DNA of 46,127 bases from Akkermansiaceae bacterium (GTDB lineage Bacteria; Verrucomicrobiota; Verrucomicrobiia; Verrucomicrobiales; Akkermansiaceae), in NCBI GenBank assembly GCA_023299815.1, contig JALZWA010000305.1:1-46127 (forward strand). The letters are read 5' to 3'. The translations under genes were made by a program, and so were the position numbers. The notes under the pieces were generated by a model. That model saw nothing but the letters and a program-made list of their open reading frames with translations, ran no database searches and was not told the DNA's origin. Positions 1 to 46,127 of this stretch are shown piece by piece (the stretch's first letter is position 1; every line of letters begins with the position of its first letter).

Positions 1-2544
1 ATCGAAGATATCGAGGGCGACTTTTCCGTAGGTCCATGATTGGTCGCGGGAGCGCCAGTCTTCGCAGACGAGGTCGTTTTGCGGGAGTTTGTAGCCGAAG
101 TAGTATTCGACGCCCCAGCCACCGGCCATGAGGGTTCCCCAGAGGGCGAGCTTGCGGGTGTCGTCTACGGTGGGGCCTTTGTAGCCATCTTTTACTGAGG
201 GCATTCCGGGGTAGCCGGGGTCAGCGGGCATTCCGTGTCCGGCGTCACCGGGTTCATCGAAGGCGACGGCCCAGGGGTGGCCTTCTGCGGCGGCGGATTT
301 GGTCCACTTGACGACTTGCCAGTGGCAGTCCTTGAGGTGGGAGTTCTGGAGGGATGCTCCGGTGAAGGGGGTGCCTTCTCCTTGGAGGGGTTTGTAGACC
401 TTGTCTTGCTGATTGGGGTAGGTGTGGACGATGAGGTGGTGATCGTAGGGGTCGACGGCGCGGAGATAGTGAGCCATGTCCATCTGCTGCTGGGTGGATT
501 GGGTGTTTTCTTCGCCAATGTTCCAGTTGAGCGCGAGGTGGTGGCCAAAGCGGGCGACTATTTCACGGCAGTAGAGTTTGCGCTCGGGGCCGAGGTCTCC
601 GCCATCGAGGGAGGTGGGGACGGTCTTGTTTTTTTTGTCCCGGTTGTCGTCCATTTCGGTTTCTTGGAGTTTGAAGTGGAGGAAGAGGCCTTTGGTCTGA
701 GCGTGGGTGAAGACGATGTTCCACTGGTCGAGTTTGGAGGTGTCGTAGTGGAATTTGTTATCGCGTGAGACGAAGGGCCAGACGTTGTCTCCATCACCAC
801 CGGCATTGTAGGGGAGGAAGGAGAAGGCGTTCATGCCTTTTCCTGAGAGGTAGTTGAGGGCTCCGATGAGGCCTTTTCCTTTGCCGTTCTGCCAGGTGGG
901 ATCTCCTTTTTTCCAGTCTTGGAGGTGGGGCTTGTAGTGCTTGAGGGGGACCTTTTTGGTGTCGGTGGTGGTGTCATCGAAGTCCGCATAGCCGAGGAGG
1001 GTTTCGGGGGCGTCGGCGCCTACTTTGAGGAAGGGTTTTTTGGAGCCGGCGAATTGGAGGTAGTTCGAGTTGACGTAGGTGAGGCGGCCGTGGGTGTAGA
1101 AGCCGGGGGCGTTCTTGGGGGTCTTTTTGATGTTGAAGTGGCCACTGACGTTATACTTTTCGAGAGAGTTGAGCTCTTGCTTGGGGAACTCTCCGGCGGG
1201 TAAAAGGGCGACATCTTTTCCGGTGTGGAAGTGGGTGATGTAGGTCCATTTTCCTGGCTTGTCGGGGGAGAGGTGGGCGCGCCATTTGGTGCCGGACTTG
1301 GCGGAGGTTTCGGCGGCGGAGCCATCGGCTGCGAAGTAGCCGGGGACGTGATACTCGGGTGAGCCGGACTCGTGGGTGAAGGTGACGGTGAGGGCGTAGT
1401 CGCGGAAGGGATTTGGCTCGTTGTCGAGCTCGTGCGCGAAGGGTCCATCGAGGGTGAGGGTGAGGGGTTGCCACTGGGTGTTGCCGGTGATTACGATGGC
1501 GGCGTCGCCATCTGGGTGGCGGGGTTGTTGGAGGGGTTTGAGTTCTTCGGCGGAGAGCTTTGGTTTATAGGCGGATTTTTTAGGAGCGGGCTTCTTTTCG
1601 GTAGCAGCTTTGGGCTCGGAGGGTTTGGGGAGGTGCTTGTCTGAAATATTTAATTTCGTTCCCTTCATATTCTCGAGATTTTGTGCAGTTTTCTTATAGA
1701 GAGCTTCCTCTGCGGCATCCCTTTGAAGGTTTTTCATCATCCACTTGGCGAGGGTGCTTGAGCCTTTTCCGTAGCCGTAGGGGAGGGTGCGGATGTCGCG
1801 GGTCTGTCGTTTTGGAGGCGCACCCCAGTGCTTGGGAAAGGTGGGTTTGGGAGCACGGCCCGCGATGAGTTTTTCTTCAGGGCCGCTGCCTTTTGGGGGA
1901 TTTTTTTGATCAGGCTTCTCGGTGGTGAGGATGAACTTATCGAATTCGAATCCGTCTTCCCGCATCGAGAAATGGATTTTGTGAAGGCCGGGGGCGGGGA
2001 CATCGATCCAGATCTGGCCGAAGACGCCGCTGTGTTTTTTCTCGGTGCGCTGCTTGGTGTCCCAGTGCCAGGTATTCTTAGCGGTCCACTGCATGCGGGC
2101 GCCAGATTCGGGCCAGGTGCCATTGATGCCGAGGTGGATGCCGTTGTCCTCGGTGTTGGTGGAGTGGGTGCGGACCCAGCAGTAGTAGCGGCCCGCGGTG
2201 GAGAATTTCACGTGGTAGGTGAGGATGGCCATTTCACCGGGGGTGTTGGTGAAGTTTTCCTTTTGGATGAGCTTGTCATGGTGAGATCGCCGGGTGTCGG
2301 GCAGGATCTCGAGGTAGGCTCCACCGGATGCGGTGGCGGCGTGGGAGGGGTCGCCATCGGGCTGGATGTCAGGGGTGGAGGCATTGGAAGTGATGTGCCA
2401 TGAGCGGACGTCGTTTTTTGTCTGGGACTGGAAGTGCTCGGCTTCGACGGCGACGCTGCCGCTTTTTTCCTCAAAGATGACGTCGGCGAGGGCGGCCGAG
2501 GGTGTCAGAGGGAGGAGGGCGGTGAGAAGTCGAATCATCTTCAT
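1..2544 (-). CDS. Secreted multidomain protein, partial (3' end outside window): signal peptide, GH115 C-terminal-like beta domain, DUF5060-like domain, glycoside-hydrolase-like barrel
   Basis: Open minus frame from ATG at 2544 (MKMIRLLTALLPLTPSAALADVIFEEKSGSVAVEAEHFQ...) to the window edge with no stop seen (848 codons). Contains GEMAILTYHVKFSTAGRYYCWVRTHSTN and GNTQWQPLTLTLDGPFAHELDNEPNPFRDYALTVTFTHESGSPEYHVPGYFAADGSA...W. Missing from the ORF track because the stop is outside the window. Confidence 0.88.
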   Translation of the reverse strand, partial: MKMIRLLTALLPLTPSAALADVIFEEKSGSVAVEAEHFQSQTKNDVRSWHITSNASTPDIQPDGDPSHAATASGGAYLEILPDTRRSHHDKLIQKENFTNTPGEMAILTYHVKFSTAGRYYCWVRTHSTNTEDNGIHLGINGTWPESGARMQWTAKNTWHWDTKQRTEKKHSGVFGQIWIDVPAPGLHKIHFSMREDGFEFDKFILTTEKPDQKNPPKGSGPEEKLIAGRAPKPTFPKHWGAPPKRQTRDIRTLPYGYGKGSSTLAKWMMKNLQRDAAEEALYKKTAQNLENMKGTKLNISDKHLPKPSEPKAATEKKPAPKKSAYKPKLSAEELKPLQQPRHPDGDAAIVITGNTQWQPLTLTLDGPFAHELDNEPNPFRDYALTVTFTHESGSPEYHVPGYFAADGSAAETSAKSGTKWRAHLSPDKPGKWTYITHFHTGKDVALLPAGEFPKQELNSLEKYNVSGHFNIKKTPKNAPGFYTHGRLTYVNSNYLQFAGSKKPFLKVGADAPETLLGYADFDDTTTDTKKVPLKHYKPHLQDWKKGDPTWQNGKGKGLIGALNYLSGKGMNAFSFLPYNAGGDGDNVWPFVSRDNKFHYDTSKLDQWNIVFTHAQTKGLFLHFKLQETEMDDNRDKKNKTVPTSLDGGDLGPERKLYCREIVARFGHHLALNWNIGEENTQSTQQQMDMAHYLRAVDPYDHHLIVHTYPNQQDKVYKPLQGEGTPFTGASLQNSHLKDCHWQVVKWTKSAAAEGHPWAVAFDEPGDAGHGMPADPGYPGMPSVKDGYKGPTVDDTRKLALWGTLMAGGWGVEYYFGYKLPQNDLVCEDWRSRDQSWTYGKVALDIFD

Positions 2545-2607
2545 TTCTATAAGGCTATTTATTTTGCAGGCTTGAGCAAGGATGGAAGGGGGGGTAGGAA
2601 GCAGCCC

Positions 2608-3174
2608 ATGAGAAAGCGCGCAGGGGAAGCACGGCAGAATCGTCACAGTGGAGGCCGTGAGGCGAAGCCTTTGGATGAGGGGGATTTAAATGAGCTCCTT
2701 GAGGGGAATGATTCACCTCTGCTCCTGATTCTTGATTGTATCCAAGATCCCAATAATCTGGGCGCGATTCTCCGCACGGCGGATGGCGCGGGGGTGGATG
2801 CGGTGATCGCGCCGAAGGATAAGGCGGTTGGTATTACTGATACTGTTCGTCGAGTTTCGGTGGGTGCTTCTGAGAGTGTTCCTTTTGTGAAGGTGACGAA
2901 TCTGGTGCGCACGATGGGTCTTTTAAAAGAGCGCGGCATCTGGATGGTGGGGACCTCGGACCGGGCGAAGCAGTCGCTCTACGAGGTAGATCTCAAGGGC
3001 GGGATCGCGATCATCATGGGTCGCGAGAGCGAGGGGATGCGGCAGCTCACCGAAAAGGAGTGCGATTTTCTGGTGAAATTTCCGATGAAGGGATCTGTGG
3101 ATTGTCTCAATGTCAGCGTCGCCACCGGAGTGTGTCTCTATGAAGCCGTGCGTCAGCGGGAGGCAGGGAAGTGA
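2608..3174 (+). CDS. rlmB: SpoU/TrmH family RNA 2'-O-ribose methyltransferase (RlmB-like)
   Basis: LILDCIQDPNNLGAILRTADGAGVDAVI... IIMGRESEGMRQLTEKECDFLVKFPMKGSVDCLNVSVATGVCLYEA: canonical SpoU motifs 1-3. Start taken at MRKRAGEARQ rather than the longer track ORF. Confidence 0.9.
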   Translation: MRKRAGEARQNRHSGGREAKPLDEGDLNELLEGNDSPLLLILDCIQDPNNLGAILRTADGAGVDAVIAPKDKAVGITDTVRRVSVGASESVPFVKVTNLVRTMGLLKERGIWMVGTSDRAKQSLYEVDLKGGIAIIMGRESEGMRQLTEKECDFLVKFPMKGSVDCLNVSVATGVCLYEAVRQREAGK

Positions 3175-3950
3175 TTCGCGTCCTTTCAGATCTTCATCTG
3201 GGGCATAGTGCGACCCGGATTAAGGAGGTTGCGCAGCTGGCTCCTCTTCTGGATGGCTGTGAGCAGATCGTTTTCGCCGGAGATGTCTGGCAGGAGCGGA
3301 AGACGGGGCACGCGCGTGCTTCTGAGATGTTTGCCGAGCTTCAGGAAGTTGTTGGAGAGCGAGGGGTTTTTCTGAGGGGGAATCACGATCCTCGCACAGA
3401 GCAGGGCCTCGCTTGGCTCGCTGAAAAAAGGGTTATCGTGACACATGGCGACGCCGTCTACCGCGATGCCACTCCGTGGTCGCGCGAGATGCCGGCGCAC
3501 CGTGAGGAGGTCCGAGAAATTGTAGGTCGCTTTGATGAGTCAGACCCGCAAGCTTGCTCAGATCGAGCACAAGAGATCGCGCTCGCGCTGACGCCGATTC
3601 CTTTTTGGAAGTTGCCGGCCCCTTTTAACTTTTTCGCCTCCGCTCTTTGGCCTCCCTCGCGTCCCTTCGAGATGATCCGCGTCTGGCGCGGCATGGGGGA
3701 TGAATGTCACCGCTTTCTCTCGAGGGTCGCTCCTGAAAGTGCGGTTCTCATTTGCGGGCATTTCCATCAAGCGGGAATCTGGGAGAAAGAAGGTCGTCTT
3801 GTCATCAATACCGGTTCTTTTATGAGGGGGAGCAAGCCGTGGTGCGTCGATCTTGAAGATGATTGGATGACGGCTCGGGAGGTCACCAAGGATGGTCACT
3901 TTTTCCGTGTCGGAAAGATTATTGGTCGCTGGAAATTAGGGGGTCTGTGA
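3171..3950 (+). CDS. Calcineurin-like metallophosphoesterase
   Basis: SDLHLGH, FAGDVW, LRGNHDP, THGD, CGHFHQAG, NTGSF motifs. Overlaps the rlmB stop by 4 nt. Confidence 0.9.
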   Translation: MIRVLSDLHLGHSATRIKEVAQLAPLLDGCEQIVFAGDVWQERKTGHARASEMFAELQEVVGERGVFLRGNHDPRTEQGLAWLAEKRVIVTHGDAVYRDATPWSREMPAHREEVREIVGRFDESDPQACSDRAQEIALALTPIPFWKLPAPFNFFASALWPPSRPFEMIRVWRGMGDECHRFLSRVAPESAVLICGHFHQAGIWEKEGRLVINTGSFMRGSKPWCVDLEDDWMTAREVTKDGHFFRVGKIIGRWKLGGL

Positions 3951-6461
3951 GAGCGCGATACGGAAAAATTGCGCCATTTCACCGATCGCTGGAGTGATGT
4001 CAACTTCTAGTAAGCTGCCGTCTCCAGTTTTGCTGGTGAGAGGGGTCCAGCTTGCTAGATCGTCTGATACTTGCACTTCGTAACTCCAGCCCACCAGAGT
4101 TTGGAAGCTCAGAAGAAAGTCGGGTGAGAGCGTGACGACGGGAAGTGGATTGGGGCTGGAAAGAGCGGTCACAGTGAGGGTGTCGAGTGCGATTCCTTGT
4201 CCGAGAGTCGAGACGCCGAAGTCCTGTCCCGTATTCGTCGCGCCTTTGGTGAAGGGATCGGTGAAGCGCTCCCACACGAAATCACCTGGGTTGCTGCCGG
4301 TTCCGCTGAGGCCAAGGCTGCCTTCTCCCGGAGCGGGAGCTGGATCTTGGCTCACTCCGATATCGATCGATGTCATGCCGCTGGCCGGTCCACTCATGGC
4401 CGTCATCACTCCCTCGTAACTCAGGAACTCCTGCACGACGCCGCTGACGACGACGGCAATTCCATCGGGATTTCCGTTCTGAATACCAGAGACGTTTTTT
4501 GACAAAATGCGATGTCCGGTGGCCGCGGTCTCGCTAAGGGTGAAGCTATCGCCACTGTGACTTCCGTAGCTGGCACCTGAGCTGCCGTTGTAGAGGATGA
4601 CTTCGATATCTTCCAAGCTCCCTACATAATCTGGACCTACTACGATCTCCACGAACTCACCCTCGTCACTTCCAGAGTTGCTGTAGTGGAACTCATTCAG
4701 AAAGACTGCATCTCCACCGGCTGCGCTCGGCGCTCCGGGAGTGGCGGTGAAGGTGATCTCAAAACTCTCGCCCGCCGCGATGCTTAAGTCTCCCAGAATC
4801 GCCCCGAGAGCAGTGCTGTTTTCCTCGCTTACCATTCCTGAGGGAAGGTCATTCGCAGCGATAAAAGTGAGCGTCGGAATTTGAGTCGTGCCATTTGCGG
4901 TGACCAGATCGACTGTCCAGCTGTCCTGCGCACCTTCAAGTGCGGCGCGCCATTGCTCTGCCTCATAGCTGATAGCGAGGGTAGAAATGGGGCCTCCCGT
5001 GAGATTATCGAAGCTCGCCGTAAAACTCGTCTGCCCGTTTGAAAATACTCCCAGAGAGCCGTCAGTTCCATAAGTGCGAAGACCACCGCTGGGCAAACTC
5101 CCGTCATCCACTCCCAGCCAAGATCCGGCGCTCAGGGCCCAGCCAGCGGGATTCGTCATTCCAGCAAATCCTTCAAAGTCCTCTGATACCACGCTATCGA
5201 GAGCCGTGATTGCATAGCTCGCCGTATCAGTATCGAGCACCGTGATGTTGAGCGATTCTCCCTGATAGCCCGCTGCCGAGGCCATGAGAGTAAATGTCTG
5301 GTCGCCGTCGAGGATGCGGTCTTCCTTTGGAAAAAGGGTCGTCGTTTGGCTCGTTGTCCCAGGTGGAAAGGTCAGCGTCATTTCCGCAGGCATCGCCTCG
5401 TCTGGTTCCGCAGAGCAGAGCAGGACTGTCACCGCTTCGGCTTGAGGGGAGGGGAGGGTGACCGTCAGTGGAGTGTCCCCTCCGCCTTCGTTGAGAGTCG
5501 TGGTGCCGAGCGAGAGATCGAGAAGCAGCCCGGCATCGAGATTGAAATCACCAAAGATTGCGAAGTGATCCGATGCCTCTGCGGAGGTCTCCTCGGCCAG
5601 CGGCATTCCTGATTTCGGAAGCCCGGGGAAATCTGCCTCTAGCGCGCTATTATAAATCTCCAGCACTGGGCCGCGGTCCAGCAGCGTCTGAGAAATGATG
5701 ACGTAGTCCAGAATTCCTCCGCTTCTGAAAGTGCGGTCTTCCATGCCATCCTGCTGCAGCGGCAGGGGATTTAGGAGAGGGAAGCCGGTGAAGTAAGAGA
5801 CCGGATTCATGAAATACTCCACCGGGAAGCTGATGTCGGATCCCAGCGAATAAGTTAATGGGAGGCCGGAGGGGAGTGCTGTGTAAGTCTGGGGCGAGCC
5901 CAAGAGATTGTAGTCACCTAGCACAATGACATTGTCCGAGCCATCTAGCCCCTCGTCGCTGAGGTAGAGCTTCACTCGCTCCATCTCCACTGCGCGGCGA
6001 AAAAAGTCATCTGCCTCAAAACAACACTTCAAGTGCAGCGTGATGATGGTGGGGTCTTCGCTCGTCCCAGGGACATCCACTTTTGCCACGGCGTGAATGC
6101 GCGTGAGATCCTTCGATCCCGCAGGCGAGGTGATGCTTGCGGTGTTTAAAAAAGGAAGCCTTGAGATCAGGATCACTCTCGAAGTGGTATCGAAGGCCGT
6201 CCCGCTTGGCACAAAGACATATGGGTAGCCTAAGTCGCTGGTCAACTCATCGAGATTGCTGGGGCTCCCCGAGCGGTCCTGATTGCGGACCTCCTGCAGC
6301 GCTACGACATCTGCATCGATTCTCCCCAGCACTGCGGCGAGCGCCTCGTAGCTCGTCGTTCCCGGCTCCTCGATTCCATCTAGGACATTTAGCGTCGCCA
6401 CTCGAACCTCTGCTGCAGGGAGCCAGAATGAAAAGAGGATAAGAAAAAGGAAGTATTTCAC
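3936..6461 (-). CDS. Secreted endonuclease/exonuclease/phosphatase-family protein with Calx-beta-like and lamin-tail-like regions
   Basis: Signal peptide MKYFLFLILFSFWLPAAE; VATLNVLDG, ADVVALQEVRN, VLGDYNL, SDHFAIFGDFNL (EEP fold); VFLNEFHYSNSGSDEGEFVEIV resembles lamin-tail domain; C-terminal SDDLASWTPL...FFRI tail. Confidence 0.85.
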   Translation of the reverse strand: MKYFLFLILFSFWLPAAEVRVATLNVLDGIEEPGTTSYEALAAVLGRIDADVVALQEVRNQDRSGSPSNLDELTSDLGYPYVFVPSGTAFDTTSRVILISRLPFLNTASITSPAGSKDLTRIHAVAKVDVPGTSEDPTIITLHLKCCFEADDFFRRAVEMERVKLYLSDEGLDGSDNVIVLGDYNLLGSPQTYTALPSGLPLTYSLGSDISFPVEYFMNPVSYFTGFPLLNPLPLQQDGMEDRTFRSGGILDYVIISQTLLDRGPVLEIYNSALEADFPGLPKSGMPLAEETSAEASDHFAIFGDFNLDAGLLLDLSLGTTTLNEGGGDTPLTVTLPSPQAEAVTVLLCSAEPDEAMPAEMTLTFPPGTTSQTTTLFPKEDRILDGDQTFTLMASAAGYQGESLNITVLDTDTASYAITALDSVVSEDFEGFAGMTNPAGWALSAGSWLGVDDGSLPSGGLRTYGTDGSLGVFSNGQTSFTASFDNLTGGPISTLAISYEAEQWRAALEGAQDSWTVDLVTANGTTQIPTLTFIAANDLPSGMVSEENSTALGAILGDLSIAAGESFEITFTATPGAPSAAGGDAVFLNEFHYSNSGSDEGEFVEIVVGPDYVGSLEDIEVILYNGSSGASYGSHSGDSFTLSETAATGHRILSKNVSGIQNGNPDGIAVVVSGVVQEFLSYEGVMTAMSGPASGMTSIDIGVSQDPAPAPGEGSLGLSGTGSNPGDFVWERFTDPFTKGATNTGQDFGVSTLGQGIALDTLTVTALSSPNPLPVVTLSPDFLLSFQTLVGWSYEVQVSDDLASWTPLTSKTGDGSLLEVDITPAIGEMAQFFRIALSQTP

Positions 6462-6530
6462 GATTAAATAACCTTCTCCTTATTATCATCGATCAGCAAG
6501 TGGGAATATGTTGGAGATGGGCGAATTCAT

Positions 6531-8417
6531 TTGATAGCTCTTGTGAACGTGAAAAGTGACTACCGGATCGAAGAACTCATTTCGCAATCTGCGAATGTGG
6601 TGGTCTATCGTGCCTCAGGTAAAGACGGACAGGTCTATGCCCTCACGCGCCTTGTTTTGAGTGATGACGTTGCGGACGGTTTGACCGATGAGCAATTCGC
6701 CTCCGCGCTGGCTCAACTCAAGGAGCTTGAACATCCTTGTCTTCGCCGAGTGTTCGATGGCGGACTCGATGAAGTCGACCGCCAACCCTGGTTCGCGAAC
6801 CAGTGGTGGGAGGGAGAAACTCTCGAAGACCGCCTACTCGAAGAAACCTTCAGCGAGGCAGACCTGCATCGCCTCCAAGGCCTTTCAGAGATCCTCTTTA
6901 AAAAGATGGCCTCATATGCGGGTGCGATTTCTTTTCAGACGAATGAGATTGTCAGCACCACTTCGGCCGATGGCAGCGCGATCGAAACCTTCACCGTCGA
7001 TCTCTATCAGTGGATGGATGACTGGATCATGGGTTCTTCACCTGGCTCCACTATCAATCCCAAGAATCGTCTCACGCGCCTTCTCAACGTCATTCAAGGG
7101 CCTCCAATCGCCCGCCCCGTCTTTCCCGCCGTCATCGAACCTCCTGCGGTGGTCCCATTGGCCTCCGCTCAATCTGATGTTGGATCAGGGAAAGTGATCC
7201 TCATGATTGCGGGTCTTTCCGCCGTCTTGGTTGTCGCCTTTTTCGTGATGAAAAAAAAGACGCAGCCAGCCGAAGAAGTGGTCGAGATGGAAGACCGTCC
7301 CCCTGCCATCGAGCAAGCAGCCCCATCTCCCACGCCCGCTTCTTCTGTGAGACCGATCGAGAAATCGGTAAGCGCATCGGGCCGTCCTCCGAAGCCGCCT
7401 TTTGAATCGCTCCAAGAAAACAACCTCGCCTTCGCAGACCAAGAGGAGCGTCTGAGTGAGTTCATCGGTCAGTGGGTCAATGTCCTAGGACGAGTGCAAA
7501 CCGTCAGTGATGAGGGCGAGTGGGTCTTCGAGATGGCCGTAGATGGCGAACAGCCGCTCAAAGCGAGACTCGAGAGACCCTCAGATCTCAAGGTGACTGG
7601 TAAGGGGGTCAGTGTCGTAGGCTTTCTCGAAAAAAGTCACCTCCTTAAGATTCCCCAAATCCATCACGACACCGTCATTACAGATCCCGAGCTCCTCGGA
7701 GCGCGCCCCGCCTTTGGAGTGCAGGACGAGCAGGAGATTATGAGGCTTTCGGGTCGCATCATCCGGATCGAGGCCACGGTGAAGCAGGTTAACGTGATTG
7801 CCTCGGGGGCCTATCTCCACTTTAAAGAACCGATCACCGAGAATGCCTTAGCCGGAAAGATTTGGACCTCGAATTTCAGCAAAACTCACGATCTTGCTTT
7901 CTTCCAAAGCCTGAAAGGGAAAAAAGTTTCCATCATCGGAAAAGTTACCCGGTCCACGGAAAGGCGCGGTTGGTATGTCGTCTTCGAGCGGAACATGGAC
8001 ATCAAGATCGTGGGCTCAGAGGGACTCGCTGACAACACCTCCTTGACTCCCGACGAGCCCGAAAAAAAGGCCTCCCCCCGTCCTTCTGAACCCGATACAA
8101 CAAGCTCGAAAGCAGAATACACCACTCGAGACATCGCCAAAATTAAGCTCAAGCACGGAAAAGAAATCACCGTCCGAGGGAAAGTCCTCGGCCTAACGCC
8201 CTCAGGAAATGGCGAGACCTTTTACCTCAACTTCACCGGAAGGCGACCGGTCCTTGATGCTCGCTTCGTCATCTCAGATGCCGAAGCGAGTTTGGATGAA
8301 ACATTCCTCAAGAGCCTGATCGGTCGCGAGATCGCGGTCACAGGGACTGTGGTCTCAGACTTCGGAGGGAGTCGAATCGGAGTGAGCATCACGCGCAAGG
8401 ATCAGATCAGCCAATGA
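6531..8417 (+). CDS. Membrane protein: degenerate Ser/Thr kinase-like N-terminus, TM helix, OB-like repeats
   Basis: YRIEELISQSANVVVYRASGKDGQVYALTRL...LKELEHPCLRRVFDGG...WWEGETLEDRL; TM VILMIAGLSAVLVVAFFVMKKK; three repeated VxGRV/GKV beta segments. Start may be the TTG at 6531 or a GTG at 6543/6549. Confidence 0.75.
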   Translation: MIALVNVKSDYRIEELISQSANVVVYRASGKDGQVYALTRLVLSDDVADGLTDEQFASALAQLKELEHPCLRRVFDGGLDEVDRQPWFANQWWEGETLEDRLLEETFSEADLHRLQGLSEILFKKMASYAGAISFQTNEIVSTTSADGSAIETFTVDLYQWMDDWIMGSSPGSTINPKNRLTRLLNVIQGPPIARPVFPAVIEPPAVVPLASAQSDVGSGKVILMIAGLSAVLVVAFFVMKKKTQPAEEVVEMEDRPPAIEQAAPSPTPASSVRPIEKSVSASGRPPKPPFESLQENNLAFADQEERLSEFIGQWVNVLGRVQTVSDEGEWVFEMAVDGEQPLKARLERPSDLKVTGKGVSVVGFLEKSHLLKIPQIHHDTVITDPELLGARPAFGVQDEQEIMRLSGRIIRIEATVKQVNVIASGAYLHFKEPITENALAGKIWTSNFSKTHDLAFFQSLKGKKVSIIGKVTRSTERRGWYVVFERNMDIKIVGSEGLADNTSLTPDEPEKKASPRPSEPDTTSSKAEYTTRDIAKIKLKHGKEITVRGKVLGLTPSGNGETFYLNFTGRRPVLDARFVISDAEASLDETFLKSLIGREIAVTGTVVSDFGGSRIGVSITRKDQISQ

Positions 8418-9007
8418 AGCTGAGCGCCTTTCCGAAGACCATCTCTGCCCTCGCGAGTCAGCTCCGTGAAGCGGCGGTTGATCACGAGGCCTTCGAGATC
8501 CCCCTGCCACTCTGCCAACTCAGCGAATGCCGCGCGACCTGCTGTCACGATGGCGTCTTTCTCTCGCCGGAAGAAGCGGAGGTCATCGGCGAGGGCGTCG
8601 AGACTCTCCCTGATGGGCGCCAGAAGACCGTCACCGTGCCCGCCACCGAGGATCAGCGTGCCTCTGACTTTCCCGAGCACTTTTCCAAGACGCGCTGTGT
8701 CTTTCTCGATGATCAGCACCGCTGCAAGTGGCAGCTTCAGTCAGTGGCCGAGGGAAAACACCCTTGGTTTTACAAGCCGATCTCCTGCTGGATGCACCCC
8801 ATTCTCGTAGAGAGCCGGGAAGGCCGTCCGGTCCTGACCCTCCGCCGTGCGGAAAATGACGCCGCCGGTTTTGCATCGCAAACTCCCTGCGGAAGCCTCA
8901 CCCAAGATGCTGATCCTGCCCGCCTGACTCTCGCTGCTGAGCTAGAAATGCTCGGCAGCATCGCGAGGCGAGATTTCTCCGCCGAGCTTAATGCTCCAAG
9001 TATCTAG
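8414..9007 (+). CDS. YkgJ/DUF3109-like Cys-rich putative metal-chelating protein
   Basis: CQLSECRATCCHDGVFLSPEEAEVI and CVFLDDQHRCKWQ...KPISCWMHPI cysteine pattern. ATGA overlap with the upstream gene. Confidence 0.75.
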   Translation: MKLSAFPKTISALASQLREAAVDHEAFEIPLPLCQLSECRATCCHDGVFLSPEEAEVIGEGVETLPDGRQKTVTVPATEDQRASDFPEHFSKTRCVFLDDQHRCKWQLQSVAEGKHPWFYKPISCWMHPILVESREGRPVLTLRRAENDAAGFASQTPCGSLTQDADPARLTLAAELEMLGSIARRDFSAELNAPSI

Positions 9008-9071
9008 CAGTGCGCTCGCTTAGCTCGGATTGTTGGCGACCACACGGTAGAACCGCTTGGTAGGGCAGACT

Positions 9072-10049
9072 TTACTTAAACTTAGAGCTCTCGATAAATT
9101 CATACCAATCTTTTTCAAAATCGGCATCACTAGCATAGCCATAGGTTTCGAGAAGGAGCTCTTTGTCTGGGGTCGCGCCATCGCGCAGGGCAGCGACAAA
9201 GGCTTGGTATTTGACAACGCGCTCCTCATCGCTGGCCAAGAAGTGGGTGAGGGCGAAGATGTAGCCCGTCTGGATCGGCGAGAGGTTGATGATTTTTGCA
9301 TTCATCACTCCCTCAAGGCTCACCCGCTTGTCCTTCTTAGAAAGCTTGCGAATGGCACTGGGCCATGGCGATTGGGCATCAAGGGTGCCGCCTGTGACGG
9401 TCTCGGCCTGCCCATCTTCAGACTCGTAATATTTTTCAAAATCGAGGTAGTGGACTCGGCAGCTCTTAAAGATGACGTGCTCAAGGTAGTAGCCCATTCC
9501 TGAACTCATCCAGAATGGCAGCTGGCTCTTTCGAGCTTGGCCGGAGAGGAATTGCGCTCCGGTAGCGTGGACGAAGAGGGCAGACTTATCCTTCTCATTA
9601 CCACCGCCTGAACCCTGGGTGTCTGTCTTGCAGATCACGAGGTAGCGGTTCTGGGGGTCACGATAGTTCCCCACCTTGGTGACCAGATTAGTGCGATCTT
9701 TACTCCAGCCATTTCGCTGTTCATCCGTTTGGACGACTGAGCCAAAAGTCTCGTTATCAGCCATCAGGTAGACGGTGTATTTATATTGCTCCCCTTTAGA
9801 TGCATCATCGCCGCCGGGAGTGCGGAACCCCTTTTTCTCAAAGTCCTCCACAATGACGGGAAGGATCTCGCTCATTTCCTTCCAGACCCGTTTGGCATAC
9901 TTCCGTGCGGGATCGTGATTCGTGGAGTAGGACCGCAATATGAAGTGATCGGTCTCTTTTTCCTTCCACTTGATGTCAGGAAAGTGATCTGTCTGACCCA
10001 GAGCAGAAAGCGTGAGGGCCGAAGAAAGCAGCGGAAGAATGATTTTCAT
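9072..10049 (-). CDS. Secreted gluzincin-like protein with degenerate active site (pseudopeptidase candidate)
   Basis: Signal peptide MKIILPLLSSALTLSALGQ; WKEKETDHFILRSYS... ALFVHATGAQFLSG...LPFWMSSGMGYYLEHV sits where HExxH...WLxEGxAxYxE is expected. Start trimmed to M13 of the track ORF. Confidence 0.65.
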   Translation of the reverse strand: MKIILPLLSSALTLSALGQTDHFPDIKWKEKETDHFILRSYSTNHDPARKYAKRVWKEMSEILPVIVEDFEKKGFRTPGGDDASKGEQYKYTVYLMADNETFGSVVQTDEQRNGWSKDRTNLVTKVGNYRDPQNRYLVICKTDTQGSGGGNEKDKSALFVHATGAQFLSGQARKSQLPFWMSSGMGYYLEHVIFKSCRVHYLDFEKYYESEDGQAETVTGGTLDAQSPWPSAIRKLSKKDKRVSLEGVMNAKIINLSPIQTGYIFALTHFLASDEERVVKYQAFVAALRDGATPDKELLLETYGYASDADFEKDWYEFIESSKFK

Positions 10050-10163
10050 AGAATTAGGGTAAACAGAGCGAGAGGCGTGAAGCAATCAGGGATCCTAAAA
10101 ATTCTTTACTATTTTTAGATTTTTGTATATTCTGTTAGACCTAACCCCAACCACTAATAAGAA

Positions 10164-10604
10164 ATGCTTAAAGAATTCAAAGATTTTGCCTTCAAAGGAA
10201 ACCTCATCGACATGGCTGTCGGAATTATCATCGGCGGCGCCTTTGCCACTGTCATGAAGTCACTTGTCGCTGATGTATTCATGCCGCCACTCGGCATGGT
10301 TCTCGGAAAAGTCGACTTTTCCCAGATGAAGATCGAGCTTCAGCCAGGCACTGCTGGTGTCGAGGAAGTGAAAAACGAAGCTGGTGAAATCACCACCGCT
10401 GCTGTCGCTGAAGTTCCTGAAGTTGCCATTAACTACGGTGCTTTCATTACCGAGTTTATCTCCTTCGTCCTGCTTGCGCTTGTCGTCTTCATCGTGATCA
10501 AGAAGGTCGTCGCTGGAATGCAGAAGGAAGAAGAAGCAGCTCCTGCAGAGCCACCTGTGCAGGAAGTCCTCCTCTCTGAGATTCGTGACCTTCTCAAGAA
10601 GTAA
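10164..10604 (+). CDS. mscL: Large-conductance mechanosensitive channel MscL
   Basis: MLKEFKDFAFKGNLIDMAVGIIIGGAFATVMKSLVADVFMPPLGMVLG...YGAFITEFISFVLLALVVFIVIK. Confidence 0.97.
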   Translation: MLKEFKDFAFKGNLIDMAVGIIIGGAFATVMKSLVADVFMPPLGMVLGKVDFSQMKIELQPGTAGVEEVKNEAGEITTAAVAEVPEVAINYGAFITEFISFVLLALVVFIVIKKVVAGMQKEEEAAPAEPPVQEVLLSEIRDLLKK

Positions 10605-10630
10605 TCACTCCCGTATCATTTAAATTTGAG

Positions 10631-10663
10631 AGAGGCCGGACGAAAGTCCGGCCTCTTCTTTTT
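10631..10663 (+). terminator. Intrinsic terminator downstream of mscL
   Basis: AGAGGCCGGAC-GAAA-GTCCGGCCTCT followed by TCTTTTT; perfect 11-bp stem with GNRA tetraloop. Confidence 0.93.
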
Positions 10664-10712
10664 GCGCATGTTTTTTGCTCGTCATCTTCCGGCGCGCATC
10701 TGAGTTTTCCTC

Positions 10713-11120
10713 ATGGCCAAACCGCAGCTCACCACGCAGGAAGAAGTGATGTTTTTTGATACCGATTGCGGCGGCGTCGTTCATAACATCGCCTATCTCC
10801 GCATGATCGAGACCTGCCGGACTCGGCTCGCTGCCCTTATGGGTATGGATTTGGCGGAAATGGCGGAGACTCAGCTCTTTCCTGTCGTTGTTCGCACAGA
10901 GATCGATTACCGCTCACCCGCAAAGCTGGGCGATCATCTTGAGATTCATGGCGTTTTAGCAGAGGTCGAGCGTGCTCGTTTCTGGTGTGAATTTAAAATG
11001 GTTCGTAAAGGGGAGGAGCGCGCACTTGTGACTTGTCGCCAAGCGCTTGCGATGGTCCAGATGCCAGCAGGGCGTCCTCAGCGCATTCCGAAGGACTGGA
11101 AAGATCAGTGGCCCGATTGA
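10713..11120 (+). CDS. YbgC/4HBT-like acyl-CoA thioesterase
   Basis: VMFFDTDCGGVVHNIAYLRMIETCRTRLAALMG...EIDYRSPAKLGDHLEI. Confidence 0.88.
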   Translation: MAKPQLTTQEEVMFFDTDCGGVVHNIAYLRMIETCRTRLAALMGMDLAEMAETQLFPVVVRTEIDYRSPAKLGDHLEIHGVLAEVERARFWCEFKMVRKGEERALVTCRQALAMVQMPAGRPQRIPKDWKDQWPD

Positions 11121-11175
11121 TTAGGTCTGATTAAGGCTTCACCTCGCGCTCCCCAGTGCTTAGGACCGAGTCGAC

Positions 11176-12711
11176 ATGGCGCATCAACCGACAGTTCTTA
11201 TCATTCGCGACGGCTGGGGAGTAAATCCCGGTGGAAACAAGACCGCTAAAAAAGACGGGAACGCCGTCGAGCTGGCCAAGACTCCTTTTCACGAGATCAT
11301 GGAGGAGAAGTATCCCAAGGGACTCGTCTCCGCTTCAGGTCTTGATGTCGGCCTGCCTGAAGGTCAGATGGGGAACTCAGAAGTAGGTCACTTGAATCTC
11401 GGTGCCGGACGTATCGTTTACCAAGATCTTACCCGCATCAATAAATCGATCGAGGATGGCGAACTAGCTAAAATTAAAACTCTCAAAAGTGCCTTTGCGA
11501 AGGCGAAAGGAAAGCGGCTCCACTTCATCGGCCTCGTGTCAGATGGGGGGGTGCACAGTCACCAGAAGCACCTCGTAGCCCTCGCCAAAGCGGCCCGTGA
11601 AAGCGGCTGCGAGGATATGATGGTCCATGCCATCACCGATGGTCGCGACACCTCGCCCACTGGCGGAGAGGGTTACCTCAGCGAGGTCGAAGATGAACTC
11701 GCCAAATATAACGCCCGCATCGCTACGGTGATCGGTCGCTACTACGCGATGGATCGCGATAAGCGCTGGGAGCGCACCCAGCTTGCTTGGGATGCCATCG
11801 TCTGGGGAAAAGGTGAGAAGCACGATGTCCTCGCGAGCGAGGCGGTTGCTCAGCAATATGCGAATGACAAGACGGATGAATTCATCCTCCCGATGATCTT
11901 CTTCAGCCACGAGCAAAAGCGCGTGCGTGATGGTGATGTGGTGGTCTTCTTTAACTTCCGTGCCGACCGTGCCCGCCAGCTTTGCGAAGCTTTCCTCACG
12001 CGTCCTACTTTCAAAGGATTCAAAACTGGACGCCGTCCGAAAGTCGATTTTCTCACCCTCACGGAATATGATGAGACTTACACCTGTCCTGTTGTTTTTC
12101 CTCCTGAGACACTCAAGCAAGTTCTCGGAGAAGTGGTTTCAAAGGCGGGTAAAAAGCAGCTTCGAATCGCGGAGACCGAAAAATATCCTCACGTCTCCTA
12201 TTTCTTTAATGGGGGACTCGAGAAGAGTTATAAGGGCGAGGATCGCAAAGTGATTCCATCGCCCAAGGATGTCGCAACTTACGATCTCAAGCCCGAGATG
12301 AGCTCGCATGAGGTCGAGGAATTCGTCGTCAGCCATCTTAAGGATTACGATCTCGTCATCATCAACTTCGCGAACCCCGACATGGTCGGTCACACCGGAG
12401 TGGTGGACGCTGCCGTGAAAGCAGTCGAGCGGATCGATGATGCCGTAAAAGCCGTCACTGAAGAAACTCTCCGCCTCGGAGGCAAGCTCCTCATCACTGC
12501 GGACCACGGAAACTGCGAATTCATGATCAATGCCGATGGCTCCCCGCACACCGCGCACACCACGAATCTCGTGCACTGCTGGTATGTCTCTTCTGATGGC
12601 AAAAAGAAGAAGGTCAACGATGGCATCCTAGCGGACGTCGCCCCGACTCTCCTGGACATGATGGGCCTCGAAGCATCGAAGGAGATGACTGGTAAGAGCT
12701 TACTGAAGTAG
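11176..12711 (+). CDS. gpmI: 2,3-bisphosphoglycerate-independent phosphoglycerate mutase
   Basis: LIIRDGWGVNPGG, GQMGNSEVGHLNLGAGRIVYQDLTRI, DGRDTSP, NFANPDMVGHTG, TADHGNCE. Confidence 0.97.
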   Translation: MAHQPTVLIIRDGWGVNPGGNKTAKKDGNAVELAKTPFHEIMEEKYPKGLVSASGLDVGLPEGQMGNSEVGHLNLGAGRIVYQDLTRINKSIEDGELAKIKTLKSAFAKAKGKRLHFIGLVSDGGVHSHQKHLVALAKAARESGCEDMMVHAITDGRDTSPTGGEGYLSEVEDELAKYNARIATVIGRYYAMDRDKRWERTQLAWDAIVWGKGEKHDVLASEAVAQQYANDKTDEFILPMIFFSHEQKRVRDGDVVVFFNFRADRARQLCEAFLTRPTFKGFKTGRRPKVDFLTLTEYDETYTCPVVFPPETLKQVLGEVVSKAGKKQLRIAETEKYPHVSYFFNGGLEKSYKGEDRKVIPSPKDVATYDLKPEMSSHEVEEFVVSHLKDYDLVIINFANPDMVGHTGVVDAAVKAVERIDDAVKAVTEETLRLGGKLLITADHGNCEFMINADGSPHTAHTTNLVHCWYVSSDGKKKKVNDGILADVAPTLLDMMGLEASKEMTGKSLLK

Positions 12712-12846
12712 GATAGCTGTCCCAGCTGTCTTCTCTGCCCGTAACTAAGAAAGGAGCCGTGGCGCCTCGCCACTGATCAACCGCGCTCCTCAACCCCAGT
12801 CTCCGCAGCATGTCGTCCGTGGGACAACCGATACGGATGATCCTAC
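12708..12846. repeat. REPIN-like inverted pair of GTAG-headed REP hairpins between gpmI and galK
   Basis: Left: GTAG-GATAGCTG-TCC-CAGCTGTC-TTCTC. Right, reverse-complemented: GTAG-GATCATCCG-TAT-CGGTTGTCC-CAC. Confidence 0.82.
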
Positions 12847-14015
12847 GATTGTGAAATCACATGCGCGCCCTTAGCGGGGCGGGTCGCGAAGATGACAGGT
12901 GTGATCCCGGTCTTAGCCTCGTAGCGGTCGTGGAGGATTTTTCCGACTTCCTCTGCGTGTTTTGTCTCACAGAGCGTCACCGTTGATCCTCCGAATCCTC
13001 CACCGGTCATGCGGGCTCCGAGGACGCCTTCTAGGCCGCTGGCGATCTCTACCATGAGGTCGAGCTCTTCGCAGGAGACCTCGAAGTCATCACGAAGCGA
13101 AGCGTGGGAATCAGCCATGAGTTGGCCGATGTTTGAAAAGTCACCTGTCTTAAATGCGGTGACGGCGTCCTTGGTGCGCTGGATTTCTCCGACGACGTGG
13201 CGGGAGCGGCGGAAGACGCGGTCGCCCATCTCGGCTTCTTTGGTCAAGACGTCTTCGAGCGTGGCATCTCTCCAGCTTTCTTTCCCGATGATCGCGATGC
13301 CGTCTTCGGTGGCCTTCCGGCGCTCGGCGTAGCCGCCATCTGAGAGGTCGTGCGAGACACAGGTATTCGCTACGATGATGGAGAGGTCAGGATTTGAGAA
13401 AGGGACCATTTCGGGTTCACTGGAGCGGCAATCGATGAGGACGAGCTGGTCTTGCTCACCGAAAGCAGAAGCAAACTGGTCCATGATCCCACAGGGGACT
13501 CCGGCGAAGTCGTGCTCGGCCTTTTGGGCGAGAAGGGCTTTCTCACGAATGCCAAGCTCGATACCGAGGAGACCTTCGAAAAGCGTGGCCATGGCGCACT
13601 CGAGCGCGGCGGAAGAGGAAAGGCCGCCACCAGAGGGGACGGAGGAGACGATGCAGGCATCGAAGCCGGGGATCTCGTGGCCGAGATCATTGAATCCCTT
13701 GATCACGCCGCGGATGTAGTTGGACCATTTAAGATCCGAGATGCTCTGTGGTGAGGAGAGGTCGATGACGGCCTCGGGCTGATCGCCACTGCGCAGCCGA
13801 GCTTCGGTAGAGTTGTTCAGCTTAGCTGAGACGACGATGTAGCGCTCGATCGCCAGCGGGAGGACGAAGCCATCGCAGTAGTCGATGTGCTCTCCGATGA
13901 GGTTCACTCGACCGGGTGCTGCGGCGATGACAGTTCCTGCAGCACCATAGTGGTGGAGCATATCAGCATTTGCGGCAGCGGTGAGGGTGGAGAGGGAATC
14001 GTTTTCCTGAAGCAT
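12843..14015 (-). CDS. galK: Galactokinase
   Basis: APGRVNLIGEHIDYCDGFVLPLAIER, VPSGGGLSSSAALECAMA, RMTGGGFGGSTVTL. Confidence 0.96.
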   Translation of the reverse strand: MLQENDSLSTLTAAANADMLHHYGAAGTVIAAAPGRVNLIGEHIDYCDGFVLPLAIERYIVVSAKLNNSTEARLRSGDQPEAVIDLSSPQSISDLKWSNYIRGVIKGFNDLGHEIPGFDACIVSSVPSGGGLSSSAALECAMATLFEGLLGIELGIREKALLAQKAEHDFAGVPCGIMDQFASAFGEQDQLVLIDCRSSEPEMVPFSNPDLSIIVANTCVSHDLSDGGYAERRKATEDGIAIIGKESWRDATLEDVLTKEAEMGDRVFRRSRHVVGEIQRTKDAVTAFKTGDFSNIGQLMADSHASLRDDFEVSCEELDLMVEIASGLEGVLGARMTGGGFGGSTVTLCETKHAEEVGKILHDRYEAKTGITPVIFATRPAKGAHVISQS

Positions 14016-14054
14016 CTGTGCAGAAGATTAGCGAGAGAGCGGACGAGGGAAAAG

Positions 14055-14086
14055 AAAAAGCCCCGCCAAGATTGGCGGGGCTTTTT
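14055..14086 (-). terminator. Intrinsic terminator downstream of the symporter gene
   Basis: AAAAAGCCCCGCCA-AGAT-TGGCGGGGCTTTTT, nearly perfect stem with T-runs on both strands. Confidence 0.9.
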
Positions 14087-14109
14087 GAGACTGAGTGGAT
14101 GTAAGATCT

Positions 14110-16044
14110 TTACCAAAAGATCACATACAAGATGAGAGTCATGCAAATGACAGCAATGCCGCACTTCTTAGCTCCTTGAGAGGGTTCCAGAGGGATGGCA
14201 TCGCTTACAGGGAGTATGACTGGTTCGGCGAGCGGTTTTGCAATTCTAAGAACAACCCCAATGACTGCGACGGTGATGAGACAGATCGACATCTGGTTAA
14301 GGAATGCCATGTCGGGGAAGGCGAAGATAAGAATACCGTAGAGGACGGCATTAGTGACAATTCCGATTACTCCGAAGTTCCGAGGTGTGCGCTGAGAGAG
14401 GAATCCGAACAAGAAGACACAGAGGATTCCTGGAGAGATGAAGCCTTGGAATTTTTGGATGATGTTGAAAACTCCGCCCAATTTTGGGTTCTCGAAGTTT
14501 GGAGCGACGATTGCCGCAATGAGAACGAAGAGGACAACGAAGCCCTTGCCGACCTTCACTAGCTTTTCAGGATCCTTCTCACCAGTGGCCTTTTGGTAAA
14601 GGTCCATGGTGGCGATGGTGGATGCTGAGTTGAGCATCGATGCAAGCGAGGAGATTACTGCTCCGAACAGCGCCGCGAGGACGAACCATGAAAGATACCA
14701 GTGTTCTTTGATGAGGTTTCGGACCAAGACGGGGAATGCTGAGTCGTAGTCGTATCCAACGAGCTTAGGACCACTTGAAGCAGACCCAGAGGCTATGGCC
14801 GCTTTACCGAGTTCATTGGCGGCTGCGGCAAATTCGTGATGATCAGCTGTCGCTGGAATTTCAGCTCCGGCAAGTTGCGCATTCTGCGTCATGGCCTTTT
14901 GAGCAAGCTCTGGCTGAAGCTGCACAAAGTGAGCATCGATGGTGTAGGCCTCTTTCGCGCCTACTCCTTGGATCGCTTCGATGTTGTTGGCAGCTGCCGT
15001 CGTGTGCAGATCATCAGAGAAGAGGTTGAAGGCGAGGATTCCCGGAATGACAACGATGAATGGGATGATGAGTTTCAGGAAAGCGGCAAAGACGATTCCC
15101 TTTTGGCCTTCAGCGAGAGATTTAGAACCAAGTGTGCGCTGCACAATGTATTGATTCAGACCCCAGTAATAGAAATTGGGAATCCAGAGACCGAGCATGA
15201 GAGCGCTCCATGGGATATCGGTATCGTCGTTAGGACGAACCATGTGCATTTTTCCTCCGGAGCCGTTGATCCCAGATTTGGCGACGGCTTCTCCGTCTTT
15301 TCCATCGTTTAGTAAATAAAGTCGTTCGAAAGCGTTGGCATTTTCGAGGTCGGCTACTGTGGCGGTGGAGTTTTCCACCTTTGTTTTGATGAGTTCCTCA
15401 GCTGGTGCATCAGCGAGAGCTCCGAAGGTGAACCACATGACGATGCCACCACCGATGATGAGTGAAGTTCCCCAGATGAGGTCTGTCCAAGCACAAGCTT
15501 TCAGGCCTCCAACAAAGACATAAACAGCCGCTAAAACTGCGATCATCCAACCCACTGCAGTGAGGTTACTAAGAATCGCAACGTCATTGTAGTAGTTTGA
15601 GACGAACTTAGCTCCAGAGAAGATGACGGCGGCAGTGGTGACGACAACGAGAACGGCAATCATTGAGATCGCCATGACCAGTCTGGCGGTGACTCCAAAG
15701 CGGAGCTCTAGAAACTCGGGAATGGTGTAAACTCCGGTTCGCAGAAAGCGGGGGAGGAATACGAATCCGACAACGACAAGGGTGACTGCGGCTAGCCACT
15801 CATAAGAGGCGATCGCCATCCCTAGCCAGTTTGCTGAGGAGCCGGACATGCCCACGAATTGCTCGGTAGAGATATTTGCAGCGATCAGAGAGAAACCAAC
15901 AAGCCACCAAGTGAGGCCACGGCCAGCGAGGAAGTAGCCTGAAGTCGTTGTTTCCTTTTCTTCCCTGTCTTTACTTTTCCATATCCCGAGGGCGATGACG
16001 CCTACAACGGCGACAATAAAGAGTGTGATTTCAAGAGTCTGCAT
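14110..16044 (-). CDS. Sodium:solute symporter (SSS family, SglT-like)
   Basis: SGYFLAGRGLTWWLVGFSLIAANISTEQFVGMSG, YTIPEFLELRFG, many TM helices. Start taken at MQTLEITLF. Confidence 0.92.
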   Translation of the reverse strand: MQTLEITLFIVAVVGVIALGIWKSKDREEKETTTSGYFLAGRGLTWWLVGFSLIAANISTEQFVGMSGSSANWLGMAIASYEWLAAVTLVVVGFVFLPRFLRTGVYTIPEFLELRFGVTARLVMAISMIAVLVVVTTAAVIFSGAKFVSNYYNDVAILSNLTAVGWMIAVLAAVYVFVGGLKACAWTDLIWGTSLIIGGGIVMWFTFGALADAPAEELIKTKVENSTATVADLENANAFERLYLLNDGKDGEAVAKSGINGSGGKMHMVRPNDDTDIPWSALMLGLWIPNFYYWGLNQYIVQRTLGSKSLAEGQKGIVFAAFLKLIIPFIVVIPGILAFNLFSDDLHTTAAANNIEAIQGVGAKEAYTIDAHFVQLQPELAQKAMTQNAQLAGAEIPATADHHEFAAAANELGKAAIASGSASSGPKLVGYDYDSAFPVLVRNLIKEHWYLSWFVLAALFGAVISSLASMLNSASTIATMDLYQKATGEKDPEKLVKVGKGFVVLFVLIAAIVAPNFENPKLGGVFNIIQKFQGFISPGILCVFLFGFLSQRTPRNFGVIGIVTNAVLYGILIFAFPDMAFLNQMSICLITVAVIGVVLRIAKPLAEPVILPVSDAIPLEPSQGAKKCGIAVICMTLILYVIFW

Positions 16045-16194
16045 AATTCTAATTGTGTGCGTAACAGGACCTCTGTTGAAGCCGCTATGCTTCAGAAGGT
16101 GCAAAAAGCTATTGCATGAGGGGCCTGTTAGGAAAGGTCAAAAAGGAGAGCCATGGTTCCTGCCTTGTCTTCAGCTAATGAATGGCTTTGGAAG

Positions 16195-16333
16195 GTAGCC
16201 GAGATTTTTAATCTTGGTTCGTGCGCGGGAGTGGCTCGCGAGAGGTCATTCAGAGGACGCTAAGGTGTTCGGCGGGTGTGGGGAGAGTCGGGCGCGGTGT
16301 GGCCTGCGAACCAAGATTAGAAATCTCGGCTAC
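16195..16333. repeat. REPIN-like element with 27-bp inverted arms beside the plsX 3' end
   Basis: Left arm GTAGCCGAGATTTTTAATCTTGGTTCG (16195-16221); right arm CGAACCAAGATTAGAAATCTCGGCTAC (16307-16333): 26/27 complementary. Each arm also folds as GTAG-CCGAGATT-TNT-AATCTTGG. Confidence 0.9.
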
Positions 16334-16338
16334 TTTCT

Positions 16339-17364
16339 TTAAGCAGGCATCACCACGTCGCGGAGCATTTGTTCAATCTTGGGATTGATCTCGTGCTTGA
16401 GGGCCTCATTGGCCATGCGGAGGGCGTTCTTGATCGCGAGGGCGGAGGAGCCGCCGTGGGCGATGATGACGACGCCATTGACGCCCAAAAGGGGGCTGCC
16501 GCCGTAGGACTCGTAGTTTGTGCGGTCCTTCACTGCTTGGAAGGCTCCCTTGCCCATGAGGGCTCCGGCGATGCGGAGGGGGTTCTTTTTAAACTCCTGC
16601 TTCATCCACTTTGACATGGCCTTGGCGGTGGCTTCACAGCTCTTTAGGACGATGTTTCCGGTGAAGCCATCACAGAGGCAGACATCGAGCTTCGTTTGGA
16701 AAAGGTCGTGGCCTTCGACATTCCCTAGGAAGGTGAAGGGGGCGGTGCCGCGATCGACGAGGTGGTTCAGGAGAACCATGGTCTCTTTGGTAAAGGTGGT
16801 GCCTTTTTCATCTTCCTCGCCATTCGACATGATGCCGACGTGGGGATTTTCGACCTTCAGCACTTCCTTCGCGTAGACGCTGCCCATGATGGCGTAGGTG
16901 AGGAGGTGGGAGGGCTTGGCTTCTGGGTTAGCTCCTGAATCGAGGAGGTTACAGACGCCATGCTCATTCGGCATCGGGGAGGCGATGCCAGCACGGGCGA
17001 CTCCTTTTAAAAGGCGGAGTTTTACGGTGGCAGCGGCCACGGCAGCTCCGGTGTTGCCAGCGGAGACCATCGCTCCGGCTTCACCACGCTTTACGAGATC
17101 AGCGGCGATGGCGATGGAGGAATTCTTTTTGCGCCGGAGTGCTTTGGCCCCGGATTCATCCATGCCGACGACTTCTGGTGCATCGACGTAGCGGATGCGT
17201 GGGTCGGTGAGGCCACAGGCAGCGGCTTCTTTTTTCAGAAGATCTTCAGGTCCGGTGAGGATAATTTCCTCAATCTCTTGATTCTCTTTGAGAAGATCAC
17301 GTGCACCGATGAGATTGACGCCCGGAGCGTGGTCCCCACCCATGGCATCGAGAGCGATCTTCAT
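16339..17364 (-). CDS. plsX: Phosphate acyltransferase PlsX
   Basis: MKIALDAMGGDHAPGVNLIGA..., VSAGNTGAAVAAA, CDGFTGNIVLKSCE, YGGSPLLGVNGVVIIAHGGSSALAIKNALR. Confidence 0.97.
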   Translation of the reverse strand: MKIALDAMGGDHAPGVNLIGARDLLKENQEIEEIILTGPEDLLKKEAAACGLTDPRIRYVDAPEVVGMDESGAKALRRKKNSSIAIAADLVKRGEAGAMVSAGNTGAAVAAATVKLRLLKGVARAGIASPMPNEHGVCNLLDSGANPEAKPSHLLTYAIMGSVYAKEVLKVENPHVGIMSNGEEDEKGTTFTKETMVLLNHLVDRGTAPFTFLGNVEGHDLFQTKLDVCLCDGFTGNIVLKSCEATAKAMSKWMKQEFKKNPLRIAGALMGKGAFQAVKDRTNYESYGGSPLLGVNGVVIIAHGGSSALAIKNALRMANEALKHEINPKIEQMLRDVVMPA

Positions 17365-17383
17365 ACGTGATTATTTTAGGATA

Positions 17384-17416
17384 CAAAAAGGCACGGAATT
17401 ACTTCCGCGCCTTTTC
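17384..17416 (-). terminator. Putative terminator between rpmF and plsX
   Basis: AAAAGGCACGGAA/TTCCGCGCCTTTT stem with flanking A/T runs. Confidence 0.7.
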
Positions 17417-17426
17417 AAAAAGGAAA

Positions 17427-17609
17427 TTATACGAGGTCAACATCGATGACCTGACGATCGCGGTAGGTTCCGCAAGAAGGGCATGCAATGTGTCCCGGGA
17501 TGCGGCTTTCGCATTCAGGGCAGGTTTTAAGTTGGGGCTTTTTCCAGCGGGTTGCTCCACGACGAAGCTTCTGCTTGTGCTTGGAGGTGCGTCTTTTTGG
17601 TACGGCCAT
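17427..17609 (-). CDS. rpmF: 50S ribosomal protein L32
   Basis: MAVPKRRTSKHKQKLRRG...CPECESRIPGHIACPSCGTYRDRQVI. Confidence 0.97.
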   Translation of the reverse strand: MAVPKRRTSKHKQKLRRGATRWKKPQLKTCPECESRIPGHIACPSCGTYRDRQVIDVDLV

Positions 17610-17626
17610 GGTTCTAGGTGTTGACG

Positions 17627-18109
17627 TTAATCGTTAGATTTTAGCGCATCGAGTGCATCCCAAGGATTGGGTTCGTCCGGCGCAGGGGCGTTGTCTACTC
17701 CAGCTTCTGGGATCTTGTCCACTGCTAAATACCGTGGATCGATCTCACAGGTGCCGGGCACGTCGCCATCCTCGCAGCGAGGATTGTCAGGCAGAGCGAT
17801 GAGAATTTCCTCCCGAAGGGCCTCGGAGGTGTCGATGACACCAGTATCGGTGATTTCGATACTGATGGTCATAGAGGGGATTTCGACGGTCTGGAGGAAG
17901 GAGTGGAGGCTCCTCATGCAAGTCAGTTCAAAGGTTGCAGAGAGGGCTCCGGTGACGAGGAGTTCATTATCAAAGCGCTGCACCATGAGGTCATAGCCGA
18001 GCGGGCCTGAGGCCTGAGTGTGTCCTTCTTTGAGTCCAAAGACCTCTGCTGGAATCTCTCCGGTGTAGGTCTTGCCTTCCTCGGGGAGGTTGACGAGTTC
18101 GATTTTCAT
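17627..18109 (-). CDS. DUF177/YceD-family protein
   Basis: Position upstream of rpmF and LLVTGALSATFELTCMRSLHSFLQTVEI...EDGDVPGTCEIDPRYLAVDKIPE. Confidence 0.8.
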   Translation of the reverse strand: MKIELVNLPEEGKTYTGEIPAEVFGLKEGHTQASGPLGYDLMVQRFDNELLVTGALSATFELTCMRSLHSFLQTVEIPSMTISIEITDTGVIDTSEALREEILIALPDNPRCEDGDVPGTCEIDPRYLAVDKIPEAGVDNAPAPDEPNPWDALDALKSND

Positions 18110-18137
18110 GTGCGGATTGTAGTTTGAAAATGTCGAT

Positions 18138-18728
18138 TTGTATCGTGAAATCCTGCCCGTGGAGAAAATTACCCCGCAAGTCTTACTCGGTGCTTACACC
18201 GAGGGAGTTTTTCCGATGGCGGAAAATGGGGAAATCTATTGGTTTTCGCCGACCGAAAGAGGGTTGATTCCTCTGGACGAGCGCTTTCATATTCCGAAAG
18301 GGCTGAAGCGGAGTTTGAAAAGGCGACCTTTTGAGGTCCGTTGGAACACCGCCTTTCGCGAGGTGATGGAGGGTTGTGCGAGCCGGGAGGAGACTTGGAT
18401 CGATGAAATCATCACCGAGAGTTACTGCGATCTCCACGATCTGGGTTTCGCGCACTCGGTGGAGTGCTGGGATGAGGAGGGCCTTCAGGGAGGCCTCTAC
18501 GGGATCAAGGTCGAGGGCGTCTTTTTCGGCGAGAGCATGTTCAGCCGGAAGACGGATGCCAGTAAGATTGCGCTCGTGAAGCTGGTGGAATGGCTTCGCG
18601 AGGAAGGGGTGATCCTTTTAGACACCCAGTGGATGACGGAGCACCTCCGGCAGTTCGGCGGCTATGAGGTGCCGCGTGAGGTTTATCAGCTGCTTTTAAA
18701 AGAAGCGCTGGGCTCGGCTGCTGACTAG
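18138..18728 (+). CDS. aat: Leucyl/phenylalanyl-tRNA--protein transferase
   Basis: AYTEGVFPMAENGEIYWFSPTERGLIPLD, GGLYGIKVEGVFFGESMFSRKTDASKIALVKLVEWL, LLDTQWMTEHLRQFGGYEVPREVY. Confidence 0.96.
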   Translation: MYREILPVEKITPQVLLGAYTEGVFPMAENGEIYWFSPTERGLIPLDERFHIPKGLKRSLKRRPFEVRWNTAFREVMEGCASREETWIDEIITESYCDLHDLGFAHSVECWDEEGLQGGLYGIKVEGVFFGESMFSRKTDASKIALVKLVEWLREEGVILLDTQWMTEHLRQFGGYEVPREVYQLLLKEALGSAAD

Positions 18729-18732
18729 GGAA

Positions 18733-18801
18733 GTGGCATGATCCGTCCCGGTCATGTTCTTGGTAGTGGGCGGGGAACATGACCGGGACGGATCATGCCA
18801 C
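18733..18801. repeat. REPIN-like perfect 27-bp inverted repeat (GTGG head)
   Basis: GTGGCATGATCCGTCCCGGTCATGTTC - 15 nt - GAACATGACCGGGACGGATCATGCCAC; arms 27/27 complementary. Confidence 0.93.
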
Positions 18802-18805
18802 GATT

Positions 18806-19198
18806 CTACTTCTCCGAGGGAGGATCGATGACAACCGGAAGCTTCGCTTTCTGCCAGCCGAGATAACCACTCTTTAAATGGTAAACTTCCGTGAAGCCAA
18901 GTGACTTCCATGTGGCGATCGTGGCGGTGCTGCGTCCTCCGCTTTTACAGTGAAAGATGTAGCGCTTGGAGGGATCGAGTTTTGCGAGATTGTCCTCGAA
19001 CTGGTCCCGGGAATTGATGTTCTTAGCTCCCTTGAGGTGACCTTTTTTGAATTCAGCGGGCGTGCGGACGTCGATGATCACGGGGGGCTTTTCCTCCTTC
19101 ATCAGGGTCTGCGCTTCGGCAGGCGTGATGTCTTTGATTCCCTCAGCAAAGGAAGGGGCGACGGCAAGAAGGGCGCAGGCAAAGAGGGATCTGATCAT
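18806..19198 (-). CDS. Secreted rhodanese-domain protein
   Basis: Signal peptide, then PPVIIDVRTPAEFKKGHLKGAKNI...YIFHCKSGGRSTATIATWKSLGFTEVYHLKSGYLGW. Confidence 0.93.
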   Translation of the reverse strand: MIRSLFACALLAVAPSFAEGIKDITPAEAQTLMKEEKPPVIIDVRTPAEFKKGHLKGAKNINSRDQFEDNLAKLDPSKRYIFHCKSGGRSTATIATWKSLGFTEVYHLKSGYLGWQKAKLPVVIDPPSEK

Positions 19199-19224
19199 GA
19201 GCCTAAAATGGCCCCTTTTGGGAA

Positions 19225-19713
19225 TTATTCCAGCCCTGTCACTAGAAGCGGGGGGCTTTCGGTTTCCTCGCCCAGTTTCTTCCCCACTAGCTCTTGATAA
19301 AGACGGGAGTCAGGGGTGATGACGGTGAGCTCACAGCCGAGGTAGTTCATGGTGAGTCCGCCTCCGGTAGGGGCTAGGAAGAAGAAGCGGATCTCGCCGT
19401 CTTCATCGACTTCTACGAGCGCGCCAATCGCGATCTCGTCATCGAGCTCGAAGTCCTCGGCCTCGAAGCGGGAGAAGGTGGAGGCAGCTTTCTCTGTGAG
19501 GTCAAGCTGCGCGTCTTGGGCTTGCGCGAGGTAGGAGGCTTCTACTGCGCGGGTGTCGTATTTCCCCTCGGATTTGGTTTCATCACCGGAGGCGCTCTCG
19601 GCGGAATCGGCGAGGGCAGATTTCATCACTGCGATCTGTTCGTCGAGCTTGAGCTTGAGCTGGGAAATGACTTCGCTTTTTGTCACGAGCGCAATTTTGC
19701 GAGACAAGGCCAA
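19225..19713 (-). CDS. GreA/GreB-like transcription elongation factor family protein
   Basis: GKYDTRAVEASYLAQAQ...IAIGALVEVDEDGEIRFFFLAPTGGGLTMNYLGCELTVITPDSRLYQELVGKKLGEE. Confidence 0.75.
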   Translation of the reverse strand: MALSRKIALVTKSEVISQLKLKLDEQIAVMKSALADSAESASGDETKSEGKYDTRAVEASYLAQAQDAQLDLTEKAASTFSRFEAEDFELDDEIAIGALVEVDEDGEIRFFFLAPTGGGLTMNYLGCELTVITPDSRLYQELVGKKLGEETESPPLLVTGLE

Positions 19714-19738
19714 GGACGCAAGACTAGTCTGCGCCGCG

Positions 19739-22672
19739 ATGAGCTATCTTGAACTGACACGCGACCTTCTCATGGATGCCGGAGGCTGGCAGGAGATGAA
19801 GAAAGCACGCGGAATTCACCGTGAGGGCGGGGTGAAATCGGCCGAATATAAAGACGGGGTTCTCTCGGGTGAGATTCGGATCGGCGGGAAGATGAAGCGA
19901 ATCTCGATGGAGATTATTTCGAAAACCAACATGGAGAACAAGTGCACCTGCCTCATGGTGCGCCGTGATGGTCGGGTCTGTGCGCATGTCATCGCGCTCG
20001 GTTTGGAGTTCATCGACCCACAAAAGAAGCCGGAGCCAGTGGTCTCTTCCGCACCGGTGGAAGACAAGTGGCCCACTCTTTCTGAAGAGGGAAGGGAGGC
20101 TATTCTTCAGGTGATGCTTCCTTTAAAAATCGAACCCGCTTGGGAGCGTGGCCAGCTCATGGTCGGTTTCGGCGCGGTCGTGAATAGTGAGGAAACCCTT
20201 CTCTCTGCGCTCTCCGGTTCCTATCGGCTTGATGCGCATGATGAAGAACTCTGGCGCGTGCTGCGTGAGATTTTTCCCGGTGAAGCGCCCGGCGTGGTGA
20301 ATTTTGATCGACTGCAATTCACCGAGCTTCTCGAAGGTCTTATTGGTCATCCCCGCGTGCAGTTTGGTAAAAAAAATGATGTCACCATTTTATCGAAGGG
20401 GCCTCGACTCCCTATCCGCATGGTGGGCGAGCGCGTGGCGGTTCGTTGGCCTGCTGATGTCAATCCGCTCGGTTCTTGGCTGCTCGAGAAAAATGAATTC
20501 TCGCCGATCGCGCTCGGCCTTCCTTCGAAGCACGCTGCGGTTTTAGAAAAAGGTCTCCGCCTCAGCGCGGGCGATGCGCAATTCACTCTCGGTCAACTCG
20601 AGCGCTTTTTTGAAATCCCCGAGCGGATTTGGGAAGCGCTTCCACAAGAAGGAGTGCCTGAGATTGTCATCCATCTTGAAGGGTCCCTGCGCCACCTCGA
20701 AGCGCGATTGGAGTTCCTCTATGACGGCGTCAAAGCTTCCTGCCAAGACGGCGAGCCGCAACTGGTCGGCGACACCGGGATTCTTACTTCACTCTCGAAA
20801 GAAAATGCCGTGATCGAGTTCTTCCGCGCGTGGGCTTTCGAGGGCCCCGCCACCGGGAATCGTATGGCCCTTCGCGAGCGTGAAGAGATTCTGAAGTTCC
20901 ACGCCTTTGCCGAACTGCCTGCCACTTGGCGGGTTGAAAAAGGCGAGCGCTTCCAGACGGCGGCGGCCCAGATCGTGCCGGTGCGCCCTGATTGGGAGAT
21001 GAAGCAGGGGAGTGGGCAAGATTGGTTCACGGTGGAAACTCGCTTCCAAGTGGGTGATGACGAACTCGGTCGCGACCAGATCCAGCGCATGCTCCGCATG
21101 GGCAGTGCCGAGCAGGCTTACGGGCGTGGAAAAATAGCAGTCATCGACTCCGGGTTTATCGATGAGGTGAGTGACACCTTGAGCGACTGCGACCCCACAC
21201 AAAATGCGGCGGGAGTTTTCGAAATCAGCACCCAGCAAGCGGCTTATCTTCGAAACAGCGCGCGTGACTTCGGCATGTCACTTGAGCCGGAACCTGAGGC
21301 TCCGATGCCATCGCTTCCCGATGTCCTGCGTCCTTATCAGGCCGAGGGTGTTCGCTGGATGTGGAAGCTCAGCGAGCTTGGAATGGGTGGTATCCTAGCC
21401 GATGATATGGGTCTCGGTAAGACAATCCAGACCCTCACTTTTATCCAAGCACGGGGCGGCAAAGCGCTCGTCGTTTGTCCTTCTTCGCTTGTCTTCAACT
21501 GGGCGGCGGAGTGTGAAAAATGGGTTCCTGATTTGAAGGTCGCGATTCATGTCGGCGCGAAGCGCGGCGCAATCCCTGACACTGATCTTGTCATCACGAG
21601 CTACGCCATTTTACGAATCGATGCCGAGAAATTCCACGCTACGGAGTTCGAGATCGCGGTGCTGGATGAAGCGCAGCAGATTAAGAACCCTGAGGCACAG
21701 GTCAGCAAGGCGGTTCACGCGCTCAAGGCGCGCCACCGCTTTGCGCTCTCTGGAACGCCGGTGGAGAACTCGCTGCTCGATCTCTGGTCCATCATGCACT
21801 TCGCCCTGCCGGGTTATCTTGGGCCGCGTAAGGCCTTCGTGGAGCGCTTTGAGAAACCACTGCGCAAAGGGGGGGGGCCAGCGCTCGGGCGTCGTCTTGC
21901 GCGCCGACTTAAGCCGGTGGTGCTGCGTCGTTTGAAAACGGAAGTCGCGAAAGATCTTCCCGCTCGCATCGAGCAGGTGCGCTACTGTGATCTCACCCCG
22001 AAGCAGTCGAGCATCTACCGTCAGCTCCTCGTCGAAAGCCGCAGCCAAGTGGACGCCGCGGATGATGGTAAGAAGCGCATGGTCGCGCTCACCGCGCTGC
22101 TGCGTCTCCGCCAAGCTTGCTGCGACCTCCGTCTTTTGCCCGGGATCAAGGTCGAAGATAAAGACGCGGGAATCAAACTCGATGAGCTTGAGGACCTCCT
22201 CGAAGAAGCCGTCGCCGGTGGGCATCGCGTTCTCGTCTTCAGTCAGTTCGTCCAGCTGCTCCAAGGCGTCGTGCCGATGCTACTCGGGCGCGGGTGGGAT
22301 TATTGCTATCTCGATGGCCAGACGAAGAAGCGCGGCGAAGTCGTCGACCGCTTCCAAGAGGGCAGTGCACCTGTCTTCCTCATCTCTCTTAAAGCAGGTG
22401 GTGTGGGTCTCAATCTCACCGCAGCCGATACCGTCATCCACCTCGACCCCTGGTGGAACCCGGCTGTCGAAGCGCAAGCGACGGACCGAGCCCACCGGAT
22501 CGGCCAGACGCGCGTGGTGAACAGCTACAAGTTTATTACGAAGGGAACCGTCGAAGAAAAAATCCTAGCCCTTCAGGAAGAGAAAAAGGCGATGATGGCA
22601 TCTGTCCTCGATGGCGGCAGTGCGCTTGTGCCGGGATTAGAGGAAGACGAACTCATGAGTCTTTTTTCTTAA
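19739..22672 (+). CDS. SNF2-family DEAD/DEAH helicase with N-terminal SWIM-type zinc-finger-like motif
   Basis: GGILADDMGLGKTIQTLTFIQ, VLDEAQQIKNP, ALSGTPVENSLLDLWS, ADTVIHLDPWWNPAVEAQATDRAHRIGQTRVVNSYKFI; CTCLMVRRDGRVCAHVIAL. Start moved to MSYLELTRD. Confidence 0.95.
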   Translation: MSYLELTRDLLMDAGGWQEMKKARGIHREGGVKSAEYKDGVLSGEIRIGGKMKRISMEIISKTNMENKCTCLMVRRDGRVCAHVIALGLEFIDPQKKPEPVVSSAPVEDKWPTLSEEGREAILQVMLPLKIEPAWERGQLMVGFGAVVNSEETLLSALSGSYRLDAHDEELWRVLREIFPGEAPGVVNFDRLQFTELLEGLIGHPRVQFGKKNDVTILSKGPRLPIRMVGERVAVRWPADVNPLGSWLLEKNEFSPIALGLPSKHAAVLEKGLRLSAGDAQFTLGQLERFFEIPERIWEALPQEGVPEIVIHLEGSLRHLEARLEFLYDGVKASCQDGEPQLVGDTGILTSLSKENAVIEFFRAWAFEGPATGNRMALREREEILKFHAFAELPATWRVEKGERFQTAAAQIVPVRPDWEMKQGSGQDWFTVETRFQVGDDELGRDQIQRMLRMGSAEQAYGRGKIAVIDSGFIDEVSDTLSDCDPTQNAAGVFEISTQQAAYLRNSARDFGMSLEPEPEAPMPSLPDVLRPYQAEGVRWMWKLSELGMGGILADDMGLGKTIQTLTFIQARGGKALVVCPSSLVFNWAAECEKWVPDLKVAIHVGAKRGAIPDTDLVITSYAILRIDAEKFHATEFEIAVLDEAQQIKNPEAQVSKAVHALKARHRFALSGTPVENSLLDLWSIMHFALPGYLGPRKAFVERFEKPLRKGGGPALGRRLARRLKPVVLRRLKTEVAKDLPARIEQVRYCDLTPKQSSIYRQLLVESRSQVDAADDGKKRMVALTALLRLRQACCDLRLLPGIKVEDKDAGIKLDELEDLLEEAVAGGHRVLVFSQFVQLLQGVVPMLLGRGWDYCYLDGQTKKRGEVVDRFQEGSAPVFLISLKAGGVGLNLTAADTVIHLDPWWNPAVEAQATDRAHRIGQTRVVNSYKFITKGTVEEKILALQEEKKAMMASVLDGGSALVPGLEEDELMSLFS

Positions 22673-22703
22673 TTGCGAAAGGTGAGTGGCTAAGAAATGG
22701 ATC

Positions 22704-22792
22704 AACCACGAAACTTACGAAATCGACGAAACCTTTCCTTCGCAGGTTTTCTCTTTCTCTTAATTTTCGTTCATTTTGTAAGTTTCGTGGTT
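22704..22792. repeat. Inverted repeat of CCACGAAAC type
   Basis: AACCACGAAACTTACGAAAT (22704-22723) versus ATTTTGTAAGTTTCGTGGTT (22773-22792): 19/20 complementary. Confidence 0.85.
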
Positions 22793-22862
22793 GGTTAAAT
22801 TCCCAGCATGTCGTCCGCAGCGGCGAGGGCGCCACGACTCCTTTGCGTGCTCCGCTGCGAGC

Positions 22863-22947
22863 GTAGGATCATCCGTCTCGGTTGTCCTCCCCGCCCGCAA
22901 GCGAGCCCATCATCCGCGGAGAGGACAACCGGGACGGATGATCCTAC
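22863..22947. repeat. REPIN-like element with 27-bp inverted arms
   Basis: GTAGGATCATCCGTCTCGGTTGTCCTC (22863-22889) versus GAGGACAACCGGGACGGATGATCCTAC (22921-22947): 26/27 complementary. Confidence 0.92.
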
Positions 22948-23008
22948 GTTCAGAAAAGTTGGCCTTACTTTTGAATAAATTTATGTGCTTCAGGGTCTCA
23001 TTGTTACC

Positions 23009-23278
23009 ATGAAGAACTCTTTATCCAAACTTGCCGCCGTCTCTCTCGCCGCAACCATGGGCGTGAGCTGCACCACTTCTTACGATCGTCAGGGACGCAC
23101 CGTGAAATCAGTTTCTCCTGAGGGCGCAATCATCGGCGCAGTTGCGGTAGGCCTGATTGGTTATAGCATCTCTAAAAATCGCCATAAGGATGATGACCGC
23201 CGTGTCTATTATCACGATCGTGGTCGTGGTTATGATGATGGTTATCGTGGCCGTAGAGATCAGCGCGGGCGCTACTAA
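23009..23278 (+). CDS. Small putative lipoprotein
   Basis: MKNSLSKLAAVSLAATMGVSC lipobox, glycine-rich hydrophobic stretch, then Arg/Tyr/Asp-rich tail. Confidence 0.75.
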   Translation: MKNSLSKLAAVSLAATMGVSCTTSYDRQGRTVKSVSPEGAIIGAVAVGLIGYSISKNRHKDDDRRVYYHDRGRGYDDGYRGRRDQRGRY

Positions 23279-24030
23279 TCCCAGCTCTCGTCTGATCTTC
23301 CCTCGATGAAGTTTTTCAGAAGAGGGTCGGATGATTTTTTTAACTCGGCCGCAGTCCCTTCCCAGTGGACGCGGCCTTCTTTCATGAAGACGATCCTGCT
23401 GGCGATGCGGAAGACGCTCCGCATCTCGTGGGTGACGACGATATTTGTGATGCCGTGATCGAGCTCGAGATCCTTGATGAGGTGGTCGATGGAGTCCGCG
23501 GTCACGGGATCGAGTCCGGCGTGCGGTTCATCATAAAGAACACAGCAGGGTTTCTCTACCACGGCGCGGGCAAGGGCGACGCGCTTGCGCATTCCTCCCG
23601 AGAGCTCGGAAGGCATCTTGTCCTCCTGTCCGGGGAGTTTGACGATGGTGAGCGCTTCGGCGACGCGCTCGCTGATCTCGGCCTTATCCTTGATTCCTGA
23701 TTCCCGGAGAGGGAAGGCGATATTTTCCTTCACGGTGAGGGAGTCAAAAAGTGCGCCGCTTTGAAACATCATGCTGATGCGGTGGCGCGCGAAGGTGAGT
23801 TCGCGTTCCTTCAGACCGGCGAGATCTTTTCCCTCGAAAATGACGGAGCCTGCGTCCGGTTTGAGCAGGCCGATCATGTGCTTCATAAGGACGGACTTAC
23901 CACCGCCGGAGCCACCGAGGAGGATGAGGGTTTCGCCTCGGTAGACATCGAGATCGACCCCCTTCAGCACGCGCTGCTCGCCGAAGCTTTTTTCAAGCCC
24001 GCGGATTTTCAGGAAGACCTCTTTTTTCAC
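23275..24030 (-). CDS. ABC transporter ATP-binding protein (MlaF/Ttg2A-like)
   Basis: LLGGSGGGKSVLMKHMIGLLKPDAGSVIFEGKDL, LSGGMRKRVALARAVVEKPCCVLYDEPHAGLDPVTADSIDHLI, NIVVTHEM. Start tentatively GTG at 24030 (VKKEVFLKIRGLEKSFG); the track ORF begins at 24105. Confidence 0.9.
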   Translation of the reverse strand: MKKEVFLKIRGLEKSFGEQRVLKGVDLDVYRGETLILLGGSGGGKSVLMKHMIGLLKPDAGSVIFEGKDLAGLKERELTFARHRISMMFQSGALFDSLTVKENIAFPLRESGIKDKAEISERVAEALTIVKLPGQEDKMPSELSGGMRKRVALARAVVEKPCCVLYDEPHAGLDPVTADSIDHLIKDLELDHGITNIVVTHEMRSVFRIASRIVFMKEGRVHWEGTAAELKKSSDPLLKNFIEGRSDESWD

Positions 24031-24116
24031 CACTTCACTGTAGTGCCGCTCTGTGAGCGTCGCAATTCTAAGTATTGGGAGACGGGATAATTGTGAAAAT
24101 TTCATTCACAAATCGG

Positions 24117-27100
24117 CTACTGCGGGTCTGTTGGGATCCAGTGAGTTTTGGGACTGGTGAATTGAAAAAATCCACCTGCAGCTTCTAGTTGCAGGGTGAT
24201 TTTACGAGTGCTTTCGGGAATCGCAGCGGCCGGAATTCGATAGGTCGCCTGCTGCCAAACTGGAGTGGATTGAGCCCAGCTGATGACGTTTTGGAGAGCG
24301 GTTTCTCCATTCTTGAGGGTCGTTTCTCCCAATTTTACGCCATCCTCATCGGTGAAGAGAAATTTCCAAATCGTTCTGGAGTTGCCTTGGTTGAGCCAGA
24401 ATGTGAATAAAAAATCGTGATCTGGACGGGTCGGCCATGCAAGGAGAGGCGCAGAGTATTCTATATTTGCGGCGCGCTGTGCGAGGTGAGAGGCATTCCA
24501 AGTTGATTGATGACGGAAGGGGCCTGATGTTGGGCTTTTCTTAAAACCGTATGTTTTAATTTCGTGGGTGTGGAGAAGGACAGGCTCAAAGATTTGAGTG
24601 TGACTCAGGAGTGTCTCCTTCTGTGATGCCTTATTGATCTTCAGTCTCACTTTCGAGCCGGCTGGGAGTTTTGCGGAGGGAATAGTGGTGTGACCTGGAA
24701 TCGTTACCTTTGGGAGGGTGAGGTTTGTGATGTTTCCTTGGGGAGTGATCGCTGAAATATGAAGATCGAAGAGCCCGTCGAAAGCTGAGGTCTTCACATC
24801 GAGGACTCCGTTGACCGGTTTTTCGTTGATCTCATCAATACCGAAGAGAGACCAGCAAAGGATGACTGATTCGTCTTTCTGGAGTGTAAGTGAAGCATTG
24901 AGCTTGAGGTGCTCAGGTTCCCCGCGACGCAGTGAGTTGGTGAGTTGATTGACGAGGGGATTTTTGTAGTGAAGTCCGTTCTCAGGTGTGCTGATTTTTT
25001 TGTAGTCTGAGAGGAGTTGTTTGGTGAGCAGCTCGTGCTGGGAATAAAAGGCAGAGGAAGTAATGAGAGAGAGGTTGTTCCACCAACTGTAACTGTTCTT
25101 ATCCATGGCCTTCATCCGAGGGATGCGATCATCGATAGGGAGAAGATTGAGGACTTCGCGGACGCGCTTGGGATCCGCATATCGGTAGTTTTGGAGGAGA
25201 TCTCCCCAGAAATGAGGGCTGTCGATCTGAATGGGGTTGTTTGCGAGCCGAGTCACAATTTCAGGAAAGATCTGATCTGAAGCTTCTGTGAGAGCGAGAG
25301 GGATGATCTCGTATTGGTGTCGGTAGAGCTTGTCCGCTTCGAGGGCAGAGGGGTCTCGCGAGTGCCAGAGTTGGTCGAATATTTCAGATCGAGACATCCC
25401 TTGTTCGGAGGAGAAGAGATAATGAATGTCTGCCAGGAAGCGGGTGCGCTTGTCATTGAAAATGAGACGGTGAATATGAGCAAGGCGCTTGGCTCCATCA
25501 GGGAGGTGTTGGAGGTTGGCGTTCAGAAATGAGAGCTGTCGGCTAGACTGCAGTTGTTGAGCTGTCGATACCAGATGGTTTGGGATTTCGCGGTGCTTGT
25601 TGGGGTCGGTGGAGGCGGCGAGGAGGAGGAGCTTGAGATGAGGGGGGGTATCAGCTCTGAGTTCTGGAAGAAGCGAATCGGCGAAGTAGGTGAGGTGGTT
25701 GAGTTTTGCGGGTTCGCTCCAGAGTTTTGTGCCGGAGCTAGACATACTCGAAGTGGAGGCAAAGCTCAGCGGGGAGAGGGGAAGACCACTGGTGTCTTTT
25801 GCGCAAAGAGCTTCGCGAATCCAGCGAAGGGAGATGTCAGGATCAGGGTTGTCAGCAAGAGACACGGGAAGAGATCCCCAGCGGCGAACGTAGGAGAGGC
25901 CTGCGCGGCGCGCCCATAGGAAGTAGCGTTCAGCAAAGTCTGGATCACCGGCAAGAATGCTGGAGAGAGGGAGAGATGAGCCGTTGGAGATCTCGGTGAG
26001 GAGGAGGGGGTCGAGAGATTCGAGATAGGTCATGGCTTCCTCTTTCCAATTTCGATCGGGATCTGACTTGGAAAGCTTGTGTCCGTAGTCGGAGATGAGT
26101 CGGCCAAGTTGCTCGAGGCCAAAGCCGTCTTTGTAGATGGCCAAAGCGTCGGAAAGTTCAAGGAAGGTGGTTCCATTCAAGATTGAGGAATCGAGAAATT
26201 CTGCGATATCTTCTCGCTCTATGGCTTCCTCAGCCGCTTCTCTTGCAAGGTCTTCTTTGAATGGTTGCTGTGGCGAAAATTTAAAGAGTTTTACCTTTTG
26301 ATCGAGTTGCTCATCGAAGGGAGCTCCCTCTCTTTTATTATAGCTGAAATAGTAGTTTTTAGCTTTGAGGCGGGACTTGAGGTAAGAGGGCGGGTAGGTC
26401 TCTAGGAGTTGATTGAGTTGGGCTAAATCACTGAGGTTCCAATTTTTTCGAGCTGCTTTTACAAAAGTGAACTCTGGTGTGTCGGGTCCTTTCCAAGATT
26501 GAAAAAAGAGACCGACTGGATTGTCTTTTGATTTGTAAATTGGGTGGTGGATGCAGAGGTGGTAGGCGAGGTTGCGAGGGCTGATTTGGATGTTTTCGCT
26601 GAGGTGGCGAGAGAGTTCTTTCAGTTGTTCCGAGTCCGTACAGAGGTCGAATCTAGAGTTGCGGTTGGTGGAGTATCCGTTCCGGTTAATGCTGTAGCTG
26701 TTGGCACTCAGGAAAAGGAACTGTGAAGGAAAGAGTTGGTTTAGAAATTTGTCTTTTTCAGCGGCGTTGCCCCATCGGCGATTACTTCGAGTTGGATTGG
26801 CTCGCAGTATATCGGGGGTCGAGGCTGCGGTGAAGAGAAGGCAGCCTAGAAGGCGGTCGTGGAAAAAGTCTTCAGCCTCCTCTTTTTCCGAGCGTGGATT
26901 TGGGAGTAGAGTCTCCCCGAGAAGTTGGAGCGCGGCTTGGCGAATGGGTTGGCAGCCTCGGATCGAGAGGAAGTATTTGCGGAGGATTTCCTCTTGAGTC
27001 AGAGAGGAGTCTTGTGCAAGCCGGACAGTCGCTCGCTGGAGAATTTCTCTGAGGTGTTCGTTCGTGAATTCGAGATCGGCGAGGGAGCGAGCCCAGTTCT

Positions 27101-28664
27101 GACTGTGGTAGATGTTGTCCTTCAGAAGAGCGCTCGAAAGGTATTTTTTGCGCCATTGATCGTTCAGTTCTATAATTATTTGTGGCTGTTTGTATGTCCG
27201 AATACTCGTCAGGCCGAAGCGGGCGAGGGTGGAATGGTTTCCGGAGGACCAGTCAATGCTGATGAGAGTCTCTAGGAGCTGTTTGTGGAGGTTCGCGAAG
27301 AGGTAGTATTTTGCTTTTCCCGCGAGAGTGAGGGATTGGAAGTGGGGGTTATCTTTCAGCGCTGAGAGGATGGCCTCGGGTGGGAAATTCTTGCGTTCGT
27401 TGACGAGAACCCAAAGAAGGGGATCATTGTGAAGAGTGAGGGCGTGTTGGTCAGGGAAGAAAGAGATCGATGCTTCATACTCGAGGAGATCATTAGCGGA
27501 TTTGCCAGCGAGGTCTGGAAACGAGTCTCGCAGTGGTGCAGATTTCAGGAAATCCAAGAGGGCTTCTGAGTTATCTAGTCTGGCGATGAGGTTCATGCGG
27601 GCCCAGTAGTCAGGGCGTGTTGGATCCAGTGCCGTCTTTTCGAGGTGATCTATGATCGGGTTGGTCCACTTCCCCGATCTTGGACGGAGGGCATTCGTTT
27701 TGAGAGCGAGCTCGAGAGCCCAATCGGTCGCCTCCTGAGGATATGCGTGAATCCAGCGAGTGAGCCATCGGTTTCCAGCATTTCCGGTGTTCAATAGGGC
27801 TAGGGCCGCGCGGAGGCGGGTGTCAGGGTCGCCTTTTCCCCCGAGGAGTTGATCCGCGATTTTCTCTCCGACCCAGAGGGACGGGTAGAGGAGGAGTTCG
27901 TTGAGCGAGAGGTTTTCGAGCGAACGAAGCTTGTCTTGGAAGTATGGGAGATCACCGTAGTGGAAAAGTGCGAAGAGGTGCCACTGCTCGCCAAGGCTCT
28001 CCGATTGGGTGAGGGCTTCTTTCCACGTGCCTAGATGGAATGCCAAGTCCAGTTCGAGAGGGTAAATGTAACGACGAAAGGTGGTGGCTGGGACTTCTTC
28101 TCTCAGAAGATCGATCAGGCTTTGGAGGCCCTCGAGATCATCGGCGATATTGAAAAGGTGAGCTTCCAGAGGGAAATCCTGCCAGTCGCTTACGGATCGA
28201 AATTCAGCGAGGGCTTCTTCAGTCTTCTGTGAGCGGAAGAGGAGTCGGCCATATGCGATTTGTTCGCGGGGTGATCGAGATGTGGCGGCTGAGTAGAGCT
28301 CGAGAGCCTTCTCTTCTTGTCCCCGGAGTTCGTAGAAGCGGGCCTCAAGCCAGCGCTGCTGTTGAGGTAAGACAAATGCTTGATGTCGGGTGTGACGATA
28401 TCCAGTAGCTACGCGGATGAAGTGAACAATTTCATCCTCTTGAGAGGCGGTGAGCTTGAGTCGTGCGGTCGCATCAAGCCAACTGCGGTGAGGACGCGCG
28501 AGAGGTTTAAAACGATGACCGGGAGCCGCTTCAAAATAAGTAGTGGCAGCGGTGATTCCACCACGGAGGTGGTCCGTTGAGATGGTGTCACCGAACTTGA
28601 TTTTGGGATTTGCTGCTAAAGCAAGAGGGAAGCAAGCTAACAGAGAAATGAGTAGAGAGCGCAT
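24117..28664 (-). CDS. Very large secreted alpha-solenoid/TPR-like protein of unknown function (1515 aa)
   Basis: Signal peptide MRSLLISLLACFPLALAANP; long alpha-helical region with TPR-like EEKALELYSAATSRSPREQIAYGRLLFRSQKTEEALAEF; C-terminal beta-rich region. No recognised enzyme motif. Confidence 0.8.
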   Translation of the reverse strand: MRSLLISLLACFPLALAANPKIKFGDTISTDHLRGGITAATTYFEAAPGHRFKPLARPHRSWLDATARLKLTASQEDEIVHFIRVATGYRHTRHQAFVLPQQQRWLEARFYELRGQEEKALELYSAATSRSPREQIAYGRLLFRSQKTEEALAEFRSVSDWQDFPLEAHLFNIADDLEGLQSLIDLLREEVPATTFRRYIYPLELDLAFHLGTWKEALTQSESLGEQWHLFALFHYGDLPYFQDKLRSLENLSLNELLLYPSLWVGEKIADQLLGGKGDPDTRLRAALALLNTGNAGNRWLTRWIHAYPQEATDWALELALKTNALRPRSGKWTNPIIDHLEKTALDPTRPDYWARMNLIARLDNSEALLDFLKSAPLRDSFPDLAGKSANDLLEYEASISFFPDQHALTLHNDPLLWVLVNERKNFPPEAILSALKDNPHFQSLTLAGKAKYYLFANLHKQLLETLISIDWSSGNHSTLARFGLTSIRTYKQPQIIIELNDQWRKKYLSSALLKDNIYHSQNWARSLADLEFTNEHLREILQRATVRLAQDSSLTQEEILRKYFLSIRGCQPIRQAALQLLGETLLPNPRSEKEEAEDFFHDRLLGCLLFTAASTPDILRANPTRSNRRWGNAAEKDKFLNQLFPSQFLFLSANSYSINRNGYSTNRNSRFDLCTDSEQLKELSRHLSENIQISPRNLAYHLCIHHPIYKSKDNPVGLFFQSWKGPDTPEFTFVKAARKNWNLSDLAQLNQLLETYPPSYLKSRLKAKNYYFSYNKREGAPFDEQLDQKVKLFKFSPQQPFKEDLAREAAEEAIEREDIAEFLDSSILNGTTFLELSDALAIYKDGFGLEQLGRLISDYGHKLSKSDPDRNWKEEAMTYLESLDPLLLTEISNGSSLPLSSILAGDPDFAERYFLWARRAGLSYVRRWGSLPVSLADNPDPDISLRWIREALCAKDTSGLPLSPLSFASTSSMSSSGTKLWSEPAKLNHLTYFADSLLPELRADTPPHLKLLLLAASTDPNKHREIPNHLVSTAQQLQSSRQLSFLNANLQHLPDGAKRLAHIHRLIFNDKRTRFLADIHYLFSSEQGMSRSEIFDQLWHSRDPSALEADKLYRHQYEIIPLALTEASDQIFPEIVTRLANNPIQIDSPHFWGDLLQNYRYADPKRVREVLNLLPIDDRIPRMKAMDKNSYSWWNNLSLITSSAFYSQHELLTKQLLSDYKKISTPENGLHYKNPLVNQLTNSLRRGEPEHLKLNASLTLQKDESVILCWSLFGIDEINEKPVNGVLDVKTSAFDGLFDLHISAITPQGNITNLTLPKVTIPGHTTIPSAKLPAGSKVRLKINKASQKETLLSHTQIFEPVLLHTHEIKTYGFKKSPTSGPFRHQSTWNASHLAQRAANIEYSAPLLAWPTRPDHDFLFTFWLNQGNSRTIWKFLFTDEDGVKLGETTLKNGETALQNVISWAQSTPVWQQATYRIPAAAIPESTRKITLQLEAAGGFFQFTSPKTHWIPTDPQ

Positions 28665-28735
28665 AAAAATGATGATCGAAACTGTAGCGACCCTGTTGAG
28701 GGTTTGAGTCTAAATGAAGAGGGCTTGCAGGCGAG

Positions 28736-28834
28736 CCGAGGCTCTCCTCAAGGCCACGGATTTTCAGGAAGACCTCATCGCTCACTGGGGCACTGTAGGG
28801 TCGCGGGAGGAGCGTCGCAATTCTTAGTCTTGGG
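28736..28834 (-). pseudogene. Truncated direct copy of the 5' end and upstream region of the ABC ATPase gene
   Basis: Gapless alignment to 23981-24079 by hand, about 75 of 99 positions identical, including cggattttcaggaagacctc and gagcgtcgcaattct. Encodes V(M)SDEVFLKIRGLEESLG versus VKKEVFLKIRGLEKSFG. Confidence 0.8.
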
Positions 28835-28960
28835 GGATTGAGGAGTCTCGCTTCTTGAGTTCTCAGGGTGTTTCTGTAGCTTGTGAATGTCTTTTTGGTG
28901 ACGGAGGTTCTTGGTGATTCGAGTTAGCCGCCGGAGAGTTTGAACGTTTGGCCGAGAATT

Positions 28961-29116
28961 ATGTTAGTGGAGATACGAGATCTATTTTTTCCCGTTGGAA
29001 TTGCGTTCGTTTGTCTTTACTTCGGAGGGGTAAATAAATGGCCAGCGCTTACTAAACTGGGAGTATTTTTCCTAGTAATGGGAGTGATTAATGTCCTCAG
29101 AGCTTCTGCCAGCTAG
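28961..29116 (+). CDS. Small putative membrane protein (51 aa), below the ORF-track cutoff
   Basis: MLVEIRDLFFPVGIAFVCLYFGGVNKWPALTKLGVFFLVMGVINVLRASAS*: two hydrophobic segments. Confidence 0.45.
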   Translation: MLVEIRDLFFPVGIAFVCLYFGGVNKWPALTKLGVFFLVMGVINVLRASAS

Positions 29117-29230
29117 TGAAATTCAGTTTCGATCGAGTTGATAAGAGAGTTATGGGGCTTTGATTACTCAGTTATAATCATTCCAAATTCCTAGCCATTT
29201 GACGGAGAGCATTGCTAGAATATGGGGGAC

Positions 29231-29259
29231 GTAGGATAGTCGTCTCGGCTGTCTTCTCT
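29231..29259 (+). repeat. Solo REP hairpin (GTAG family)
   Basis: GTAG-GATAGTCG-TCT-CGGCTGTC-TTCTC; 8-bp stem fully paired allowing G-T wobble; same architecture as 12708. Confidence 0.75.
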
Positions 29260-29335
29260 GTGCGCGCGTGGACGCAACACCTTTGGTGTTAGGGTTGAGG
29301 GGGGATGGATCGCGGATTGTTTCTCTTGAGTTCTT

Positions 29336-29545
29336 TTGTTAAGAGGCGAGAGCGGCAGCTTTGTCAGTTCATCATCACATGTGGGATTTTTACAAGCTGA
29401 TGGGACAGCGCGGTTTGGTGATTTTGAATTCGATAAGGCTCATTCGGCCTACTTTGGTATCATGGGTTTTCTTTGGCTTGTCTTTGCCATCCCAGGAGTC
29501 TCTCTTCTTGGGAAACGAGGGCGGAACGCTTTTGCTCAAAAATGA
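29336..29545 (+). CDS. Small putative membrane protein
   Basis: Hydrophobic AYFGIMGFLWLVFAIPGVSLLGKRGR. Stop overlaps the next ATG (ATGA). Confidence 0.4.
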   Translation: MLRGESGSFVSSSSHVGFLQADGTARFGDFEFDKAHSAYFGIMGFLWLVFAIPGVSLLGKRGRNAFAQK

Positions 29546-29808
29546 GATCGAAAATGAAAGGAATGCCGAGTTCGGTGACGGCTTGGACTGCCACTCTTGT
29601 AGCGGTGCTGGATCTTATCGCGTTGGTTTTTATGGCTGCCTCCAATCCTAAGACCTCCTTGCTTTTAGGGTTTTCTTTGGCGGAAGCTTGTCTGATCCTT
29701 CTCGCGGTGGGGGCTTGGAAGAAATACTTCGAAGACTACGTGAAGTGCGCCATTCAGTCTCAAGACGATGATCATTTTTTGCCGAGCAGCGATCAGGAGA
29801 TAGGGTGA
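29542..29808 (+). CDS. Small putative membrane protein with two TM segments
   Basis: MRSKMKGMPSSVTAWTATLVAVLDLIALVFMAASNPKTSLLLGFSLAEACLILLAVGAWKKYFEDYVK. Confidence 0.55.
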   Translation: MRSKMKGMPSSVTAWTATLVAVLDLIALVFMAASNPKTSLLLGFSLAEACLILLAVGAWKKYFEDYVKCAIQSQDDDHFLPSSDQEIG

Positions 29809-29889
29809 GAAGAGCTCAAAAAGCTGGCTGCGGGTGGGTGGTAATCGTTGAGGTGTCAGTGGCTTGCTCCGGATTTTCTCGTGATGAGA

Positions 29890-29945
29890 TTACTAGGCCT
29901 GCGCTCGCTCCAGCCTAGGCTGAGGAGTGGCCGCCCCGGTGGGAC
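29890..29945 (-). repeat. Single copy related to the arm of the 40078-40325 element
   Basis: ttactaggcctgcgctcgctccagcctaggctgaggagtggccgccccggtggga resembles the reverse complement of 40078-40135. Confidence 0.75.
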
Positions 29946-29962
29946 TTTTTGAGAAGACAGAG

Positions 29963-30163
29963 CTATTTGAGAAGAGTGATCAGCCAGAGGAGGAAAGTTG
30001 GAATCAGGATGAAAAGTGCGCCAATGATGGAGAAGCGCTTCCAGCTCCGCTCAGTCGATTTATTAAACTCGGTCTGGCCCAGCGTCGAACTCTCATTGTG
30101 ATCTCTCCACCAAGTGAAGGGCCAGATGATGATGGAAAGGAGGATGCCAAGGAGGTCGTCCAT
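29963..30163 (-). CDS. Small membrane protein
   Basis: MDDLLGILLSIIIWPFTWWRDH...FSIIGALFILIPTFLLWLITLLK; two hydrophobic segments, directly downstream of trpS. Confidence 0.6.
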   Translation of the reverse strand: MDDLLGILLSIIIWPFTWWRDHNESSTLGQTEFNKSTERSWKRFSIIGALFILIPTFLLWLITLLK

Positions 30164-30169
30164 CTCAAT

Positions 30170-31195
30170 TTAGATGAGTCCCACTGCTTTGCGCACGCGC
30201 TCAAGCACGATGGCGGCTTCGGCTTGCGCCTTTTCTGCGCCAGCGGCTAGGATGGCGTCGACTTGGGCGGGGTCGGCGGCGAGCTCGGCTCGCTTTTCGC
30301 GCATGGGTGCGAAGTAGTCCCAGTAGGCGTCTGCGAGGCGCTTCTTGAAGTCGCCGTAGCCGCAGCCGCCGTTTTGGTGGTCTGAGACCATTTGGGCGTA
30401 GTCGGACTCGCTGGCGAAGAGTTTGTAGAGGGAGAGGATGATGGAGTTCTCGGTGGGCTTGGGTTCTTCGACTTGGGCGGAGTCGGTCTGGATCTTCATG
30501 ATGAGCTTCCGGAGGGGCTTTTCCTCGCCGAAGATGGGGAGGGTGTTGTTGTAGCTCTTGCTCATTTTTTCGCCATCGAGTCCGGGGACCTTGGCGGTGG
30601 CGGTGCGGATGCGGGCTTCAGGCATGACGAGGGTGCCATCGCCGTAGCGCTCGTTGATTTTTCCAACAAGGTCGCGGGTGACCTCGAGGTGTTGTTTTTG
30701 ATCTTCACCGACGGGGACGACATTTGAATCGTAGAGAAGGATGTCAGCCGCCATGAGGGCGGGGTAGGCGAAGAGGGCGTGGTTCGCGGAGAAGCCCTTC
30801 GCTATTTTATCCTTATAGGAGTGGCACCTTTCTAAGAGTCCCATGGGGCAGACGGTGGAGAGGATCCAGGCGAGCTCGTTGACGGCGGGGACGGCGCTTT
30901 GTTTGAAGAAGACGCCGCGTGAGGGGTCGAATCCGCAGGCGAGGAAGTCGATGGCGACGCCTCGGACATTTTCGCGAAGGACGGAGGCCTCGCCGGTGGT
31001 GGTCATGGCGTGGTAGTCGGCGATGAAGTAGTAGCCATCCCCCTCATCCTGAGCGTCAATGGCGGGTTTCATGGCGCCGAAGTAATTGCCCACATGGAGG
31101 CGGCCGCTGGGCTGAAGTCCGGTCAAGATTCTCACGGAGGACGCTTTAGCGGTGTGGGGAGAGTGCGGCAAGGGGATTTCGTGGGTGACTTGCAT
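30170..31195 (-). CDS. trpS: Tryptophan--tRNA ligase
   Basis: RILTGLQPSGRLHVGNYFGAM, YFIADYHAMTT, VPVGEDQKQHLEVTRDL, GEKMSKSYNNTL. Start trimmed to MQVTHEIPLP. Confidence 0.96.
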   Translation of the reverse strand: MQVTHEIPLPHSPHTAKASSVRILTGLQPSGRLHVGNYFGAMKPAIDAQDEGDGYYFIADYHAMTTTGEASVLRENVRGVAIDFLACGFDPSRGVFFKQSAVPAVNELAWILSTVCPMGLLERCHSYKDKIAKGFSANHALFAYPALMAADILLYDSNVVPVGEDQKQHLEVTRDLVGKINERYGDGTLVMPEARIRTATAKVPGLDGEKMSKSYNNTLPIFGEEKPLRKLIMKIQTDSAQVEEPKPTENSIILSLYKLFASESDYAQMVSDHQNGGCGYGDFKKRLADAYWDYFAPMREKRAELAADPAQVDAILAAGAEKAQAEAAIVLERVRKAVGLI

Positions 31196-31232
31196 GCTTG
31201 TGTGATGGGTTGAGGGGTGCAAAACTCCTTTT

Positions 31233-33245
31233 ATGCGACTGCTTGCGATCTTGCTCTCAACCACGCTGGGTCTCTCAGCAGGGGAACCCACGGAGGTGGT
31301 GCTGCGGCTTTTAGGGAAAGCGAAAGAGAGCAAGGGGGAGCTTGAGAGCTACGAGGAGCTGTCGATGTCGCCTTTTGTGGGACCGAACCAGAAGAAGGCG
31401 ATCGGCAAGCGCTGGGAGGAAATCGGGGGTTGGGTGGAGTTTGAAGAGGTGAGCTTTTCGGCAGGCAGTGAGAAGGTGGATGGCGATCTGGCGGCGGTGA
31501 TCGCTTGCGGGATCGGAAGAAAAGGGCCGGATGATGTGCGCTTGTTCGGCTTTGGTCTGCGGAAGGGTGAGACGGGCTGGAAGGTGGCGCCTTGGGATGG
31601 AGTTTTTGATAATTCGGGGATCGGCTTTGAGGAGGCTCGCGTGGCGCGGGCCAAGGAGCTGGAGAAGTGGATTGGCCTGGAGCGAGTGAGTCAGGGGAAT
31701 GAATTCCGGGAAGCGGCGCTTGAGGAATATCGAAAGTCTTTACGAGGTCTGGTGGATGCCAAGACGCTGAAAAAAGCGAAGCCGGAGGAGGCGCTGCGGC
31801 ACTTCATGAAGGCGGTGTCTGAGAAGAAGGAGTTAGAGATGCTGATCTGGCAGGGGGTGCTGGAGCGCAGCGTGGCGGATGACTACGACTGGGAACGGGT
31901 GATGGAGGTGGCAAAGGAAGGCCTCGAGGGGAAGGATGAGCGCAAGGTCTGGCGGCTTCTGACGGACTCTAATGTGATTCGCTTGGAGGTGGCGACAGAC
32001 GATGATGATGCTGAGACCTCGGTGCTGATGGGCTTTATCGCGCCTTATGAGACGAGCTTGCGGAGGCAGCGCAATCAGGTGATTCGCTTCTATCTCGAGA
32101 ATCACGGTGCAGGTTGGCGGGTGAAGATGCCGACTTTCTTTTCTCATGCGAACGAGAATTCGAGCGCACATTTTAATGCGCACCAGCAGGAGATGAATTG
32201 GCGGGATGAGGAATTTAGTTCTCAGTTGACGACACTTTTTGAAAAGGAAAATAAGCCGCGTCGCGTCGAGTCACCGGATGAACTGATGAAGCTGGTGGCG
32301 AAGGATCTGGGAGACCGGTCTTATCCGCAGCTCGTGCGCTTGCTTTATCGGGATCCTGCTCCGAAGGAGGGAGATGATGCGGAGGTTGCTGAGGCTGCTG
32401 GAAGCCCAGATGCGCGCTATCAAAGCACGGCGAAGTGGTGGAATGACATTTTCAAGAAGAAGAATGAGGCGGAGTTCACGGTGGCGAAGGTGAAGATCGA
32501 GGGCGATCTCGCGCTGGGGATTCTGAAGGTGAATCTTCCAGGCGAGTGGCAGTCTGAATTGAGCCCTGTGTGGATGCGGAAGGTGAAAGAGGGTTGGTCA
32601 TTTATGCCGAATGAAATCGATGTGCAGGATTCGATGGCGAGGGAGGCAGAAGCGCTCAATGAGTTCTACGCTGCGGAGGAGAAGGAGATGAAAGAGAATT
32701 CAGGGAAGGATCTTCTCCTGGAGGTGGGCACCTTTGTTTCTGGTAAGGAGGCTCCAGAGAAAGGGGCTGCTCTGGCAGGGGTGAAGGAATGGCGTGAGAC
32801 GCTGAAGGGTGCGAAGATGCAGCTTCTCCTCGCGAAGTCAGGGATGGTGGAGATTCCTGAAAAGGGCTCGAAGACTTTCCGTGATCTGTCGTCGGGCATG
32901 AAGGGCGCGCGGGCTGGGGTGGTAGAAGATGAGATCATCGATTCAAAAAGCGAGGGACCTTTTCGAGCGGTGAGCATGATGGTGGATGGTGGGCGTGGGC
33001 TGGAGATGCACTGCCCGCTGATGATTTTTGCGGAGACCGATAAGGGGCCGCGGGTGCTGATCGATGTCGAGCTGTGGCTCGCGACAAACCGGGGTAAGCG
33101 CATGCGGAATGCGACGGCTTTGTTGAAGCTGAAGAAGGAACTGAGTGAGGCTGATCATGCTTCGCTAAAGGCGCTCTTTGACTGGCATGAAGAGGTGGCG
33201 CGTCCTGTCTGGGATGCTTGGGATGAAAAGCGGGAGGAAAAATAA
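31233..33245 (+). CDS. Secreted protein of unknown function at the head of a MoxR operon
   Basis: Signal peptide MRLLAILLSTTLGLSAGEP; three similar beta segments ending in W(K/R)V/WSF. Stop separated from the moxR ATG by 3 nt. Confidence 0.85.
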   Translation: MRLLAILLSTTLGLSAGEPTEVVLRLLGKAKESKGELESYEELSMSPFVGPNQKKAIGKRWEEIGGWVEFEEVSFSAGSEKVDGDLAAVIACGIGRKGPDDVRLFGFGLRKGETGWKVAPWDGVFDNSGIGFEEARVARAKELEKWIGLERVSQGNEFREAALEEYRKSLRGLVDAKTLKKAKPEEALRHFMKAVSEKKELEMLIWQGVLERSVADDYDWERVMEVAKEGLEGKDERKVWRLLTDSNVIRLEVATDDDDAETSVLMGFIAPYETSLRRQRNQVIRFYLENHGAGWRVKMPTFFSHANENSSAHFNAHQQEMNWRDEEFSSQLTTLFEKENKPRRVESPDELMKLVAKDLGDRSYPQLVRLLYRDPAPKEGDDAEVAEAAGSPDARYQSTAKWWNDIFKKKNEAEFTVAKVKIEGDLALGILKVNLPGEWQSELSPVWMRKVKEGWSFMPNEIDVQDSMAREAEALNEFYAAEEKEMKENSGKDLLLEVGTFVSGKEAPEKGAALAGVKEWRETLKGAKMQLLLAKSGMVEIPEKGSKTFRDLSSGMKGARAGVVEDEIIDSKSEGPFRAVSMMVDGGRGLEMHCPLMIFAETDKGPRVLIDVELWLATNRGKRMRNATALLKLKKELSEADHASLKALFDWHEEVARPVWDAWDEKREEK

Positions 33246-33248
33246 TCA

Positions 33249-34190
33249 ATGATCAGTGGTGCGATGGAAATAGCCTCTCGTTTGGAGGCCTCGATTCAAA
33301 AGGTGATGCTCGGTCAAGCCGAGACGGTGCGGCGGGTTCTGGCGACGATGATGGCCGGCGGCCATGTCTTGCTGGAGGATTCGCCAGGGACAGGGAAGAC
33401 GACGCTGGCGAAAGCGATCGCCGCTTCGATCGGGGAGACTGAGTTTCAGAGGATTCAATTTACCCCCGATCTTTTGCCCTCGGATATCTTGGGGGTGAGC
33501 GTCTTGGACACTCGGACTTCGAGTTTTGAATTTCACAAAGGGGCCATTTTTACCGACATTCTGCTGGCGGATGAAATCAACCGCGCTTCGCCGCGGACTC
33601 AGAGTGCGCTGCTGGAGGCGATGGCGGAGGGGCAGGCTACGATCGAGGGGAAGCAGCACAATTTGGGCGACCTTTTCTTCGTGATCGCGACGCAGAATCC
33701 GGTGGAGCTTCGGGGGACTTATCCGCTGCCGGAGGCGCAGATGGATCGTTTCGCGATGAAGCGCTCGCTGGGTTATGTCTCGATTAGCGATGAGCTTGCG
33801 ATTCTGGAGGCTCAGAGCCAGCAGCATCCGCTGGAGTCGCTGACTCCGGTGGCTACGCGGGATGAGGTCTTGGCGCTGCGTGAGGCGGTGAAGCAGGTGC
33901 GCATCACGCGAGATTTGCAGGAATACATCGTGAGACTGGTGGCGGCGACCCGTGAGCGAGCGGAGGTGAAGCTGGCTGCGAGTCCCCGGGCTTCGCTGAG
34001 CTTGCTGCGGATTTCACAGGCGGTGACGCTTTTCAATGGCGGCGATTTTGTGGTGCCGGAGACGATTCAAGCGCTGGCGGCAGATGTGGTGGCGCATCGT
34101 CTCGTGTTGGAAGCGGATGCGGCTTATGCGGGCCAGAGTGGTCGGGACGTGGTGGCGGAGGTGATTGCGTCGGTCGATGTTCCGGTGTGA
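33249..34190 (+). CDS. MoxR-family AAA+ ATPase
   Basis: LLEDSPGTGKTTLAKAIA, ILLADEINRASPRTQSALLEAMAEGQ, VIATQNPVELRGTYPLPEAQMDRF. Confidence 0.96.
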   Translation: MISGAMEIASRLEASIQKVMLGQAETVRRVLATMMAGGHVLLEDSPGTGKTTLAKAIAASIGETEFQRIQFTPDLLPSDILGVSVLDTRTSSFEFHKGAIFTDILLADEINRASPRTQSALLEAMAEGQATIEGKQHNLGDLFFVIATQNPVELRGTYPLPEAQMDRFAMKRSLGYVSISDELAILEAQSQQHPLESLTPVATRDEVLALREAVKQVRITRDLQEYIVRLVAATRERAEVKLAASPRASLSLLRISQAVTLFNGGDFVVPETIQALAADVVAHRLVLEADAAYAGQSGRDVVAEVIASVDVPV

Positions 34191-34224
34191 TCTTGCACTC
34201 TTCTGAGGTCTATGGTTTCTTAGT

Positions 34225-35586
34225 GTGATGGAGGAAAATCTGGCGAATCGAACTTTCTACCGCTGGGTGTTTAGGAACTACCGGCACGGGAGTGCGGTGG
34301 GCTTCTTTGTGAAAAGGCGGATCACTCCGCTGGGATGGCTGGTGATGGGGCTGCTCGTGCTGAGTTCGATGGTGGGAGCGAATCTGAAGGAGAGCAACAC
34401 GGTGCTCCTCTCTGCGCTGCTTTTTGGGACGCTGTGCATGGCCTTGCTCTGGGCCTTTCTGCGGCGCGCGCGGGTCGCTATTTCCCGTGAGATAGCGCTG
34501 ACCGGATTGGTGGGTGAGGAGCTGCGGTATTCGGTGACGGCGACCAATGCGGGCCGGGGCTTCTTGCGGGGCTTTCATTTAAAAGATTCCGGCGATGACC
34601 CGCGCCCGACGGAGTGGGAGTTTCTTAATCTAAGAGAGCCGGACGAGGATCGGCGGAATCCTTTTGACCGATTTTTCGCCTTCTATCGCTGGAAGTGGCT
34701 CACGGATCGGGGTGGAAAGTGGAAGTCGTTGGGTCGCTCGGAAGCGCTTGATCTCGCCCCGGGAGATTCGGTCAGCACGCGCATGGCGCTGGTGCCGAAT
34801 CGGCGTGGAGTTCTTGAGCTGGATGATCTGCGGGTTGTTCTACCTGACCCTTTGGGTTTTTTTCAGCGCTTCCGAAAGGCGTGGGGTGAAAAGGATGAGA
34901 TCTTGGTGCTGCCGAAGCGCTATCGGCTACCGGAGTTTCATCTTGATGGTCAGTCGGAGCTGAAGGTAGGGGGCGAGACCGCTTCTGATATTCGCGGCGA
35001 GGGTGGAGAGTTCTTGGGCCTGCGCGAGTATCACCCGGGTGATTCGCTGCGGCGGATCGACTGGAAGGCTTGGGCACGGACGGGTGAGCCGATTGTGAGG
35101 GAGTTCGAGGAGGCGCGCTTCCCGCGCTACGGGCTGGTGCTGGACAGCTCGCTGGATGACAGCGGGCCGGAGCTTTTTGAAGAAGCGGTCTCGGTGGCAG
35201 CGAGCTTTGTCTCCACGATGGACCGTCAGTCTTGTTTGCTGGATCTCATGTTTGTTAGGGATTCGCCAGTGGCTTTCACTGCAGGGCGAGGTGTCGCGCG
35301 AGCAGAGGAATTGATGGAGGTGCTGGCTCGTGTCGAGGGAAGCGAGGGGGGGGGCTACGAGCCGCTGAGCGAGCTGGTTCTTCGCTACGCGGTGGAAATG
35401 ACGGCCTGTGTCGTGGTTCTCAGCGGCTGGAGTGAGGCGCGACGTGACTTTGTCAAAGCGCTCCGTCGCAGTGGGCTGAAGGTGCACCTTTATGTCATCG
35501 GCGTGGGTGAGGCACCGGATGATGCTGAGGGAGTTTTCTGGCTGCGCTGGGATCAGGTGGAGAAAGATTTACTGACGGCAATATGA
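34225..35586 (+). CDS. DUF58 domain protein
   Basis: GEGGEFLGLREYHPGDSLRRIDWKAWARTGEPIVREFEE; two TM segments near the N-terminus; next to moxR. Confidence 0.93.
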   Translation: MMEENLANRTFYRWVFRNYRHGSAVGFFVKRRITPLGWLVMGLLVLSSMVGANLKESNTVLLSALLFGTLCMALLWAFLRRARVAISREIALTGLVGEELRYSVTATNAGRGFLRGFHLKDSGDDPRPTEWEFLNLREPDEDRRNPFDRFFAFYRWKWLTDRGGKWKSLGRSEALDLAPGDSVSTRMALVPNRRGVLELDDLRVVLPDPLGFFQRFRKAWGEKDEILVLPKRYRLPEFHLDGQSELKVGGETASDIRGEGGEFLGLREYHPGDSLRRIDWKAWARTGEPIVREFEEARFPRYGLVLDSSLDDSGPELFEEAVSVAASFVSTMDRQSCLLDLMFVRDSPVAFTAGRGVARAEELMEVLARVEGSEGGGYEPLSELVLRYAVEMTACVVVLSGWSEARRDFVKALRRSGLKVHLYVIGVGEAPDDAEGVFWLRWDQVEKDLLTAI

Positions 35587-37766
35587 GAGAGGAAGAAGTG
35601 ATGCTCAAAGCGCCTCCCCGGCTCCTGCTGGGAGTGGCGTTCCTCTTTTGGGGGGCGATGGGGAATTATCCCTTCGTGGGCCTGCTGGGAGCGGTGGTCT
35701 TTGAAGCACGTCACTGGACTTCGCTGCGCTGGAACTTTGGGGAGAAGGGCTTCGTGCGTGCGTGGCAGCTCTGCATGGTCATTCTGGTGATCGTGGCGGT
35801 GAGGTTTTTATCCTCGGATGACGAGCGAACCGCGGCGGCCTCGCTGGAACTTCTTTCGTGGCTTCCTTTTATCTTCATGCCTCTGGGTTTGGCTCAGCAA
35901 TATGCGGCGAATCGAGGCGTGCCACTGACCTCCTTTTCCTACTTTGCGCGGCGAAAAATTAAACTTGATCGTGAGGTAGGTCGACTTGTGCGACTCTATC
36001 CTGCGCAGATCGGATTTCCTTATCTTGGTATTATTTTAGTCTCAGCAGGTCTCGTTTCGCCGAGTCGACAGAGCTATGGGCTAGGGGTGATTTTCCTCTT
36101 CGGGATCGGGCTTTATTTCATGTCCGGGGAGAGGAAGAGGCCGCTCGCTTGGGCGCTGAGTTACGTCAGTGCGGTGCTTCTCGCGGGATTCTTTTCTTGG
36201 GTAGCCATCTATCTCTATGATCGCTTGGGGGCTGATCGCTCGATGCAGGATAACGAACTCGCTTCGGCGCGTGAGACCCGCACTCAGCTTGGTCAGGTGG
36301 GCAAGCTTCAGCTGAGCCCTACAATCGACTGGCGCTATTTTCAAAAAGAAGGGGCGGTGCCACGCAGGCTCTGTCTCGCGGTCTACGATGACCCCAAGAG
36401 CGAGCGCAGTAATTTCAGGGTTAAGAGCTATTGGCAGGCGAGGAACCGCCTCCGTAAGTGGGTCGAAAAAGGTGACTCCAAGCGCGATGTAGGAGGGGGA
36501 TTTGAGTCGCTTTATCAAAAGGAGAAAAGCTTCATCTATGAGCCAGAATTCTTTGAAAAAGAGGCCTCTCATCAAAGCCGAGTGGTCGGGCTTGTCTCTG
36601 ACGAAAGCTTGATCCCGCTTCCGCGAAATGTCCTGCGCTTTGATCGCGTCGCGACTCAAGGGATCGATGCAAACTGGCAGGGGAGCACCCGGCTGAGTGA
36701 TCCTGATCATGGAGCCCTCAGCATTGATATTGAATCCGGTTCTCAGGATGAACTGTCCTCAATAGATCTCGATCCCTCCATTCGCGATCTCGAGATTCCG
36801 CTATGGGAGTTCGATGGTCTCAGCGCCTACTGGAAGACGCTGGGAGTGGAAGATCTGCCAAAGAGAGTTATGGGGTCACGGGGGTCCACCCATAAATTTG
36901 AGTGGTCAGCGCGTGAGAATGATCGGCGTGAGCAGGAAGTCCTGCTGCGCATGATGCAGGCAGATTTTGAGCAGAATTACAGCTACTCACTTGAGCTCGA
37001 TCCGAATCCGAGGCTTCCTCCCGTCACCCATTTTCTCAAAGACATGAAAGGGGGGCATTGCGAATATTTCGCCAGTGCGTCGGCGCTCCTTCTGCGGAGG
37101 GCCGGAATTCCTACCCGCTATGCCATCGGTTACGTGGTGTATGAAAAAGGAAGCAGTCCAGGAGAGTTCCTCCTCCGAGGGAAGCATGCCCACGCTTGGA
37201 CACAGGCTTATTTTGGCGGGACTTGGACCAATGAGGCCGGGGTGGGAAAGCCCGTCTGGCGGTGCCGGGGTGGCGAGTGGGTGGATGTTGATCTCACTCC
37301 CTCGAGCTGGCTCCCGAGCAGTGAAGGGGGCGGCTGGCTTCAGGATTTTTCGGATTGGTGGCAGACTTCGCTCGCAGACACGATCGTGTGGTTCTCTGGA
37401 AAAGTGGTCTCTTTTGTGGTGAAGCTGCTGCTGGTGGGAGCACTTCTTTTCATCCTCATTCGTGTCGTCTGGAGTCTCTGGAAGACCAAGGGAGGCCATA
37501 CAGAAGAGGCGATCGGAAGCTGGCGTGCGCGCAGCCGGAGCGAGAACCCGCTGGCTGATTTTGAAACCTGGCTCGCGAAGCGGGTAGGGCCGAGGCCGTC
37601 ATCGCTCCCGCTTGCGGAGTGGCTGCGCGAGAAAGCGCCTGAGCTCATTCCGCTTTATCAGGAGATCCGCTTTGATCCTGCTTATTCAGGCCAGCGAGAT
37701 GCGCTGGAGAGGGGAGAGAAGGACGCGCGCGAGCGTCTCAAAAACGAGGTGACTAAGAATACTTAA
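35583..37766 (+). CDS. Transglutaminase-like (TgpA-type) membrane protein
   Basis: GGHCEYFASASALLLRRAGIPTRYAIGYV...RGKHAHAWTQAYFGG...WVDVDLTPSSW, with N- and C-terminal TM regions. Confidence 0.93.
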   Translation: MREEEVMLKAPPRLLLGVAFLFWGAMGNYPFVGLLGAVVFEARHWTSLRWNFGEKGFVRAWQLCMVILVIVAVRFLSSDDERTAAASLELLSWLPFIFMPLGLAQQYAANRGVPLTSFSYFARRKIKLDREVGRLVRLYPAQIGFPYLGIILVSAGLVSPSRQSYGLGVIFLFGIGLYFMSGERKRPLAWALSYVSAVLLAGFFSWVAIYLYDRLGADRSMQDNELASARETRTQLGQVGKLQLSPTIDWRYFQKEGAVPRRLCLAVYDDPKSERSNFRVKSYWQARNRLRKWVEKGDSKRDVGGGFESLYQKEKSFIYEPEFFEKEASHQSRVVGLVSDESLIPLPRNVLRFDRVATQGIDANWQGSTRLSDPDHGALSIDIESGSQDELSSIDLDPSIRDLEIPLWEFDGLSAYWKTLGVEDLPKRVMGSRGSTHKFEWSARENDRREQEVLLRMMQADFEQNYSYSLELDPNPRLPPVTHFLKDMKGGHCEYFASASALLLRRAGIPTRYAIGYVVYEKGSSPGEFLLRGKHAHAWTQAYFGGTWTNEAGVGKPVWRCRGGEWVDVDLTPSSWLPSSEGGGWLQDFSDWWQTSLADTIVWFSGKVVSFVVKLLLVGALLFILIRVVWSLWKTKGGHTEEAIGSWRARSRSENPLADFETWLAKRVGPRPSSLPLAEWLREKAPELIPLYQEIRFDPAYSGQRDALERGEKDARERLKNEVTKNT

Positions 37767-38070
37767 GATCTTTCGAGGGATCGGTCTCGTAGTCTACGGT
37801 GTAGCCTTGGCTCGTGTTTGGATCCACGATGACCTTCAGAAACTTGAGGTAGTTCGGATCATCTTGGAAGATGCGCTTCTTATCGAGCGAGTCGAATTCC
37901 AAAAGAATGTAGAATGGCCAATCAGAAGCAGGATCGATGGTGCGTCCAGAGCGGACGGTCAGCACGACAGGAATTTTAAGAAGGAGACTCCGCGACATGC
38001 GGATCATGTCCTCAAGTGTGTTCTCATCCACCTCCGGCTTGAGCTTATAGAAAAGAAGGTGGTCGATCAT
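37753..38070 (-). CDS. Dabb-family (stress-responsive alpha/beta barrel) protein
   Basis: MIDHLLFYKLKPEVDENTLEDMIRMSRSLL.KIPVVLTVRSGR...DWPFYILLEFDSLDKKRIFQDDPNYLKFLK. Confidence 0.85.
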   Translation of the reverse strand: MIDHLLFYKLKPEVDENTLEDMIRMSRSLLLKIPVVLTVRSGRTIDPASDWPFYILLEFDSLDKKRIFQDDPNYLKFLKVIVDPNTSQGYTVDYETDPSKDLKYS

Positions 38071-38082
38071 GCGAGATAAAGT

Positions 38083-38454
38083 TTAGGACTTCCAGTCGAA
38101 GGCGCCTTTTTTAAGCGCGTAGACGTAGGCGATGGCGAGGATCCCAGCGAAGCTAGCAAAGCTCCAGAGAACCATGGCGCCTTCCTTGATTGAATCCTTG
38201 AAAGTAAGTGCCCAGGGGTAGGAGAAGACTACTTCGATATCGAAGATAACGAAGAGCATCGCCACCAAGTAGAACTTCACACTGAAGCGAGGAGCGCCCT
38301 CGCCGATGGGAAGCATACCGCACTCGTAGGGCGTGTTCTTCATCTTGGAATCACGACCCTTTTTACCGAGAAGGACACTGAGACCGAGAGCGATAGCGGC
38401 GAAGCCAATCGCGACGATAGTCTGGAAAATGACGGGGGTGTAATCGGAGAGCAT
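38083..38454 (-). CDS. nuoA: NADH-quinone oxidoreductase subunit A
   Basis: NTPYECGMLPIGEGAPRFSVKFYLVAMLFVIFDIEVVFSYPWA. Confidence 0.95.
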   Translation of the reverse strand: MLSDYTPVIFQTIVAIGFAAIALGLSVLLGKKGRDSKMKNTPYECGMLPIGEGAPRFSVKFYLVAMLFVIFDIEVVFSYPWALTFKDSIKEGAMVLWSFASFAGILAIAYVYALKKGAFDWKS

Positions 38455-38512
38455 GAGTCGAGTGATTCGGAACTGGTGAGAGACTGGTCTAAATCAGCCA
38501 TTTGGAAAAGAA

Positions 38513-38543
38513 AATTGCCCACGTCTTGTGAACGTGGGCAATT
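38513..38543 (-). terminator. Terminator-like hairpin upstream of nuoA
   Basis: AATTGCCCACGT-cttgtga-ACGTGGGCAATT, perfect 12-bp stem with adjacent A/T-rich sequence. Confidence 0.75.
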
Positions 38544-38601
38544 AAAAGTTTGTCGTTGGTAAAACCAACACTTTTCTGGCGAATTCCGCCAGATCTGGAA
38601 A

Positions 38602-38907
38602 TTAAGCTTCTTGCTTAGCGATGTTGTCGCTGTGCGCTTCCTCGATCCGATCAAGACCGCGGTATTCCTTGCCGTCTTTCTCTACGAGACCGCGAGTGAC
38701 AAGGTTTTGAAGTTTTTCGTATGCGCGAAGGCGAAGCATCTCTTCTCCACCGCTCACTGCATTGCGAGTCTTAAGACGCTCATAGACGTCTTCGAAGAGC
38801 TCATTGAATCCAAAGAGTTTATCATTTCCGCCGAGCACGTTGACGATTTCATCGGTGACATGATCAGGGAGCCGACGAGAGAAACGTGTTCTTTTAGTAG
38901 TTGCCAT
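38602..38907 (-). CDS. Conserved-looking small protein of unknown function
   Basis: MATTKRTRFSRRLPDHVTDEIVNVLGGNDKLFGFNELFEDVYERLKTRNAVSGGEEMLRLRAYEKLQNLVTRGLVEKDGKEYRGL. Confidence 0.75.
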   Translation of the reverse strand: MATTKRTRFSRRLPDHVTDEIVNVLGGNDKLFGFNELFEDVYERLKTRNAVSGGEEMLRLRAYEKLQNLVTRGLVEKDGKEYRGLDRIEEAHSDNIAKQEA

Positions 38908-39087
38908 AACGACATGAATATAGCTCAAAAATGCCGCAAAAGCGACCGAAAAGTCTCACATAACGACATTTTTTTAAAAGGCTCGCAAGCTTTAATTTAA
39001 GGAAATGTTAATGACTCAGGCTCATGTCCCTAACTTTAAAGGTAAAGAGTCTTGAGGGATCGCGCCGAACTTCTTAATTTTCATGGA

Positions 39088-39672
39088 ATGATTACTCGTC
39101 TGAAAGGTGAAGTTTGGGAAGCCCTGCCCGGTCGGGTCGTGGTGGGATGCGGGGGAGTGGGCTACCAGACCCTGGTTCCGATGTCGACTTACGATAGATT
39201 GAACCCTGTCGAGGGATCACAAATCGATCTTCGGACCTATCAGCATGTTCGTGAGAACTCGCTCACATTATATGGTTTTGTCAGTGATGAAGAGCGGGAT
39301 GTTTTTCTGCTGCTGATCGATCGCGTGAGCGGGATCGGTCCTTCCATCGCGATGGCGGTTCTGAGCGGCATGCCGGTGGAGCACTTTAAGCAAGTCGTTG
39401 TGAGTGGTGATGCCACTGCGATGGCGAAGATTAAGGGGATTGGGAAGAAGACGGCGGAGCGCATCATCCTAGAATTGAAGGATAAGGTCGGAGTGGCCCA
39501 GACTTGGGAGCAGAACACGGACCGGACGGACGCCGCCCGCGATGCCGAGATGGGGCTCATGGCGCTAGGCTTTAAGCAGGCCGATGCGAGGAAGTCTGTG
39601 GATAAGGCGATTAAGGAAAATCCAGCAGCCGACAGTGGGGAGATCATCCGCATGGGCTTGCGGGGGATGTAG
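39088..39672 (+). CDS. ruvA: Holliday junction branch migration protein RuvA
   Basis: MITRLKGEVWEALPGRVVVGCGGVGYQTLVP...LLIDRVSGIGPSIAMAVLSG...IKGIGKKTAERIILELKDK. Confidence 0.95.
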   Translation: MITRLKGEVWEALPGRVVVGCGGVGYQTLVPMSTYDRLNPVEGSQIDLRTYQHVRENSLTLYGFVSDEERDVFLLLIDRVSGIGPSIAMAVLSGMPVEHFKQVVVSGDATAMAKIKGIGKKTAERIILELKDKVGVAQTWEQNTDRTDAARDAEMGLMALGFKQADARKSVDKAIKENPAADSGEIIRMGLRGM

Positions 39673-39686
39673 AAAACCCTAAAAAT

Positions 39687-40040
39687 ATGGCAGAGGTTGA
39701 TCATCATCTGAGAAGAGGGCTCGTGCTCTCTTCTTTGACTGGTTTCGGTCTTGGCTTGGCCATCCCACATGCGGGCTACGGGGCAGGAGGGGTTCTCATG
39801 CTCTCGATCATCATTGGCACGCTATGGTTTCTCATCAACGGGCGGCCGGAGAAAACTCTGAGAACTCTCACTTTCTGCTCTAGCATTTTTGGAGGGCTCT
39901 ACGTTAGTGAACCGGAAGTCTTCTCTTATCTAACGAAGTCGGAAATCGTTTACACGATAGGCGGCTCCATCTTTGTCCCCACTTTCATTGCTGCGGTCGT
40001 AGAGTTTCTTATCACTAGATTAAGAGGGGAGTCCCCTTGA
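39687..40040 (+). CDS. Small multi-TM membrane protein
   Basis: 117 aa with hydrophobic segments GLAIPHAGYGAGGVLMLSIIIGTLWFLI and VYTIGGSIFVPTFIAAVVEFLI; 14 nt after ruvA. Confidence 0.7.
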   Translation: MAEVDHHLRRGLVLSSLTGFGLGLAIPHAGYGAGGVLMLSIIIGTLWFLINGRPEKTLRTLTFCSSIFGGLYVSEPEVFSYLTKSEIVYTIGGSIFVPTFIAAVVEFLITRLRGESP

Positions 40041-40077
40041 TTCTGAAAGGAAAAGTGAGTGGGTTTCGAAGTTCAGT

Positions 40078-40325
40078 GGGCCTAACGGGCGGAAACTCCT
40101 TAGCCTAGGTCGGAGCGCAGCGCAGGCCTAGGAATAAGGACCGCGTAGAGATACGGGCCGAGTCAGTGTAGGTCGATTGTGAGGTCTGGCACCCGATGGC
40201 TGTGCGTCGGTGACGCAGCTGGAACAAGAGGCTGCGGGCTGATGATACTCGCAGCGGGCTCAATGGCTTGCCCATGAATTTGCCAGAGGTCCAACCTAGG
40301 CTGAGGAGTTTTAGCCCGTTGGGCC
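40078..40325. mobile_element. MITE-like non-coding element bounded by about 36-bp imperfect inverted repeats
   Basis: gggcctaacgggcggaaactccttagcctaggtcgga (40078-40114) versus tccaacctaggctgaggagttttagcccgttgggcc (40290-40325), about 80% or more complementary; no convincing ORF inside. Confidence 0.75.
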
Positions 40326-40358
40326 TCCGATCACCACCGTCTTCCGTCCCCAAACAAA

Positions 40359-40394
40359 AAAACGGCCACCCTTTTTCAAGGATGGCCGTTTTGA
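40359..40394 (-). terminator. Intrinsic terminator downstream of rpsB-tsf
   Basis: AAAACGGCCACCC-TTTTTCAA-GGATGGCCGTTTT stem with flanking A/T tracts. Confidence 0.88.
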
Positions 40395-40414
40395 AAGTTT
40401 GCTAAAACTCAGCT

Positions 40415-41281
40415 TTACTCACCCAGTCCGTAGCGGACGAAGCGGCGGATCGTGAGGGTGTCACCAAGGTCCTTAGACTTTGCTTCAAGGAGGGCCTTGA
40501 TGGAGCTGTCGGGATCTTTGATGAAGCCTTGCTCAAGAAGGCAGCGCTCGGAGTAGAACTTGCCAATCTTGCCGTCGATGATCTTTTCGATAATGTTGGC
40601 TGGCTTGTTTTCGTTCTCCATCTGCTTACGGAAGATGTCCTTTTCTGCTTCGATAAGCTCAGCAGGGATGTCGTCACGGCCAAGTCCCGCAGGAGCGGAA
40701 GCAGCGATGTGGAGAGTGAGGTCTTTCACGAGATCGCGGAAGCCTTCACTAGCGACGGACTCAGCTTTCTCAGCACCAACCTCGATGAGGACGCCCACTT
40801 TTCCACCCATGTGGATATAGGAGGCGATAGCACCTTCACCAGCGACCTCGAAACGAGTGACGCGGCGGAGCTGGAGGTTTTCCCCCATTTCGAGAACCTT
40901 GGTTTTGACGAACTCGTCGAGCGTGCCTTCTCCCTTTGGAAGGGCGGCAGCTGCTTCTGGGCTATCAGCTCCAGCTGCGGAGACCGTGTCGAGAACCTCG
41001 GCTACGAAAGCCTGAAAGTTGTCGTTCTTAGCGACGAAGTCAGTCTCGCAGTTGAGTTCAAGAAGTGTTCCGATCTTTCCAGCTTCATCAAGCTTGGCGG
41101 CAATGACACCTTCATTGGCGTCACGTCCAGCCTTCTTGACGGCCTTAGCCTGTCCGCGCTCGCGGAGAAGCTTGGAGGCTGCCTCGAGGTCACCTTCGGT
41201 TTCCTTCAGTGCGTTCTTACACTCCATCATGCCCACGCCAGTGGACTCACGAAGTTCTTTTACAAGAGCTGCAGTAATCAT
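40415..41281 (-). CDS. tsf: Elongation factor Ts
   Basis: MITAALVKELRESTGVGMMECKNALKETEGDLEAASKLLRERG...LNCETDFVAKNDNFQAFV. Confidence 0.97.
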   Translation of the reverse strand: MITAALVKELRESTGVGMMECKNALKETEGDLEAASKLLRERGQAKAVKKAGRDANEGVIAAKLDEAGKIGTLLELNCETDFVAKNDNFQAFVAEVLDTVSAAGADSPEAAAALPKGEGTLDEFVKTKVLEMGENLQLRRVTRFEVAGEGAIASYIHMGGKVGVLIEVGAEKAESVASEGFRDLVKDLTLHIAASAPAGLGRDDIPAELIEAEKDIFRKQMENENKPANIIEKIIDGKIGKFYSERCLLEQGFIKDPDSSIKALLEAKSKDLGDTLTIRRFVRYGLGE

Positions 41282-41304
41282 AATCTGTGTCTTTGTGAGA
41301 AAAT

Positions 41305-41988
41305 TTACTTCTTAGCGCCACCGACGATGCCGTCGACAAGGTGCTGGAGGACGATGCGGATGGAGCGCATTGCGTCGTCGTTACCTGGGATCGGGAAAGC
41401 AATCTTGGAAGGGTCTCCATTGGTGTCGACGATGCCGACAACAGGGATGTTGAGGCGCTTGGCCTCAGCGACTGCGATGGACTCCTTAGCAACGTCGACA
41501 ACGACGAGAGCGTCAGGCTGCTTCTCCATGTTCCGCACTCCGTGGAGGTTACGGCGAAGCTTCTCCTTCTCACGGTTGAGCGCGGAGAGTTCCTTCTTAG
41601 ACATGAGCTTGTATTCTGGAGCACGCTCGATTTCCTCAAGATACTTCATGCGAGCCACCGACTTACGGATAGTCTCAAGGTTTGTCATGGTGCCACCGAG
41701 CCAGCGGTGGTTGACGTAGAGTTGACCAGTCGCTTCAGCAGCTTCTTTGACCGCTTCTTGAGCCTGGCGCTTACAACCGACGAAGAGGATTTTTTTGCCC
41801 TTGGAGGAAAGTCCTGCAAGGAAGTCAGTAGCCTTATCGAGGCACTGGACGGTTTTTTCGAGGTCGATGATGTAGATACCACCCTTATTCTTCATAAGGT
41901 AAGGCTTCATCTTCGGATTCCATTTCTTGGTCTGGTGACCGTAGTGGACACCAGCCTCGACCATTTCTTTAACGAGTTCGTTAATCAT
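41305..41988 (-). CDS. rpsB: 30S ribosomal protein S2
   Basis: [23 protein letters not shown]-type motif, [61 protein letters not shown]. Confidence 0.97.
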
Positions 41989-42265
41989 TTTGTATTTGGT
42001 CTTACGTTAAAGCACGTAAGCGCTGTGGTTGAAAAACTGCCGCTGTGGTCCCTCTGCGATCTCTCGTTGTTTATAAAGCGGCTAAGCGGAGGGGCGCGCG
42101 TGTTACGAGTAATTGTCCGCTTTTGCAAGGAATTTAGTGGCTCAATATCGCAAAGACTGGAGAGATAGACGTGCAAATTCTTGCCAAAATCGCTGGGAAA
42201 GAGGAAAAACTCTCCTTCGCTGAGAAGATTGCCGTCTTTCAGCTCCGATCCCCCTTATATTTATT

Positions 42266-43336
42266 GTGTCTAAGTCACTCAACGTCATCATCGCCTGTGG
42301 AGGAACCGGCGGTCATCTCTTCCCTGGAATCGCTGTCGCTCAAGAACTCAAATCTCGTGGTCACAAGGTTCTCCTTCTGATTTCCGAGAAGAAGGTGGAT
42401 GCGCAAGCGTCGAAAAAATACACCGAATTACGCTTCGAGACGGTCAATGCGATCGCCAAACCACCCACGCTTTCGCCCAAGATGGTTCCTTTCCTCTGGC
42501 GTCTCTTGAAAACGATCTCGCACTGCGGCACGATCGTGACGCGGGAAAAGGCGGACGTCGTTCTCGGAATGGGGGGGTTCACTTCGCTTCCTCCCGTTTA
42601 TGCCGGAGCGAAAAAAGGTCTGCGGACTTACGTCCATGACTCGAATGCGATTCCGGGTCGCTCGAATCTGCTCACCTCGAAGAAGTGCACCAAGGTGCTG
42701 CTCGGGTTGAAGGAAGCAGCGTCACATTTTCCAAATGCGGAAGTGGCGATCACGGGCACGCCGGTGCGTGATGAGCTGGAAAATCTTCCGTCACGGGAGG
42801 AGGCTTGTGCGGTCTTCGGGCTCGATCCTACTAAGAAAACTCTTCTCGTGATGGGCGGGAGCCAGGGGGCGTCGAAGCTGAACGAGATCGTAGCGGCCGG
42901 ATCTGAAGGGTCCGAGTGGCAGGTGATTCACCTTGCGGGGCAGGGCGACTTTGATCGCCTCACGGAGCAAGTGGGGAACCGAGTTGGCTACAAGGTGCTC
43001 GCTTTTTGTGATCAAATGGCGGCCGCCTATGCCGCTTCGGATTTCTGTGTCGCACGCTCGGGAGCGTCTTCACTCACGGAGCTGAGCCGAGCGGGGCTTC
43101 CTGCGCTGCTCGTGCCATTTCCATTTTCTGCCGATGACCACCAGACCGCGAATGCGGTCGTATATGAAGAAGCCGGTGCTGCGGTGCTGAAGCAGCAGAA
43201 TGAACTCAGCGCTGAGACGGTGAGAGAAATGTTCGCGGGTCTCAATGATGAGACCATTTCTAAAATGTCAGTCTCCATGACCGCGCTCGCCGTGCCTGAT
43301 GCCGCAGCTCAAATCGCCAATGTGATCGAAGGATGA
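42266..43336 (+). CDS. murG: UDP-N-acetylglucosamine--N-acetylmuramyl-(pentapeptide) pyrophosphoryl-undecaprenol GlcNAc transferase
   Basis: IACGGTGGHLFPGIAVAQEL, VHDSNAIPGRSNLL, VMGGSQGASKLNE, VARSGASSLTELSRAGLPALLVPFPFSADDHQTANA. GTG start. Confidence 0.96.
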   Translation: MSKSLNVIIACGGTGGHLFPGIAVAQELKSRGHKVLLLISEKKVDAQASKKYTELRFETVNAIAKPPTLSPKMVPFLWRLLKTISHCGTIVTREKADVVLGMGGFTSLPPVYAGAKKGLRTYVHDSNAIPGRSNLLTSKKCTKVLLGLKEAASHFPNAEVAITGTPVRDELENLPSREEACAVFGLDPTKKTLLVMGGSQGASKLNEIVAAGSEGSEWQVIHLAGQGDFDRLTEQVGNRVGYKVLAFCDQMAAAYAASDFCVARSGASSLTELSRAGLPALLVPFPFSADDHQTANAVVYEEAGAAVLKQQNELSAETVREMFAGLNDETISKMSVSMTALAVPDAAAQIANVIEG

Positions 43337-45633
43337 AGATTGAAGAATTTAGCAAACGCCTGTTAGACCGCGAGAAGCCCATGAAGATCCACCTCATTGG
43401 GGTGGCTGGATCGGGGATGAGTGGACTGGCGCGGCTCTTATTAGAAATGGGCCACCAGGTCAGCGGGTCTGATAGGGTGACATCTGGCGAGACCGAGCGC
43501 CTGCGTGAGCGCGGGCTTCAGTTCTCCACCCCGCAGACTGCTGAGGCGGTGCGTGATTGCGAGGTCGTCGTTTACTCTTCCGCAATCAGGGACACGAACC
43601 CCGCGCTGGCGGCGGCTTACTGCAATAAGACGGCCACTTTTCGGCGTGCCGAATGCCTCGCAGCGATTCTCCAGACTAAGTCCGGTGTCGTGGTTTCAGG
43701 GACGCATGGGAAAACGACCACTTCCTCGATGGTAGCGCATATTTTACGAAAAGGCGACCTCACTCCCTGCCACTACGTGGGCGCGGAAATTCCGGTGCTC
43801 GGCAGCAATGCGGAGTGGAATGAAGAGGGCGAATATCTCGTGGCGGAGGGCGATGAATCCGATGGCACCCTGGCACTCTACAAGACGAAGCACACCATCG
43901 TGCTGAATGTCGAGGAAGAGCATCTCGATTTCTACACCCGTGGCATCGAGCAGATTCGCGAGGTCTTCACCACCCTCCTTGATCAGACTTCTGGTTCGGT
44001 GGTTTATTGCAGCGAGTGCGAGGAGGCGACGGGTCTTTGCCGCTCACGTGAAAATAGCATTTCCTACGGCTGGAGCGATGCAGATTGGACGGCCTCGGAT
44101 ATCTCCGAGCAGATCGGGACGACCAGCTTTACGGTTCATTTTAAAGGCAAAGAATTCGGGCGCGTTCAGCTCGGGATCGCGGGTCGGCACAATGTCTTGA
44201 ATTCGCTCGGAGCGATCGCCATCGGGCATCTTTGTGGAGTGGATTTTCAAAAAATCGCGCGCGCTCTCGGCTCCTTCGCCGGGGCGAAACGTCGCTTTGA
44301 GACGAAATATCTCACCAAGCGCTGTCGCATCGTGGATGACTACGGTCATCACCCCACTGAAGTCGCGGCGACGCTGCAGACCGCGCGCACTTATGACCGT
44401 GGGCGCGTCGTAGTTCTCTTCCAGCCGCACCGCTACAGCCGGACACAGAAGCTGGCGGATGACTTCGGCAAGGCTCTTCAGGCAGCGGATCTCGTCTTTG
44501 TTACCTCGGTTTATGCCGCGAGTGAAGATCCGATCGAGGGCATCAGTGGCCAGACCATCGTCGATGCGATCCATGCGAATGGCGACACTAAGGCTGTCTA
44601 CCTTCCTAATCTCTCCACCGTGCATCACGTGGTGGGGAATGCGCTGAAATATGACGACCTTTTCCTGACCCTCGGCGCTGGCAATGTCCACGAAGCTGGG
44701 AACAAACTCATCGCCGATCTTAAGACGCTCGATGAGATCGTCGCTGATTCCGGCGTCGAGACGATCCGTCTCTACGAGCCGATGGCGAAGCACACCACGA
44801 TTCGCGTGGGCGGGCCGGCGCAGTTTTGGATCGAGCCCAGCACTTTCGAGAGTTTTGCCGATGCCGTCATTTATTGCAAAGCCCGCGGAATTCCCGTGCG
44901 AGTGGTGGGGCGTGGCTCGAACCTTCTTGTGCGCGATGGCGGCATCCGAGGCGCCGTCATTCATCCCAAAGGCGGCGTCTTTAGTGAAGTCACAGCAGAG
45001 GGTGACACGATCACCGCCGGTGCAGGTGCTCGTTTCAAAAAACTCTCCAGCGTCGCGCGTGAGCATGGCATTGGCGGCTTTGAGTGGATGGAAGGCATCC
45101 CCGGGAATGTTGGCGGCGGTCTCCGCATGAATGCCGGAGCGATGCGCGTGGAAACCTTTGATCAAGTGGTGAGTGTCACCTTCCTCGATGAAGATGGAAA
45201 GATCCGCACGCGCAACCGCGACGAGATCGAAGCCTCCTACCGCAGCGTCCCAGAACTCCGCCGTAACTACGCGCTGGCAGCGACCTTCAAAGGAAGTCCC
45301 GCGAGTGCTGAAAGCATCCAAGAACTTCTCGGCGAATCACGCCACCACCGGAACACGACCCAACCGAAGGCGGCCAGTGCCGGGTGCACCTTTAAAAATC
45401 CTGAGGTGATGGGCGCAGGCCAACTCATCGACGAGCTCGGCTTAAAAGAGACCGGCGTCGGAAAAGCAGAAGTCTCCGCTGAGCACGGTAACTTTATCGT
45501 GAATCGTGGCAAAGCGACCGCCTCCGATATGCTCCGCCTGATTGACCAGATCAAAGCAAAGGCGAAAGCCGAAAGGGGAGTCGAGCTCGACACTGAGGTG
45601 CAGATTCTAGGGGAAGACGACTGTCTTTTTTAA
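43333..45633 (+). CDS. murC/murB: Fused UDP-N-acetylmuramate--L-alanine ligase (MurC) / UDP-N-acetylenolpyruvoylglucosamine reductase (MurB)
   Basis: MurC: HLIGVAGSGMSGLARLLLEMGHQVSGSD, SGTHGKTTTSSMVAHIL, DDYGHHPTEVAATL. MurB: HTTIRVGGPAQFW, VVGRGSNLLVRDGGIRGAVI, EWMEGIPGNVGGGLRMNAGA, SAGCTFKNP. One uninterrupted frame. Confidence 0.96.
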   Translation: MKIEEFSKRLLDREKPMKIHLIGVAGSGMSGLARLLLEMGHQVSGSDRVTSGETERLRERGLQFSTPQTAEAVRDCEVVVYSSAIRDTNPALAAAYCNKTATFRRAECLAAILQTKSGVVVSGTHGKTTTSSMVAHILRKGDLTPCHYVGAEIPVLGSNAEWNEEGEYLVAEGDESDGTLALYKTKHTIVLNVEEEHLDFYTRGIEQIREVFTTLLDQTSGSVVYCSECEEATGLCRSRENSISYGWSDADWTASDISEQIGTTSFTVHFKGKEFGRVQLGIAGRHNVLNSLGAIAIGHLCGVDFQKIARALGSFAGAKRRFETKYLTKRCRIVDDYGHHPTEVAATLQTARTYDRGRVVVLFQPHRYSRTQKLADDFGKALQAADLVFVTSVYAASEDPIEGISGQTIVDAIHANGDTKAVYLPNLSTVHHVVGNALKYDDLFLTLGAGNVHEAGNKLIADLKTLDEIVADSGVETIRLYEPMAKHTTIRVGGPAQFWIEPSTFESFADAVIYCKARGIPVRVVGRGSNLLVRDGGIRGAVIHPKGGVFSEVTAEGDTITAGAGARFKKLSSVAREHGIGGFEWMEGIPGNVGGGLRMNAGAMRVETFDQVVSVTFLDEDGKIRTRNRDEIEASYRSVPELRRNYALAATFKGSPASAESIQELLGESRHHRNTTQPKAASAGCTFKNPEVMGAGQLIDELGLKETGVGKAEVSAEHGNFIVNRGKATASDMLRLIDQIKAKAKAERGVELDTEVQILGEDDCLF

Positions 45634-45728
45634 TGAGTGGGGTCGGGGCTGAAATCTTGAGTAGGAGATTTCCCTAAACCTTACTTTGTGCTTTCTAAAA
45701 TACAGGGAGTTTGAGCACTCTGCAAAAT

Positions 45729-46127
45729 ATGAAAAATGCGATTAGCTTATCTATTCTATGGATAGGTTCTCTCTGGGGTCAAAATACAGCTGGATTTACG
45801 AATTTAGATACTGGTCTCAAACAAACCTCGATCAATCGCGGGGCTCGATCAAATCATACAGCTACGTTCAGAGAGCTGTCTCAGGGGAATGCCGTAGCAC
45901 CTTTGGCTGTGTTACACGGTCTCGAGAATAAGTCGGGTGATTCCATGCTCAAGCTCCTTGGTGAATATGGCTTCATGATGGGAGGAGGGCCGCGGGAAGA
46001 AGTGCCCAGTGGTTTTGTGATTAAAAAACAAGATTTTGGTTTTCTGGATATGTCATTGGGTGGGTTCTCCTGTGCCGCCTGTCATAGTGGGGAATTCACT
46101 TACCAGGGAAAGCGATATCGTGCCGAT
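45729..46127 (+). CDS. Secreted c-type cytochrome-like protein, partial (runs off the window)
   Basis: MKNAISLSILWIGSLWGQNTAGFTNLDTGLKQTSINRG...KQDFGFLDMSLGGFSCAACHSGEFTYQGKRYRAD: signal peptide and CxxCH heme motif. Missing from the ORF track because no stop lies in the window. Confidence 0.75.
   Translation, partial: MKNAISLSILWIGSLWGQNTAGFTNLDTGLKQTSINRGARSNHTATFRELSQGNAVAPLAVLHGLENKSGDSMLKLLGEYGFMMGGGPREEVPSGFVIKKQDFGFLDMSLGGFSCAACHSGEFTYQGKRYRAD

Follow-up and report, generated by a model that had tools for sequence, protein, structure and literature searches.

A large orphan gene in the genome of an Akkermansiaceae bacterium (designated here as G000) was found to be bracketed by two copies of a 103 bp direct repeat, each corresponding to the 5′ end and upstream region of the adjacent gene for an MlaF-like ABC ATPase. 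With somewhat better than even probability, this arrangement would represent the insertion of a single orphan gene at species level, accompanied by duplication of its 103 bp target. The window, i.e. the whole stretch of DNA analysed here, encompasses 46,127 nt (contig JALZWA010000305.1). The case is unusual in detail and ordinary in kind, and provides a fairly clean and datable example of an orphan gene entering a conserved neighbourhood, in which the repeat copies on either side, a relative devoid of the gene and a putative duplicated promoter are visible together.

A direct repeat tightly flanks a single large gene

Comparison of the two repeat copies, both located on the minus strand, showed that copy I (23980-24082) and copy R (28735-28837) align without gaps across 103 nt at an offset of 4755 bp, with identity at 78 of the 103 positions (76 %). 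The second-best 103-mer match to copy I within the window reached 48/103, and a blastn search of the whole genome (2.9 Mb) located the repeat in just two places, I and R (E value of 2e-14). In minus-strand orientation, it comprises ~52 nt of upstream sequence followed by codons 1-17 of the ATPase gene (counted from GTG 24030), the upstream part (52 bases) having 15 mismatches and the coding part (51 bases) 10. An earlier note on this DNA had described a gapless match of 28736-28834 to 23981-24079 (~75/99 identical), covering the upstream region and the first ~15 ATPase codons, with the same offset and only the large gene in the interval; these observations were all borne out, the full extent of the repeat being slightly greater.

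The inter-repeat segment (24083-28734, minus strand, 4652 bp) is filled by one ORF of 1515 codons (24117-28664, minus strand), whose ATG lies 71 nt from R and whose end lies 35 nt from I, such that the repeats immediately flank the insert. Outside the repeats, I runs into the body of the ATPase gene and R leads away toward WRS, a tryptophanyl-tRNA synthetase-like gene (30170-31240, minus strand; Pfam tRNA-synt_1b); outer flanks of this kind would fit an insertion.

The inner copy retains the start of the ATPase gene

The ATPase gene (23275-24030, minus strand, 251 codons; Pfam ABC_tran, E value of 1.4e-32) has orthologues in most members of the genus, with 69-83 % identity and a common start position. 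Its longest ORF opens at ATG 24105; the ATPases of relatives, however, start at a position matching or close to GTG 24030, which is therefore the likely start codon. In copy R, a separate GTG occurs at 28785, the reading being VSDEVFLKIRGLEESLG vs. VKKEVFLKIRGLEKSFG. The coding part of R carries three synonymous changes within the EVFLKIRGLE stretch, as well as the non-synonymous changes K14E and F16L. Among relatives, residue 14 of the ATPase is a lysine in 19/20 and residue 16 a phenylalanine in 20/20. Since R is changed at both of these conserved positions, whereas I keeps K14 and F16, I is the functional copy and R a decayed duplicate, i.e. a remnant of 17 codons.

ATPase homology past codon 17 was found neither on the R side, between the repeats, nor beyond the insert. 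The earlier suggestion that a second, full ATPase paralogue had been replaced by the large gene is thus unsupported; a complete lost paralogue, or the old deletion of one, is possible at most. A related scenario would involve a tandem duplication of the ATPase gene, perhaps along with adjacent genes, with the large gene residing in or entering the duplicated block and a deletion leaving the first 17 codons of the outer copy. The synonymous changes in R, which look as if this copy had been coding for a time, would agree with such a history, as would the rearrangement-prone nature of the locus, where the ATPase gene and its MlaD partner have become separated. It is nevertheless unlikely, though not negligibly so, given that neither an MlaD gene nor further ATPase sequence was found in the inter-repeat segment or upstream of R, that the large gene occurs as a single copy in the genome, and that an additional deletion is required.

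Neither the gene nor the repeat is present in the nearest relative

The nearest genus relative as judged by these genes (G006, with an ATPase that is 83 % identical) exhibits the order WRS, ~420 bp, ATPase and MlaD, with neither the large gene nor the repeat. Its WRS-ATPase interval contains a degenerate homologue of the gene for a small membrane protein that follows WRS in G000 (29970-30164, minus strand; 40-41 % identity over 51-55 aa by tblastn). At L034:8277-8453 of the same relative, a frame terminating in LVAKELLRWFPAKKTP and resembling the 3′ end of a lost gene overlaps with the start of the ATPase gene. Among 25 genus genomes with WRS, the WRS-ATPase adjacency was observed in G000 and G006 only, and in many of the other relatives compared an oxidoreductase-like gene is divergent from the ATPase gene. 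As WRS was next to the ATPase gene in none of these other relatives, this gene order is likely to date from the common ancestor of G000 and G006, whereas the large gene and the repeat were seen in G000 alone.

The divergence between I and R amounts to 0.36 (JC) in the noncoding half and 0.29 overall, compared with a four-fold-site divergence between G000 and G006 of 0.55 (WRS), 0.85 (ATPase), 0.87 (MoxR) and 0.93 (SNF2) substitutions per site. Because the noncoding divergence of the repeat is below this range, the duplication would be younger than the G000-G006 split if the 52 noncoding bases evolve near-neutrally. The duplication-associated insertion put forward in the earlier note is thereby supported, in part by the synteny comparison in relatives that it had proposed: the 4.65 kb segment is absent from the only relative with the same WRS-ATPase adjacency, and the repeat would date from after the split. 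On these two grounds, insertion is the best reading.

G006 contains only the coding half of the repeat, its 52 nt upstream of the ATPase gene being unrelated, and the upstream 52 nt of the repeat were found in none of the relatives; the pre-insertion site is therefore not visible base for base. An intermediate state (the repeat without the gene, or the gene without the repeat) was likewise found in none of the genomes compared. Because of this, two rivals to insertion retain some of the probability, namely the tandem duplication and a second one, in which the large gene was already resident between WRS and the ATPase gene, a 103 bp piece of the ATPase 5′ end was copied upstream of it later by an ectopic template switch, thereby providing a promoter, and G006 lost the gene. 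Such a loss would be conceivable in view of the decayed sequence in the G006 interval (the degenerate membrane ORF and the apparent gene 3′ end), and later copying would also accord with the two promoter-like hexamers left unchanged in both repeat copies (described below). Yet no remnant of the large gene was found in G006, and its absence from all other relatives makes a loss in G006 no simpler than a gain in G000. We consider this course of events to be rather improbable, and slightly more so than a tandem duplication.

A possible route of insertion

Under insertion with target duplication, a ~4.65 kb segment carrying one large gene would have entered just upstream of the MlaF-like ATPase gene after the split from the nearest sampled relative. 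The insertion would have duplicated 103 bp at the entry point (~52 bp of upstream sequence plus the first 17 codons), either by fill-in of a staggered break or by template switching in the course of repair. The ATPase start would have continued to be provided by the inner copy, and the outer copy would have turned into a non-coding leader ahead of the new gene and then drifted; still containing -35/-10-like hexamers, it may drive that gene. It is the direction of insertion, the break-repair step and the use of the promoter that we infer here.

No transposase was found in the insert, whose sole ORF matches no Pfam family, and neither a recombinase nor terminal inverted repeats were found at the insert. 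The target duplications of ordinary transposons are far shorter than 103 bp. The insert was consequently rejected as a transposable element on account of both the missing enzymes and the length of the duplication. In known insertions with long target duplications, attributed to fill-in or template switching, direct repeats tightly flank a lineage-specific insert and the outer flanks carry on the original neighbourhood, as is the case here. The present locus differs in that there is no recombinase or terminal inverted repeat, in that 103 bp greatly exceeds transposon target duplications, and in that the copies have already diverged by 24 %.

A candidate promoter is shared by both repeat copies

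Both copies retain the arrangement TTGCGA-17 nt-TACAGT, located six bases before the GTG. Between I and R, the two hexamers exhibit no mismatches, compared with 7 in the 17 nt spacer; the probability that 15 mismatches among 52 positions would all miss the 12 hexamer sites by chance is about 0.009, for hexamers that were picked after looking. Their match to the sigma-70 consensus is 8/12, which is below the threshold of the promoter scanner, and the arrangement is at most a hint of a weak promoter. The idea that the large gene sits behind a borrowed upstream region is accordingly possible as far as the unchanged hexamers are concerned, but is weakened by the modest consensus match. Transcription from R would yield an mRNA containing a frame of 65 codons (28588-28785, minus strand) that extends from the start codon of R across the ATG of the large gene in a different frame. 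The situation resembles promoter capture by gene duplication or insertion, where a new gene comes to follow immediately after a duplicated upstream region and start, except that the promoter here is a candidate with a weak consensus match. That one species gained an orphan gene through a break-repair event which simultaneously placed a copy of the neighbouring promoter and start ahead of it, the newcomer thus being linked from the outset to a promoter taken from a conserved transporter gene, is a tentative and, on the whole, doubtful proposition.

The core AGAATTGCGACGCTC is identical in I and R, which might suggest that the copy at 28735 represents a conserved regulatory element of this genome rather than a gene remnant. 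This appears very improbable: the repeat is confined to its two locations, half of it is ATPase coding sequence, and the motif was found in no relative. The relaxed motif AGAATTGCRNNCTC yielded 32 among the matches listed, all with one mismatch, ~2 times the number obtained with the reversed-pattern control. A genome-wide regulatory role for R was thus disfavoured, the motif recurring neither in the genome nor in relatives.

A half-decayed integron attC site abuts the outer copy

An integron attC-like site is located directly against R (28826-28952, plus strand; 56 bits and an E value of 7.6e-13 with covariance model R1). It was first seen as a blastn repeat common to multi-copy sites in G011, G004 and G012, from whose attC copies the model was built; those of G012 display cassette-like spacing, and a HicB/HicA-like toxin-antitoxin pair, recognised by eye, lies between two attC sites of that genome in a cassette-like manner (L101:125-863). 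The identification as an attC-like site was tested, in that the same model also matches sites next to IntI genes in G012, G003, G009 and G018. In the window, the 3′ (R′) arm of the site is intact and the 5′ arm is unpaired in the model alignment where the site meets R, indicative of a half-decayed attC whose 5′ arm has decayed or been cut. A 51-codon membrane-protein ORF (28961-29116, plus strand; read from the sequence) starts just past the R′ end, as a cassette would.

Integrons have been described in Verrucomicrobiota (PMC8618304). Seven genus members possess integron integrases that score above the family cut-off, with adjacent attC sites in at least four of the seven; the genome under study contains five other, weaker attC-like sites and no integrase above this cut-off. 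A lone attC-like site with a small cassette-like ORF and no recognised integrase is reminiscent of CALIN elements (attC sites or arrays without an integrase), the difference being that a single, half-decayed site is involved and that the large gene is, as far as visible, not its cassette. The large gene was rejected as an integron cassette, since it has one attC only, lies on the strand opposite to the attC cassette orientation and has no attC at its other end, near copy I.

The decayed attC abutting R, the further attC-like sites and the integrases of other genus members raise the question of whether integron activity placed the segment, with the attC marking an off-target insertion or recombination and the duplication resulting from the ensuing repair or recombination. 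Off-target integrase rearrangements have indeed been documented (PMC10127599). The lack of a bounding second site, the opposed strand and the lack of an integrase above the cut-off all speak against such an origin, for which the probability seems slim. Integron recombination acts at G^TT and makes no 103 bp duplications; for this reason, and because no attC occurs at the other end, it is not taken as the main mechanism.

The large gene encodes an orphan protein

The large ORF has a GC content of 0.58/0.41/0.56 at the three codon positions, typical of real coding sequence, and its product possesses a hydrophobic N-terminus resembling a signal peptide. The GC and codon-use comparison proposed in the earlier note placed the gene at the low end of the window (51.8 % GC), where one neighbour is equally low in GC, and its composition is not clearly foreign. 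The protein matched no Pfam family and no solved structure by sequence, and a search of ~800 genomes in partly overlapping sets (57 relatives, a further 386 from the order and a further 387 from the phylum) yielded no credible homologue; a peptide-pattern scan of 84,980 GTDB species genomes also gave no match. The putatively secreted 1515-residue protein is, on this basis, an orphan.

Three weak matches, each spanning 60-72 residues, were obtained in G201 (order; E value of 0.0019, with a stop inside), G230 (order; E value of 0.005, within an ORF of different make-up) and G478 (phylum; 66 residues at 29 %, E value of 0.001). All three were treated as chance or generic helical-repeat similarity and not as relatives of the gene. 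Structure models of two pieces of the protein, built without relatives (pLDDT of 43 and 50), suggest with low confidence that the N-terminal part is all-helical (helical-repeat) and the C-terminal part rich in beta structure.

Signs of repeated breakage at the locus

Two features, neither described in the earlier note, mark this region: the attC remnant abutting R and, on the far side of the ATPase gene, a rearrangement junction. The ATPase stop codon (23275-23278) overlaps with the terminus of a small, convergently oriented lipoprotein-like gene, and at this point collinearity with G006 switches, the SNF2 side corresponding to contig C138 and the ATPase-WRS side to contig C116 of that genome. 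The stop codon is thus a rearrangement junction relative to G006. In relatives inspected, the orthologous ATPase gene precedes an MlaD-like gene, as in MlaF/MlaD-type ABC lipid transport operons; the two genes are apart here, with the MlaD partner on another contig, C187 (L094). Because R abuts a decayed attC and the ATPase stop coincides with such a junction, the locus has been broken repeatedly, as the attC remnant and the lost ATPase-MlaD linkage indicate, and the WRS-ATPase region represents a recurrent breakage point.

A near-perfect palindromic repeat with GACGGATGATCCTACG ends, resembling a REP element, is located at 22862-22948; a copy of its end with one mismatch occurs at 12832, and a similar stretch is found near 29228-29294. 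Rfam matches near 22.9 kb, which sit on this palindromic repeat, were below gathering scores and were discarded.
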